Below are positions 1-64,000 of a stretch of DNA of 64,000 nucleotides, one piece after another; position 1 is the first letter of the stretch, and each line of letters starts with the position of its first letter. The translations under genes and the position numbers were made by a program. Origin of the DNA: an uncultured Sterolibacterium sp. (GTDB lineage Bacteria; Pseudomonadota; Gammaproteobacteria; Burkholderiales; Rhodocyclaceae); the NCBI GenBank assembly GCA_903832735.1, contig CAILCO010000046.1, forward strand, positions 23,005 to 87,004. Reading direction: 5' to 3'. Under the pieces are notes generated by a model that worked only from the letters and a program-made list of their open reading frames with translations, was not told where the DNA came from and searched no databases.

Positions 1-2
1 TG

Positions 3-665
3 CTCGATCAGGATCTTCAAGTTCTTCACGACGGCGTGCTGGAAGGCCGCCGCACCTTCGGCAACATCATGAAGTACATCATGATGGGCACCAGTTCCAA
101 CTTCGGCAACATGTTCAGCATGGCCGGCGCGGCGCTGTTCCTGCCCTTCCTGCCGATGCTGCCGACCCAGATCCTGCTCAACAATATTCTCTACGATATT
201 TCCGAAGTGCCGATTCCGCTCGACAAGGTGGATGCGGAGGAACTGCGTCAGCCCCGGGTTCTCGACATGAAGCTAATCCGCAATTTCATGCTGGTGATCG
301 GGCCGATCAGCTCAGCCTTCGACTTCTTGACCTTCTATGTCATGCTGACCGTCCTTAAGGCTGACGAGAAACTGTTTCAGACCGGCTGGTTCGTTGAATC
401 CTTGTGCACCCAGGTGCTGGTGATCTTCCTCATCCGCACGCGCGGAAATCCGTTCAGGAGCCGCCCGCATCCGGTTCTCGCAGCGACTTCCATTGCCGTG
501 GCGACGCTCGGTGCGCTGCTGCCGTTTACGCCCCTGGGGGCTTATTTCGGCTTCGTTCCGCTGCCGGCAAAGTTCTATCTGATCCTGGCCGCCATGGTGG
601 TGACATATCTGTTGATGGTCGAACTCGCCAAGAAGGCCTTCTATCACTGGCACAGAGATGTCTGA
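3..665 (+). CDS. mgtA: Magnesium-translocating P-type ATPase, C-terminal part (5' end outside window)
   Basis: Only the last ~220 residues are present; the reading frame is open from base 3. The peptide begins in the conserved stretch ending the P domain (VLEGRRTFGN, then IMKYIMMGTSSNFGNM) and continues through the C-terminal membrane helices (FLPFLPMLPTQILLNN). These are typical of P3-type Mg2+ import ATPases (MgtA/MgtB), which act in the inner membrane. The catalytic DKTGT site lies upstream of the window. The track's GTG start at 36 is internal to the gene, not a real start. No downstream partner is obvious; the next gene begins about 50-70 bases later and looks unrelated. Confidence 0.9.
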   Translation, partial: LDQDLQVLHDGVLEGRRTFGNIMKYIMMGTSSNFGNMFSMAGAALFLPFLPMLPTQILLNNILYDISEVPIPLDKVDAEELRQPRVLDMKLIRNFMLVIGPISSAFDFLTFYVMLTVLKADEKLFQTGWFVESLCTQVLVIFLIRTRGNPFRSRPHPVLAATSIAVATLGALLPFTPLGAYFGFVPLPAKFYLILAAMVVTYLLMVELAKKAFYHWHRDV

Positions 666-734
666 AGCTTTAGCTGAGCGGCAAACCCGATACAATGATC
701 GAGGATTTGTTAAATGACTTTCAAGGATGGAACG

Positions 735-1493
735 ATGAGCGACGCAACGCAATCCGAAACAACGCCGGCAAAGGATGTGGAACAACGCCTGCGCGAGCAG
801 GTCGCGGCCTGCACCCTGATGCTCAATGACCAGGGCATTCTCGGCTACAGTGGTCACGTGAGCGCCCGCCTGCCAGACGGGAGAGGCTTCCTGATCCAGT
901 CCGTCGACCAAAGCCGCGCCTCCCTGACACCCGACCTGCTGCTCGTCTGCGATCCGGACGGCCGCCTGCTGTCCGGCCCCGCCGGGCTGAAACCGCCCTC
1001 GGAAGTCTTCATGCATTCAGAGATTCTGCGGCTACGTCCGGAGGTGAATTCGGTCGCTCATTTCCATCACGACAGAACCACGGTATTTACGCTGGTGGAC
1101 TCGCCCAAGCTGGTCGCCATCAAGAACCATGCTGTGCGCTGGGCATCGGGCATTCCCGTGCATGGGGATCCCAGTCATGTGAACACCCCGGCGCGCGGAC
1201 GCGCCCTGGCCGCAACCCTAGGCGCACACCATGCGGCGCTGATCCGCGCCCACGGCCAGATCGTTGTCGCGGAGAGCGTCCCGGCCTTGTTCATCGACTG
1301 CGTCCATTTCATTGAAAACGCAATGGCTATGTATGACGCGGCGCTGCTCGGCTCCGTTCTGCCGCTGACGGCCGATGAAATTGCCTCGTTCCTGCAAGAT
1401 CTGAAGCGCGACAAACATGTGGCCAAGCTATGGACCTATTACGTCGGACTCGCTCGGGTGCATGGCATCGTGCAGCCGAACTGGTCCTTGTAA
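735..1493 (+). CDS. Class II aldolase/adducin family protein
   Basis: About 252 residues with a class II aldolase/adducin fold. Family marks are a metal-site HFH cluster in AHFHHDRTTVF and a later RAHGQIVVAESV, matching the spaced histidines that bind divalent metal in fuculose-phosphate aldolase relatives. Members cleave or decarboxylate small hydroxy-acids or sugar phosphates, or are of unknown function; the substrate cannot be read here. The start at 735 is preferred because AAGGA lies about eight bases upstream. ATG 714 would add seven residues (MTFKDGT) and also has a GAGG upstream. The gene stands alone between the mgtA end and a lipoprotein remnant on the opposite strand. Confidence 0.8.
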   Translation: MSDATQSETTPAKDVEQRLREQVAACTLMLNDQGILGYSGHVSARLPDGRGFLIQSVDQSRASLTPDLLLVCDPDGRLLSGPAGLKPPSEVFMHSEILRLRPEVNSVAHFHHDRTTVFTLVDSPKLVAIKNHAVRWASGIPVHGDPSHVNTPARGRALAATLGAHHAALIRAHGQIVVAESVPALFIDCVHFIENAMAMYDAALLGSVLPLTADEIASFLQDLKRDKHVAKLWTYYVGLARVHGIVQPNWSL

Positions 1494-1518
1494 ATCGGGA
1501 CTAGCCTAGAGCGCGCTT

Positions 1519-1696
1519 TCAGCGGTTGCCGTCACGGCCGCCATGATCTCCACCGCGGTCGTTTCCTCTTCGATCGCCTTCTTCCCGATGATCCCGGTCT
1601 CCCCGATAGCCGCCCTCATGGTCTCCGATAGGCACTACGTAGCAGCCGCTCAGACCCATCGACAATCAATGTCGAGATTAGCAATAGCTTTTTCAT
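1519..1696 (-). pseudogene. Small Gly/Asp/His/Arg-rich lipoprotein, frameshifted
   Basis: Not in the ORF track. Reading minus from ATG 1696 gives MKKLLLISTLIV, a typical lipoprotein signal start, with an AAGGGA ribosome site just upstream. The frame then runs into a stop. Removing one base at GTCGATGGG restores MGLSGC, a lipobox cysteine, followed by YVVPIGDHEGGYRGDRDHR and further GD/HR-rich sequence to a stop at 1519. The whole is 178 bases, one more than a multiple of three. It is either a one-base insertion pseudogene or a sequencing error in a ~58-residue lipoprotein. It fills most of the otherwise empty 1494-1832 gap. Confidence 0.6.
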
Positions 1697-1832
1697 GATC
1701 TGTCCCTTTATCAAGACCGTGAGTCCACCGCTTCTTAAGGTCTCAGAATGAGCCCAAGGTGGAATCACGGTTCAATGCTAGGGACTTGTTAAGAAATATT
1801 CTGTCTGCTAGCGAACATAGACATCTACAACT

Positions 1833-4289
<2,457 letters not shown>

Positions 4290-5393
4290 TCAGATGCGCA
4301 TCGGCATCACGACGTATTTAAAACTTTCGTTGCCTGGCAGGGAAAACAGGGCGCTGCTGCTGGCGTCGCCCAGACGGCACTCTACTTCATCGGCCGAGAC
4401 GTTGTTGAGCACATCGAGCATGTAATTGACATTGAAACCGACATCGATCGAATTACCCTGATAGTCGATCTCGATTTCTTCCTGAGCTTCTTCACGCTCG
4501 GTATTATTGCTGATGATCTTCAGACTGCCTGGCGTGAATACCAGGCGTACGCCGGGAGTCTTCTCGTTGGTGAGAATTTTTGCGCGCAGCAGCGATTGCA
4601 ACAAGCCGGTCCGCGAGAGCGTGATCAGATTCCCGTGGCCCTGAGGAATGACACGTTCATAATCCGGGAACTTGCCGTCGATCAGTTTGGAGATGAACTC
4701 GATAGCGCCGAAGCGAAACAGCGCCTGTGTCGGCGTCAGGACAATTTCCAATTCTTCTTCGTTGTCGGATAGTTGACGCGAGAGTTCAAGAACCGTTTTC
4801 CTAGGCAGGATCACCTCGATCGCCTGCTGTTGCTCGCCCAGGGCTTCGCTGGCGTAGGCAAGGCGGTGGCCGTCGGTGGCGACCATGCGCATTTCATTGC
4901 CCTTGACCACCAACAGCAAGCCGTTGAGGTAGTAACGGATATCCTGCTGGGCCATCGCATACTGCACCAGTGCGAGCAGACGCTTGAACTGCTTCTGGGT
5001 GACCTTGATACGGGTCTGGCCAGTCTCGTTTTGGGCCATTCGCGGAAAATCTTCGGCGGGCAGTGTCTGCAGATTGAAACGACTCCTGCCTGCCTTGACC
5101 TGCAGACGCTTTTCCTCGAATGTCAGATTGACTTCGCTGTCTTCGGGCAAGGAACGCAGGATGTCCTGCAGTTTTCGCGCACCGACGGTCAATGCCGCCG
5201 TCTCGCTTCCCGTGGTGGCGGCACCAGTCTTGATCTGAATCTCGATATCGGTAGCCAACAGCGTCAACCGCCCGTCCACTTTTTCCATCAGAACGTTTGA
5301 AAGGATAGGCAAGGTATGACGTTTTTCAACTATTCCACAGACCGATTGCAGCGGTTCAAGGATTTGGTTACGGGGGCCTTTAAATAAGAGCAT
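4290..5393 (-). CDS. dnaN: DNA polymerase III beta sliding clamp
   Basis: 367 residues, the standard length. It forms the homodimeric ring that tethers Pol III and other clamp-binding proteins to DNA. The protein opens MLLFKGPRNQILEPLQSV, carries the first-domain LPILSNVLM segment and ends VVMPMRI, the C-terminal residues that shape the partner-binding pocket. A GGAGG ribosome site sits upstream of ATG 5393. It lies between dnaA (206 bases upstream) and gyrB (27 bases downstream), all on the minus strand. Confidence 0.97.
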   Translation of the reverse strand: MLLFKGPRNQILEPLQSVCGIVEKRHTLPILSNVLMEKVDGRLTLLATDIEIQIKTGAATTGSETAALTVGARKLQDILRSLPEDSEVNLTFEEKRLQVKAGRSRFNLQTLPAEDFPRMAQNETGQTRIKVTQKQFKRLLALVQYAMAQQDIRYYLNGLLLVVKGNEMRMVATDGHRLAYASEALGEQQQAIEVILPRKTVLELSRQLSDNEEELEIVLTPTQALFRFGAIEFISKLIDGKFPDYERVIPQGHGNLITLSRTGLLQSLLRAKILTNEKTPGVRLVFTPGSLKIISNNTEREEAQEEIEIDYQGNSIDVGFNVNYMLDVLNNVSADEVECRLGDASSSALFSLPGNESFKYVVMPMRI

Positions 5394-5431
5394 ATTTAAA
5401 CCTCCAATGAATGATAAGCAAAGGCTCGAAC

Positions 5432-5440
5432 TGTGGAAAA
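5432..5440 (-). promoter_or_regulatory. DnaA box (TTTTCCACA)
   Basis: Plus strand TGTGGAAAA; its complement TTTTCCACA fits the relaxed DnaA consensus TTWTNCACA. It lies near dnaN, next to the AT-rich stretch. Confidence 0.5.
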
Positions 5441-5555
5441 CAGTAAATTAATTTTATTAATCATGATTCTATCGACTGTATAAGGCTATTGATAAGGGGC
5501 TGTGATAGCTGGGTACGAATGTGGATGGTTTATTGCTGATAACAAAATTTGGTAC

Positions 5556-5564
5556 TTATCCACA
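5556..5564 (+). promoter_or_regulatory. DnaA box (TTATCCACA)
   Basis: Exact match to the strong nine-base DnaA box TTATCCACA, about 36 bases past the dnaA stop codon. Confidence 0.75.
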
Positions 5565-5599
5565 AACCGTCCCAGGCTAATACAGAAGTTATTCATTGC

Positions 5600-6982
5600 C
5601 TATCCTTTTAGGCTCTGCATCAATACATGCACGTCGTTGTTGAGTTGCGCATCCTTGCTGCGCAGGTCGGCGATGGTGCGACAGGCGTGGAGCACTGTCG
5701 TATGATCGCGGCCGCCAAAGGCTTCGCCAATCTCGGGCAGACTGTGGTGCGTCAAGTCACGAGCCAGCGACATTGCCACCTGGCGTGGCCGGGCGATGGC
5801 GCGGGTGCGTTTTTGTGAATACATCTCGGCGACCTTGATCTTGAAGTAGTCGGCAACGGTTTTCTGGATCAATTCCAGGGTCAATTGACGGTTGGTGGCG
5901 CCAAAAATGTCTTTTAGCGCTTCCTTGGCCATGTCCATGCCGATAGCTCGTCCATGAAAGCGGGCAAAAGCAATGACCTTGTTTAACGCGCCTTCGAGTT
6001 CGCGGACGTTGGAGCGCAAGTTTTTGGCGACGAGAAAGGCCACATCATCACCAAGATCTATTTTCGAGGCTTCCGCTTTCTTCTTCAGGATGGCGACGCG
6101 CATTTCCTGCTCGGGTGGTTCGATCTGTACCGTCAGACCCCAGTCGAATCGTGAAATCAGGCGTTCCTCGAGACCGCTGATATCCTTGGGATAGGTGTCG
6201 CAAGTAATGACAATCTGCTTCTTGGCTTCGACCAGGGCATTGAAGGCGTAGAAAAACTCTTCCTGGGTGCGTGCCTTGTTGATGAAGAACTGGATATCAT
6301 CGACCAGCAGCAGGTCGAGTGAGCGGTAGTAGCGCTTGAAAACATCGAAGGACTTCTGCTGGTAGGCGCGTACCACGTCGGAAACATAATCCTCGGTATG
6401 CACATAGCGGATGACAATATCCGGGTTTTGCCGCCAGACCTCGTTGCCCAGTGCGTGGATCAGATGGGTCTTGCCCAAACCGACGCCACCGTAGATGAAC
6501 AGCGGATTGTAGGATGTGCCGGGATTCATCGCGACCTGCTGTGCAGCAGCGCGGGCGAGGTCGTTAGCGCGGCCGGTGACCAGCGTATCGAAGGTAAAGT
6601 CGGGGTTGAGCCTGGTTTTCTCGTAAGCGTTGTCGATGTGCGCCGGCGCTTGCCGAGTACTGCCGTTCTTTGGCGCCATGGCCGTTTCGCGCTGGGGTTG
6701 AGGCGAAACAGCGACGTCAGGAGGGGCACTGCCCAAACCGAGGCTGATGGAAACCGGCTCTTGAAAAAATTGCCGACTCAGCGCCTCTATCTGATCCAGG
6801 TAGCGTTCTCTGACCCACTGCAACACGAAGCGGTTGGGAGCGATCAGGCGCAGGCGAGTCGGCCTCGCCTCAGGATCGTCCGCGTCATCTTCCAGACGCA
6901 GGGTCTTGATCCAGGTGTTGTACTGCTGTGCCGGCAACTCCTTTTCGAAGCGGCTCAGACAGACAGACCAAAATTCGCTCAT
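5600..6982 (-). CDS. dnaA: Chromosomal replication initiator protein DnaA
   Basis: 460 residues. DnaA binds DnaA boxes, opens oriC and loads the helicase; it also regulates its own gene. Domain I (residues 1-85) starts [17 protein letters not shown] and is followed by a variable linker. The AAA+ domain has Walker [10 protein letters not shown] near residue 165 and Walker [11 protein letters not shown]. Domain IV carries the DNA-binding signature [15 protein letters not shown] near the C-terminus. It is transcribed away from rpmH. The ribosome site before ATG 6982 is weak, but the start matches the family. DnaA boxes on both sides suggest autoregulation. Confidence 0.97.
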
Positions 6983-7112
6983 GGTGATTATTTAAACCTG
7001 CGCTACTGGCAAGTATTTGATTGATATTATTATATAATTATGACTTCGGAAGCGTGATTTCCTGCTTCCCGCCGAGTATCGGCTGCGGGCATTTTAGCCG
7101 GTTTGCCAAAAG

Positions 7113-7121
7113 TTATCCACA
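7113..7121 (+). promoter_or_regulatory. DnaA box (TTATCCACA)
   Basis: Exact TTATCCACA match, between the AT-rich stretch upstream of dnaA and the rpmH promoter. Confidence 0.7.
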
Positions 7122-7141
7122 GGCGGGCCGAAAAATACAGC

Positions 7142-7170
7142 TTGACAAAGATCCTCTTAAACGATGTAAT
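7142..7170 (+). promoter_or_regulatory. Sigma-70-type promoter of rpmH
   Basis: TTGACA at 7142-7147, a 17-base spacer, then TGTAAT at 7165-7170 (one change from TATAAT). It sits 30 bases upstream of the rpmH ATG, as expected for a strong ribosomal-protein promoter driving rpmH-rnpA-yidD-yidC-mnmE. Confidence 0.75.
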
Positions 7171-7200
7171 CGACCGTTTCTCTTTTCGAGGAATATTTCC

Positions 7201-7335
7201 ATGAAACGCACTTATCAGCCTTCGGTCGTTCGTCGCAAGCGTACCCACGGCTTCCTCGTGCGCATGCGCACCCGCGGCGGCCGTGCCGTCATTCGCGCTC
7301 GTCGCGCCAAGGGCCGCGTCCGCCTGGCTGTCTGA
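7201..7335 (+). CDS. rpmH: 50S ribosomal protein L34
   Basis: 44 residues, the normal size. [18 protein letters not shown] and the Arg/Lys-rich remainder are diagnostic of L34, a component of the large ribosomal subunit. The track fuses it to an upstream extension from 7021; the true start is ATG 7201, with GAGGA upstream and the promoter at 7142. It leads the rightward operon, and the possible GTG start of rnpA lies inside it. Confidence 0.97.
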
Positions 7336-7720
7336 AGCCACGGCGGGTGGTGGGGGATACATCAAGCCCGATTTCAGCTTTCGCAGTAGTTTCCGGTTAC
7401 ACGATGCGGAAGAGTTTTCTTCCGTCTTCGCTTCCCGTCGCGTACTGCGTGGTAATCGCTTCGATCTCCACTATGTTGCCGGGACCGAAGATGCCGCTCG
7501 CCTTGGTTTGATTGTCGCCAAAAGGCTGGCACATCGGGCCGTACAGCGTAATCTGCTGAAGCGGCTGGCCCGGGAAGCCTTCCGTCACGCCCGGCCGACC
7601 CTGCCGCCTTTAGACTTGGTACTGCGCCTGGCCAGATCGCCCGGCAATTTGCTCAGTGTCGAGGCCAGGCGGGCTTGGCGTGCCGAGATTGAGCAACTGT
7701 TGGCCCGGCTGCCACGATGA
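7283..7720 (+). CDS. rnpA: Ribonuclease P protein component (start uncertain)
   Basis: Protein subunit of RNase P, which assists the RNA subunit in 5' maturation of tRNA. Family features are [21 protein letters not shown] and the RNR-type motif [19 protein letters not shown]. The only canonical in-frame start is GTG 7283, 53 bases inside rpmH, giving 145 residues with a 26-residue N-terminal extension read from rpmH in another frame. The usual size is about 119 residues, which would need a start near ATC 7361; a GGGGGA run lies just before it, but no ATG, GTG or TTG occurs there. The function call is safe; the start is not. It overlaps yidD by four bases. Confidence 0.88.
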
Positions 7721-7938
7721 GGGTATTGATGACCGCCCCGCTGATCTTCCTGATCAGGTTCTACCGGTATGCTATCAGTCCGCTATTGGGACGCGCATGC
7801 CGCTTCCATCCAAGCTGCTCCGAGTATGCCATCGAGGCGCTGCACCGGCATGGCTTCCTGGCCGGAATCTGGCTGGCGACGCGCCGTGTGGCGCGTTGCC
7901 ATCCCTGGCATCCGGGCGGTTTCGATCCGGTGCCTTAA
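7717..7938 (+). CDS. yidD: Membrane protein insertion efficiency factor YidD
   Basis: 73 residues. It has the family core [19 protein letters not shown] and the C-terminal [17 protein letters not shown]. YidD is a small membrane-associated protein thought to help YidC-dependent insertion. An N-terminal amphipathic/hydrophobic stretch ([17 protein letters not shown]) fits membrane association. The ATG overlaps the rnpA stop (ATGA), and yidC follows after 39 bases, the conserved order. Confidence 0.93.
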
Positions 7939-7977
7939 CCGCTGTTGATTCAGCGCTACTGTTTCGAGAGACTGTTG

Positions 7978-9639
7978 ATGGACAACCAACGTTTGATACT
8001 CCTGCTGGTGTTTTCCTTTTCCGTGGTGATGCTTTGGGATGCCTGGCAGAAGCAGGGGCAACCGCCACCTGGACGGACAGCCATTACGGCACAGCAAGCT
8101 GCTGCCGGTCCGGGCGCCGCTATTCCCACGCCTATGGCTACTCCCGGTCCGTCGGCTGCGCCGCTGTCCGCCTCCGCCTTGCCCGCTGCCGCTCTGCCTG
8201 CGGCAGTGTCTGTCGCCAAAGCCCTGGTCAAGACGGATCTGTTCAACGCAGAAATCTCCAGCCAAGGCGGCGACCTGATCCGCCTGGAACTTACCCAGCA
8301 CCGTGCTACCGGCGACATGAGCCGCGACTTTCTGCTCTTCGATAACGGCGAGCAGCATATCTACGAAGCGCAAAGTGGTTTGATCGGCGAGGGTTTGCCC
8401 AACCACAAGACCTTGTTCCAGTTCGCCGCCAGCGATTATCGCCTCAAGGATGGTCAGGATACGCTGGAGGTGCGGCTTCAGGCACCCGCTGTCAATGGTC
8501 TCAAGGTGGCCAAGATCTATACTTTTCACCGTGGCAGCTATCTGATCGACGTTGCCTACGAGATTGTCAATGAAGGCGCGCTGCCCTTCGCTGCTCCTGC
8601 CTATTTTCAGACCGTGCGCGACGGTAAGTCGCCGGAAGGCGACCCGAAGATGGTTAGCACCTTCACCGGTGCCGCTGTCTACACCGAGCAGGATAAGTAT
8701 CAGAAACTGAGTTTTGAAGATGTCGCCAAGGACAAGAAGAAACATGCGCAGAAGGCCGACAATGGCTGGATCGCCCTGATCCAACATTACTTCGTATCGG
8801 CTTGGCTGCCGCAGGACAAGACCGAGCGCGAGTATTTCACGCGCAAGGTGGGCGACGACCTCTACAGCATCGGCGTGATCGTGCCGGTGCCGGCGGTGGC
8901 TCCCGGCGCCAGCGGGCGGGTCATGGTTCAGTTGTACGCTGGTCCGCAGGAGCAGGAGAAACTGGCCAAGATCGCGCCGGGATTGAATTTGGTGGTGGAC
9001 TACGGCTGGTTGACCATCGTTGCGGCGCCGTTGTTCTGGGTTCTGGAGTTGATCCACCGCTGGGTCGGCAACTGGGGCTGGGCGATCATCGGTCTTACCG
9101 TGCTGCTCAAGCTGATCTTCTTCCCGCTTTCCGCCGCGAGCTACAAGTCGATGGCGAAAATGAAGATGGTTACGCCGAAGCTGGCGAAGTTGAAGGAGCT
9201 GTACGCCGACGATAGAGGCCGTCTGAACCAGGAAATGATGGAGCTCTACAAGCGCGAGAAGATCAACCCCTTGGGCGGTTGCCTACCGATCGTGGTGCAG
9301 ATACCGGTCTTTATCTCACTCTACTGGGTTCTCCTCGGCACTGTCGAGATGCGCCATGCGCCGTGGCTGGGCTGGATCATGGATCTTTCGGCCAAGGATC
9401 CCTACTTCATCCTGCCTTTGCTGATGGGCGCGACCATGCTGGTGCAGACCCGGCTCAACCCGACGCCGCCGGACCCTATCCAGGCCAAGGTGATGCTGTT
9501 CATGCCTATCGTATTCACGGGCATGTTCCTGTTCTCTCCTGCCGGCCTGGTGCTCTACTGGACGGTGAATAACCTGTTGTCGATTGCCCAGCAGTGGCAG
9601 ATCACGCGCTTGATCGAGGCTGGAAAGAAAGTCGCATAG
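7978..9639 (+). CDS. yidC: Membrane protein insertase YidC
   Basis: 553 residues. It inserts and folds inner-membrane proteins, alone or with SecYEG. An N-terminal membrane helix ([14 protein letters not shown]) is followed by a Pro/Ala-rich linker, a large periplasmic domain (roughly 80-340) and the conserved five-helix core ([39 protein letters not shown], and the last helix near [15 protein letters not shown]). This is the Gram-negative form. The track's TTG 7945 is replaced by ATG 7978, which begins MDNQRL as in homologues. Its last codons run directly into mnmE. Confidence 0.96.
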
Positions 9640-9640
9640 T

Positions 9641-10975
9641 CTGGAACCGCGCGATACCATCGCCGCCATTGCCACCGCCCCAGGGCGCGGTGGCATCGGC
9701 GTGGTGCGATTGTCCGGCCTCGGTCTGCTGACGCTGGCCGAGACACTGATCGGCAGGCGACCCTTGGCTCGCAGGGCCAGCCTGGCGAACTTCAAGGATG
9801 GCGCAGGAGCGGCCATCGATCAGGGCCTCCTGCTCTATTTCCCCGCGCCGCATTCCTTCACCGGCGAGGATGTGCTCGAACTCCAGGGCCACGGCGGCCC
9901 GATAGTGCTGCAATTGCTGTTGAACCGCTGTCTCGAACTGGGTGCGCGGCTCGCTGAACCGGGCGAATTTACCCGCCGCGCCTTTCTCAACGACAAGCTG
10001 GATCTGGCCCAGGCGGAGGCGGTGGCCGATCTGATCGAGGCCGCCACGGCGCAGGCAGCCCGATCGGCGCTACGCTCCATGAGCGGCGAGTTTTCGCGGG
10101 CTGTCGACGGCCTGGTTGAACGGCTGATCGAGCTGCGCATGCTGGTCGAGGCGACGCTCGACTTTCCCGAAGAAGAGGTCGCCGTGGTGAGCGATGCGGC
10201 GCCGCGTCTTCGGCAACTGCGTACCGATCTGGAGACTCTTCGCGCCCGTGCCAGGCAAGGCAGTCTGTTGCGCAATGGCCTCCACGTCGTGCTCGCCGGC
10301 CCGCCTAATGTCGGCAAGTCATCGCTCTTGAATCGTCTCGCCGGTGAGGATCGCGCCATCGTCACGGCGATCGCCGGCACCACCCGCGATGCCGTCAGAG
10401 AGACCATCCAGATCGAGGGCATTCCGCTGCACATCATCGATACCGCCGGCCTGCGCGAGACTGAGGACGCACTCGAAAAGCTTGGCATAGAGCGCAGTTG
10501 GCGCGAGATTGAACGTGCCGACATCGTCTTGCAGCTGGTCGATGCCGGAGTCGGCATGAGCGCTGCGGACGAGGCGGTCGCCGCACAATTGCCGGCCGGC
10601 GTGGAGCGCATCCTGGTCTATAACAAGTGCGACCTTGCGGGCCTGAAAGGCGCCAGGAACATCGCCGATGGCCGCGTGCATCTGAGCTTGTCGGCCAAGA
10701 GCGGCGAGGGCATAGAGCTGCTTCACGACGAGTTGCTGCGTGTTGCCGGCTGGGCCGGCCACGGCGAGGACGCGATTCTCGCCCGGTCACGCCATCTCGA
10801 AGCGCTGGCTGAGGCGGAGGGTCATCTTGCCCGGGCGAGCGAAGAGGTGCTGCGTCTTGAACTCTGCGCAGAGGAGTTGCGCCTCGCCCAGGAAGCTCTG
10901 GCTGCGATTACCGGAAAATTCACCGCTGACGAACTGCTCGGCGAAATCTTCTCGCGTTTTTGTATCGGCAAATGA
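9641..10975 (+). CDS. mnmE: tRNA modification GTPase MnmE (TrmE), start codon non-canonical or unresolved
   Basis: With MnmG it makes the cmnm5 modification of wobble uridine in tRNA. The N-terminal formyl-THF-binding domain begins [19 protein letters not shown]. The G domain has [23 protein letters not shown] and NKCDL, and the protein ends in the catalytic CIGK. The track starts at GTG 9701, which would delete this conserved N-terminus. Upstream to the in-frame stop at 9611 there is no ATG, GTG or TTG; CTG 9641, just after the yidC stop and with GGAAAG upstream, gives 444 residues, the normal length. It overlaps the next gene by four bases. Confidence 0.9.
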
Positions 10976-11739
10976 TGACGGGCATGGAAATGGGGCTGCT
11001 TGCCGGCGCGGCTTTCATTGCCGGCCTGGTCGATGCCGTGGTCGGCGGCGGCGGCTTGATCCAGATTCCTGCGTTGTTTACCGTCCTGCCGCAGGCTATG
11101 CCGGCGACCCTCTTCGGCACCAACAAGCTCGCCGCGATCTTCGGCACGGCCAGTGCGGCGCTGCGCTACTCGCGGCGGATTCAGGTGCCCTGGCGAGCCG
11201 CCTTGCCGGCAGCGTTTGCGGCTTTCATCTTCTCGTACCTGGGCGCAATGGCGGTTTCACTGTTGCCGCGTGCGCTGCTGCGGCCTCTGGTGTTGATCCT
11301 GCTGATACTGGTCACACTCTATACGTTCGTGCGCAAGGATTTTGGCAGCATCGACGACAATCGCCATCACGGTTCCTCCGACATGTTTTTGGCAATGCTG
11401 TTCGGCGCCGTGCTCGGTTTCTATGACGGCTTCTTTGGGCCGGGCACAGGCAGTTTTCTGATTTTCGTTTTCATCCGTTTTTTCGGTCTCGATTTCCTGC
11501 GCGCTTCGAGTGCAGCGAAAATCGTCAATGTCGCCACCAATGGCGCAGCCCTGCTTTACTTCGGGGCGCACGGCCAGGTACTTTGGACCGTCGCGGCGCT
11601 GATGGCTGTTTTCAACATTGCCGGGGCTGTTTTTGGCGCCTACCTCGCCCTGCGTCACGGCAGCGGCTTCGTTCGCAGGGTATTCCTGGCGCTGGCTACG
11701 GCGCTGATCGCCAAATTCGGCTACGATACTTTCACCTGA
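10972..11739 (+). CDS. TSUP-family (TauE/SafE, DUF81) membrane permease
   Basis: About 255 residues, almost entirely hydrophobic, with around eight membrane segments in two related halves. [19 protein letters not shown] and the later [14 protein letters not shown] are the paired signature segments of the TauE/SafE family. Known members export or import sulfite, sulfoacetate, sulfonates or other anions; the substrate here is unknown. ATG 10972 overlaps the mnmE stop, so translation is probably coupled. The track start (TTG 10960) is inside mnmE. The gap to the liv operon holds AT-rich sequence with a TATAAT at 11782 but no clear -35. Confidence 0.85.
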
Positions 11740-11885
11740 GTCGGACGAAGTGAATTATGATTCAGTTGTGCATTGCTAAAATATAATCTTGTATCGCTAA
11801 TTATTTGGTCTAATTTATCAAAACCGGATTAATTTAGGCCTATCGCAAGATTGGGTTATCGCCGCTAGACATATAGGAGGAGACC

Positions 11886-13031
11886 ATGAAAATAATATCG
11901 TCGCTGATCGCCCTGGCATCTATCGCCACGGTGAATCTGGCCCATGCCGACATCAATGTCGGCGTCATCGTATCGGCGACCGGACCGGCCGCATCCCTCG
12001 GTATTCCTGAGAAGAATACCTTCGCCCTGATGCCGACCACCATCGCCGGCCAGAAGATTAACTACATCATTCTCGACGATGCCTCGGATACCACCAAGGC
12101 TGTCACCAATGCCAAGAAGTTGATCGGCGAGGACAAGGTCGACGCCATCCTCGGTTCGACCATCACGCCCAATTCCCTGGCCATGATTGACGTCGTCGCC
12201 GATGCCGAAACGCCGATGATCTCGATGGCGGCCTCTTCGCGCATCATCGAGCCGATGGACGCCAAGCGCCGCTGGGTCTTCAAGACGCCGCAAAACGACT
12301 CGCAGATGGCCATCGCGATTACCGAGCACATGAGCAATAGCGGGGTGAAGACCGCCGCCTTCATCGGCTTCTCCGATGCCTATGGCGAGGGCTGGTGGAA
12401 TGAGTTCAGCAAGATCGTCGAGGCGCGGCACATCAAGATCGTCGCCAACGAGCGCTACAACCGTTCCGATACCTCGGTCACCGGGCAGGTGCTGAAGATA
12501 ATCTCGGCCCATCCCGATGCCGTGCTGATCGCCGGTTCGGGTACGCCGGCGGCGTTGCCGCAGGTCGCGCTCAAGGAGAGGGGTTACAAGGGCACGGTGT
12601 ATCAGACCCATGGCATCGCCAACAACGACTTTCTCCGCGTCGGCGGCAAGGACGTCGAGGGTACTTGGCTGCCGGCAGGTCCGGTGCTGGTCGCGAGTCA
12701 GCTTCCGGATTCCAATCCGCTCAAGAAGTCGGCGCTGGCTTACGTGAATAAGTATGAAGCGGCTTATGGTGCCGGTAGCGTGTCGACCTTCGGAGCACAT
12801 GCCTGGGACGCCGGTCTGCTGCTGGCCAATGCCATACCCGTTGCGCTGAAGAAGGCAAAGCCGGGAAGCAAGGAGTTTCGTGCGGCGCTGCGCGATGCGC
12901 TCGAGACCACCAAGGAGCTTGCCGGTGCCCATGGGGTGTTCAATATGTCGGCCAATGACCATCTTGGTTTCGACCAGCGCGCCCGCGTCATGGTCAAGAT
13001 CGAGGGCGGCAAATGGAAGCTGGCTAAGTGA
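11886..13031 (+). CDS. livK: ABC transporter substrate-binding protein, branched-chain amino acid type
   Basis: 381 residues, Leu/Ile/Val-binding (periplasmic binding type I) fold. An N-terminal signal peptide (MKIISSLIALASIATVNLAHA) directs export. The mature part starts DINVGVIVSATGPAASLGIPEKN, the family's usual ligand-loop opening. It has a strong AGGAGG ribosome site. It would bind the substrate in the periplasm and deliver it to the permeases encoded downstream. In betaproteobacteria such systems also carry aromatic or other carboxylates, so the ligand is not certain. Two hairpins separate it from the permease genes and may let the binding protein be made in excess. Confidence 0.88.
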   Translation: MKIISSLIALASIATVNLAHADINVGVIVSATGPAASLGIPEKNTFALMPTTIAGQKINYIILDDASDTTKAVTNAKKLIGEDKVDAILGSTITPNSLAMIDVVADAETPMISMAASSRIIEPMDAKRRWVFKTPQNDSQMAIAITEHMSNSGVKTAAFIGFSDAYGEGWWNEFSKIVEARHIKIVANERYNRSDTSVTGQVLKIISAHPDAVLIAGSGTPAALPQVALKERGYKGTVYQTHGIANNDFLRVGGKDVEGTWLPAGPVLVASQLPDSNPLKKSALAYVNKYEAAYGAGSVSTFGAHAWDAGLLLANAIPVALKKAKPGSKEFRAALRDALETTKELAGAHGVFNMSANDHLGFDQRARVMVKIEGGKWKLAK

Positions 13032-13040
13032 GCACATTGG

Positions 13041-13059
13041 CGGGGCGCGTGTCGCCCCG
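13041..13059 (+). repeat. First hairpin between livK and livH
   Basis: CGGGGCG and CGCCCCG form a seven-pair stem with a five-base loop, starting ten bases after the livK stop. It may protect the livK mRNA end or partly terminate transcription. Confidence 0.5.
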
Positions 13060-13072
13060 TTGATCATCGCCT

Positions 13073-13100
13073 GGGGCGCCTGCGGTTACTACGGCGCCCC
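13073..13100 (+). repeat. Second hairpin between livK and livH
   Basis: GGGGCGCC and GGCGCCCC form a perfect eight-pair stem with a twelve-base loop, followed by GATTCTTTCT. The T-poor tail makes it a weak terminator at best; attenuation or mRNA stabilisation is possible. Confidence 0.5.
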
Positions 13101-13121
13101 GATTCTTTCTAGAAGGTTGTC

Positions 13122-14159
13122 ATGGATTTGCAAATTGCCCTGCTGCTAGGTCAGGACGGGATCACCAACGGTGCGATATACGCGCTGTTGTCGTTGGCTC
13201 TGGTGCTGGTGTTTGCGGTCACCCGGGTCATTTTTATACCGCAAGGGGAGTACGTAGCCCTAGGGGCGCTGACGCTGGCGAGTTTTCAGGCCGGTAAGAC
13301 GCCTGGGACCTTGTGGCTGCTGCTCGGGGCGGGTTTGGCGGTGGCGCTGATCGATGTAGCTGGCTCGCTACGCAGCGGATCGCGGCGACGGATCCCGGGG
13401 GTCATGCTTTGGAACCTGGGCTATCCGGCCGCCGCCGCCGTCGTGGTGCTTCTTGCTCGACCGGTGGAATGGCTCCTGCCGGCTCAGGTGTTGCTCTCTC
13501 TAGCACTGGTGGTGCCGCTGGGACCGATGGTCTACCGACTTGCCTTCCAACCGGTGGCGGAGGCATCGGTGCTGGTCTTGCTGATTGTCGCCGTGGCGGT
13601 GCATCTTGCCCTGGTCGGTTTGGGCCTGCTGTTCTTCGGCGCCGAAGGATCGCGCACCACGGCGTTTGGCGACGCGTCGTTCCAGTTGGGCAGCATAACC
13701 GTCACCAGCCAGACGCTTTGGGTGCTGGGCTCGAGTTTGTTCCTGATCGTTGCCCTCTACTTGTTCTTCGGCCGTACCATCTATGGCAAGGCCCTGCGGG
13801 CCACCGCCATCAACCGCACGGGAGCGCGCCTGATGGGCATATCGACGGTTCTGGCTGGCAAACTGTCGTTTCTCTTGGCGGCACTGATCGGCGCCTTCTC
13901 CGGTATCCTGATCGCCCCGATTACCACCATCTACTACGACACCGGTTTCTTGATCGGCTTGAAGGGTTTCGTTGGCGCTATCGTGGGCGGCCTGGTGAGT
14001 TATCCGATCGCCGCCGCCGGTGCGCTGATGGTCGGTCTGCTTGAAGCATATTCCTCCTTCTGGGCCAGCGCTTTCAAGGAGGTGATCGTGTTTACACTGA
14101 TCATCCCGGTCCTGGTGTGGCGCTCCCTGACCACGCACCATGTAGAGGAGGACGAGTGA
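13122..14159 (+). CDS. livH: Branched-chain amino acid ABC transporter permease LivH-type
   Basis: 345 residues, hydrophobic, opening with [32 protein letters not shown], the LivH pattern (N-terminal helix, then a conserved glycine/glutamate segment). The C-terminal half holds [15 protein letters not shown] and the [16 protein letters not shown] segment. A middle stretch (about 65-125) is longer than in compact LivH proteins and adds hydrophobic sequence. It forms the inner-membrane channel with the LivM half of the next protein. Its stop overlaps the start of the next gene by one base. Confidence 0.88.
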
Positions 14160-15955
14160 TGTCGGCGAGTCCGCGCGCGGTGCTTTCGGTATTCCTGATC
14201 ATGCTCGGCCTGGGGCCGCTGCTGTTGCCTGAATTTTACGTGACCCTGCTCAATTACATCGGCCTCTACGCCATCGTCACGCTCGGCCTGGTGCTGCTCA
14301 CCGGCGTCGGCGGCTTGACCTCCTTCGGTCAGGCGGCCTTCGTCGGTCTGGGTGCCTATACTACCGCCACCCTGACCACTGCCAGCGAGCTTCCGGGGTG
14401 GCTGGCGCCGTTCGGTCATTCTCCCTGGCTTGCTCTGGTCGCCGGTCTCATGGTCACCGCGGCGGTCGCCGTGTTGCTCGGCGCCCTGACTCTGCGCCTG
14501 TCCGGTCACTACCTGCCGTTGGGCACCATCGCCTGGGGTATCAGTCTCTACTTCCTGTTCGGTAATATCGAGTTCATCGGCGGCCATACCGGCATCACCG
14601 GCATTCCGCCGCTCCAGATCGCCGGCATTGAGGTGAAGAGCGGGCGAGAGTTCTATTACCTGATATGGCCAATGTTGCTGGCGCTGATCTGGGCCACGCA
14701 GAACCTCCTCGATTCGCGCTCCGGACGGGCCATCCGTGCCTTGAAGGGTGGCACCCTGATGGCCGAGGCGATGGGGGTCGATACCGCCCGTCTGAAGATG
14801 GCGATCTTCCTTATTGCGGCCCTGTTCGCCTGCGTCTCGGGCTGGCTGTATGCTCACCTGCAGCGTTTCGTCAATCCGACGCCGTTCGGCCTAGGGATAG
14901 GCATCGAGTACCTGTTCATGGCCGTGATCGGCGGTGCCGGCAGCGTCTGGGGCGCCGTGGTCGGCGCGGGCGTGATCACCATTCTCAAGCAGTGGTTGCA
15001 GGATCTACTCCCGAAGCTGCTTGGCAGCAGCGGCAATTTCGAGGTGATCTTCTTCGGCTTGTTGATGGTGCTGATGTTGCAACGGGCGCGCGACGGGCTC
15101 TGGCCGATGTTGGCCCGACTCATGCCGGTAGTGCGGGACAATGGCATGGCGCGACCGGAGGGCTTGCCGCTGCCGAAGAAGGCCATGGCGCAGAGCGGCG
15201 AGTCCTTGCTCGTGGTTAAGGCTGCGAGAAAGGAGTTTGGCGGTCTGGTGGCCAACAACAACATGGATCTAACCGTCAGAGCGGGCGAGGTGCTGGCCCT
15301 GATAGGCCCGAATGGTGCGGGCAAGAGCACCCTGTTCAACTTGATTTCCGGGGTTACGCCGATGACCTCCGGTGAGATTCGCTTCCTCGGTGAGCGCATC
15401 GACGGCCTAAACTCTCGCACCATTGCTCGTCGTGGCATGAGCCGCACCTTCCAGCATGTTCGCCTCCTGCCTGCCATGAGCGTGCTTGAGAATGTCGCCA
15501 TCGGCGCCCATATGCGCGGTAGCCATGGGGTAATCTCCGCGGCGCTGCGGCTCGAGCGTGCCGAGGAAGGCTGCCTGTTGGCCGAGGCGGCGCGCCAGAT
15601 CGAGCGCGTCGGTCTAGGGACGCAGATGTTCGAACCAGCCGGCAGCCTAGCGCTGGGGCAGCAAAGAATACTCGAAATCGCCCGCGCGCTCAGTGCTGAT
15701 CCTTGCCTGCTGCTCCTCGACGAACCGGCTGCCGGCCTGCGTTACCTGGAGAAGCAGGCGCTGGCGGACTTGTTGCGGCGGCTGCGCGGCGAGGGCATGG
15801 GCATCCTGCTGGTCGAACACGACATGGATTTCGTCATGGGTCTGGCCGACCGGGTGGTGGTCATGGAATTCGGCGAGAAGATCGCGGAGGGGCTGCCCGA
15901 CGAGGTCCAGCGCGATCCGGCGGTACTCGAGGCTTACCTCGGAGGTGTCGAGTGA
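14159..15955 (+). CDS. livMG: Fused LivM permease - LivG ATPase
   Basis: 598 residues in one frame. Residues 1 to ~330 are a LivM-type permease ([37 protein letters not shown]). From ~345 a complete LivG-type ATPase follows: Walker [13 protein letters not shown], signature-like LALGQQR, Walker [12 protein letters not shown] and H-loop VEHDMDF. The two are normally separate proteins; fusion fixes them 1:1. The track start at 14117 lies inside livH; ATG 14159, sharing a base with the livH stop and with a GAGGAGG nearby, is preferred. The ABC signature lacks the usual LSGGQ glycines but LivG proteins often have SLGQQR. Confidence 0.87.
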
Positions 15956-16707
15956 AGACCGTCAGCGGGCTGGCTGCCGAATCCATACTCGATGTGCTTG
16001 ACCTTTCCGTTGCCTATGGCAAGGTCGAGGCGTTGCATCACATCAATTTGCGGGTGGCGCCCGGCCAGATCGTCACCGTGATCGGTCCCAACGGGGCCGG
16101 CAAGACTACCCTGCTCAGCGCCATCATGGGTTTGCTGCGGAAGACCCGGGGTGAGATCCATTTTCTCGGCGATCGTCAGCGCGATGTTGAGGTCGAGCGC
16201 ATGGTGGCTCTGGGCATGAACCTTGTGCCGGAGAAGCGCGAACTGTTCGCTGAGATGAGCGTCGAGGACAACCTGCTGCTCGGCGCCTTCATGCGTCATC
16301 GCATCGGTTTTCGCGACCAACGTGAGACCATGCAGGACGTGTTCGGAATATTCCCGCGCCTCAAGGAGCGGCGCACCCAGCATGCCGGCACTCTTTCCGG
16401 TGGCGAGCGGCAAATGCTCGCGGTCGGCCGTGCTTTGATGGCCAAACCAAAACTGCTGATGCTCGACGAGCCCAGCCTCGGTCTTGCTCCTCTGGTCGTA
16501 CGGGAGATATTCCGCGTCATTGCCAAACTCAGGCAGACCGGCGTCTCCATCCTGTTGGTCGAACAGAACGCGCGCGCCGCCCTACAAATCGCCGACTACG
16601 CCTATGTTCTGGAAACCGGCGAGATTGCCCTCGAAGGCCCCAGCCAGCAACTCATCGGCGATCCCAAGGTGGTCCAGTCTTATCTGGGGCTGGGCGGAAA
16701 GCATTAA
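15952..16707 (+). CDS. livF: Branched-chain amino acid ABC transporter ATPase LivF-type
   Basis: 251 residues. Cytoplasmic ATPase that pairs with the LivG domain to power import. Walker [13 protein letters not shown], signature LSGGERQ, Walker [14 protein letters not shown] and VEQNARAAL are all intact. The track starts at 15703 within the previous gene. GTG 15952 overlaps the livMG stop by three bases and has GGAGG seven bases upstream, so it is the likely start. Last gene of the import operon; parS sites follow directly after its stop. Confidence 0.9.
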
Positions 16708-16722
16708 GTTCCACGTGAAACC
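16707..16722 (+). promoter_or_regulatory. parS: parS-like site, imperfect
   Basis: AGTTCCACGTGAAACC, three changes from the parS consensus TGTTTCACGTGAAACA, with the central CACGTG intact. It starts at the livF stop and lies 27 bases before a better site. Confidence 0.6.
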
Positions 16723-16733
16723 TGGTTCCGCGC

Positions 16734-16749
16734 GGTTTCACGTGAAACA
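16734..16749 (+). promoter_or_regulatory. parS: parS centromere-like site (ParB binding)
   Basis: GGTTTCACGTGAAACA differs from the consensus parS at one outer base and contains the perfect palindrome GTTTCACGTGAAAC. ParB, encoded about 3.4 kb downstream, would load here for chromosome segregation. Position near the origin is typical. Confidence 0.9.
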
Positions 16750-16768
16750 CCCCTCTGTAAATATCTGA

Positions 16769-16796
16769 AAGGGAGGCGTATCATTGCGCCTCCCTT
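16769..16796 (+). repeat. Strong hairpin upstream of mnmG
   Basis: AAGGGAGGCG and CGCCTCCCTT form a ten-pair stem with an eight-base loop immediately before mnmG. There is no long T tract, so it may be a weak terminator for the liv operon or a leader structure in the mnmG mRNA. Confidence 0.5.
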
Positions 16797-16811
16797 GTGA
16801 TCGCCTCCCCT

Positions 16812-18704
16812 ATGCTTTTTCCCACGCATTTCGACGTAATAGTCATTGGTGGCGGCCATGCCGGCACGGAGGCGGCGCTCGCCAGCGCCCGTGCCGGCTC
16901 GCGAACTTTGCTCCTGACGCACAACATCGAAACCTTGGGCCAGATGTCCTGCAATCCCTCCATAGGAGGCATCGGCAAAGGTCACTTGGTCAGAGAAGTG
17001 GACGCGCTCGGCGGCGCCATGGCCGCGGCTACCGACGAAGCCGGCATCCAGTTCCGTATCCTGAATTCGAGCAAGGGGCCGGCGGTAAGGGCGACCCGGG
17101 CTCAGGCCGACCGCGTTCTCTACAAGGCGGCGATCAGGCGGCGCTTGGAGAACGAGCCCAACCTGACCCTGTTCCAGCAGGCGGTCGATGATCTTCTCGT
17201 TTGTGGCGATCGCGTTTCCGGCGTCGTCACGCAGCTCGGCATCCGCTTCGACGCGCGGGCGGTGGTTCTGACTGCTGGCACTTTTCTCGGCGGCCTGATC
17301 CACGTCGGACTGTCGAATTATCCAGCAGGCCGTGCCGGCGATCCACCGGCGATCTCGCTGGCGCAGCGACTGCGGGAACTTGCACTTCCGGTCGGTCGTC
17401 TTAAGACCGGCACCCCCCCACGTCTCGATGGCCGCAGCATCGATTATTCTCGGCTGGAGATCCAGACCGGCGACGATCCGGTGCCGGTGTTTTCCTTTCT
17501 CGGCAGGCCTGAGCAGCACCCCCGCCAGGTGCCATGCTGGATCACTCATACCAATGCCCGCAGTCACGAGATAATTCGCGCCGGTCTCGACCGTTCGCCG
17601 ATGTACACCGGCGTGATCGAGGGCGTCGGTCCGCGCTACTGTCCCTCGATCGAGGACAAAATTCACCGCTTCGCCGGCAAGGACAGCCACCAGGTCTTTC
17701 TTGAGCCGGAAGGGCTCGATACCCACGAGATCTATCCGCAGGGGGTATCCACGAGCCTGCCGTTCGACGTGCAGCTGGCACTGCTGCGGAGCATGCGCGG
17801 CCTGGAGAATGTCCATATCCTGCGTCCCGGCTATGCCATTGAGTACGACTATTTCGATCCAAGGAACCTCAAGGCCTCGCTGGAGACCAAGTCGATTGCC
17901 GGGCTGTTCTTCGCCGGCCAGATCAACGGCACCACGGGCTATGAGGAGGCCGCGGCACAGGGCCTCCTGGCCGGAATCAATGCCGCGCTTGGCGTCCAGG
18001 GAAGGGAGCCCTGGTGCCCACGTCGCGACCAGGCGTATCTCGGCGTGCTGGTGGACGACCTGATCACCCGCGGCGTTTCCGAACCCTATCGGATGTTTAC
18101 CAGCCGTGCCGAGTATCGCCTGTCCCTGCGGGAAGACAATGCGGACCTGCGCCTTACCGAGATCGGTCGCAGCCTGGGTCTGGTAGACGATGCCCGTTGG
18201 GGCGCGTTTTGCATCAAGCGCGAGGCCATCGAGCGCGAACGTGAGCGGCTGAACAGCACCTGGGTAAACCCGAGAATCGTTGGGGAGTTCGATGCCGTGC
18301 GCGTGCTTGGCCAACCGCTGGAGCGTGAATACCGCTTGCTCGACCTGCTGCGCAGACCCCAGGTGGACTATCTGTCGCTGCTGACGCTGCCCGGCGCTGG
18401 CGCCCCGATAGCCGACCGGCAGGTGATTGAACAGCTGGAAATTCAGGCCAAGTACCAGGGTTATATCGACCGCCAGTTGGAGGAGGTGGCCAAGAGCCTG
18501 GCCAACGAGGAATTGCATTTACCTGCGGACCTCGACTATGGTGAGGTTCATGGCCTTTCCATCGAGGTACGGCAGCGGCTGGCGCAGCACAAGCCGGAAA
18601 CGCTGGGCCAGGCTTCTCGTATCCAGGGCGTGACGCCCGCCGCCATTTCGCTGTTGTTGGTCTATATGAAGCGTCATTCCTCGCGGGAGCGGCGAAGCGC
18701 ATGA
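16812..18704 (+). CDS. mnmG: tRNA uridine-5-carboxymethylaminomethyl modification enzyme MnmG (GidA)
   Basis: 630 residues, standard size. FAD-dependent partner of MnmE in wobble-uridine modification. The N-terminal dinucleotide fold [19 protein letters not shown] binds FAD. The conserved block [18 protein letters not shown] carries a key cysteine. The insertion and C-terminal helical domain contain [22 protein letters not shown] 16812 (MLFPTHFDV) is favoured over GTG 16797, which lies right at the hairpin; neither has a strong ribosome site. It overlaps rsmG by four bases, and mnmE is encoded about 6 kb upstream. Confidence 0.96.
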
Positions 18705-19327
18705 GCGGTGCCGAACGACTTCACGCCGGACTTTCGGAACTCGGCCTGGACTTGCCTTTCGCGACAGAGGAAAAGCTGCTCGCCTATCTCGCACTGCTGG
18801 CGAAATGGAACCGCACCTACAACCTCACTGCGCTGCGCGATGAAGCGGCGATGGTCGCAGTTCATTTGCTCGATTCATTGGTGCTGCTGCCGCATCTCGG
18901 CGCCATTCGCAGCCTGGCCGATGTCGGCAGCGGCGGCGGCCTGCCGGGTATTCCCCTGGCGCTGGCGCGCCCCGAGTTGGCGGTGAGCCTGATCGAGAGC
19001 AGCCAAAAGAAGGCCAGCTTTCTCAAGCAGGCGAAAATCGAGTTGGCACTTACCAAGGTCACCATTGAATGCGCTAGAGCCGAGGAGGTCGCGCCGGCAA
19101 CGCCGTTCGAGGCGGTGATCTCGCGGGCGTTTTCCGATCTGGCCGCGTTTGTTCGTGCTGCCGGCCACCTTCTGGCACCGGGCGGGCGTCTCCTGGCAAT
19201 GAAAGGCGTTCATCCGCACGAGGAAATTGCCCGGCTGCCGCCCACCTGGCGTTTGACGCAATGCATTCCTCTGGCTGTGCCGGGACTGGCCGCAGAGCGG
19301 CATCTGATTGTCATCGAAAGAGCTTAA
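18701..19327 (+). CDS. rsmG: 16S rRNA (guanine527-N7)-methyltransferase RsmG (GidB)
   Basis: 208 residues. SAM-dependent methyltransferase acting on 16S rRNA G527 in the 30S subunit. It has the family start (helical [20 protein letters not shown]), the SAM-binding loop [18 protein letters not shown] and [11 protein letters not shown] near the catalytic end. ATG 18701 overlaps the mnmG stop; the order mnmG-rsmG-parA-parB is conserved near origins. Confidence 0.95.
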
Positions 19328-19330
19328 GCC

Positions 19331-20098
19331 ATGCATATATTCGCAATAGCCAACCAGAAGGGCGGCGTTGGCAAGACCACGACTACCGTCAATCTGGCCG
19401 CAGCGCTGACTGTTGCCGGCCAGCGTACCCTGCTGGTCGATCTTGATCCGCAAGGCAACGCCACCATGGGCAGCGGCGTAGACAAGCAAGCGCTGGAGAA
19501 ATCCGTCTATCAGGTGCTGCTCGGCCTAGCCACTCTGGCCGAGACGCGTGTCACTTCGCCTTCCGGAAAGTTCGATCTTTTGCCGGCAAACCGCGACCTG
19601 GCAGGCGCCGAGGTTGAGATGGTAGGTCTTGAACGGCGTGAGATGCGGCTGAAGGAAGCGCTCACTCAAGATAGCACGGAATATGATTTCGTCTTGATCG
19701 ATTGTCCGCCTTCCCTGTCCTTGCTGACGCTGAATGGTCTTTGCGCCGCGCACGGGGTGGTGATCCCGATGCAGTGCGAGTACTACGCCTTGGAGGGGCT
19801 TTCCGACCTGGTGAACACCATCAAAAAGGTGCATGCCAACCTCAATCGCGACCTCAAGGTCATCGGTCTCCTGCGGGTGATGTTCGACCCGCGTGCGACC
19901 CTGGGCCAGCAGGTTTCGGCCGAACTGGAAAGGCATTTCGGCGATAAGGTTTTCAAGACCGTCGTTCCGCGCAACGTACGCCTGGCCGAGGCGCCCAGCT
20001 ACGGCGTGCCGGGTGTGCTATTCGACAAGGCTTCGAAGGGTGCTCAGGCCTATTATGCTTTTGCCAATGAGATGATTGAACGCGTCAAGACGCTATAG
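19331..20098 (+). CDS. parA: Chromosome partitioning ATPase ParA (Soj)
   Basis: 255 residues, the short chromosomal type without an N-terminal DNA-binding extension. The deviant Walker A NQKGGVGKTTTTVNLAAAL with its signature lysine, LLVDLDPQGNAT and DFVLIDCPPSLSLLT are intact. It forms ATP-dependent dimers on the nucleoid and moves ParB-parS complexes apart. It lies three bases after rsmG and ten bases before parB. Confidence 0.96.
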   Translation: MHIFAIANQKGGVGKTTTTVNLAAALTVAGQRTLLVDLDPQGNATMGSGVDKQALEKSVYQVLLGLATLAETRVTSPSGKFDLLPANRDLAGAEVEMVGLERREMRLKEALTQDSTEYDFVLIDCPPSLSLLTLNGLCAAHGVVIPMQCEYYALEGLSDLVNTIKKVHANLNRDLKVIGLLRVMFDPRATLGQQVSAELERHFGDKVFKTVVPRNVRLAEAPSYGVPGVLFDKASKGAQAYYAFANEMIERVKTL

Positions 20099-20108
20099 GG
20101 AATCAAAG

Positions 20109-20960
20109 ATGAATCCACCGAAACAGAAAGGTCTGGGTCGCGGCCTTGATGCTCTGCTGGCCGCCAACGCCGGTGCCGAGTCGTCGCGCCAGGACTTGCT
20201 GGCGGTAACCGCCTTGCAACCGGGCAAGTATCAGCCGCGCACGCGCATGGACCCGGACTCGCTAAACGAGTTGGCGGCATCGATCAAGGCGCAAGGGGTA
20301 ATGCAGCCGATCCTGGTGCGGCCGATCGGTGCCGGCCGCTATGAAATCGTCGCTGGCGAACGCCGTTGGCGCGCCGCGCAATTGGCGGGTATCTACGAAG
20401 TGCCGGCACTGGTTCGCGACATTGCGGACGAAGCGGCGCTGGCGATGTCGCTGATCGAGAACATCCAGCGCGAAAACCTAAACCCGCTTGAAGAGGCGGC
20501 CGGCCTTCAGCGCTTGATCGACGAGTTCGGCATGACCCACCAGCAAGCGGCAGATGCGGTCGGACGCTCGCGCCCTGCGGCAAGCAACCTGCTGCGCCTG
20601 CTGCATCTGGCCAAATCGGTGCAGGAATGCCTGTTTTCCGGCGAACTCGACATGGGCCATGCCCGTGCGCTGTTGCCCTTGTCGAAAGCGGACCAGGCCA
20701 GGCTTGCCGTGCAGGTGGTGCACAAAGGACTGTCGGTGCGCGAGACGGAAAGGTTGGTGGGCCGCGAACTCAACCCGCCGGCGAAGAAAACCTCATCCCA
20801 GAAGGCCGACCGAGACTTGCTGCGCCTGGAAGAAGAGCTAGCCGACGCTATCGGCGCCCCGGTGAAGCTGACCGCCAATAAGACCGGCGCCGGGACGCTG
20901 GCCATCCGCTTTGCCGGCCTGGAGCAACTGGACGGAATAATCGCGCGCTTGCGCGGCTAA
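20109..20960 (+). CDS. parB: Chromosome partitioning protein ParB (Spo0J)
   Basis: 283 residues. Binds parS and spreads as a CTP-dependent clamp. Start motif GLGRGLDALLA; CTPase/arginine patch VAGERRWRAAQLAG; IENIQRENLNPLEEA; helix-turn-helix THQQAADAVGRSRPAASNLL. The C-terminal dimer domain ends with IIARLRG. The track start 20076 lies inside parA; ATG 20109 is the natural start (MNPPKQKGLGRG). Its targets are probably the parS sites at 16.7 kb. Confidence 0.96.
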   Translation: MNPPKQKGLGRGLDALLAANAGAESSRQDLLAVTALQPGKYQPRTRMDPDSLNELAASIKAQGVMQPILVRPIGAGRYEIVAGERRWRAAQLAGIYEVPALVRDIADEAALAMSLIENIQRENLNPLEEAAGLQRLIDEFGMTHQQAADAVGRSRPAASNLLRLLHLAKSVQECLFSGELDMGHARALLPLSKADQARLAVQVVHKGLSVRETERLVGRELNPPAKKTSSQKADRDLLRLEEELADAIGAPVKLTANKTGAGTLAIRFAGLEQLDGIIARLRG

Positions 20961-20961
20961 G

Positions 20962-20990
20962 CCTCGCCGCCGGGCCGCCCCGAGGCGAGG
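20962..20990. repeat. GC-rich dispersed repeat, copy 1, with inverted repeat
   Basis: CGGGCCGCCCCGAGGCGAGG just after parB. Near-identical stretches occur at 40969 and 48361. Here CCTCGCC and GGCGAGG also pair into a stem around the core. The rest of the gap to 21117 is GC-rich, with CCACC/GGTGG as another small inverted repeat; no ORF seen. Confidence 0.6.
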
Positions 20991-21117
20991 CCAGCGACAG
21001 CCCGCGAGTCCCGCCACCTCTTCGGGTGGTCCCGCCTTCGGCTCCCACAGGCACGAACCCCAGTCACCCTTGCCTCAGGAAGTTGGCGTGGTGGAACGTG
21101 CCGATCCACGCGAGTGA

Positions 21118-22470
21118 TTACTCGCTTTCTTGCGCCGCACGGCGTCCGCGTTCCAGATCTATGCCGGCCAGCAGCAGCAGGCCGACAAGGAAATAGCTGC
21201 CACTGGCGAGGATGGCCAGACGGTGATCGCCGGCGGTAAGCCAGGTGACCAGCCCGTAGGTGATAGGGCCGAGAATAGAGGAAAACTTCACTGCTAGCCC
21301 CCAGAGACCGAAGAACTCGGCTCGCCGTGTCACCGGGCTAAGCACGGCGATGGCTGCTCTTGCCGCCGACTGGCTGGCGCCGAGGCATATCCCGGCGAGC
21401 GTGGCGGCGGCCCAGAAGGTTGGCGCGTCCTGCGCCGACCAGGCGAGCAGGGTCATCATGATCCAGCCGACCAGCGTCAGGCCGATGCTGCGGAGGTGGC
21501 CGAGCCGGTCTTGCAGGTAACCGAATGCGAAGGCGCCGGCGGCCGCCATCAGATTCACGACCACGATCAACACCAAGGTCTGCTGCGTCGTGAATTTCAT
21601 GGCCTGCTCGGCATAGACGGCGGCCAGCGTGATCACGGCCTGGATGCCGGCTTGGTAGAAAACGATGCAGATCAGCAGTCGGCGTAGGTCGGCGAAATCG
21701 TGCGCATGGCGCAGGGTCTTTGTCAGTCGGGCGAAGGCGTCGACGATCCAGCCGCGGCTGAAACCTTGATCGGCTTGTGGCAGGGCGCGTTCTTTCAGCC
21801 AGAGGAAGGTGGGCGCACTGGATAGCGCGAAAAGAACCGCGGTGATCAGCATCGAGACGGGAACGAAGTGGCTTGGGCCCAGGCCCCGGGCCTGCGCCCA
21901 ACTGATGTAGGCCAGGCATAAGCCCAGACTGAGCAGGCCACCGAGGTAGCCCAGGCTCCAGCCCCAACCTGATACCGTGCCGACGCTATCCTCATGAGCT
22001 AATTCCGGTAGGAATGCTGCGATCAGATTCTCGCCGCTGCCGAAGAAGAAATTGGAAAGGACGACGAAAATGATTGCCAGAACCAGATCCCCTGGACCGG
22101 CAAGAGCCAGCCCGGCGGTGCACAGCACGCAGCCCACCGTTGTGATGAACAGCAGCTTTTTCTTCGCCGCATGGAGATCGGCAAAGGTTCCCAGGAGAGG
22201 CGCGCTGAGCATGATTAGGGCGTAGGAAACGGCAAGAGCGGCCGTCCAGGCGAAGGTTGCCCATGGCGCGCCACCCGCGACGACGGCGACGAAATAAGCA
22301 TTGAAGAGCGCGGTGATGACGACCGTGGTATAGCCAGAATTGGCGAAATCGTACATCGCCCAGGCCCAAACTTCTCGCCCAGTGGCTCCCTGGGCAAGGA
22401 GATTCGATGAGCGACCGGCAGCCGTGGAAAGTTCAACTGTGTTGATTTTAGTCATATCTATCAAGTCCAT
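21118..22470 (-). CDS. MFS transporter of the UMF1/Atg22-like family
   Basis: 450 residues with about twelve membrane segments. WAWAMYDFANSGYTTVVITALF near the N-terminus is the hallmark of the UMF1 (Atg22-like, Vacuole effluxer) permeases. Bacterial members are widespread and mostly of unknown substrate; the yeast relative exports amino acids from vacuoles. The start may be ATG 22470 or ATG 22455 (MTKINTVEL); neither has a clear ribosome site. It is convergent with parB and divergent from the atp operon, and functionally separate from both as far as can be seen. Confidence 0.85.
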   Translation of the reverse strand: MDLIDMTKINTVELSTAAGRSSNLLAQGATGREVWAWAMYDFANSGYTTVVITALFNAYFVAVVAGGAPWATFAWTAALAVSYALIMLSAPLLGTFADLHAAKKKLLFITTVGCVLCTAGLALAGPGDLVLAIIFVVLSNFFFGSGENLIAAFLPELAHEDSVGTVSGWGWSLGYLGGLLSLGLCLAYISWAQARGLGPSHFVPVSMLITAVLFALSSAPTFLWLKERALPQADQGFSRGWIVDAFARLTKTLRHAHDFADLRRLLICIVFYQAGIQAVITLAAVYAEQAMKFTTQQTLVLIVVVNLMAAAGAFAFGYLQDRLGHLRSIGLTLVGWIMMTLLAWSAQDAPTFWAAATLAGICLGASQSAARAAIAVLSPVTRRAEFFGLWGLAVKFSSILGPITYGLVTWLTAGDHRLAILASGSYFLVGLLLLAGIDLERGRRAAQESE

Positions 22471-22518
22471 ATCTGTGCTATAGAAGCCCGGAACGGTCTA
22501 TGTTGCGCAGCAATTTTA

Positions 22519-22547
22519 TTGACTTTTCAGGCTCGTCTGCCTAAAAT
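22519..22547 (+). promoter_or_regulatory. Sigma-70-type promoter of the ATP synthase operon
   Basis: TTGACT at 22519, a 17-base spacer and TAAAAT at 22542, about 40 bases upstream of atpI. Close to consensus in both hexamers and in spacing. Confidence 0.75.
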
Positions 22548-22587
22548 CCAGGGTTTTGCGCTTGACCGGCCGGGAAGTAATCCAAGT

Positions 22588-24052
<1,465 letters not shown>

Positions 24053-24082
24053 TCGCACCCTGACGCTTTAAGGAGCGAAACC

Positions 24083-24553
24083 GTGAATCTGAACGCAACG
24101 CTGTTTGCACAGCTCGGTGTGTTCTTCATTCTGGCGTGGTTCACGATGAAGTTCGTGTGGCCACCCATCATGAAGGCCCTCGACGAGCGGGTGCACAAAA
24201 TCGCTGACGGGCTTGCGGCTGCGGACAAGGCAAAGACCGAACTTGCGCATACCGAGAAGAAAGTCGTCGAGGAAATGCGCAAGGCACGCGAGTCTGCCAC
24301 CGATGTGCGGGCCAATGCCGAGAAGCAGGGCGCGCATCTGCTGGATGAAGCCAGGGCCGAAGCCAACCGCATCATCAGCCAGGCGCGAGAAGCCGCCGAA
24401 GGCGAGGCCGCCGTCGCAGCGCAACGCGCCAAGGAAGTCCTGCGCGAGCAAGTCGCGCAACTGGCCGTGGCAGGTGCTGAACGCATTCTGCGGCGCGAGA
24501 TCAACGCCCAGGTACACGCCGAGTTGCTGGCCAACCTGAAAGCGGAGTTGTAA
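24083..24553 (+). CDS. atpF: ATP synthase F0 subunit b
   Basis: 156 residues. An N-terminal membrane helix (LGVFFILAWFTMKFVWPPI) is followed by a long charged helix rich in Ala, Glu and Arg that forms the peripheral stalk. A GTG at 24083 with AAGGAGCG upstream is the start. A single b gene is present, so the stalk is a b2 homodimer. Confidence 0.95.
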   Translation: MNLNATLFAQLGVFFILAWFTMKFVWPPIMKALDERVHKIADGLAAADKAKTELAHTEKKVVEEMRKARESATDVRANAEKQGAHLLDEARAEANRIISQAREAAEGEAAVAAQRAKEVLREQVAQLAVAGAERILRREINAQVHAELLANLKAEL

Positions 24554-24559
24554 TCCGCC

Positions 24560-25096
24560 ATGGCCGAGAACGTCACTGTCGCACGACCCTATGCCGAGGC
24601 TGCTTTCCAGCTGGCTAGTGCCGGCAATGCCTTGACTTCCTGGGCTGATGTCCTGGCGCGCATGGCGGCTGTCGCCAGGGATCCGGACATGAGCGCATGC
24701 ATCGACAATCCGCGCTTGTTGTCCCGCGATCTGGCCCAGTTCTTCATCGGCGTGGTCGGCGACCAGCTTCCGCTCGAGCAGCAGAACTTCGCCCGCATCC
24801 TGGTCGATAACGAGCGTCTGGGCGTACTGCCCGAGATCTGCGAGTTGTTCGTCGAGTTGAAGGATGCTTTCGAGGGTACCAAGCAGGCGGCCATTGCCTC
24901 CGCCTTTCCGCTCGATGCAGCCAGCCTTTCGACTCTCGTGGCAGATCTCGAACAACGCTTCCAGTGCAAGATCCAGGCATCCGTCAGCATCGATCCCGAA
25001 CTCATTGGCGGCGTCCGAATCGCCGTTGGCGATCAGGTGATCGACGCTTCGGTTCGCGGCAAGCTCGCGTCAATGAGCGCCGCGCTACAGAATTAG
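24560..25096 (+). CDS. atpH: ATP synthase F1 subunit delta
   Basis: 178 residues. Connects the b stalk to the top of F1. N-terminal [12 protein letters not shown] and C-terminal [25 protein letters not shown] are the OSCP/delta signatures. It sits between atpF and atpA. Confidence 0.95.
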
Positions 25097-25106
25097 GAGT
25101 TATTTA

Positions 25107-26645
<1,539 letters not shown>

Positions 26646-26666
26646 TTTTCGCGAACGGAGCAGATC

Positions 26667-27536
26667 ATGGCTAGCGGCAAGGAAATTCGCACCAAGATCC
26701 TGAGCGTGCAAAACACGCGCAAGATCACCAAGGCCATGGAGATGGTCGCGGCCTCGAAAATGCGCAAGGCGCAGGAGCGCATGAAGGCCGCCCGTCCCTA
26801 CGGCGACAAGGTCAGGCAGATCGCCGCCGACCTGTCCCTGGCCAATTCGGAATACAAGCACCCGTTTCTCGCCAAGATCGACAAGGTCGGGCGTGCCGGG
26901 ATCATCGTCATCACCACCGACAAGGGTCTGTGCGGCGGCCTCAATACCAATATTCTGAGGCTGGCATTGTCCCGCATGAAGGAGTGGGAGGCCGCCGGCG
27001 TCAAGGATGTCAGCGTCACCTGCGTCGGCAACAAGGGCCTGGGTTTCATGCAGCGGCTCGGCGCCAAGGTGATTTCCAAGGTAACGGCAATCGGCGACAC
27101 CCCGCATCTCGAAAAGCTGATCGGTCCGGTGAAGGTGATGCTCGACGCGTTTTCAGCCGGCGAACTGGACGTGGTTTGTGTCGCCTACACCCGCTTCGTC
27201 AACACCATGAAGCAGGAGCCGGTGCTGGAGCAACTGCTGCCTCTGGCCAGCGAGCGTCTGCGTCGCGATGATGAGCATAGCTGGGACTACCTTTACGAGC
27301 CCGATTCACAATCGGTGATCGACGAACTGCTGGTGCGTTACGTCGAGGCGCTGGTTTACCAGTCGGTGGCCGAGAACATGGCTTCGGAGCAATCGGCTCG
27401 GATGGTGGCGATGAAAGCCGCATCGGACAACGCTGCGACCGTCATCAAGGATTTGCAGATGGTCTACAACAAGACCCGCCAGGCCGCGATCACCAAGGAA
27501 ATCGCCGAGATCGTCGGCGGTGCCGCGGCGGTTTAA
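26667..27536 (+). CDS. atpG: ATP synthase F1 subunit gamma
   Basis: 289 residues. Rotor shaft of F1. N-terminal [29 protein letters not shown] and C-terminal [35 protein letters not shown] are diagnostic. It is followed by an unusually structured 111-base gap before atpD. Confidence 0.97.
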
Positions 27537-27545
27537 CGCGGCAAA

Positions 27546-29027
<1,482 letters not shown>

Positions 29028-29063
29028 GCGCTGCAGTAAGCGCGACCGCAAAAAGGTGAAGCC

Positions 29064-29489
29064 ATGGCCATGACCATACATGTTGACGTCGTCAGCGCCG
29101 AAGAATCAGTCTTCTCCGGCCAGGTCGAATTCGTCGTACTGCCGGGAGAAGCAGGCGAATTGGGCATCCTGCCGGGCCACATGCCGCTATTGACGCGGAT
29201 AAAACCCGGAGCGGTACGCTTGCGGCTGCCCGACCAGGAAGCCGAGGAGTTGATCTTCGTCGCCGGCGGCATACTCGAAGTGCAGCCGAACAAGGTGACG
29301 GTGCTGGCCGACACGGCGATCCGCGGCAAGGATCTCGACGAGGCGAAAGCCCTCGAAGCGAAGAAGAATGCCGAGGAAGCAATGGCCAGCAGGAAATCCG
29401 AAATCGACTACGCGCGTGCCCAGGCCGAGATGGCCGAGGCGATCGCGCAACTGGCGGCGATCGATAAACTGCGCAGACGCGGCCACTAG
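29064..29489 (+). CDS. atpC: ATP synthase F1 subunit epsilon
   Basis: 141 residues. Inhibitory/rotor subunit. N-terminal beta-barrel ([37 protein letters not shown]) and a C-terminal helical hairpin rich in Ala/Glu. AAGGTGAAG precedes ATG 29064; ATG 29070 is possible. Last gene of the operon, followed by a strong terminator. Confidence 0.95.
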
Positions 29490-29511
29490 CCGCAGATCAT
29501 TCATTGCTCAC

Positions 29512-29543
29512 AGCGAAAAGGCAGCCGCGGCTGCCTTTTCGCT
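29512..29543. terminator. Bidirectional terminator after atpC
   Basis: Perfect 32-base palindrome built on AGCGAAAAGGCAGCC. The right arm includes CCTTTTCGC, giving T-rich sequence at the end on both strands. It lies between the convergent atp operon and the RND outer-membrane gene. Confidence 0.8.
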
Positions 29544-29550
29544 TATGGCT

Positions 29551-30939
29551 TCAGCTCAAACCGCCACCGAGCGAGCGGTACAAATCAATCGCATTGGTCA
29601 AGCGGAGCAGCCGTGTTTGCACCAGCGACAGTTCTGCTGCAAACAAATCGCGTTGTGCATCCAGAACGTCGAGAATGCTCGAAACCCCATTCTGATATCT
29701 CTGATCGGCCAGGCGCAGCCGATCTGCCTGCGCTAGCTGGGTCGCTAGTTGCGCATCGATCTGCTGATCAAGCAACGCGCGCGCCACCAGCGCATCGGCG
29801 ACTTCGCGAAAGGCGATCTGTATGGTCTTTTCATAGTCGGCGATCGCCAGATTCTTGCGAACTTCAGCCAAGTTCAGGTTGCCGCTGTTGCGTCCGGCGT
29901 CGAATATCGGCAGCAGCAATTGTGGTGCGAAAGACCAGGTGCGTGAGCCGGGTTCGAACAAGCCGGACAGCGCATTGCTGGCAGTGCCGATTCCCGTGGT
30001 CAGCGAAATGCGCGGAAAAAATGCGGCGCGGGCTGCGCCGATATTGGCGTTCGCTGCCATCAAGCGCTTTTCGGCGGCGCGAATATCTGGCCTTCTTGTC
30101 AATAAATCCGAAGGCAGGCCGGCGGGAAGCTCGGCGACGATTCCCAGTGCGGAGAGTGCCTGCGCTGGGGGCAGGTCGATGGCCGGTTTCCCGGTCAGCA
30201 GGGTCAACCCGTTCAGCGCTTGCGCCCGTTGCCGCGTCAGTGTGACCAGCGCGACGCGCGCGGCGAGTACCAGGGTTTCGTTCAGTCGCAGATCGAGTGC
30301 CGAGGAAGCGCCGACGTCGAACCGTTGCTTGGCCAACTGGTAAGCCGATTCTCGGCCATCCAGTGTCCTTTGCGCCAAATCCTGTTGTTCAGTGAAGGCG
30401 CTTTCAGCCAGAGCGGCTTTCGCGACCTCGGCTATCAGGCTGATCTGCGCCGCTTGCCGGGCCTCGTCGCTCGCGAGATAAAGGTTCAGCGCGGCGTCAT
30501 TCAGACTGCGCACGCGCCCCAGGTAATCGAGTTCAAACGAGGCCAGACTGAGGCCGACCTGATAGCTGCTGCTGACGACTTCGTGTCCGGTCAGCGACAG
30601 GCTGGCCGGTGTCCGCACGCGGCTACCAGTGAAACCGGCGTTGAGGTTGGGCAGCAGGTCGGCGGCTTGAATATTGTAGAGCGCACGTGCTTCCTCGATC
30701 CGCAACGCCGCCATGCGCAGGTCGCGGTTGTTGTCCAGCGCGTTCTGAATAAGTGCCTGCAAACGCTGATCGGGAAAGAATTCGCGCCAGCCGATGGCGC
30801 TTGCAGTGCGTTCGCCATCACCTCGCGAGTCGGCGGGATAAGCCTCGGCTACAGGGGCTTCCGGACGCGTATAGTGCGGCGTCAGCGAGCAGCCGCTGAT
30901 AACGCCGGCGGCAATCAAGGCGGTCATCGTCTTATTCAT
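29551..30939 (-). CDS. oprM: RND efflux outer-membrane lipoprotein (NodT/OprM family)
   Basis: About 462 residues. A lipoprotein signal (MNKTMTALIAAGVISGC) anchors the mature protein, which then has two outer-membrane-efflux repeats; YTRPEAPV after the cysteine is typical. It forms the trimeric exit duct in the outer membrane for the pump encoded just upstream. ATG 30939 overlaps the end of the RND gene; longer starts (30948, 30966) are possible. The symbol is by family only. Confidence 0.88.
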   Translation of the reverse strand: MNKTMTALIAAGVISGCSLTPHYTRPEAPVAEAYPADSRGDGERTASAIGWREFFPDQRLQALIQNALDNNRDLRMAALRIEEARALYNIQAADLLPNLNAGFTGSRVRTPASLSLTGHEVVSSSYQVGLSLASFELDYLGRVRSLNDAALNLYLASDEARQAAQISLIAEVAKAALAESAFTEQQDLAQRTLDGRESAYQLAKQRFDVGASSALDLRLNETLVLAARVALVTLTRQRAQALNGLTLLTGKPAIDLPPAQALSALGIVAELPAGLPSDLLTRRPDIRAAEKRLMAANANIGAARAAFFPRISLTTGIGTASNALSGLFEPGSRTWSFAPQLLLPIFDAGRNSGNLNLAEVRKNLAIADYEKTIQIAFREVADALVARALLDQQIDAQLATQLAQADRLRLADQRYQNGVSSILDVLDAQRDLFAAELSLVQTRLLRLTNAIDLYRSLGGGLS

Positions 30940-33900
30940 GCTTGCCATCCTTGCTTTCAACAGCAATCTGATCCAGGTGTTCTGCGTACATTTTCCGCTG
31001 ACGTTCGCTACCCTTGAAGAAACGGCGGATGACGACGAAGAATACCGGTACCAGGAAGATTGCCAGTACGGTGGCGGAAATCATGCCGCCCATGACCCCG
31101 GTGCCGATCGCGCGCTGGCTGGCAGAGCCGGCGCCCGTGGCAACGACCAGCGGGAGCACGCCGAGAATGAAAGCGAGCGAGGTCATCAGGATCGGTCGAA
31201 ACCTCAGATGCACTGCTTCCAGCGTGGCTTCAACGAGTCCTCGGCCTTGCGCGTGCAGGTCCTTTGCGAATTCAATGATCAGAATCGCGTTCTTGGCGGA
31301 CAGGCCGATGATCGCGATCAGGCCGACCTTGAAATAGACGTCGTTCGGCAAGCCGCGCATGGTCGCGCCAAGCAGCGCGCCGAGTATGCCCAGCGGCACA
31401 ACCATGATCACCGAGAGCGGAATCGAGGTACTTTCATACAGCGCCGCCAGGCATAGGAACACCGCCAATAGCGACAGGGCGAACAGGGCTGGCGCTTGCG
31501 AGCCGGACATCTTCTCTTCGTATGAACCGGCGGTCCATTCGTAGCCGAAGCCGACGGGAAGCTGCTGCGCCAGACTTTCCATCTCGGTCAGGGCTTCGCC
31601 GGTACTGCGCCCTTTTGCCGCATCACCGGAAATCTTTAATGCCGGATAACCGTTGTAACGTGACAGTTGAACCGCCCCGACGATCCAGCGTGTCCGAGAA
31701 AACGATGAAAACGGCACCATGGTTCCCTGGGCATTGCGCACATACAGCTTGAGCAAGTCTTCCGGCTGCAGGCGTTGCAGTGCATCGGCTTGCACGATCA
31801 CCCTTTGCTGCCGGCCCATGTTGGGGAAATCGTTGATGTAGGCCGCACCCATTGAATTCGAAAGCGTGCTGTTGATGTCGGCAAACGATACCCCCAGCGC
31901 ATTGGCTTTGTCGCGGTCGATGTCCAACTGCAATTGCGGCGTGTCTTCAAGGCCTTCCGGGCGAGTGCCGGTGAGCACCGGGCTCTTTGCAGCCATGCCG
32001 AGCAATTGATTGCGTGCCGCCAGCAATGCCTCGTGGCCGAGTCCGGCGCGGTCCTGCAAGCGAAAGGTGAAGCCGGTGGCATTGCCCAGTTCGCGAATCG
32101 GCGGCGGGTTGACCGGGAAAATGATCGCGTCGCGTATCGTGGACAGCGCTCCGAAGGCACGTCCGGCGATTGCCGTCGCCGACTGATCGGCTCCGCGTTC
32201 GCTCCAGTCCTTCAACGGCGTGAACACCAGGCCCGCGTTCTGGCCGCTACCCGAAAAGCTGAAGCCGGTAACCGCGAGGGTGCGGGCAATGGAGGGCTGT
32301 TGCAAATAGTATTTTTCGACCCTTTCGAGCACGTCCGTGGTTCGGCTCGCGCTGGCACCCGGCGGCAACTGGACATTGGTGATCAGGAAGCCCTGATCCT
32401 CGAAGGGCAGGAACGATGACGGCAGCCCCCGGTAGAGCAGCCCGACGCAAACGATGATCAAGCCATACACCACCATAAAGCGACCGGTCTTGTTCAGCAT
32501 CCTCGCAATGATGCCCTGATAGCCATTCGCGCTGCGCTGGAAGGCGCGATTGAACCAGCCGAAAAAGCCCTTTTTCTCGCGATGATGATCAGCCTCGACA
32601 GGCTTCAGCAACGACGCGCAGAGTGCGGGCGTCAGCGTCAAGGCCATCAGCGCCGAGAACAGCATCGACGACACCAGAGACAGAGTGAATTGGCGGTAGA
32701 TCGCGCCGACAGCGCCACCGAAGAAAGCCATGGGGATGAACACGGCCGTCAGCACCAGTGTTATCCCGATGATCGCCCCGGTGATTTGCCCCATGGCCTT
32801 GCGGGTCGCGTCCCTTGGGGACAGACCTTCCTGGCTCATGATGCGCTCGACGTTTTCCACCACCACGATGGCGTCGTCAACCAGGATGCCGATCGCCAGC
32901 ACCATGCCGAACATGGTCAGCACATTGATCGAGTAACCGAACGCCGCCATTGAGGCGAAGGTGCCCATCAACGCCACCGGCACCACGATCGTCGGGATCA
33001 GCGTGTAGCGGATATTCTGCAGGAACAGGTACATCACCAGAAACACCAGCACCACCGCTTCGAGCAGAGTCTTGACCACTTCCTCGATCGAAATTTGCAC
33101 GAACAGCGAGGTATCGTAGGGGATATCGTAGTTGACCCCGGCCGGGAAATATTTCGCCAACTCGTCCATCTTGGCGCGTACTGCCTTCGCCGTGGCAAGC
33201 GCATTGGCGGTCGGCGACAATTGGACCCCGACCGCGGAAATCGGCTTGCCGTTGATGCGGGCCGATGTGACATAACTTTGCCCGCCGATTTCAATCCGCG
33301 CGACATCGCGCAGGCGCACGGTCGAACCGTTCGGATTGGCGCGCAGCACGATATTGCCGAACTCTTCGGTTGTGGCCAGTTGGCCGGTCACGACAATCGG
33401 CGCCGCGATACGTTGTGAGTCGGGGCTCGGCAGATCGCCCAGCGTGCCCGAAGCCACCTGGGCATTCTGATTGCGGATGGCATTGGCGACATCGGCCGGG
33501 GTCAGCTTGAGGCCGACCAGCTTGGCGGGATCGATCCAGATTCGCATCGCTCGCTCGGTGCCGAATAACTGCGCCTGGCCGACGCCGGGGACGCGCCTGA
33601 TTTCGTTCAATACATTGCGCGACAGATAGTCGCCCAGTGCGACCGGATCAAGCCTGCCGTCGCTCGACGACAGGGTGGTAAACAACAGGAAATTGCTGCG
33701 CGCCTTGGTGACAAAGACACCTTGCTGTGTGACCGCCTGGGGCAACCGGGGCTCGACGCGCTTCAAGCGGTTTTGAACATCGACTGCCGCCAGATCGGGA
33801 TTCGTGCCCGGCTGGAACGTGACGGTGAGCGTCGCCTGACCGTTTGCCTCGCTCTGGGACTCGATATATTGCAAGCCGTCGGCGCCGTTCATTTCCTGTT

Positions 33901-34096
33901 CGATCAGGCTGGTCACGCTCTCGTCCAGGGTCTTCGCCGATGCGCCCGGATAGGTCGCAGTGATCACGATCGATGGCGGCGCTATGGTCGGATATTGCGC
34001 GACCGGCAACTGGGTCACCGCCAACGCACCAGCCAACAAGATGAACAAGGCAATCACCCAGGCAAAAACCGGGCGATCAATGAAAAATTTCACCAT
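30932..34096 (-). CDS. RND multidrug efflux permease (HAE1, AcrB/MexB type)
   Basis: 1054 residues. Proton-driven inner-membrane drug exporter. It has the start MVKFFIDRPVFAWVIALFILLAGALAV, the DDAIVVVENVER segment holding the paired [12 protein letters not shown] TM4, two large periplasmic loops and a second membrane half (GLIAIIGLSAKNAILIIEFA). Length and order match AcrB/MexB. It overlaps oprM by eight bases, and the adaptor gene lies 12 bases upstream, giving a complete tripartite pump. Confidence 0.94.
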   Translation of the reverse strand: MVKFFIDRPVFAWVIALFILLAGALAVTQLPVAQYPTIAPPSIVITATYPGASAKTLDESVTSLIEQEMNGADGLQYIESQSEANGQATLTVTFQPGTNPDLAAVDVQNRLKRVEPRLPQAVTQQGVFVTKARSNFLLFTTLSSSDGRLDPVALGDYLSRNVLNEIRRVPGVGQAQLFGTERAMRIWIDPAKLVGLKLTPADVANAIRNQNAQVASGTLGDLPSPDSQRIAAPIVVTGQLATTEEFGNIVLRANPNGSTVRLRDVARIEIGGQSYVTSARINGKPISAVGVQLSPTANALATAKAVRAKMDELAKYFPAGVNYDIPYDTSLFVQISIEEVVKTLLEAVVLVFLVMYLFLQNIRYTLIPTIVVPVALMGTFASMAAFGYSINVLTMFGMVLAIGILVDDAIVVVENVERIMSQEGLSPRDATRKAMGQITGAIIGITLVLTAVFIPMAFFGGAVGAIYRQFTLSLVSSMLFSALMALTLTPALCASLLKPVEADHHREKKGFFGWFNRAFQRSANGYQGIIARMLNKTGRFMVVYGLIIVCVGLLYRGLPSSFLPFEDQGFLITNVQLPPGASASRTTDVLERVEKYYLQQPSIARTLAVTGFSFSGSGQNAGLVFTPLKDWSERGADQSATAIAGRAFGALSTIRDAIIFPVNPPPIRELGNATGFTFRLQDRAGLGHEALLAARNQLLGMAAKSPVLTGTRPEGLEDTPQLQLDIDRDKANALGVSFADINSTLSNSMGAAYINDFPNMGRQQRVIVQADALQRLQPEDLLKLYVRNAQGTMVPFSSFSRTRWIVGAVQLSRYNGYPALKISGDAAKGRSTGEALTEMESLAQQLPVGFGYEWTAGSYEEKMSGSQAPALFALSLLAVFLCLAALYESTSIPLSVIMVVPLGILGALLGATMRGLPNDVYFKVGLIAIIGLSAKNAILIIEFAKDLHAQGRGLVEATLEAVHLRFRPILMTSLAFILGVLPLVVATGAGSASQRAIGTGVMGGMISATVLAIFLVPVFFVVIRRFFKGSERQRKMYAEHLDQIAVESKDGKHE

Positions 34097-34108
34097 ATGC
34101 TGATTCCC

Positions 34109-35254
34109 TTACTTGGGCGCTGGGGCATGCCAAGGAACAGGCTTGACGATGGCGCCCGGTTTTATTTTTTGCAGTCCTTCCACGATGATCCGGTCGCCGG
34201 CTTTGAGGCCCTGGCTGACGATCCATTTTCCGCCTTGTGCGGCATCGGCCGTGACCGGTTGCGCGGCGACCTTGCCCTCCGGCCCGACCAGCCAAACCGA
34301 TGCGCCGTCGGTGCCGCGAATCACCGCCTGCTGCGGCACCGTGATGGCATGCTCATTGACTGCCTGATCCAGTCGGGCGCGTACGTACATCCCGGGCAGT
34401 AGAGCGCGGAGCGGATTTGGGAACTCGGCGCGCATCAGAATCGCGCCGGAACTTTCGTCGACGGTGAGATCGGAAAAGAACAGTTTGCCGGAGTGAGGGT
34501 AGATGGAACCGTCTTCGCTGACCAGCGTGACTTTGGCCATTCCCTGACCGGCGCTCTTCAGTTGTCCGCTTGCCAATGCCTGCTTCAAACGCGACAGGTC
34601 GGTGCTGGATTGCGTCAGATTGACGTAGATTGGGTCGAGTTGTTGAATGATCGCCAACGGCGTGGCTTCCCCCTGACCTACCAGTGCGCCTTCGGTGACC
34701 AGGGTTCGGCCGATGCGACCAGATATCGGCGCGGTTACTGTGGCATAGCCGAGGTTCAAGCGCGCTTGGTCCAGAACTGCGCGGGCGGAGGCGAGGTCGG
34801 CGGTGGTTTGGCTCTGTGCGGTAAGCGCATCGTCGAATTCCTGTTTGCTGATGGCGTAGGTTTCCACCAGCGGTCGGTAGCGTTGAACCTTCAGATTGGC
34901 CTGCGCCAGATTCGCTTCCGCCTTTGCGAGTGCCGCTTGGGCATTGTTGACCGTCGCCTGGAAGGGCGCCGAATCGATGCGGAACAAAACCTCACCGGCT
35001 TTCACCTCGCTGCCTTCGCGGAATGACTGTTGCAGCACGATGCCGGCTACGCGAGCGCGGACTTGCGCGACGCGGGTCGCCTCCAGGCGCCCTGGCAATT
35101 CTGTGGTCAATGCGATGCGCTCGGGAGCGACTGTCAGCACCGATACTTCCGGCGGCGGCATCGCTGCGCCCTGGCCTGGGCCACCGCTCTGGCCGCAACC
35201 GGCGAGGAGGAGGATGAGCAGGAGTGCCGGGCAGGCGAGTCGGGTGGTGTTCAT
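34109..35254 (-). CDS. RND efflux periplasmic adaptor (MFP, AcrA/MexA type)
   Basis: 381 residues. A lipoprotein signal (LACPALLLILLLAGC) anchors it to the inner membrane. It contains the biotinyl-lipoyl halves (RARVAGIVLQQSFREGSEVKAGEVLFRID and TVTAPISGRIG), a helical hairpin and a beta-barrel. The track's TTG start at 35260 is two codons long; ATG 35254 has AAGGA upstream. It bridges the RND permease and the outer-membrane duct. Confidence 0.93.
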   Translation of the reverse strand: MNTTRLACPALLLILLLAGCGQSGGPGQGAAMPPPEVSVLTVAPERIALTTELPGRLEATRVAQVRARVAGIVLQQSFREGSEVKAGEVLFRIDSAPFQATVNNAQAALAKAEANLAQANLKVQRYRPLVETYAISKQEFDDALTAQSQTTADLASARAVLDQARLNLGYATVTAPISGRIGRTLVTEGALVGQGEATPLAIIQQLDPIYVNLTQSSTDLSRLKQALASGQLKSAGQGMAKVTLVSEDGSIYPHSGKLFFSDLTVDESSGAILMRAEFPNPLRALLPGMYVRARLDQAVNEHAITVPQQAVIRGTDGASVWLVGPEGKVAAQPVTADAAQGGKWIVSQGLKAGDRIIVEGLQKIKPGAIVKPVPWHAPAPK

Positions 35255-35266
35255 AGGCAATTCCTT

Positions 35267-35872
35267 TTAACGTTCCGGGGCGAAGGTTCGCAGAAAGCAA
35301 TCGACAATCCGGGCGATCCGCTTTTTTTCCGCAGCAGCGGGTAGCAAGGCCGCGCCAAACAGCCGGCGGGTGCGGTCAAAACCCTCCAACATGGAAAGCA
35401 GTATCTCCGCAGCGAACATCGGGTCATCCTGGCGCAGCGTGCCATCGCTCATGGCGCGCTCAAGAAATTCGGCGACACGGCGGACCGTTTTTCCCAATCC
35501 CTTGTCCAGGAATGCCTTGCCCAGAGAGGGGAAGCGCGGCACCTCGGCACTCAGGGTGCGGAACATGGCCAAACCTTCGTCGCCGATCATCCTCTGCCGC
35601 AAGGCCGCTCCAAAGCGGAGAAGATTTTCACGAATATCGCCGTCTCCGCTATCCAGGGAAACCAGTATGTCTCCGGCCGCGCTATTAGCTACTTCACTAA
35701 ACAAATCGGTCTTGCTGGGGAAATGGTTGTATACGGTTTGCCGCGCTACGCCGGCATGTGCGGCGATTCGATTAATGCTGGCGCGATAACCCTCTTCCAT
35801 GAAGATTTCCGCAGCTGCCCGGATCAGGCGGTGGCGGCAGTCGAGAGATGCCGGATCATCGGAATGGGTCAA
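35267..35872 (-). CDS. TetR-family repressor of the RND operon
   Basis: 201 residues. The N-terminal helix-turn-helix is INRIAAHAGVARQTVYNHFPSKTDLF; the C-terminal part is a ligand/dimer domain of TetR_C type. TTG 35872 is the likely start, with AGGAAA upstream; the longer track start (36178) has non-family sequence. It is the first gene of the pump operon, 12 bases before the adaptor, not divergent from it as is usual, so it would repress its own promoter. An inverted repeat lies just upstream. Confidence 0.87.
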   Translation of the reverse strand: MTHSDDPASLDCRHRLIRAAAEIFMEEGYRASINRIAAHAGVARQTVYNHFPSKTDLFSEVANSAAGDILVSLDSGDGDIRENLLRFGAALRQRMIGDEGLAMFRTLSAEVPRFPSLGKAFLDKGLGKTVRRVAEFLERAMSDGTLRQDDPMFAAEILLSMLEGFDRTRRLFGAALLPAAAEKKRIARIVDCFLRTFAPER

Positions 35873-35891
35873 AGGGTTTCCTGGCAGCAAC

Positions 35892-35912
35892 TGGACTGGA
35901 CAGTATAGTCCA
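35892..35912 (-). promoter_or_regulatory. Candidate TetR operator over the -10 element
   Basis: TGGACT and AGTCCA form an inverted repeat with a nine-base centre, about 20 bases upstream of the tetR start. On the minus strand TATACT lies inside it and could be the -10, so binding would block the promoter. No strong -35 was found. Confidence 0.5.
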
Positions 35913-35993
35913 ATGCTCGGTTGAGTGCAGCTAAAGCGTAGCGCCTGCTCCGCGGCACTAGTTTGAGCCTTACCCTTAAGAGGGGCGGACCAT

Positions 35994-36560
35994 TCAGAGC
36001 GGAATGCTCGCGACGCGCTTTTCCAATTTCGCCAGATCGTCGCGGAGCCTGGCGACACCTGCTGCAAAGCTGACTGTGTCGCTCTGTTTGACCAGCAGTG
36101 GTTGTTCCTCGGTGAAGTATTCGGCGAGATTCTCCGCCAGCGTCGTCGCCGCCTGGTGTTGCCAGGCGGCGAACGCACTGATCAGGCCGGCGACGCGGTG
36201 CGCGGCGATGTCGCCGACTTGTCCGGAGAGGTCTTCCTCGAAATCCCAGCGCAGCTCGCGCAGGACGAAGCCGAGAGCGTCGGCAAATTCCGCCGAGCCG
36301 CTGACCTGCACCTCCTTAGCAACCGCGTCAGTTCCGCGCAGGGCCACCAGTGGCGCGTCTGCGGGCAGCGTGATCTCGACGTCCGCCGGGCTACCGCCGG
36401 CAGGCGCCAACTGGCCTGATTCGTCGATGGCGAAATCGAGTTGCCAGGGCGGAAGCCTCAGTCGCGCTGTTCGACCGGCGAAGGGCAGAAGGCGCGCCCT
36501 GGCCCACGCGGCGTCGGCGAGCAGATGGTTGAGGACGGCCAGCGCGGCCCGGTCGAGCAT
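35994..36560 (-). CDS. ubiJ: Ubiquinone biosynthesis accessory factor UbiJ (SCP2 domain)
   Basis: About 188 residues. An SCP2 sterol-carrier-like lipid-binding domain (residues ~25-125, LRLPPWQLDFAIDESGQLAP, ADVEITLPADAPLVAL) is followed by a C-terminal helix-rich tail ending VARLRDDLAKLEKRV, likely coiled coil. UbiJ is part of the soluble Ubi complex that holds quinone precursors. The start MLDRAALAVLNHLL (ATG 36560) fits the family; the track's longer start takes in hairpin sequence. The usual downstream ubiB is absent; tetR follows instead. Confidence 0.8.
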   Translation of the reverse strand: MLDRAALAVLNHLLADAAWARARLLPFAGRTARLRLPPWQLDFAIDESGQLAPAGGSPADVEITLPADAPLVALRGTDAVAKEVQVSGSAEFADALGFVLRELRWDFEEDLSGQVGDIAAHRVAGLISAFAAWQHQAATTLAENLAEYFTEEQPLLVKQSDTVSFAAGVARLRDDLAKLEKRVASIPL

Positions 36561-36625
36561 GTTTAGCGCGGAATACCCTGCCAAGCGCGCTGTGTCAGGT
36601 TCGAGCGGAGCAAGCAGGTTGCTAG

Positions 36626-36643
36626 CCTCCCCGCGAGGGGAGG
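36626..36643. repeat. Hairpin between Tim44-like gene and ubiJ
   Basis: CCTCCCC and GGGGAGG pair with a GCGA loop. It lies in the ~170-base gap ahead of ubiJ and has no T tract; it may be a repeat or an mRNA structure. Confidence 0.45.
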
Positions 36644-36731
36644 ATGGGAGGGGCGGGCGCGTTTGCCAGCTTGAAGCATTACCACGCCCAGCCATTTCAT
36701 CGTGAGGGGTGATTCATCGGAGCCATGAGCG

Positions 36732-37589
36732 TTACGAGTACTGCTGGATCCCGGCTATGACCCAGCCATGGCTTCCGTCCACGGGCTTGGTCAGGTGCCA
36801 GACCTCGTCGAAAGCTTCTGGCGCAGCGTTGGCGCTCTCGCGGATGCTGCCGTGAAAGCGCACGCTGGCAATTTGCCGCGCCTCTTCATTGGCAAGGTCG
36901 AGCAGTTCGGCATTCAGCTGGATCACGTCGGTCTGCTGCACTGCGCGATTCCGCTCCTGGTATTCCATCTGGATTTCCGCGTACATCTCCGGCGTGGTGA
37001 AAGCGCGGATGTCCTCCAGGTTGCCGGCGTCATTGGCGGCCTGCAGGCGGACGAAGTTGAGCTTGGCCTGACGCAGGAATCCCTCTACGTCAAAGCCGGC
37101 CGGCACGCTGCCGGTAGTGGCTGCTACGGCTGCACCGCCGCCTAGAGCCATCAGTCTCGGCGCGGCCGGACCGGTCGAAGTCGGGCCGGCGCCGGCATAT
37201 CGCAGTGGTTCTGCCTGATTGCGGTTCAGCAAACTGCGCACCAGGAACACCACCGCAGCCCCGGCGAGCAGCGCCATCAGGATCCCACCGAAGCCGCCCA
37301 TGCCGAAGTGACTGAGCAAGGCGCCAATCCCGGCACCCAGAGCCAAGCCGCCCAGCATGCCCATCCAGGGCGAACGGGTGGGAGCCGCCGCCGGGGCTGC
37401 CGCGGGGGCCGGCGTGGGAGCGGCAGCCGGTGCGGAGGGTGTGGGAGGCAGTGCCTGGCGATTCATGACGCTGCCGCTACGGCTCATGCCGGAGGAGCTG
37501 CCGCCGCCCAGACGCGCGGCCTCGGCAACATGGCTGGTCAGAGCAAAAATCAGGAGGGCCGAGAACAGGGTCGATAACAGATTTTTCAT
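36732..37589 (-). CDS. Tim44-like domain protein
   Basis: 285 residues. A signal peptide (MKNLLSTLFSALLIFALTSHVAEAA) is followed by a low-complexity Ala/Pro region, one or two membrane segments (WMGMLGGLALGAGIGALLSHFG, GILMALLAGAAVVFLVRSLL) and a C-terminal Tim44-like domain (~170-285: GFDVEGFLRQAKLNFVRLQAANDAGNLEDI). Bacterial Tim44-like proteins are inner-membrane proteins of unclear role. It sits between ubiE and ubiJ as in related bacteria, suggesting a link to membrane or quinone biology, but function is not shown. Confidence 0.82.
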   Translation of the reverse strand: MKNLLSTLFSALLIFALTSHVAEAARLGGGSSSGMSRSGSVMNRQALPPTPSAPAAAPTPAPAAAPAAAPTRSPWMGMLGGLALGAGIGALLSHFGMGGFGGILMALLAGAAVVFLVRSLLNRNQAEPLRYAGAGPTSTGPAAPRLMALGGGAAVAATTGSVPAGFDVEGFLRQAKLNFVRLQAANDAGNLEDIRAFTTPEMYAEIQMEYQERNRAVQQTDVIQLNAELLDLANEEARQIASVRFHGSIRESANAAPEAFDEVWHLTKPVDGSHGWVIAGIQQYS

Positions 37590-37605
37590 GGGGTCTCCTC
37601 GATAT

Positions 37606-38352
37606 TTATAGTTTGTAACCGCGGTGCAAGGCTACCACGCCGGCGCTCAGGTTGAAGTATTCGACTCTCTCGAGGCCGGCTTGTTCCATCATTGCCTTCA
37701 GCGCCTCCTGATCCGGATGCATCCGGATCGATTCGGCCAGATAGCGATAGCTGTCGGCATCGCCGGCCACCTTGGCTCCGAGCCAGGGAAGCAACTTGAA
37801 AGAATAGATATCGTAGGCGGCTTTTAGGGGTTGCCATACCTTGGAGAATTCCAACACCAGCAGCCGGCCGCCGGGCCGCAGCACGCGCCGCATCTCGGCC
37901 AGCGCCCGCTCCTTGTGGGTCATGTTGCGCAAGCCGAAGGCGACCGTGACGCAGTCGAAATAATCATCGGGGAAGGGCAGTTTCTCGGCGTCGCACTGGG
38001 CCGCCGGCGTTTGTATCCCATGGTCGAGCAGCCGATCGCGGCCGACTTCGAGCATCGCGTTGTTGATGTCGGTGAGCCAGACCAACCCGCCGGTCTGCTC
38101 GAAATTGCCGACCCGTCGGGCGAAGGCCAGTGCCAGGTCGGCCGTGCCGCCGGCGACGTCTAGCACGCGCTCGCCCGTCTTGACGCCCGAGATCTGGATG
38201 GCGAACTGCTTCCAGAGCCGGTGCAGGCCCAGCGACATCAGGTCGTTCATGATGTCGTATTTTTGCGCCACCGAGGAGAATACCCCGGCGACGCGTTCCG
38301 CTTTCTGATCTTCCGGGATCTGTTCGAAACCGAAGTGGGTTTGCTCGGACAT
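37606..38352 (-). CDS. ubiE: Ubiquinone/menaquinone biosynthesis C-methyltransferase UbiE
   Basis: 248 residues. SAM-dependent C-methylation of demethylmenaquinol or the ubiquinone intermediate. [41 protein letters not shown] (SAM site), [26 protein letters not shown] and a conserved C-terminus are diagnostic. The DUF971 gene is two bases upstream and the Tim44-like gene follows. Confidence 0.96.
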
Positions 38353-38354
38353 GC

Positions 38355-38777
38355 TCAGTGGTGGCCGCAGCTTCCGCCGGCTTTCGGCGGCGGGGTCGTG
38401 GAGTCGATGTCCCGACTCGCGCCGGCGGCTTCCAGTTTGGCCAGATAGTCCTGCCAGAGTTCTTCCTGGTTCGTGCCCAGGTGGTAGAGCAGGTCCCAGG
38501 AATAGATGCCGGTGTCGTGGCCGTCCGAGAAGCTGGGCAAGATCGCGTAATTGCCGACCGGCTCGATCTTGGTTATATCGACATCGCGTTTTCCGGTCTG
38601 CAGGACTTCCTGGCCGGGGCCGTGACCGCGGACCTCGGCGGAAGGGCTATAGACCCGCAGAAATTCAAGGCTCATCGTGAAGGTCTTGCCGTCGGGAAAA
38701 GAGACTTCCAGTTGGCGTGACTTCTGGTGCAGTTTGATTTCGCTGGGAGCGAGGGTGTGTGCGTTAAGACCGGCCAT
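38355..38777 (-). CDS. DUF971 domain protein
   Basis: 140 residues. [42 protein letters not shown] is the gamma-butyrobetaine hydroxylase-like N-terminal domain (DUF971). Such stand-alone proteins are thought to bind iron or Fe-S; the C-terminal SCGHH tail has potential metal ligands. It sits two bases before ubiE. ATG 38777 gives the family start (MAGLNAH); the track adds an N-terminal extension. Confidence 0.85.
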
Positions 38778-38883
38778 GAAGGTTATCTTCGGGTAACAGG
38801 GCGGATTATCATAGCGCAGAACCCGCGACAGGGCACTGGCAAATGAGCGGCAATTGAGTGGAACTTGAGCGGCCAATCCAAGC

Positions 38884-38901
38884 TTGTCATCAAACTGTCA
38901 C
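38884..38901 (+). promoter_or_regulatory. PHO box upstream of phoB
   Basis: TTGTCAT-CAAA-CTGTCAC: two seven-base PhoB half-sites with a four-base spacer, close to the consensus CTGTCAT-N4-CTGTCAT, 46 bases before the phoB ATG. It implies autoregulation by phosphorylated PhoB. Confidence 0.82.
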
Positions 38902-38946
38902 CCGTTCGCAATACACTGCCGCTTTCGCGACAGACTAAGCGCCCCC

Positions 38947-39648
38947 ATGACAGCCCAAATTCTGGTGGTGGAAGACGAGCCGGCGATCCAGGTGCTGATT
39001 GCCGCCAATCTGACTCGTGCCGGTCACGAAGTCGTCATGGTGGCCGACGCCGAAGCCGCCCAACGCCAGATAAATCTGGCACTGCCGGACTTGATCCTGC
39101 TCGACTGGATGCTTCCGGGAATGAGCGGCATCGAACTGGCCCGGCGCCTGCGCGGTGAAGAGCGCACGCGGCCAGTGCCAATCATCATGCTGACCGCGCG
39201 CGGCGACGAGCACGACAAGATCCTGGGGCTGGAAACGGGCGCCGACGACTACATCACCAAGCCGTTCTCGCCGCGCGAGCTGGTCGCGCGGATCAAAGCT
39301 GTGCTGCGGCGACTGGCGCCCCAGGCAACCGATGATGCCGTCGACCTTGGCGGCCTGCGCCTCGATCCGGTGACTCATCGCATCCATGCCGGCGGCCAGT
39401 TGGTGAGCCTCGGCCCCACCGAATTCCGCCTGCTGCATTTTCTGATGGCCCATGGCGAACGCGTACACAGCCGCAGCCAACTGCTCGACCGGGTTTGGGG
39501 CGATCATGTCTTCGTCGAGGAGCGGACCGTCGATGTGCATATCCGGCGCTTGCGCGCCGCCCTTGAGGCGACGGGTCACGACGCCTTGATCCAGACCGTG
39601 CGCGGCAGCGGCTACCGTTTCTCGACCAGCGGCAAGGTGGCGGATTGA
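38947..39648 (+). CDS. phoB: Phosphate regulon response regulator PhoB
   Basis: 233 residues. Receiver domain with the phosphorylated Asp in LILLDWMLPGMSG, T in MLTARGDE and K in DYITKPFSP; then an OmpR/PhoB winged helix (RTVDVHIRRLRAAL, TVRGSGYRFS). Phosphorylated PhoB activates phosphate-starvation genes. ATG 38947 is chosen; the track extends into the PHO box. It overlaps phoR by four bases. No pst or phoU gene is in the window. Confidence 0.93.
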   Translation: MTAQILVVEDEPAIQVLIAANLTRAGHEVVMVADAEAAQRQINLALPDLILLDWMLPGMSGIELARRLRGEERTRPVPIIMLTARGDEHDKILGLETGADDYITKPFSPRELVARIKAVLRRLAPQATDDAVDLGGLRLDPVTHRIHAGGQLVSLGPTEFRLLHFLMAHGERVHSRSQLLDRVWGDHVFVEERTVDVHIRRLRAALEATGHDALIQTVRGSGYRFSTSGKVAD

Positions 39649-40997
39649 GATCCGAAGTCAGCGCGGTCTGGCTCGAAGCGCTCGCTGCGGTCGCAGTGTG
39701 CGTTCTGGCCGGACTGGCGGCATGGGCGATCGCGACGCCATGGTGGGGGCTCGCCGTGGCAACTGCGGGGCTGATCTCGCTGGGTCTCTACCACCTGTTC
39801 CATCTTGCCAGGCTGGTGCGCTGGCTCGCCCGGCCGGCCGGCACGCCGTTGCCCGATGGCCTCGGCGTCTGGGCAGGGGTGTACGCTGCCCTGCATCGCC
39901 GCACCCGTCGGGCAATTGAGCGGCAACAGGAATTATCCACGGCCCTGGAGCGTTTCCGCAGCGCCGGCCAGGCACTGCCCGACGGCGTCGTGGTGCTCGA
40001 CGGCCACCATGCCATCGAGTGGCTGAATGCAACCGCCGCTGAGCACCTGGGGCTGACGCTGGATCAGGATCGTGGCTGCCCCCTGACCAACCTGGTACGC
40101 GATCCCGAGTTCGTTCGCTACCTCGAAGGCGGCCAGTATGCCGAGCCGCTGGTGCTGCATCCGGGACGCAGTCCCGGCCTCAGCCTGGCGCTCCAGGTCG
40201 TCCCCTATGGGCAGGCGCAGAAGCTGCTGCTGTCGCGCGACATCAGTCAGCTGGAGAAACTTGAGACCATGCGCCGCGACTTTGTCGCCAACGTCTCGCA
40301 CGAACTGAAGACGCCGCTTACCGTGGTCGGCGGCTTTCTCGAAACCCTGTCGGATTGTTTGGGCGAAATTCCGCCGGCGGAAGCCGAACGCTACCTGAAT
40401 CTGGCGAGTGAACAGGCGCAGCGCATGGAGCGGCTGATCGAAGATCTGCTGACCTTGTCCGCGCTCGAGACCGGCAGCATGGCGCCGACCGAGGAAGCGG
40501 TGCCTCTGGCGGAATTGTTGACAGAAGTAGCCGATGAGGCCCGTGCCCTATCCGCCGGAGCGCACCGAATTTTGCTCCATGTATCCGAGTGCGGCAGTCT
40601 GCTGGGCAGCCGCGCCGAGTTGCACAGTGCCTTCGGCAATCTTGCCGGCAACGCCGTGCGCTATACCCCGGCGGGCGGGACGATCGATATTGCCTGGGAA
40701 TCCGGCGAGGATGGCGGCGGTTCGTTCCGTGTCAAGGATCAGGGCATCGGCATCGAGGCGCACCATCTGCCGCGCCTGACGGAACGCTTCTATCGCGTCG
40801 ATCGAGGTCGCTCGCGCGAATCGGGCGGCACCGGCCTGGGTCTGGCGATCGTCAAGCATGTCCTGACCCGGCATCAGGCCACGCTCGAAATCGAAAGTCA
40901 GCCCGGTTCCGGCAGTTGCTTCAGGATCCGCTTCCCGGCGCGGCGCTGCCTGCCGGCTCCCTCGGCGCAGGGCCGCCCCAAGGCGAGGGTAGGGTAA
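39645..40997 (+). CDS. phoR: Phosphate regulon sensor kinase PhoR
   Basis: 450 residues. Two N-terminal hydrophobic segments, a PAS-like region around 95-200, the HisKA phosphoacceptor in SHELKTPLTVV (~220) and HATPase motifs NLAGNAVRYTPAGG and SGGTGLGLAIVKHVL. TTG 39645 overlaps the phoB stop and has AAGGTGG upstream. The last codons run through the dispersed repeat GGGCCGCCCCAAGGCGAGG, so the C-terminal ~10 residues (AQGRPKARVG) are repeat-derived. Confidence 0.92.
   Translation: MRSEVSAVWLEALAAVAVCVLAGLAAWAIATPWWGLAVATAGLISLGLYHLFHLARLVRWLARPAGTPLPDGLGVWAGVYAALHRRTRRAIERQQELSTALERFRSAGQALPDGVVVLDGHHAIEWLNATAAEHLGLTLDQDRGCPLTNLVRDPEFVRYLEGGQYAEPLVLHPGRSPGLSLALQVVPYGQAQKLLLSRDISQLEKLETMRRDFVANVSHELKTPLTVVGGFLETLSDCLGEIPPAEAERYLNLASEQAQRMERLIEDLLTLSALETGSMAPTEEAVPLAELLTEVADEARALSAGAHRILLHVSECGSLLGSRAELHSAFGNLAGNAVRYTPAGGTIDIAWESGEDGGGSFRVKDQGIGIEAHHLPRLTERFYRVDRGRSRESGGTGLGLAIVKHVLTRHQATLEIESQPGSGSCFRIRFPARRCLPAPSAQGRPKARVG
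40969..40988. repeat. GC-rich dispersed repeat, copy 2, inside the 3' end of phoR
   Basis: AGGGCCGCCCCAAGGCGAGG, differing by one core base from the copy at 20971 and nearly identical to that at 48361. It is translated as part of the PhoR C-terminus. Confidence 0.6.
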
Positions 40998-41009
40998 GGC
41001 CCTTTTGGC

Positions 41010-42608
41010 TCATTGCCATTCGAAATCGGCACGCTCGAAGTCGGCTCCGCGTTCGAGCAGGTGGCTCAGGCGGATGGTACGCGAGTGGTCGCTATAGGTT
41101 TCGACGATCCGGCCCGGGCGGAAACAACCGCTCGGCATCAGCACGCTGGCGGGTTCATTCAGTTGCGGGACAGCGGGCAAGCGCAGACCCGGGCGGAACA
41201 TTTCATTGGCCGCGGTCACGCCGGTGCCGCGCAAAGCCACTGCCGTGGGCTTTCCCGGCAGGAAGCGGAGGAGGGCGGCGACGCAGCCAGCGTCGGTGTC
41301 CACCATGACCGCACGAACGATGCCGAGCAGGAAGCCCTGGGCGCCATCGCTGTGGACCGCCACCAGGTGGCCGTTGCCCAGTCGCATCCCAGGCTGGCTT
41401 AGAGGGCGCACGAGACGCAGGCCGGCGCTGTCCTCCTCGGCAAGCTGCCAGACTTCCAGCGCGTATTGCTCGCCGTCCCCGTCGCGACGTCGGGCAGCGA
41501 TGCTGCCGAAGGTGGCGATCTCATCCAGTTCCTGCTTGTTCAGCCGGGCCGGACCTGCCGGCTGGCGGAATGCCTCGCCGGAAAGCTGATAGTGGATCGC
41601 GGCGATGCCGCCGACCAGTTGGCAGCTGGCGTTCCTGCTCGTTCGCCTGGGCGTGAGAGGCCCGCCTTTGCACCAGATCAGATAGACCTGCTTCAGCAAT
41701 TCCGCGCAGGCCGGTTGCACGCAGTCCTTGCCAAGTTGCAGCAATTCCGGCGAAACGCCGTCAGCCAGCGCCGCCAGCCTGACCTTGAGACTCTTGCGCA
41801 GTTTGGCTGGATCCAGCCAGCGCAGCAAAGCACCGTCGTTCCGTATCGGCTTGAACAGAACGGGCTGCTCGCCGGCCAAGTCCACGGTCAGAAGTGGAAC
41901 ATTCGGCCGCGTGCCCGGCGGCGCATCCGGTGGCGCCACCGCCAGGATCAGCACCTTGCCCGACCAGCGTTGCGCCCACCGTGCGACCAGATCAAGTTGT
42001 CTGGGAGTGAGTTCGAAGGGCTGGGCGGCGGCTATCAACAGCGGTTCGACGTAAGCTGCGGCGACATTCGTGCTGGCATGGCCTCTCAGTTTGTCCGCGA
42101 CCGGTCGGTGGGTCAGTTGCAGGCTTTCGGCGGCACGATAGATACCATGCAGGCGGCGCCAATAACTTGCCGAAGGCAGAAACCCGGCGCGGCAGTCGTC
42201 CTGCAGGGCCCAGGTCATGGCACTGAGCGCGCGTTGGGCGATCAGTGCCGTCCGCTCGGGCAGTTGCCCGTTCTCCTGCAGGCAAAGCAGGTAATTCGCT
42301 TCCAGCGCCAGCCAGAGGGCCAGGCTGGCCTGGTAAGCCGCTTGCTCCGCCTCCGCCAGGGGCAGGAGCTTTCCGGCGAAGCGTCGGGAGCAGGAGGTCT
42401 GGGCGAGGACGATGGTTTCGCGCAACAGTTCGAGGATCTCCGCGCGTTCCCCGGGAGGCAGGGCGGTATCGGCGAGCAGGTTCAACTGACGCAGGAGCAG
42501 CGCCTGCAACTGCTGGCTCTCGGCGAGGGGCAGGTTGGCCAGCCAGGCCCGGCAGCCGCTCGCGCTGGTGAAAGCGAGTAGCTCCGTCCCGGGGCCGGCG
42601 CCGATCAT
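41010..42608 (-). CDS. Uncharacterised 532-residue protein
   Basis: I do not recognise a named family. No signal peptide or membrane helix is apparent. The N-terminal ~200 residues are Leu/Ala/Gln-rich and look mainly helical (LLRQLNLLADTALPPGERAEILELLRETI). A middle section carries beta-strand-like sequence (GKVLILAVAPPDAP). The C-terminal ~120 residues (GFLLGIVRAVMVDTDAGCVAALLRFLPGKPTAVALRG) look like a small beta-barrel, which could be PilZ-like, but I see no clear RxxxR/DxSxxG pair. Its ATG overlaps the HIT gene stop by four bases, and both follow the FAD/Fe-S oxidoreductase. It is convergent with phoR. Confidence 0.75.
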   Translation of the reverse strand: MIGAGPGTELLAFTSASGCRAWLANLPLAESQQLQALLLRQLNLLADTALPPGERAEILELLRETIVLAQTSCSRRFAGKLLPLAEAEQAAYQASLALWLALEANYLLCLQENGQLPERTALIAQRALSAMTWALQDDCRAGFLPSASYWRRLHGIYRAAESLQLTHRPVADKLRGHASTNVAAAYVEPLLIAAAQPFELTPRQLDLVARWAQRWSGKVLILAVAPPDAPPGTRPNVPLLTVDLAGEQPVLFKPIRNDGALLRWLDPAKLRKSLKVRLAALADGVSPELLQLGKDCVQPACAELLKQVYLIWCKGGPLTPRRTSRNASCQLVGGIAAIHYQLSGEAFRQPAGPARLNKQELDEIATFGSIAARRRDGDGEQYALEVWQLAEEDSAGLRLVRPLSQPGMRLGNGHLVAVHSDGAQGFLLGIVRAVMVDTDAGCVAALLRFLPGKPTAVALRGTGVTAANEMFRPGLRLPAVPQLNEPASVLMPSGCFRPGRIVETYSDHSRTIRLSHLLERGADFERADFEWQ

Positions 42609-43057
42609 GAACTGCCCTGTTCCCCTGCCAACGCCTGCGTGATTGCCTGGCGCAGCACTGTGCTGTTCACCTCGGCCCGGGTCGGGCTAGCCTCGCGCTT
42701 AGGTTTTGCCCAGATCGGCGCGGGAAAATGGCGGTCGTCGGAAAAGCGTGGGATGACGTGCCAGTGGAGATGCGGCACGACATTGCCGAGGCTGGCGAGA
42801 TTGATCTTGTGCGGCCGGTAGCATGCGCGCAGCGCCGTTTCAGTGGCGAATACCAGCGCCAGTAGATGAGCCCGGTCGGCGCCGGAGAGGTCGCTCATCT
42901 CGCCCACGTGAGCTCGCCAGATCACCCGGCAGAAACCCGGATAGTCGCGGCCTTCATCGCCGCCCACGCGCACCACGCGGCAAAGTTCGTCCTGCCAGAG
43001 GAGCTCGCCGCCGGGAAGCCGGCACAACTCACAAGGTTCGACGGGGTCCATGTTCAT
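42605..43057 (-). CDS. HIT family protein (nucleotide hydrolase/transferase)
   Basis: 150 residues. The histidine triad HLHWHVIPRF and an N-terminal pair of cysteine-containing turns (CELCRLPGGELL) mark the HIT/Fhit-like branch, which cleaves or transfers nucleotide monophosphates. The C-terminal tail is longer than in minimal HIT proteins. It lies six bases after the FAD/Fe-S gene and overlaps the next gene, so the three are probably co-transcribed. Confidence 0.85.
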   Translation of the reverse strand: MNMDPVEPCELCRLPGGELLWQDELCRVVRVGGDEGRDYPGFCRVIWRAHVGEMSDLSGADRAHLLALVFATETALRACYRPHKINLASLGNVVPHLHWHVIPRFSDDRHFPAPIWAKPKREASPTRAEVNSTVLRQAITQALAGEQGSS

Positions 43058-43063
43058 CGCCGC

Positions 43064-46000
43064 TTACAGTAACACCCTTTCGATGCCGCCGCGGTTTGCG
43101 CGCTGGACATACTCGGCCATCCAGTCGGGCCCGAGCAGCCTCCCGGCCATTGCCACCACGATATAGTCGGCGCTGGTTCCGGCATCGTCATCGAAGCGGC
43201 TCAGACCTTGCAGGCAGGAAGGGCAGGAGGTGAGGATCTTCACTTCCCCGGTGAAACCATCGGCGCGCAACTTTGCGGCACCCGTCTCCATCTCCTCCTG
43301 CTTGCGGAAGCGCACCTGGGTCGAGATATCCGGGCGCGACACCGCCAGCGTGCCGGATTCGCCGCAGCAGCGCTCATTCTGCAGAACCGGCTGGCCCATC
43401 AGCGCATTAACCACCTTGAGCGGATTGTGCGTTTTCATCGGCGTGTGGCAGGGGTCGTGATAGAGGTAGCGCGTGCCGGTCACGCCGTCGAGCTTGAGGC
43501 CTTTTTCCAGCAGGTATTCGTGAATATCGAGCAGCCGGCAGCCCGGGAATATCTTCTCGAATTCGTACTTCTGCAACTGATCCATGCAGGTGCCGCAGGA
43601 AACGATCACGGTCTTGATGTCGAGGTAGTTGAGGGTGTTGGCGACCCTGTGGAAGAGCACCCGGTTGTCGGTGCTGATGCGTCGGCCGGATTCGTCGTCG
43701 CCGCTTGCGGTCTGCGGATAGCCGCAGCACAGGTAGCCGGGCGGCAGCACTGTCTGCACCCCGAGATGGTAGAGCATCGCCTGGGTGGCCAGGCCCACTT
43801 GCGAGAACAACCGTTCCGAGCCGCAGCCGGGGAAGTAGAAGACAGCATCGGCATCGGTCTGTCGCGGATCGCGGATCACCGGGATCACCTTGTCGTCCTC
43901 GATGTCGAGCAGAGCCCGCGAAGTTCGCTTGGGCAGGCCGCCGGGCATCGGCTTGGTGACGAAATGAATGACCTGCGCTCTTAAGGTCGGCCGGCCCAGC
44001 GTCGCCGGCGGATGCCGGGCTACCTCGTCGGTCAGCCCGAGCGCTCTTGCCGCCCGGTAAGCTAGGCGCTGCGCGGCGTAGCCTGCGCGGATCATGCCGG
44101 CGCGGAGCAGCTTGATCGTCGCCGGATCGGTGGCGTTGAGGAAGGCCATTGCCGCACTGGTGCCGGGGTTGAACTTTTTTTTGCCCTGGCGGCGCAGGAA
44201 GTTCCTCATGGCGATCGAGACATCGCCGAAGTCGATGTCCACCGGACAGGGGTTCAGGCACTTGTGGCAGATCGTGCAATGGTCGGCGACATCGGAGAAC
44301 TCGTCGAAGTGCTGCAGCGAGATGCCGCGCCGCGTCTGCTCTTCGTAGAGGAAGGCCTCGATCAGGAGCGAGGTGCCGAGGATCTTGTTGCGCGGGCTGT
44401 AGAGCAGGTTGGCGCGCGGCACGTGGGTCGAACACACCGGCTTGCATTTGCCGCAGCGCAGGCAATCCTTGACCAGGTCGGAAATCGTGCCGATCTCCGA
44501 TTGTTCCATGATCAGGCTTTCCGCGGCCAGCAGGTTGAACGAGGGCGTGTAGGCATTGGCCAGATCGCCGCCGGGCATCAGCTTGCCCTTGTTGAAGCGG
44601 CCTTCGGGATCGACCCTGCGCTTATAGTCCTGGTAGGGGCGGATCTCTTCTTCGGAGAGAAACTCGAGCTTGGTGATGCCGATGCCGTGTTCGCCCGAGA
44701 CCACGCCGCCCAGGGTTCTGGCCAGCGCCATGATCCGGGCAACTGCCTTGTTGGCGGTGGCGAGCATGGCGTAGTTGTCTGAATTGACCGGGATGTTGGT
44801 ATGCACATTGCCGTCGCCGGCATGCATGTGCAGCGCGACGAAGACCCGGCCGCGCAGCACCTCCTGGTGCAGTCCGTCGATGCGCAGGACGACTTGGCGA
44901 TAGGCCTTGCCGTCGAAAATCGCGGAGAGCGGCACCGCCAGCTCGGACTTCCAGGAAACGCGCAGCGAGTAGTCCTGGAACCGGTGAAACAGGGTCGGGT
45001 TGGCGGCTCGGTTGGACAGAGGTCCCGCGATAATTCCTCGTGCAACGAGCTCGTGCTCGGCCTGGAGCAAGGGCAGGTCGAGATGATCGAGCAGCCACTG
45101 CCAGCGCAGCGCCACCGCCGAAAGCAGCTCCAGCGCCTGCTCGCGCCTGTCGTCGAACATTTCGGTCGCATCGAGGCCAGTATCGCCGGCGTCCGCAGGC
45201 AGGTCTCCGGAGAGGAATTCGACGAGGGCGGCGCAGAGATCCAGCTTGTTCCTGATCGACAGCTCGATGTTGATACGCTCGATGCCGTCGCAGTAGTCGC
45301 CCATGCGCGGCAAGGGGATGACCACGTCCTCGTTGAGCTTGAAGGCGTTGGTGTGCTTGGCGATGGCGGCGGTGCGCGCGCGGTCGAGCCAGAATTTCTT
45401 GCGCGTCTCGGGGCTCACCGCAATGAAGCCTTCGCCGCCGCGAAGATTGGCGATCTTCACCACTTCCGAGGCGGCGGCCATCACCGCGGCTTCGTCGTCG
45501 CCGACCAGATCGCCGATCAGCACCATCTTCGGCCGGCCATGGCGGCGGGCCTTGGTGGCATAGCCGACCGCGCGGACATAGCGCTCGTCGAGATGTTCCA
45601 GACCCGCCAGAAATACGCCCGAGTTCGCGCCGTTCTGACCGGGCTTGAAGTATTCCGTGATTTCGACGATCGAGGGCACCGCCTCCCGCACCTGCTCGAA
45701 GAACTCCAGGCAGACGGTGCGGGTGTGGGTCGGCATCCGGTGCAGGATCCACACCGCCGAGGTGATGATGCCGTCGGTGCCTTCCTTCTGCACGGCGGGT
45801 AGTCCCGCCAGGAACTTGTCGGTGACGTCCTTGCCGAGGCCCGCCTTGCGGAATTGCCGGCCGGGAATTTCCAGCGTCTCCTGGGCGAGCAGCCTGGTCC
45901 CGGAGGCATCGAAACGGGACAGGCGAAAGCGGGCCAGTGCCTGCTCGTGGATCTTGCCGAAATTGTGCTCCAGACGCGTAACTTCCAGCCAGTTGCCATC

Positions 46001-46909
46001 GGGCGTGACCATCTTCCAGGAAGCCAGATTGTCGAGCGCCGTGCCCCACAGCACGGCTTTCTTGCCGCCGGCGTTCATGGCGATGTTGCCGCCGATGCAG
46101 GAGGCGTCGGCCGAGGTCGGGTCGCAGGCGAAGACCAGGTTGGCGGCTTCCGCCGCCTCCATCGCGCGCTTGGTGACCAGCCCGGCGCCGGTGCGCAGGG
46201 TCGCATAGGGCCGGTCCGCACCGGGCAGCAGCAGCTCTTCGACGCTGCCCATGGTGATCAGCTTCTCGGTGTTGATGACCACGGAACGGTCGGTCAGCGG
46301 CACCGCCCCGCCGGTGTAGCCGGTGCCGCCGCCGCGCGGGATGATGGTCAGTTCCAGCTCGATGCAGCCTTTCACCAGCGGGCCGACCTCCGCTTCGCTG
46401 TCGGGCGTGAGCACGACGAAGGGATACTCGACCCGCCAGTCGGTGGCGTCGGTGACGTGGGAAACGCGGCTCAAGCCATCGAAGCGGATGTTGTCGCGGC
46501 GGGTGTGCTTGGCCAGCACGCGCAGCACCTTTTGGCGCAGCGCCAGGGTGGCAGGAAAGCGCGCCTCGAAGCGGCCCACCGCCTGATGCGCCGCAGCCAG
46601 CAGCATGCCGACTCGTTCGTTGCCGTGGCGGCGCTTCTCGATTTCCCCGAGGCGGTGGCGCAGCGCCTCGGTCAGCGCCTGATGCCGTTCCGGGTTGGCG
46701 AGCAGGTCGTCCTCGAGATAAGGGTTACGCAGGACGACCCAGATATCGCCGAGCACTTCATAGAGCATCCGTGCCGAACGGCCGGTGACGCGCTCCGAGC
46801 GCAGTTCGTCGAGCACGCGCCAGGCCTCGTGGCCTAACAGGCGGATGACGATCTCCCGGTCGGAAAACGAAGTGTAGTTATAGGGAATCTCGCGCAGGCG
46901 GGTGTTCAT
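43064..46909 (-). CDS. FAD-linked oxidoreductase fused to Fe-S/CCG subunit (DUF3683 type)
   Basis: 1281 residues. Order: an N-terminal DUF3683-like region (~1-150); a FAD_binding_4 domain ([15 protein letters not shown]) and FAD-oxidase C-terminal domain as in GlcD or D-lactate dehydrogenase (~170-800, with a [13 protein letters not shown] segment); two 4Fe-4S motifs ([11 protein letters not shown] and [14 protein letters not shown]); and CCG domains ([15 protein letters not shown]). It is thus a fused GlcDEF/Dld-like 2-hydroxyacid dehydrogenase. ATG 46909 begins [15 protein letters not shown], the family start; the track adds 20 residues. The acceptor and substrate are not evident. The MATE gene starts divergently 99 bases away. 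Confidence 0.88.
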
Positions 46910-47008
46910 CTGGTCAGGCCGCGATGGGCCATAGTGCAAAGCGTGATATTTTAGGCCACCTGTGCCCATGTAGGTCGGTCTTCAGGCCGACGACCGGAGG
47001 AAGTCCCC

Positions 47009-48352
47009 GTGGGACGTGTCCCGATGTTGCGCAAGCTCTTCCATTTGTCCTGGCCGGTGCTGATCGCCCAGCTGGCGGTGATGGCCAACGGCGTCATCGA
47101 TACCATCATGGCCGGCCGGCTTTCCGCCGTCGACCTGTCCGCGGTCGGGGTCGGCGCCTCGATCTACATCGCCGTATTCGTCAGCGCCATGGGCGTGCTG
47201 CTGGCGCTCACTCCGACGGTCGCGCAACTCTACGGCGCCGGCCGGTATCTGGAGATCGGCGAGGAAGTCAGACAGTCGGCCTGGCTCGCGCTGTTCCTGG
47301 GCGGCATCGTCATCGTCGTGCTGCGCCATCCCGAACCCTTCCTGCTTCTGTCGAAATTGACGCCGGCGGTCGAGATCAAGGTGCGTGCCTATCTCGATGC
47401 GCTCTCCTGGAGCGTCCTGCCGGCGCTGTGGTTCCGCGTCTTCTACGCTTTTTCCAGCGGCATCGCCCGGCCGCGCGCGATCATGGTTTTCAACCTGATC
47501 GGCGTAGTCCTGAAAGTGCCGCTCAACCTGATCTTCATCTACGGCGCTTTCGGTTTGCCCCCGCTGGGCGGACCGGGCTGTGCGGTGTCCACGGCGCTGG
47601 TCAGCATGGTCAGTTGCCTGCTCGCCTGGCTCTGGTGCGCGACTGCCCAAGAATACCGGCCGTACCGGATCTTCGCCGGACTGAGTCTGCCCCGGCCGGC
47701 GAAACTCGCCAGCCTGCTCGCCCTCGGCCTGCCGATCGGCGCTACCTTCTTCGTCGACGTCACCGCCTTCACCTTCATGGCGCTGTTCATCGCCAGGCTA
47801 GGCCCGGTCACCTCGGGCGCGCATCAGATCGCGGCCAATCTGGCGGCGCTGACCTTCATGCTGCCGCTGGCGCTGGGCAATGCCGCCAGCGTCCTGGCCG
47901 GCCAAGCCCTGGGCGCCAGCGATCCGCGCCGCGCCCGGCAGGCGGGCCTGACCGGCATGGCCGTGGCCCTGGGCCTGGGCGCCGTGACCAGTCTCGCGCT
48001 GTGGTTCGGCGCCGGATCGATAGCCGGCTTCTATTCGAAAGATCCCGAGGTGAGGCTGGCGGCGGCGACGCTGATCACTTATGTTGCGGTCTATCATCAG
48101 TTCGACGCTTTGCAGGCGGTGGCGGTGAGCCTGCTGCGCGGCTACAAGAAGACCGCGGTGCCGATGGCCATCTACGCCGTCGCCCTGTGGGGCGTCGGCC
48201 TAGGCGGCGGCTACCTGCTCGGGCTGACCGACTGGATCGCCGCGCCCGCCGGGGCGGCCGGCTTCTGGCTCGCCGCCGCCCTCAGCCTGGCGCTGGCCGG
48301 AGTTCTGGTGGCGGGCTATTTCCTCAGGGTTTCACGGCAAAGATTGTCCTAG
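47009..48352 (+). CDS. MATE-family efflux transporter
   Basis: 447 residues, about twelve membrane segments in two halves. LSWPVLIAQLAVMANGVIDTIMAGRLS at the start and HQIAANLAALTFMLPLALGNAASVL in the second half are typical of NorM/DinF-type MATE proteins, which export cations or drugs using Na+ or H+. GTG 47009 has GGAGGA upstream; ATG 47024 is possible. The longer ORF at 46924 in another frame is a shadow. The substrate is unknown. Confidence 0.9.
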   Translation: MGRVPMLRKLFHLSWPVLIAQLAVMANGVIDTIMAGRLSAVDLSAVGVGASIYIAVFVSAMGVLLALTPTVAQLYGAGRYLEIGEEVRQSAWLALFLGGIVIVVLRHPEPFLLLSKLTPAVEIKVRAYLDALSWSVLPALWFRVFYAFSSGIARPRAIMVFNLIGVVLKVPLNLIFIYGAFGLPPLGGPGCAVSTALVSMVSCLLAWLWCATAQEYRPYRIFAGLSLPRPAKLASLLALGLPIGATFFVDVTAFTFMALFIARLGPVTSGAHQIAANLAALTFMLPLALGNAASVLAGQALGASDPRRARQAGLTGMAVALGLGAVTSLALWFGAGSIAGFYSKDPEVRLAAATLITYVAVYHQFDALQAVAVSLLRGYKKTAVPMAIYAVALWGVGLGGGYLLGLTDWIAAPAGAAGFWLAAALSLALAGVLVAGYFLRVSRQRLS

Positions 48353-48360
48353 CCGAGTGC

Positions 48361-48379
48361 CGGGCCGCCCCAAGCGAGG
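48361..48379. repeat. GC-rich dispersed repeat, copy 3
   Basis: CGGGCCGCCCCAAGCGAGG just after the MATE gene. The 159-base gap to ilvA also holds a CCCTT/AAGGG stem. No gene is seen in it. Confidence 0.6.
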
Positions 48380-48511
48380 CGCAGCGTTGGACATGGAGTC
48401 CCGGAGGGACCAACCATCGTCACTCCCTTTCGCGGAAGGGGGCGGGGGGATTGTCCTATTCCGCCTCGGCCTGCTAGGCTTCGCCTCTTTAAACTTGGTT
48501 CCCGCATCCGC

Positions 48512-50023
48512 ATGCATCCCGACTACCTGGAAAAGATCCTCAACGCCCGCGTCTATGATGTGGCCATCGAATCGCCGCTGGAACTGGCGCCCAACCTCTC
48601 GGCGCGCAGCGGCAACCGCATCTGGCTGAAGCGCGAGGACATGCAGCCGGTGTTTTCCTTCAAGCTGCGCGGCGCCTACAACAAGATGGCGCATCTCACG
48701 CCGGCGCAGTTGAAGCGCGGCGTTATCACCGCCTCGGCCGGCAACCACGCCCAGGGCGTCGCGCTGTCGGCGCAGAAGCTGTCCTGCCGCGCGGTGATCG
48801 TGATGCCGGTGACCACGCCGCAGATCAAGATCAACGCGGTGCGGGTGCGCGGCGCCGAAGTGGTGCTGGCCGGCGATTCCTTCGACGAGGCCTACGCTCA
48901 CGCGCTGCTCCTGGAGAAGAAGCAGAAGCTGGTGTTCGTCCATCCTTACGACGACCCCGAAATCATCGCCGGCCAGGGCACCATCGGCATGGAGATCCTG
49001 CGCCAGCATGCCGGGCCGATCGACGCGGTATTCTGCTGCGTCGGCGGCGGCGGCCTGATCTCCGGCGTGGCCGCCTACATCAAGCGGCTGCGTCCGGAAA
49101 CCAGGATCATCGGCGTCGAGGCGATGGACGCCGACGCCATGGCCCGGTCGCTGGCCGCCGGCCGACGCATCACCCTGGACCGGGTCGGTCTGTTCGCCGA
49201 CGGCGCCGCAGTGAAGCTGGTCGGCCAGGAAACCTTCCGCCTTTGCCAGGAATATGTAGACGAGATGGTGCTGGTCGATACCGATGCGATCTGCGCGGCG
49301 ATCAAGGACGTGTTCGAGGACACCCGCTCCATCCTCGAGCCGGCCGGCGCGCTGGCCATCGCCGGCGCCAAGGAATATGCCCGGCGCCACAAGCTGAAGA
49401 ACAAGACCCTGGTCGCGGTGGCCTCGGGCGCCAACATGAATTTCGACCGCCTGCGCTTTGTTGCCGAGCGCGCCGAAGTCGGCGAGCAGCGCGAAGCGGT
49501 GCTGGCGGTGACGATCCCCGAGCAGCCCGGCAGCTTCAAGAAATTCTGCGACCTGATCGGCAGCCGCAGCATCACCGAGTTCAACTACCGCTTCTCGGAT
49601 GCCGAGGAGGCCCATGTCTTCGCCGGCGTCCAGGTCGGCAACCGAGCCGAGTCGCTGAAGCTGGTCGAGTCGCTGAAGAAGCACGGCCTGGCCACGCTCG
49701 ATCTGACCGACGACGAGATGGCCAAGTTGCATGTCCGCCATATGGTCGGCGGCCATGCGCCGCAAGTGCATGACGAACTGCTCTACCGCTTCGAGTTTCC
49801 GGAGCGGCCGGGCGCGCTGATGCGCTTCCTGGAAAGCATGAGCGCTGGCTGGAACATCTCGCTGTTCCACTACCGCAATCACGGTGCCGACTATGCCCGC
49901 GTACTGGTCGGCATGCAGGTGCCGGCGAAGGAAATGAAGGAGTTCCGCGCCTTCCTCAAGAACCTCGGCTACCGCTGCTGGGACGAGAGCGGCAACCCCG
50001 CTTACCGACTATTCCTCGGCTGA
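48512..50023 (+). CDS. ilvA: Threonine ammonia-lyase, biosynthetic
   Basis: 503 residues. PLP-dependent deamination of threonine to 2-oxobutanoate, the first step of isoleucine synthesis. The PLP lysine is in FSFKLRGAYNKM and the phosphate loop is VGGGGLISGVAAYIK. Two C-terminal ACT-like regulatory domains (~330-500, with PGSFKKFCDLIG and PGALMRFLES) fit feedback control by isoleucine/valine, as in the long IlvA. ATG 48512 is the start. Its end overlaps the convergent amidohydrolase gene by 15 bases. Confidence 0.93.
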   Translation: MHPDYLEKILNARVYDVAIESPLELAPNLSARSGNRIWLKREDMQPVFSFKLRGAYNKMAHLTPAQLKRGVITASAGNHAQGVALSAQKLSCRAVIVMPVTTPQIKINAVRVRGAEVVLAGDSFDEAYAHALLLEKKQKLVFVHPYDDPEIIAGQGTIGMEILRQHAGPIDAVFCCVGGGGLISGVAAYIKRLRPETRIIGVEAMDADAMARSLAAGRRITLDRVGLFADGAAVKLVGQETFRLCQEYVDEMVLVDTDAICAAIKDVFEDTRSILEPAGALAIAGAKEYARRHKLKNKTLVAVASGANMNFDRLRFVAERAEVGEQREAVLAVTIPEQPGSFKKFCDLIGSRSITEFNYRFSDAEEAHVFAGVQVGNRAESLKLVESLKKHGLATLDLTDDEMAKLHVRHMVGGHAPQVHDELLYRFEFPERPGALMRFLESMSAGWNISLFHYRNHGADYARVLVGMQVPAKEMKEFRAFLKNLGYRCWDESGNPAYRLFLG

Positions 50024-50758
50024 CGCCCGGCCTTGCATTGATGGCCATGCTGCCGCTTCGAGAGCCTGTGCCAGGCTGGCGATCACCTGGCTGCGCAAGC
50101 ACCGCCACTTCTTGCCGCCCGCCGCCACGATGCCCTGGTTGATCTCCAGTTCGATGCCGAGGTAATCGTCGGCCGGGAAGCGGCGGCGCAAGTAGGCGGT
50201 GAGGCCATCGGACTTTCCGCTGTAGGGATAGTTGCGGCGCAGCCTCAGGCCAGGTTCCCGTTCCCTGAAACACGCTAGCCACGCCTCGCACAGGTCGGCT
50301 TCGCCGGCGCGTGCCGGGTCGTAGAGCAGGCCTACGTCGGCTGATCGAACGATGCCGTCGAGCACGGGCGTGAAGCTGTGGCTGGAAAGGTGGATCACGC
50401 GCTGGCCGCTTGCCAGCGCAGCGACGATCGCAGCCTCCACCTTGCTGCGAAACGGCAGGTAATAGTCCGCGAGTATCCGCTGGCGAAGCTCCGCTGGCAG
50501 GCGGCGAATGGCCTCGGCATGGAGGCGCGGATGGCCGGGCGAGCGGTTGAGGTCCACCAGCAGGCGGCTGATGGTCGAATAGATCAGCGGCGCGCCGAGT
50601 TGTCGTGCCAAGGTCCGGGCCATGCTCAAGGCACCGGCGTCGTAGCCGCGGTGGCTTTGCAGCAGGTCTTCGCAGCCCGCGAAGCAGTCGCGGTAGCGTA
50701 TCGGAATCCGATTGCCGCCATGTTCGCAGGTGATCAGGAACCGGCCGTGCTGCTCCAT
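50009..50758 (-). CDS. N-formylglutamate amidohydrolase family protein
   Basis: 249 residues. LITCEHGGNRIPIRYRDCF and HLSSHSFTP are the metal-ligand motifs of the FGase family, zinc amidohydrolases related to HutG. A classical histidine-degradation role is unlikely, since no hut genes are nearby. It starts two bases after the GCS2-like ligase stop and is the last gene of the amidoligase cluster, so it may trim or release an N-acyl/formyl group or a glutamyl product. That role is inference. Confidence 0.83.
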   Translation of the reverse strand: MEQHGRFLITCEHGGNRIPIRYRDCFAGCEDLLQSHRGYDAGALSMARTLARQLGAPLIYSTISRLLVDLNRSPGHPRLHAEAIRRLPAELRQRILADYYLPFRSKVEAAIVAALASGQRVIHLSSHSFTPVLDGIVRSADVGLLYDPARAGEADLCEAWLACFREREPGLRLRRNYPYSGKSDGLTAYLRRRFPADDYLGIELEINQGIVAAGGKKWRCLRSQVIASLAQALEAAAWPSMQGRASAEE

Positions 50759-50760
50759 GT

Positions 50761-52008
50761 TTAGCGGTCCATGAACAGGCGTCCGTCGGCCAGGCAGTCG
50801 CAGAGTTCTCTATAGACAGCGTGAAGACTATGCCGCTCAAAATTCGCACCGAGTGCGCGCATGATCCGGCGCGCGAGAGGGCCCCTGCTCAATATGAGAT
50901 CGAGCGGCGCGAGGTTCACCTGTGACAGCAGGGGATCTGCGGCGCACGAGGCAAACAGGTGACGCCACAACTCATGGGCCTCGCAGTGGTCCTGCGGGAA
51001 GCCGAGCAGATTCAGGTAATCCGCATCGACTATCAGCGCCCTGTCGGCGTCGCGGATGCATGCGTGCAGAATGTCCGCCAGGGCGCCGGTTGCGATGCGC
51101 CGTTGCGCCTCGGGAGGCGACCACCGGCCCTGATACAGCGCCCTGGCGACGGCGCTGGTGAGGGCGGCGATGGCCAGATCGGCCTGTGGGCATTCCTGCA
51201 GGTCGATGACACGGATTTCCAGGGCGTCGCGGTCGAAGCGCGGGATGGCGCCGCGGGTGTTTAGCCACTCATGCTGCAGCACGCCGTCGGGGTCGAGGGA
51301 AGCGATATCGCGGTACATCGGCGCCAATACCTCCGCCTCATATCCGTTTCGGCTGGAGGCATTATCGGGCACTAGCCGGCCGATCAGCGAGGGCACGCGG
51401 GCCGGATGGAGGCGATAGCACTGCATGCGGAAATCGAGAGCCTCTTGGGCTCGCCCTTCCGCCACCGGAGAACTGGCCGCAAGCGCCGGCAGGATGGGCA
51501 GCACGAGGCGCGCGGCGGCATGCAGTCGCGCGAACTCTTCGTCGCCGGCGAAAGGCAGGTTGAGATGCATGCTCTGGATATTGGCCCAGCCGTGCGAGCG
51601 GCAATCGAAGATCCGGTCGTAGCTGCGGTAGATGGCCGCGCCATGGTGCGGCCACAGCCGCGTTTCGTTCGCCGGATTCATCCACGGGTGCATCGCGCCG
51701 GGCATCAGCCTCGCGCCGAACTCGGCGAGCAGCGCCGCTATGCTCCTAAGTTCAGCCTGGAATCCCTCTGCGAGTCCCTCCAGCCGCGCTTGCGGCGGTG
51801 CGTTCTTGATCTCGACCAGATGCAACGTCAGTTCGTTGGACCAGGCGAAGCGACCCTTCTTCACCTCGTTCGCGTAATGGCCGGAGGCATTTTGCAACAG
51901 CCGGTCGGCGATCGGCAGCAGCGCCAGGCTGTCGCTATCCACGATCATGTACTCGAGTTCGATGCCGTAGGCCGAGAATGCCCGCAGCGCGGTAGCAGAC
52001 GACGTCAT
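50761..52008 (-). CDS. GCS2-like glutamate-cysteine-ligase-family protein (YbdK type)
   Basis: 415 residues. GCS2 fold of carboxylate-amine ligases: GIELEYMIVD at the start with Mg-binding glutamates, HLVEIKNAPP, and a central active-site region (HPWMNPANETRLWPH). Family members form gamma-glutamyl amide bonds with ATP, but bacterial YbdK-like members often have unknown acceptors. ATG 52008 overlaps the ATP-grasp stop as ATGA, so translation is coupled; the track's GTG 52020 is four codons longer. It would act after or with the ATP-grasp ligase encoded just upstream. Confidence 0.83.
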   Translation of the reverse strand: MTSSATALRAFSAYGIELEYMIVDSDSLALLPIADRLLQNASGHYANEVKKGRFAWSNELTLHLVEIKNAPPQARLEGLAEGFQAELRSIAALLAEFGARLMPGAMHPWMNPANETRLWPHHGAAIYRSYDRIFDCRSHGWANIQSMHLNLPFAGDEEFARLHAAARLVLPILPALAASSPVAEGRAQEALDFRMQCYRLHPARVPSLIGRLVPDNASSRNGYEAEVLAPMYRDIASLDPDGVLQHEWLNTRGAIPRFDRDALEIRVIDLQECPQADLAIAALTSAVARALYQGRWSPPEAQRRIATGALADILHACIRDADRALIVDADYLNLLGFPQDHCEAHELWRHLFASCAADPLLSQVNLAPLDLILSRGPLARRIMRALGANFERHSLHAVYRELCDCLADGRLFMDR

Positions 52009-53474
52009 GGCAGGCGCCACCCGCGCGCCGCCATCCTGCGGGCGAACACCGTCATGACCTCGAGGTAGAGCGCGTCCTTCAGCACACCGTCCTCGTTGCC
52101 GGCATCGACGTTGGGGTTGTCATTGACCTCGATCACGCAATAGCCGCGCCCCATCGCCTTGAGGTCCACGCCATAGAAGCCGTCGCCGATCAGGTTGGCC
52201 GCCTTCAGGGCGAGCTTGATGACTTGCGCCGGCGCATCGTCAAGCGGCAAGGCCACTGCGGCACCTTCTGCGTAGGCGGTTCCCTCCGACGCGTGCCTGA
52301 TGATCTGCCAGTGCCCCGGTGCCATGTGGTACTTGCAGACGAAGAGCGGGCGTCGGTCGAGGATGCCCACGCGCCAGTCGAATTCCGTCGGCAGGTATTC
52401 CTGGGCCACGATCAACGCGGACTTCTCCAACAGGCAGGTGACCGCCGCGCTCAACTCGGCCTCCGATTCCGCCTTGACGACCCCGAGCGAGAAGGAACCG
52501 TCCGGTTGCTTGAGGACGCATGGCAAACCGAGGGTCGGGATGATCTGCTGCACGTTGTCCCTATGCACCAACAGGGTCTTCGGAATGGGAATGCCGTGCC
52601 GGGGCAGCAGTTCGGCCAGATAGACCTTGTTGTTGCAACGGAGGATGGATTCAGGGTCGTCGATCACCACCAGTCCCTCGGCTGCGGCGCGCCGGGAGAA
52701 GCGATAGGTATAGTGGTTGATGAAGGTGTTGTCGCGAATGAAGAGTCCGTCGAAACGGCCCAGCCTTGCCATGTCCGAATGACCAATCAACTCGGCCTGT
52801 ATGCCTATCGCATGCGCGGCTTTGACGAACTTCGCCAGCGCCGCATCGTCGGAGGCCGGATGGGCACAGTCGCGATCATGCAGGATAGCCAGATTGAAGC
52901 GGGGCGGACGCTGACGTAGCGGCCGTAGCTGGCGGCCGTCGAAATACCCGTGCGCCGCCTCGACTGCGAAGTCCTGATGCTGGTGCGGAATCTCGCTGGC
53001 GGCGATGGCCTTGACGCTGCTGACATGCCAGACGCCGTCCTTGCGGGCAAACAGCGCGCGCAGCAGGGGTGCCTGGAACAGATCGAAGATTTGCCGGCTC
53101 AAGGCGTCGTAGCGGGCCGTCATGTTGCGGCCGAAATAGATGCTGAGCGTGAACTCGTCCGACTTGATTGGCGCCAGAGATTTCGCGACCAGTTCGTCGA
53201 GGCTGGAAGTCATGAGCCGGACCAGATTCTGCGATTGCAGGTCCTCAATAGCGGAGACGAGCGGCAGCGGCCTGTGGCCCCGCGCTTCCGCCAGCAACGA
53301 GACGTAGTAGCCGAAGCTCTGGTAGCGGTAGGATTTGCACAGGTTGTAAACCCGCACGGCAGGCTGCTTGCCGTAGGCCGGCTCGGTCAGGTAGGCGCGT
53401 GCAGCGACGACGGTCACGTCGGGGATCGCCAAGGGCCAGTCTTCGGGAACGTCGACCACGACGAGCAGTTTCAT
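52005..53474 (-). CDS. RimK-like ATP-grasp ligase with N-terminal RLAN-type domain
   Basis: 489 residues. The N-terminal ~200 residues (MKLLVVVDVPEDWPLAIPDV, VYNLCKSYRYQSFGYYVSLLAEARG) match the extension seen on RimK-like ligases in this gene context. The ATP-grasp part (~260-489) has VLKQPDGSFSLGVVK, EYLPTEFDWRVGIL and the Mg-binding IEVNDNPNVDAGNEDG. RimK-type enzymes add amino acids, often glutamate, to carboxylates by an acyl-phosphate route. It overlaps the C39-like gene by four bases and the GCS2 gene by four. The substrate is unknown. Confidence 0.84.
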   Translation of the reverse strand: MKLLVVVDVPEDWPLAIPDVTVVAARAYLTEPAYGKQPAVRVYNLCKSYRYQSFGYYVSLLAEARGHRPLPLVSAIEDLQSQNLVRLMTSSLDELVAKSLAPIKSDEFTLSIYFGRNMTARYDALSRQIFDLFQAPLLRALFARKDGVWHVSSVKAIAASEIPHQHQDFAVEAAHGYFDGRQLRPLRQRPPRFNLAILHDRDCAHPASDDAALAKFVKAAHAIGIQAELIGHSDMARLGRFDGLFIRDNTFINHYTYRFSRRAAAEGLVVIDDPESILRCNNKVYLAELLPRHGIPIPKTLLVHRDNVQQIIPTLGLPCVLKQPDGSFSLGVVKAESEAELSAAVTCLLEKSALIVAQEYLPTEFDWRVGILDRRPLFVCKYHMAPGHWQIIRHASEGTAYAEGAAVALPLDDAPAQVIKLALKAANLIGDGFYGVDLKAMGRGYCVIEVNDNPNVDAGNEDGVLKDALYLEVMTVFARRMAARGWRLP

Positions 53475-54181
53475 GGCGATGGCCCGAGCGCAGGCTGGAT
53501 GATCAGCAGGTTGGCATCGTGGGTGACGATGCCCAGCAGGATGGCGCCGACGGCGCGGTCGATCCGGATCCAGTAATCCCTGGATGGCCCGTAGGGATCG
53601 GCAACCAGCACGGTGCGCGCCGGCCGATCGTAGCCGGCGAGGACGACGAAGTGACCGCCAGGGGTGCCGCGGACGTCGTCCGCTTCGTCTTGCGGACCAT
53701 ACTCGCGCATCGCTCGATAAAGATAGGTGGCGCTCAGGCCGGTGATGATGGGCAACCGGCGGCGCAGGATTCCGCGCAGCAGATAGCGCGACAGATCCGT
53801 CAGGCGCAGGCGGCCTCCGAGCCGCAAAAACTCGATATAGCCGGCGGTGACCTCTTGCACGCGCGGGTCATGACTTTTCTCTGCGCGCTGTCGCAAAAGG
53901 CGTTCGCCGATATCGACAGTGCCTACGAACCAGGTCGGGTCAAACACGGTCAGGTTGAAGGTGTAGATCGTTGCCTGAAAGCCCTGCCGCAATGCGTCAC
54001 AGGCGAGGAATACCGCTATCGTGCCGCCGCGTTCGAGTTTGCCGGTGCGGGCGATAACATCTTGCAAGTGTTCCTGCCGGCCCCAATAGCGGTAGACGGC
54101 ATGCAGGCAGGTCGGGCCGCATGTGGATTCGTCCGGCTGTGGCAGGATCTCGACGGGCAGGTGGAGACGAGGGGGTAGCAT
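53471..54181 (-). CDS. C39-like papain-fold peptidase
   Basis: 236 residues, no signal peptide or membrane segment seen. The likely catalytic cysteine is in PDESTCGPTCLHAVYRYWG near residue 22, the histidine in GGHFVVLAGYD near 190 and an aspartate in VADPYGPSRD. This is the order of peptidase C39, the family that cleaves leader peptides, but it has no ABC transporter attached. It could process a peptide or act as an amidase or transglutaminase-like enzyme. It starts three bases after marC and overlaps the ATP-grasp gene. Confidence 0.8.
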   Translation of the reverse strand: MLPPRLHLPVEILPQPDESTCGPTCLHAVYRYWGRQEHLQDVIARTGKLERGGTIAVFLACDALRQGFQATIYTFNLTVFDPTWFVGTVDIGERLLRQRAEKSHDPRVQEVTAGYIEFLRLGGRLRLTDLSRYLLRGILRRRLPIITGLSATYLYRAMREYGPQDEADDVRGTPGGHFVVLAGYDRPARTVLVADPYGPSRDYWIRIDRAVGAILLGIVTHDANLLIIQPALGPSP

Positions 54182-54184
54182 GGA

Positions 54185-54823
54185 CTAGCTTCCCCCCAGG
54201 CCGGGGAACAGTTCCTTGAACCCGACCGCCATCGATTCGACTGCGATTGCGGCAAGCAGCAGTCCGAGCAGGCGCGTGGCCACGTTGAAGCCGTTGCTTC
54301 CCAAGAGGCGGCCGATGGGAATCGCCAGGCGCAGCATCACCCAGAGGATCAGGCAGACGACGACGATGCCGGCGATCACCGCCACCTGGTTCTGCCAGCC
54401 TCCGTGTTGAACCGCGATCATCACCGTGCTGATGGCGCCGGGGCCGGCCAAGAGCGGGATTGCCAGCGGGACGATGCCGGGGGGCTCTTGGTCATGGTTA
54501 GCCGCCTCCGCCGTCTGCCTGAGGTTGCCCGGCTTGGCCTGGAGCATCGCCAGCGCCATCAGCAGCAGCACCAAGCCCCCGGCGATGCGGAATGAAGACA
54601 GACTGGTGCCGAGGAAGCGCAGCAGGGCTTCGCCGCTCACAGCCGTGCCGACCAGGATTGCCAGCACGGTCATGCTCGCCACGCGCGCGATCCGGCGGTG
54701 CTCGGCCTCGGGGCGGCCCGCGCACAGGTCCAGGAAGAAGGGGATCGCGATGAAGGGATCGAGCACCGCAATCAGGGTGACGAGAAAACTGCTATGGCGG
54801 CTCCACGATTCCATCCCGGTCAT
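54185..54823 (-). CDS. marC: MarC-family integral membrane protein
   Basis: 212 residues with six membrane segments. FLVTLIAVLDPFIAIPFFLDL and PLLAGPGAISTVMIA are MarC-family signatures. MarC proteins were once linked to multiple antibiotic resistance, but their real transport role is unclear. The ATG overlaps the rtcB stop and the gene ends three bases before the C39-like gene, so it lies inside the cluster and may carry a substrate or product of it. The symbol denotes family. Confidence 0.85.
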   Translation of the reverse strand: MTGMESWSRHSSFLVTLIAVLDPFIAIPFFLDLCAGRPEAEHRRIARVASMTVLAILVGTAVSGEALLRFLGTSLSSFRIAGGLVLLLMALAMLQAKPGNLRQTAEAANHDQEPPGIVPLAIPLLAGPGAISTVMIAVQHGGWQNQVAVIAGIVVVCLILWVMLRLAIPIGRLLGSNGFNVATRLLGLLLAAIAVESMAVGFKELFPGLGGS

Positions 54824-56244
54824 CCCTTGACGCAGACCAGCGGCGCGAGCCGCGCCACCTTGCCCGCCAGCCCGGCGGCGGCTGAGGCATCCACCACCGC
54901 GCCCACGTCCTTGTAGGCCAGCGGTGCCTCCTCGGCGACGCCGCGCGAACTCGGACTGCGAATCAGAATGCCGCGCGCCGCCAGTTCATCGACCACCGCC
55001 CGACCGTGCCAGCGGCGTGTGGCCTCGTGGCGGCTCATCGCGCGTCCGGCGCCGTGGCAGGCGGAGCCGAAGGCGCGCCCGCCTGCCCTGCCGGCGAGGA
55101 TATAGGAAGCGGTGCCCATGCTGCCGCCGATCAGCACCGGCTGCCCGGCCTGGCGGTATTCGGCCGGCAGTTCCGGATGGCCTGGAGAGAATGCGCGCGT
55201 CGCCCCTTTGCGGTGCACGAACAGACGGCGCTTGATGCCATCCACTGCGTGGATCTCCTCCTTGCAGGTGTTGTGGGAGACGTCGTAGAGCAGCGGCAGA
55301 ATGACGCCCGGAAAGACTTCGGCGAAGGCATCTCGGGTCAGTTGCGTCAGGATCTGGCGGTTGGCCAGCGCGCAGTTGATGGCCGCGCGCATCGCGCCGA
55401 GGTAACGCTGGCCGAGGCCGGACTTGAGCGGGGCGCAAGCCAGTTCGCGGTCCGACAGAATGATGCCGGCTGCCGGTGCCGCCAGCACCATTTCGCGCAG
55501 GTAGTCCGTGCCTATCTGGTGGCCCAGGCCGCGCGAGCCGCAATGGATGCTGACGACCACGTCATCCACCGCGAGGCCGAAGGCGCGGGCGACAAGCGGA
55601 TCGAACAGTTCGGCGACCACCTGCAGCTCCAGGTAGTGGTTGCCCGATCCCAGCGTGCCCATCTCGTCGCGCTGGCGCTTCTTCGCCTGTTCGGAAACGG
55701 CTTCGGGGTCTGCGCCGGCCATGCAGCCGGACTCTTCGATGCGCGCCAGGTCGGCTGTCGTCCCATAGCCTTCCTTGACCGCCCAGCGCGCGCCGCCCTT
55801 GAGCATGGCCTCCATCCCGGCAGCCGCAAGATGCAGGCCGCCGGTGCTGCCCAGACCGGCGGGGATGCGCGCATAGAGCAGGTCTGCCAGACGCGCCTGG
55901 CGCGCCTCGATGTCGGCGCGCGTCAGGCCCGTGTGCAGCGTACGCACGCCGCAGGAGATGTCGAAGCCGACGCCGCCAGCTGAAACCACGCCGCCCTCTT
56001 CCGCATCGAAGGCCGCGACTCCGCCTATCGGAAAGCCGTAGCCCCAGTGGGCGTCGGGCATGGCGTAGGAGGCGGAGACGATGCCCGGCAGGCCGGCGAC
56101 GTTGGTCACCTGTTCGAGCACCTTGTCGTCCATCGCTTCCATGAGTTCGGGCGAGGCGAAGATGATCCCGGGGACGCGCATCCGGCCTGTGGCCGGCAGG
56201 CACCATTCGACGGGGCCGCGTTGTTCCAGTCTCGAGATATCCAT
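54820..56244 (-). CDS. rtcB: RNA-splicing ligase RtcB
   Basis: 474 residues. Joins RNA 3'-phosphate or 2',3'-cyclic phosphate ends to 5'-OH ends using GTP and manganese. DAHWGYGFPIGGVAAFD, the metal cysteine in GVGFDISCGVRTL, GSGNHYLELQVV, HCGSRGLGHQIG, DVSHNTCKEE and the guanylylated-histidine block CHGAGRAMSRHEA are all intact. It follows the archease gene by 63 bases. No RtcR-type sigma-54 regulator is seen. Its stop overlaps marC. Confidence 0.95.
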   Translation of the reverse strand: MDISRLEQRGPVEWCLPATGRMRVPGIIFASPELMEAMDDKVLEQVTNVAGLPGIVSASYAMPDAHWGYGFPIGGVAAFDAEEGGVVSAGGVGFDISCGVRTLHTGLTRADIEARQARLADLLYARIPAGLGSTGGLHLAAAGMEAMLKGGARWAVKEGYGTTADLARIEESGCMAGADPEAVSEQAKKRQRDEMGTLGSGNHYLELQVVAELFDPLVARAFGLAVDDVVVSIHCGSRGLGHQIGTDYLREMVLAAPAAGIILSDRELACAPLKSGLGQRYLGAMRAAINCALANRQILTQLTRDAFAEVFPGVILPLLYDVSHNTCKEEIHAVDGIKRRLFVHRKGATRAFSPGHPELPAEYRQAGQPVLIGGSMGTASYILAGRAGGRAFGSACHGAGRAMSRHEATRRWHGRAVVDELAARGILIRSPSSRGVAEEAPLAYKDVGAVVDASAAAGLAGKVARLAPLVCVKG

Positions 56245-56307
56245 CGCAAATCAGGGCCCCGTTGCTAGCGATTGTAGAAATAGCTTCCTGTCCCGCTACG
56301 ACCAGGA

Positions 56308-56730
56308 TCAAACATCGACGACGCACTGGGCAAGCCATTGTCCGTTCGCGGAACGCCGCACCTCCAGTTCGCAGAACGACGCGCCCTTGACTTCGGCGGC
56401 GGGCTGGTGGCGAGCAACATCCACCGATTCGCCCCAGGCGGTCGCCAGCAGGCGGATGGGTTTCCGGCCCTCGATGCGGAGTTCGAAGCGCGAAAACAAC
56501 ATGCGGCGCGTGGCCATCTCATAGACCAGGGCGTTGAGCCAATCCACCAGCAGCAGTTCTTCATCGGGCGCCTCGCATTCGATGAGGATGGCCTGCTCTG
56601 CCAACACTCTGGTCGGATCGCAGATCGTCGCGGTGAGTGCCGTCGCCGCGTCGGCGAAGGCTTCGGCGAGGGTGGCGCCGCTGCCGCGCACGCCGATGTC
56701 GGCCTGGTGGGCGAAGGTCTGCCAGTTCAT
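56308..56730 (-). CDS. Archease
   Basis: 140 residues. Archease activates RtcB for multiple turnovers by helping the guanylylation step. [18 protein letters not shown] and the acidic ligands around [21 protein letters not shown] are typical; the conserved C-terminal VDV aspartate is present. ATG 56730 (MNWQTF) or 56733 is the start. Placed just upstream of rtcB it completes an RNA-repair pair. Confidence 0.9.
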
Positions 56731-56733
56731 CAA

Positions 56734-57076
56734 TGGTTCCCGGCACTTGCTTCATACCGCAGCCGGCAAACTCGCCTGGTGCCTTCTAAGGAACCAATGA
56801 TCGAGCAGCACATAGCGGGTAAACCATCGATTTCCAAGCAATGCCCCAGCGAGAGAACTGCGCAGCAACCCTGGTCCGGCGTCTCCGGTAGGGTCCATAT
56901 CGCGCCAATAACCGGCCTCGGCAGGCCGCCAGTCGGGAGCTGCGATAGTCTTTCCCGGCTTCCAGGACGGTTGCGGCCGCCATCAGACGGGATTCGACAG
57001 CCGGTCGCAGCCAAATCGTGATCTGTTTGACACTCGTTACATCGTTTCATTCCAACCTCAACCAAGGAGAATCATT
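56734..57076. other. Intergenic region between archease and hsp20 remnant
   Basis: About 340 bases between divergent genes. No supported ORF. A TTGACA occurs at 57027 upstream of the hsp20 remnant without a good -10 at 17 bases. The promoter of the archease-rtcB cluster should also lie here but I cannot define it. Confidence 0.4.
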
Positions 57077-57220
57077 ATGGCCAACATCACCCGTTTCTAC
57101 CCATTCAACGAACTTGCCCGTTTCGATCATTTCCGCGACGTAGACGACCTCTTCGGCGGCTTCATGGTCCGGCCCGCTTGCCGCGGTGTTCGGCGCGGTA
57201 ATGGGCTGCGACCGCGATGA
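57077..57220 (+). pseudogene. Hsp20 small heat-shock protein, truncated
   Basis: Not in the ORF track. AAGGAG is followed by ATG 57077 and MANITRFYPFNELARFDHFRDVDDLFGGFMVRPA, a typical bacterial Hsp20 N-terminus. After about residue 34 the sequence becomes unrelated (CRGVRRGNGLRPR) and ends at 57220. The alpha-crystallin domain is missing. A deletion or rearrangement appears to have joined it to an opposite-strand gene at about 57175-57185. Confidence 0.75.
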
Positions 57221-57254
57221 TCTGCTGGCGCTGCTCTGGTGCTCGACTGCTCAT
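57162..57254 (-). pseudogene. DUF2934-like small protein, truncated
   Basis: Not in the ORF track. GGAG precedes ATG 57254 on the minus strand, giving MSSRAPEQRQQIIAVAAHYRAEHRGKRAGP. The AAHYRAEHRG stretch is like the start of the DUF2934 motif (AYYRAERRGF), but the rest is lost where the sequence meets the hsp20 remnant. Family assignment is tentative. Confidence 0.45.
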
Positions 57255-57294
57255 GGTAAACTCCAGAATAGGACATCGGCATTATGTTCCTCCC

Positions 57295-57525
57295 ATGGCG
57301 TATTCAACAAGCATATTCGATAGTTCTGCGACCGATCTCGGCTTCGCTCCGCCGCCGCTCCTGCTCGAACAACTCAAGGCGGGCGAAGCCTTGGTCCTAC
57401 CCATCGGAGGAACATTCGCGCAGGAGTTGCGAGCGATGAGAAAAGAGGGAAGAAATGTGCTGCCGGTAGTAGTCCTTACCTTGATCAAATCACCGGCAGA
57501 CGACACGAGCAAGCCGATCCAATGA
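57295..57525 (+). pseudogene. pcm: [20 protein letters not shown] O-methyltransferase, C-terminal remnant
   Basis: 77 residues from ATG 57295. PPPLLLEQLKAGEALVLPIGG, AQELRAMRKEG and VLPVVVLTLI follow the C-terminal third of Pcm proteins (LLEQL.PGG.LV.PVG, QEL, LPV.FVPL). The SAM-binding half is absent, so it cannot be active. It ends where the alcohol dehydrogenase starts, as an ATGA overlap. The track's upstream start (57217) lies in the rearranged sequence. Confidence 0.65.
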
Positions 57526-58547
57526 TCGCTACTGAGGCTGCCCATATGCTTGCCATGCGCCTTCACCGGCCCGGCGAACCTCTGCGCCTGGAGCGCCTGC
57601 CCATCCCCTGCGCTGGGCCCGGGCAGATCCAGTTGCGCGTCGAAGCCTGCGGCGTGTGCCGCACTGACGTCCACCTGATCGATGGGGAATTACCGCATCC
57701 GGTGCTTCCTATCATCCCCGGTCACGAGATTGTCGGCAGAATCTCCGCACTTGGTGTCGGGGTCAGCGGCTTTTACATTGGCCAGCAGGTTGGCGTGCCC
57801 TGGCTGGGCTGGACCTGCGGCGCTTGCCGCTTTTGCTTAAGCGGGCGGGAGAACCTTTGCGACGCTGCCCGCTTCACCGGTTATCAGATCGACGGTGGTT
57901 ACGCCGAATACACCGTGGCCGATGCTCGCTACTGTTTTCCTTTGAATCCCGCATCGGCCGGTATGACGGCCCTCGAACTGGCGCCGCTCCTTTGCGCCGG
58001 CTTGATCGGCTATCGTGCGCTGCGCCTGGCCGGCGATGCGAAACCGGTAGGTATCTACGGCTTCGGGGCGGCTGCCCATATCATTGCCCAGGTGCTCAGA
58101 CATCAGGAACGCCGCTTCTACGTATTCACCCGTCCCGGCGCTGTGACTAGCCAGAATTTCGCCCGTAGCCTCGGTGCTGCATGGGTGGGTGGCACCGACC
58201 AGATGCCTCCGGAAGCCCTCGCCTCGGCGCTGATCTTCGCACCTGCCGGAGAATTGGTCCCCCTGGCCTTGCGGCATGTGGCAAAGGGCGGTTGCGTGGT
58301 CTGCGCCGGGATTCACATGAGCGACATTCCCGCGTTCCCTTATGCCGACCTGTGGGGCGAGCGGATGATCCGCTCCGTGGCTAATCTAACTCGTGAAGAC
58401 GGGCTGGAATTCTTGGAACTGGCTGCGACAATTTCGCTACGCAGCGCCGTAACCGCATTCCCGCTGGAACAGGCGAACGAAGCGCTTGCCTGCCTGCGCA
58501 CGGGGAGGTTGCAGGGGGCTGCGGTACTGACGATGGAGCGGGAATGA
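57522..58547 (+). CDS. Zinc-dependent alcohol dehydrogenase family protein
   Basis: 341 residues, MDR fold. Catalytic-zinc ligands in CGVCRTDVH and PGHEIVG; structural-zinc cysteines in CGACRFCLSGRENLC; nucleotide-binding VGIYGFGAAAHIIAQV. The last is less regular than GxGxxG, but NAD(P) binding is likely. It most resembles AdhP-like short-chain alcohol dehydrogenases. The true start may be ATG 57546 (MLAMRLHRPG). In stress loci of related bacteria it neighbours pcm and hsp20, of which only remnants remain here. Confidence 0.88.
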   Translation: MIATEAAHMLAMRLHRPGEPLRLERLPIPCAGPGQIQLRVEACGVCRTDVHLIDGELPHPVLPIIPGHEIVGRISALGVGVSGFYIGQQVGVPWLGWTCGACRFCLSGRENLCDAARFTGYQIDGGYAEYTVADARYCFPLNPASAGMTALELAPLLCAGLIGYRALRLAGDAKPVGIYGFGAAAHIIAQVLRHQERRFYVFTRPGAVTSQNFARSLGAAWVGGTDQMPPEALASALIFAPAGELVPLALRHVAKGGCVVCAGIHMSDIPAFPYADLWGERMIRSVANLTREDGLEFLELAATISLRSAVTAFPLEQANEALACLRTGRLQGAAVLTMERE

Positions 58548-58549
58548 TT

Positions 58550-58626
58550 GCGGATTCAACCGGTCGATGCAACACTCCTTCTGCTTACGCGGTCTCTAGT
58601 GGGTTGCATCCACCGGTTGAATCCGC
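58550..58626. repeat. Long inverted repeat at convergent gene ends
   Basis: GCGGATTCAACCGGT-CG-ATGCAAC pairs with GTTGCAT-CC-ACCGGTTGAATCCGC: 15 plus 7 bases with a two-base mismatch, around a 29-base loop. The right arm is the last coding part of the GGDEF-EAL gene. It may end transcription from both sides although there is no T tract. Confidence 0.65.
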
Positions 58627-61536
58627 AGTGTCCTTGCCGGCACTCCTGGTCGGAATCGCGTCGCGACGTGCAAACGCCTCGAAGCCTTCGATGGGCAGCG
58701 GGCGGCTGAAGAAATAACCCTGATAGTCCTGGCAGCCTGAGCGCGCGAGGAATTCACGTTGCGCTGCCGTTTCCACACCCTCTGCAATCACGCTCAGCCC
58801 CAGGGTCTGCGCAAGGGCTATCACAGTCTTGGCAATCGCAGCGTCATTGGGATCGGTGAGCACGTCACGGACAAACGACCTGTCGATCTTCAACTGGCCC
58901 AGCGGCAGGCGCTTCAGGTAGGACAGCGAGGAATAGCCGATACCGAAGTCATCGAGTGCAAAGCCCACTCCTCTGGCTTTCAGCGCGGTCATCTTCTCGA
59001 TGATGTCCTCGATGTTCTGTACCAGCAGGTTCTCGGTCAGTTCCAGCTTCAGTCGTCGAGGATTGGCTTGGGTGGCGGCAAGTACCGTCAATACCTGATC
59101 AACGAAATCGGGCTGGCGGAACTGACTGGGGCTGACATTCACGGCCAGCGTGAGATGGGCCATGTCCGGCTGCACGGCCCATTTCGCCAACTGGGTACAG
59201 GCCGTTTCAAGGACCCAACAACCCAATGGCAGGATCAAGCCGGTTTCCTCGGCCAGGGGAATGAAGTTATCGGGCAAGACCATGCCGCGCTGGGGATGCA
59301 TCCAGCGCACCAGGACCTCGGCCCCGATCACCTGGCGTTCGCCCGCCACCTGGGCCTGGTAGTGGAGCGCAAAATGTTTTTCGTGCAGCGCATGCCGAAG
59401 ATCACTCTCCAATGCGCTGCGTTCCTTCACCGTGACTTCCATGGCCGGATCAAAGAAGCGAACAGCATTGCGGCCTGCCGACTTCGCCTTGTACATGGCG
59501 AGATCGGATTGCTTCATCAGTTCATCGGTCGAAAGCAGAGAGCCTTTAAACAAGGTGGCGCCGATACTGGCGGTGCTGTGGTGGGCGACGTCGCCGAAGC
59601 GATACTCCATATTGAGCGCATCGAGGAGCTTGGCGGCGACCATTTCGGCGCCTGACGCTGCTTCGGCATCGCTCGCACTCAAATTTGCCAGTATCACAAC
59701 GAATTCATCGCCCCCGAGGCGGGCCACCGTGTCGCCGTCGCGCACACATGCCGAGAGGCGCCGCGCCACCTGCTGCAACAGCAGATCGCCGGCATCATGA
59801 CCCAGCGTATCGTTCAGGGACTTGAAATTGTCGAGATCGAGGAAGACCAGCGCGCCATTGCAGCCACTGCGGCCACTGGCTGTCATGGCCTGCTTCAGAC
59901 GATCCAGCAGCAGGGTCCGGTTAGCCAGTCCGGTAAGCTGGTCGAAGAAGGCCAGTTCATTGATTTTGTCTTCCGATTGCTTGCGTGCCGTGATGTCGTA
60001 TTGCGCGCTGACGAAATGGGTTACCGCACCCTGTTTGTCTTTCACCGCTGAGATGGTCAGCCATTTTGGGTAGACCTCGCCGTTCTTGCGGCGGTCCCAT
60101 ATCTCTCCCTGCCAGCCGCCGTTCGACTTGATGCTCTCCCACATCGACCGATAGAAATCCGCATCGTGACGGTTCGACTTCAGCACGCGCGGCGTTTTGC
60201 CGACGATTTCCTCCGCCGTGTAGCCAGTGATTTCGGTGAAAGCATGATTCACCCGCAGGATGATGCCATCGGCATTAGTGATCGCCATGCCTTCCTGGGA
60301 TTCGAAGGCGGCTGCGGCAATTCGCAGGTCAGCCTCACTCCGCTTCTGCTCGGTAATGTCGCTGCCGACGCCGCGGTAGCCCTTGAAATTTCCGGCGGCA
60401 TCGAATAGCGGGTCGCCGCTGACGGAGATGTGGTGCACGGCGCCATTGACCCGGGGGCGCGAAATCTCGAATTCGCGGAACGGCAAATGCGCATCGAGTA
60501 CTGCGCGGTGCGCGCGCCAGCCGGCCTCGTCCGGGGCAAGAGACGGGATTTCCCAGCGGCACTTGCCGACGGACGATGCCACATTGAATACTGATTCCAA
60601 AGCCTCCCGGTGGCTCTCCGAGCGTATGGTAAGCCGGTGCTCCGCGTCGGTCTCCCAATAGAAGTCCGAAGACATCTCCGTAAGGCAGCGGAAGCGCTGC
60701 TCGCTTTCGCGGAGTTTTGTCTGTGTCTCCCTGAAGCCGTCGATGGCGCGTGCGATCCGCTGCATTTCGTCATCGCCATCTTGCGCTGGCTCAGATCGAC
60801 CGTCGAGTTGGCTGAGCGTGTCTATCTGTGCCTCGAGCGCCCGGGACAGGAAGCGTGAAAGAGCCACCGACAGGAAAAGCAACAGGCTTGCGCCGGCGAT
60901 TCCGGCGAACGCAAAATACGCCGTGTTCGTCCGCGTCTGGCGGATCTCGGCTTCGACGTCTGTCGCAAATACGCGTCGCTGCATTGCCAGCAACCGGGAG
61001 AAGCTTTGATTCATGGCGCCGAAGCGCTCGCCGGCAAGCGCGGCATATTTTGGCCCCAGCCCGGGATTGACCGTGGCCATCTCGACGGCATAGGTCACCG
61101 CCTTACGATACTCCTCGGTAATCTGCAGGAGGTTTGATTGTTGTGCCTTGAATGCCTCATCGTCGCCGAGGCTGCGATCAACACCGTCAAAGAAGCCGCC
61201 GATCTTGGAGATGGCCGCGTGGATCGCGTTCAGATGATCCTTCGCCTGAATATAGACGGCTTCCTCGTGGAGAGTGGCCGCATTATCGAGCAGGTCGTCC
61301 AGCGCCATCTGCCGGTCGGTGAGTCCCATGAACACTTCTGCATAGTGGTCGAACGCCGCCAGGCGTGTTTCGACGACATTGGTCAGCAGGGTGGACTGGC
61401 GCTGCAACTCGTAGATGAATCCGACCATCAGGCTGCAGATCAACACCAAGCCAAGTAGCGGCGCCACGAGAAAGCGCTGCCGCAACGACAAGGGTCGGCG
61501 CTTGACTGCAGCGATAGGGGCCGGGCTGTTTGTCAT
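58585..61536 (-). CDS. Membrane PAS-GGDEF-EAL cyclic-di-GMP protein
   Basis: 983 residues. Two membrane helices (VAPLLGLVLICSLMVGFIYEL and AYFAFAGIAGASLLLFLSVAL) enclose a helical periplasmic sensor domain. Two PAS/PAC units follow (~290-550), then a GGDEF domain with an intact RLGGDEFVVIL and an EAL domain with EVLVRW in place of EALVRW, which many active enzymes share, and DDFGIGYSS. Both cyclase and phosphodiesterase activity are possible. The start overlaps the stop of the histidine-phosphatase gene as ATGA. The C-terminal residues lie in the inverted repeat. Confidence 0.9.
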   Translation of the reverse strand: MTNSPAPIAAVKRRPLSLRQRFLVAPLLGLVLICSLMVGFIYELQRQSTLLTNVVETRLAAFDHYAEVFMGLTDRQMALDDLLDNAATLHEEAVYIQAKDHLNAIHAAISKIGGFFDGVDRSLGDDEAFKAQQSNLLQITEEYRKAVTYAVEMATVNPGLGPKYAALAGERFGAMNQSFSRLLAMQRRVFATDVEAEIRQTRTNTAYFAFAGIAGASLLLFLSVALSRFLSRALEAQIDTLSQLDGRSEPAQDGDDEMQRIARAIDGFRETQTKLRESEQRFRCLTEMSSDFYWETDAEHRLTIRSESHREALESVFNVASSVGKCRWEIPSLAPDEAGWRAHRAVLDAHLPFREFEISRPRVNGAVHHISVSGDPLFDAAGNFKGYRGVGSDITEQKRSEADLRIAAAAFESQEGMAITNADGIILRVNHAFTEITGYTAEEIVGKTPRVLKSNRHDADFYRSMWESIKSNGGWQGEIWDRRKNGEVYPKWLTISAVKDKQGAVTHFVSAQYDITARKQSEDKINELAFFDQLTGLANRTLLLDRLKQAMTASGRSGCNGALVFLDLDNFKSLNDTLGHDAGDLLLQQVARRLSACVRDGDTVARLGGDEFVVILANLSASDAEAASGAEMVAAKLLDALNMEYRFGDVAHHSTASIGATLFKGSLLSTDELMKQSDLAMYKAKSAGRNAVRFFDPAMEVTVKERSALESDLRHALHEKHFALHYQAQVAGERQVIGAEVLVRWMHPQRGMVLPDNFIPLAEETGLILPLGCWVLETACTQLAKWAVQPDMAHLTLAVNVSPSQFRQPDFVDQVLTVLAATQANPRRLKLELTENLLVQNIEDIIEKMTALKARGVGFALDDFGIGYSSLSYLKRLPLGQLKIDRSFVRDVLTDPNDAAIAKTVIALAQTLGLSVIAEGVETAAQREFLARSGCQDYQGYFFSRPLPIEGFEAFARRDAIPTRSAGKDTADSTGGCNPLETA

Positions 61537-62228
61537 TTGTCCGTCGCCGGTCGGGGCACCAACGGCGCGGAAGATCTGATCCTGGCGGCAACCCAGTCTT
61601 CCGGCAATATCCGCGCGAGCGGTTGGAACTGGCCGTTCGCCAGCGGTCGGAAAATGTAGGCGGCTCCCTCAGGTTTGGCGAATATATCGGCGGCTTCAAG
61701 CAGGTTGGCCGAATGGGAAACGACCACGTTGTTGGTTCCCTTTTCCGGTGGTGTCCCGAGCATGCGGCGCAGGCTTTCCGTCCGGCGCCTTGTTTCGGCC
61801 GAAGTCGAACCGATCACGAACCCGAGATCCGGATTCTCCACGAAGCGGCCGAAGGACAGGCGCGCGGTGTCCTTGGCGCGACAGTAGGGGCTGGTTGTCA
61901 CCGTTCCGATGGGAATGCCCAGGGCCTTGATCGATTCGCCAATCTGCAACGCATCGGCCTTGCCCTTGGCCGAGAGATGGCGTTGTCTATCGCAGCTTGT
62001 CAGATCCTCCGGAGCGTCATTTGCACCCGCCTGGTCTGTCGCGGCATGCCTGAGGTAAATGACCAGGCCACCTTGGCGCAACTCATGGCGAACTTCTGCC
62101 AGCGTTGCCAGCGGTTTTTCCTGTGCATTCGCGCGGCCCGCGGGCACGGCGGTTGCGGCGGCAATGAGCAACGCCGCCAGCACGAATCCCCGCATCATGA
62201 TTGCTGCCGAGTGCTCAAGCTTGATCAC
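61533..62228 (-). CDS. Exported histidine phosphatase family protein
   Basis: 231 residues. A signal peptide (MRGFVLAALLIAAATAVPAGRANA, after a short leader) suggests export. The catalytic motif is LRHAATD, an RHA variant of RHG, with arginine in SPYCRAKDTA and a second histidine in VVVSHSANLL. Substrate unknown. Start ATG 62228, or 62198/62195 (MMRGF). It is translationally coupled to the GGDEF-EAL gene downstream, which suggests joint function, perhaps sensing of a periplasmic phospho-ligand. Confidence 0.82.
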   Translation of the reverse strand: MIKLEHSAAIMMRGFVLAALLIAAATAVPAGRANAQEKPLATLAEVRHELRQGGLVIYLRHAATDQAGANDAPEDLTSCDRQRHLSAKGKADALQIGESIKALGIPIGTVTTSPYCRAKDTARLSFGRFVENPDLGFVIGSTSAETRRRTESLRRMLGTPPEKGTNNVVVSHSANLLEAADIFAKPEGAAYIFRPLANGQFQPLARILPEDWVAARIRSSAPLVPRPATDK

Positions 62229-62624
62229 GTGGCTTCTCCCTGCACACGAAGCATTCCGTTCTTAGAACGCGTTAGCGTCGAAATGAGCCGCGGTCGCAAT
62301 TGTCATACCGTTTAAAAGTGCTCGACACAATTCTAGTCGACGCGTGCCGCCTAGGTCCAGACGAAATGCGCTTCGGTTATTTGCGTGGGCGACTCCTGCG
62401 TATATTTGTCACAACGACCCAAGCCAATCGGGAGAGAGCAGAGACAAACCGGCCGGGTTTGAATACGGGATTGCCGGTAGTGCGTCGCCGACGCCACGGC
62501 GCTAGACTTGCGCATGACATCATTGTTGGCTCGGCGTCATTCGACGCCAGCGTAGCTAAGCTGAGGTGGCGATGAAAAAGCTGAAGCGCGAACACGAAGC
62601 GTTCAAGCCGCACTGGTCGCTGGG
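62229..62624. other. Low-information region, possible remnants
   Basis: About 400 bases. The track ORFs 62300-62575 and 62377-62613 lack family features and ribosome sites and are probably chance. No repeat or RNA gene seen. Confidence 0.35.
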
Positions 62625-62780
62625 GTGAAGTACGCCGAAGCCAGGGGCGTAGTCGAGTTTGAAGCGACAGACTCGGCCAGCTCGGCCAACGGTGCGGCCT
62701 TCGCTGTCGAGATCATTGACCATCTGCGCCGTTACATCGAATTATCTTCCAACCCGCAAAGCACCAGGGAGACATCATGA
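62625..62780 (+). CDS. Possible 51-residue ORF coupled to the YCII gene
   Basis: Not in the ORF track. GTG 62625 gives VKYAEARGVVEFEATDSAS and continues to IIDHLRRYIELSS, ending in a TGA that overlaps the YCII ATG (ATGA). The composition is protein-like, but I recognise no family and the ribosome site is weak (CTGGGG). It may be the tail of a broken gene. Confidence 0.25.
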   Translation: MKYAEARGVVEFEATDSASSANGAAFAVEIIDHLRRYIELSSNPQSTRETS

Positions 62781-63145
62781 CTACGAACGATACCTATCTC
62801 GCAGTGTTCTTAGGCAGCAAGACCAGCGTGCGCCGAGCCGCCTGGGATGCCCTTCCCGAAGGCGAGCGCCATGCGAAGGAAAATGAGGGCATGTTGGCCT
62901 GGAAAGAGTGGGTCGAGAAACATCACGCCACTATCGTCAGCATGGGCGGGCCCTTGGGCAAAACCAAGAAGGTCTCACAAGGCGGCATCGCCGATACGAG
63001 CAATGAAATGGGTGCCTTTACGGTGGTCCGCGCGGACTCGCATGAGGCCGCTGCCAAACTGTTCGAGAACCATCCACACTTTGCAATATTCCCAGGCGAT
63101 TCCATCGAGATCATGGCCGTACTTCCCATACCAGGGGCATCGTAG
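62777..63145 (+). CDS. YCII-related domain protein
   Basis: 122 residues. GGGAG precedes ATG 62777. The fold matches the YciI/DGPF family: a short alpha-beta domain with GGPLGKTKKVSQGGIAD and VVRADSHEAAAKLFENHPHFAIFPGDSIEIMAVLPIPG. Such proteins have been proposed as small enzymes or ligand-binding proteins; no activity can be read here. No neighbour explains its role. Confidence 0.8.
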   Translation: MTTNDTYLAVFLGSKTSVRRAAWDALPEGERHAKENEGMLAWKEWVEKHHATIVSMGGPLGKTKKVSQGGIADTSNEMGAFTVVRADSHEAAAKLFENHPHFAIFPGDSIEIMAVLPIPGAS

Positions 63146-63307
63146 GCAAAGTGCACCGGTGGTAATCATCTACTTAGCCGCCATCCAGATGTTCCCGGTC
63201 TATGATCTTCCTTAAAAAGTCTTCGCCAACCATAATGCTGGATTAAATCTGTCAACTATTGTGGTATACAGCATCTAGGGGCTGTTTAACACCGATCAGG
63301 AGGCTAT

Positions 63308-63751
63308 ATGGCAACCGACGGCGAAATTTCAACTTCAAGCTTTAATAACGACAGTGCCGCGGGTAGTCATGTCCCGCCGGAACTCCCCAGCCATGAAGAA
63401 CTATCGCAGCTTGCTCGTGATGATCCCCAAGCCTATGAGACATTGCGCAGAGAGTTGGTGGAAAGCTTCATCGCTAACGCTCCGGATAAATACCAGAAAC
63501 GCCTTCGAGGCATTCAATTTCGCGTGGACCACCAGCGGCAGTTGTCGCACACGGCATTGGGTTCTACAGTGCTAGTCTATAGATTAATGTGGGGCAGCTT
63601 CCTTTGCCTCAGTAGCACGTGGCAAGAATTAGCCGGGGTTGGCGATCGTTGTGGTTTTTTTGAGTCTAGACCAATCGAGGAAAGTTTGCCTAAGACAAGC
63701 GCTCAGATCCTTGAATTCCAGCCACGACATTCGTTGGCGGACCGCGCTTAA
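63308..63751 (+). CDS. DUF3135-like protein, C-terminus possibly altered
   Basis: 147 residues. ELPSHEELSQLARDDPQAYETLRRELVESFIANAPDKYQKRLRGIQFRVDHQRQ resembles the DUF3135 core, cytoplasmic proteins of unknown function. The last ~50 residues (SFLCLSSTWQELAGVGDRCGFF) do not fit a continued helix and another frame is open from 63639, so a frameshift may lie near 63590-63640. AGGAGG precedes ATG 63308. A transposase-like end follows within 150 bases. Confidence 0.6.
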   Translation: MATDGEISTSSFNNDSAAGSHVPPELPSHEELSQLARDDPQAYETLRRELVESFIANAPDKYQKRLRGIQFRVDHQRQLSHTALGSTVLVYRLMWGSFLCLSSTWQELAGVGDRCGFFESRPIEESLPKTSAQILEFQPRHSLADRA

Positions 63752-63892
63752 ATTCTGCTTCTCTGAAGCAGTCACTCGCTACTTAGAACACCCGGCCATG
63801 CAAAGTCGACACCGACATTTCGGCCAGCGAAGCCTTTGCTGATATCAATTCCTTTTAGTTGAAGGCTCATTTAGCGAATGATGTTGTTGAAC

Positions 63893-64000
63893 TCATACCC
63901 TGACGGCGAGAGCGAGCAACTGCACGGGATCCGGGCTGAATCGCGGCGACCGGTCGAGCGCCCTGAACCAACCGAGATAATTTGCGAGGTATTTCGTGGC
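63893..64000 (-). CDS. Transposase-like C-terminus, partial (runs off the window)
   Basis: Minus-strand frame open from the window edge to TGA at 63893, giving ATKYLANYLGWFRALDR then SPRFSPDPVQLLALAVRV. KYLANYLGWFRALD resembles the end of certain IS transposases, but the family is not certain from 35 residues. It would place an IS end between about 63750 and 63890. The small minus ORF at 63772-63870 is probably non-coding. Confidence 0.45.
   Translation of the reverse strand, partial: ATKYLANYLGWFRALDRSPRFSPDPVQLLALAVRV

Follow-up and report, generated by a model that had tools for sequence, protein, structure and literature searches.

Four adjacent genes in a 64,000-nucleotide stretch of DNA from an uncultured Sterolibacterium sp. 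(the whole stretch is called the window here) encode two ATP-dependent ligases, a peptidase and an amidohydrolase, and raise the question of what compound these enzymes act on together. The original prediction was that they build and trim a glutamyl-type peptide or modify a small molecule. On the minus strand the genes lie in the order C39, RLAN-RimK, GCS2, FGase, and two further genes of the same directon are found upstream:

54820-56244, same directon, upstream of MarC: RtcB RNA ligase
54185-54823, same directon, abutting the C39 gene upstream: MarC-family membrane protein
53471..54181, minus strand: C39-type cysteine peptidase, 236 aa, stand-alone and papain-fold (Peptidase_C39_2, E 6.6e-11)
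52005..53474, minus strand: RLAN-RimK ATP-grasp ligase, 489 aa (Pfam RLAN, 1.5e-50; RimK, 1.3e-13)
50761..52008, minus strand: GCS2-family carboxylate-amine ligase, 415 aa (Pfam GCS2, 2.1e-25)
50009..50758, minus strand: FGase-family (N-formylglutamate amidohydrolase-like) hydrolase, 249 aa (Pfam FGase, 7.5e-27)

All four open reading frames are intact. The C39/RimK and RimK/GCS2 junctions are both -4 overlaps (ATGA) and the GCS2/FGase junction is +2, taking the ATG at 52008 as the GCS2 start (a longer alternative is the GTG at 52020). The intact, coupled arrangement that had been predicted is therefore confirmed, and junctions of -4, -4 and +2 indeed leave no space inside the cluster for a precursor peptide gene. 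The FGase gene is convergent (tail-to-tail) with ilvA, encoding threonine ammonia-lyase. MarC and RtcB, with an archease gene, make up the upstream part of the directon (window positions 54185-56733), which is longer than four genes, but MarC and RtcB are outside the conserved unit. A locus of the same genus (L076) likewise has archease and RtcB ahead of the four-gene cassette; three Nitrosospira loci (L087, L100 and L109) have RtcB/archease on the opposite strand, a few kb away.

The four proteins all scored above curated Pfam cut-offs (Peptidase_C39_2; RLAN and RimK; GCS2; FGase), in agreement with the earlier calls of C39-like, RimK-like ATP-grasp, GCS2-like and FGase-like domains. None of the four reached an NCBIfam cut-off, so a specific function cannot be transferred to them, and none closely resembles an enzyme whose substrate is known. 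In the RLAN-RimK ligase the RLAN domain (residues ~1-180; 171 bits, cut-off 25) is followed by pre-ATP-grasp and ATP-grasp domains (~193-485; RimK model 51 bits, cut-off 21). Its AlphaFold model had a pLDDT of 86.8, and the best PDB folds for the ATP-grasp part were ArgX, LysX and RimK, with 3VPC/3VPB at the top and about 20% identity to ArgX. RLAN is an extra N-terminal domain, apparently outside these fold matches of ~300 columns. Lys283, Lys322, Asp437, Glu449 and Asn451 of the ATP-grasp domain are invariant in the alignment of relatives.

The GCS2 ligase belongs to its family at 90 bits (Pfam) and has a GS-like fold. A sequence search of the PDB gave no useful match, whereas fold comparison of the AlphaFold model (pLDDT 93.4) placed YbdK first (Foldseek, 1R8G, E 7.5e-12, TM 0.69/0.81; 16% identity in the structural alignment), then plant and bacterial glutamate-cysteine ligases, with weak matches to the Pup ligase PafA and the depupylase Dop. 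Scores against the models for specific subfamilies were far lower than required (PRK13515, 54.9 bits versus 371; TIGR02050, 48.4 versus 176.4). Glu17, Glu19, Glu59, Glu66, Asn150, Glu264 and Arg266 are invariant in an alignment with 42 relatives. The FGase protein belongs to the wider FGase family (95 bits), and its nearest solved structure is 2ODF (Atu2144, of unknown function); Glu12, His13, His36, Asp40, His127, Glu203 and Glu205 are invariant among 37 relatives.

The C39 protein has profile similarity to the C39 domains of ComA/PCAT and contains the Cys-His-Asp triad and oxyanion Gln of that group, Gln15, Cys21, His177 and Asp195 all being invariant in an alignment with 37 relatives. In the alignments, which hold 37-42 relatives, the invariant residues of all four proteins are of catalytic type; their roles in the four active sites were assigned by family knowledge. 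For both ligases, then, such residues are present rather than absent, and the structure prediction proposed earlier gave confident models with YbdK-like and ArgX/LysX/RimK-like folds. No ABC exporter gene was found among the genes adjacent to C39 in the window. Neither an exporter nor a GG-leader substrate marks the protein as a double-glycine peptidase, as no flanking family recurs in most loci and no small ORF is recurrent. The original prediction emphasised a peptidase without its usual ABC partner; the lack of an adjacent ABC gene stands, but it says less than this emphasis implies, since the literature describes C39_2 proteins as single-domain peptidases (PMC10318531).

Several of these assignments bear on a route to a glutathione-type thiol, or on salvage or degradation of gamma-glutamyl or N-acyl-glutamate compounds. 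A GCS2 protein, an ATP-grasp ligase, a papain-fold enzyme and an amidohydrolase together resemble glutathione/phytochelatin chemistry, and FGase is a hydrolase family. The host, however, has its own gshA-gshB pair elsewhere, on contig C87 (GshA, E 4.7e-196; GshB, E 3.7e-122); the cassette is not this genome's source of these enzymes and therefore not a system for glutathione synthesis. The presence of two ligases that consume ATP speaks against pure degradation, and the FGase protein is not HutG by score (TIGR02017, 14.8 bits versus a cut-off of 278.75), so that histidine degradation by HutG was rejected as well. We consider a thiol or salvage route improbable.

Genome contigs were scanned with an alignment of GCS2 proteins, which confirmed at least 572 relatives, and the best 80 were kept for the gene-neighbourhood survey that had been proposed with the original prediction. 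All four genes are together in 60 of these 80 loci, in an order that is nearly always identical, and several of the 20 incomplete loci end at contig edges. Neither this survey nor the ligase alignments refuted the original prediction. Among the best 80, four-gene carriers were found in Beta- and Gammaproteobacteria, Balneolaceae, Planctomycetes, an Eisenbacteria MAG, and Desulfobulbaceae/Desulfocapsa/Desulfuromonas and other 'Deltaproteobacteria'. Verrucomicrobia have C39, RimK and GCS2, and one Hydrogenedentota contig has RimK and GCS2. Named isolates with the cassette include Aromatoleum, Thiobacillus thioparus, Nitrosomonas, Nitrosospira and Noviherbaspirillum. It was also present in two MAGs labelled Klebsiella pneumoniae (L120 and L125), labels that look wrong because L120 groups with uncultured Gammaproteobacteria in the tree. 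The coupling is not due to chance, since the same junctions recur in other genomes: exact -4 junctions were found in 38 of 63 cases for C39/RimK and in 47 of 69 for RimK/GCS2. Over 57 loci the evolutionary distances of the four proteins are correlated, with r 0.68-0.88 where shuffled labels gave 0.27 at most; shared organismal descent contributes to this correlation.

No family outside the four occurs in more than 10 of the 80 flanks, and no recurrent transporter, regulator or substrate-supply gene was found there. RtcB, archease and MarC were rejected as pathway partners on the same count, families other than the four recurring in at most 10 of the 80 loci. A nicotinate phosphoribosyltransferase gene and an isochorismatase-family gene are near the cassette in L084, L085, L087, L092, L097, L100, L109 and L112; these Thiobacillus- and Nitrosospira-type loci often also contain an AAA_33/APH-like kinase, and resemble a stress/nucleotide-salvage island.

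Small ORFs up to 1.5 kb upstream or downstream were clustered, and no conserved carrier or precursor recurs beyond the shadows of close relatives. A local RiPP precursor and a local LysW-like carrier were both rejected on this result. A graspetide-like modification of a ribosomal peptide encoded elsewhere in the genome, with C39 as the leader peptidase, would have precedent, as graspetides are products of ATP-grasp ligases and RiPP export systems use C39 peptidases to cut double-glycine leaders (PMC8939145). It is nevertheless very improbable: along with the missing small ORF, no exporter is recurrent, and the ATP-grasp domain resembles RimK/LysX, folds that rank above the graspetide ligase PsnB in the comparison.

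Where a member of the cassette has left the cluster, it has usually been kept in the genome. Four Nitrosospira genomes lack RimK in the cluster, where the C39 gene directly overlaps that for GCS2, but all four have an RLAN-RimK elsewhere that falls inside the four-gene clade. In three Nitrosospira loci (L183, L184 and L185) the relocated gene is preceded by one for a conserved protein of 480-530 aa that has no Pfam match and seems to contain hydrophobic segments. FGase is non-adjacent in eight genomes and was retained in six, twice on the same contig at distances of 2.5 and 5.2 kb. No FGase was found in two Verrucomicrobia genomes that lack an adjacent copy, and FGase is therefore not strictly needed everywhere. 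The types concerned are rare in an even sample of 399 Pseudomonadota, where the FGase type was found in two genomes (the window's own included, at a stricter cut-off) and the same GCS2 type in one, so retention of displaced members is unlikely to be background. In one gammaproteobacterial MAG the FGase is split over two frames (L189:6691-7460), an apparent frameshift or assembly error. The relocated FGase of three Nitrosomonas loci (L186, L187 and L188) adjoins a RelA/SpoT-type gene, an assignment checked with Pfam for L186 and L188; L188 has in addition an FGase fragment on the far side of that gene. A genome of the same order has the FGase type beside a Crp-like regulator, without RLAN or this GCS2 type (L182:6247-7503).

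RLAN itself is more widespread, being found in 72 of the 399 Pseudomonadota but in only 6 of 61 near relatives, and its usual setting is a different one. In 35 of 40 inspected loci a GNAT acetyltransferase is beside RLAN-RimK, and in 24 of the 40 a DUF3335-type C39 domain is fused to that GNAT. Neither GCS2 nor FGase of the cassette type was found in the 17-kb stretches around inspected loci of this GNAT form, which is widespread in Pseudomonadota. The usual partner of RLAN-RimK is thus GNAT, not GCS2 and FGase, a point that the original prediction missed. The two forms have homologous RLAN-RimK proteins, with 74 positions conserved in both, and related C39 domains (hhalign probability 97%, E 3.9e-11). 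They differ in that GNAT replaces GCS2 and FGase, and in that the C39 of the GNAT form is DUF3335-type and GNAT-fused, or absent. In the tree the four-gene RimKs are one clade (support 100/100) with the GNAT-form RimKs outside. What the two forms have in common is thus an RLAN-RimK core, in most cases accompanied by a C39-fold peptidase. They exchange GNAT for GCS2 plus FGase, and GNAT and GCS2 may do equivalent capping jobs. Any chemistry common to both forms is expected to come from the RLAN-RimK ligase. A planctomycete cassette (L131) lies between a GNAT gene on its upstream side and a gene that fuses GNAT to a carbon-nitrogen hydrolase on its downstream side, and possibly bridges both forms. 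Two RLAN-RimK genes have no adjacent GNAT (L045 and L191); one has a DUF2157 membrane protein as neighbour, the other an aminotransferase on a Pseudomonas aeruginosa plasmid.

In the sister form the GNAT is RimI-like, and this is one of several observations that would suit reversible protein tagging, in which the ligases would tag a protein, at a terminus or on a side chain, with glutamate or a gamma-glutamyl unit that the C39 and FGase enzymes remove. Operons of a ligase and a protease are a hallmark of protein modification by RimABK, for which RimK and a dedicated protease in one operon have been shown experimentally: glutamates are put on the C terminus of ribosomal protein S6 by RimK and taken off by RimB (PMC11957791, PMC7343187). 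On a Salinivibrio plasmid (L190:3375-5789) rimK is between genes for an 'ATP-dependent zinc protease' and a succinylglutamate desuccinylase/aspartoacylase-family protein, a set with the same ligase, protease and amidohydrolase logic, and the weak matches of the GCS2 model to the PafA and Dop folds point the same way. Against this, neither flanking families nor small-ORF clustering gave a linked target protein or carrier, RimK requires no GCS2 partner, and the cassette's ligase scores below true RimK, the S6 L-glutamate ligase (TIGR00768, 80.5 bits versus a cut-off of 143.4; PRK10446, 43.7 versus 331). We consider protein tagging unlikely, though it is the strongest of these alternatives.

The cassette looks like a real, conserved and uncharacterised pathway. 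The unit is kept across phyla and displaced members are usually retained, so it very probably makes something that cells use. Two ligases and two hydrolases, among neighbours that include no recurrent transporter, precursor, carrier or regulator, are consistent with a self-contained pathway fed by common metabolites, and we give about an even chance to one in which a small peptide-like compound is made and trimmed independently of the ribosome. GCS2-family enzymes make gamma-glutamyl amides, RimK-like ligases join glutamate, or an amino acid like it, to a carboxylate, and FGase-type enzymes hydrolyse N-acyl amino diacids. In such a pathway GCS2 would activate a carboxylate and link it to an amine; going by the family, that carboxylate would be the gamma-carboxylate of glutamate. 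RLAN-RimK would attach an amino acid, glutamate-like on the precedent of RimK, LysX and ArgX, to a different carboxylate of that molecule. Amide bonds in the compound would afterwards be cut by the C39 peptidase and by FGase, for maturation, length control or recycling. An N-acyl amino diacid bond is the type that a RimK-like glutamate ligase would produce, so FGase could be its eraser. The cytoplasmic location, the reaction order, the use of glutamate as the building block and the small-molecule nature of the product are our inferences. As to the build-and-trim reading first proposed, active sites and co-occurrence argue for a coupled amidoligase/hydrolase pathway, while its glutamyl-type or small-molecule product is not established by them.

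A more specific possibility, which we hold to be somewhat doubtful, is that the product is a new class of small glutamyl-type peptide, in which gamma-glutamylation by GCS2 has taken the place of the N-acetylation by GNAT in the sister form, and FGase is the corresponding eraser. If so, it might be a solute, redox buffer or cofactor of nitrifiers, sulfur oxidisers, sulfate reducers and planctomycetes. No description of the four-gene cassette was found in the literature searched, of which the 2009 amidoligase survey was not a part. In that survey Iyer and colleagues reportedly noted RLAN-RimK ligases with GCS2 and peptidase partners as a predicted pathway, and the four-gene form may already have been recorded there.

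Known systems share parts of this arrangement. To our knowledge RimABK has no GCS2, FGase or RLAN domain, and the LysX/ArgX-LysW carrier pathway contains no GCS2. RimABK of Pseudomonas is like the cassette in that a RimK-fold glutamate ligase shares its operon with a dedicated protease; its protease is retropepsin-like, whereas that of the cassette is papain-fold, its substrate is known (RpsF, with poly-glutamate), and RimB also stimulates poly-glutamate synthesis besides removing glutamates (PMC11957791). The LysX/ArgX-LysW pathway provides the best structural match of the cassette's ATP-grasp part (3VPC/3VPB), although small-ORF clustering found no LysW-like carrier gene near the cassette. 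Glutathione synthesis likewise uses one GS-fold and one ATP-grasp ligase in sequence (glutamate-cysteine ligase and GshB), but the cassette GCS2 is only 16% identical to YbdK and the cassette adds two hydrolases. From the osmolyte system for N-acetylglutaminylglutamine amide (NAGGN) the four-gene form presumably differs in having no AsnB-like amidotransferase, no GNAT and a different peptidase. The two are alike as small cassettes that combine an ATP-grasp ligase with a peptidase, and the GNAT of the sister form weakly matches TIGR03103 (E 6.7e-5) of that system.
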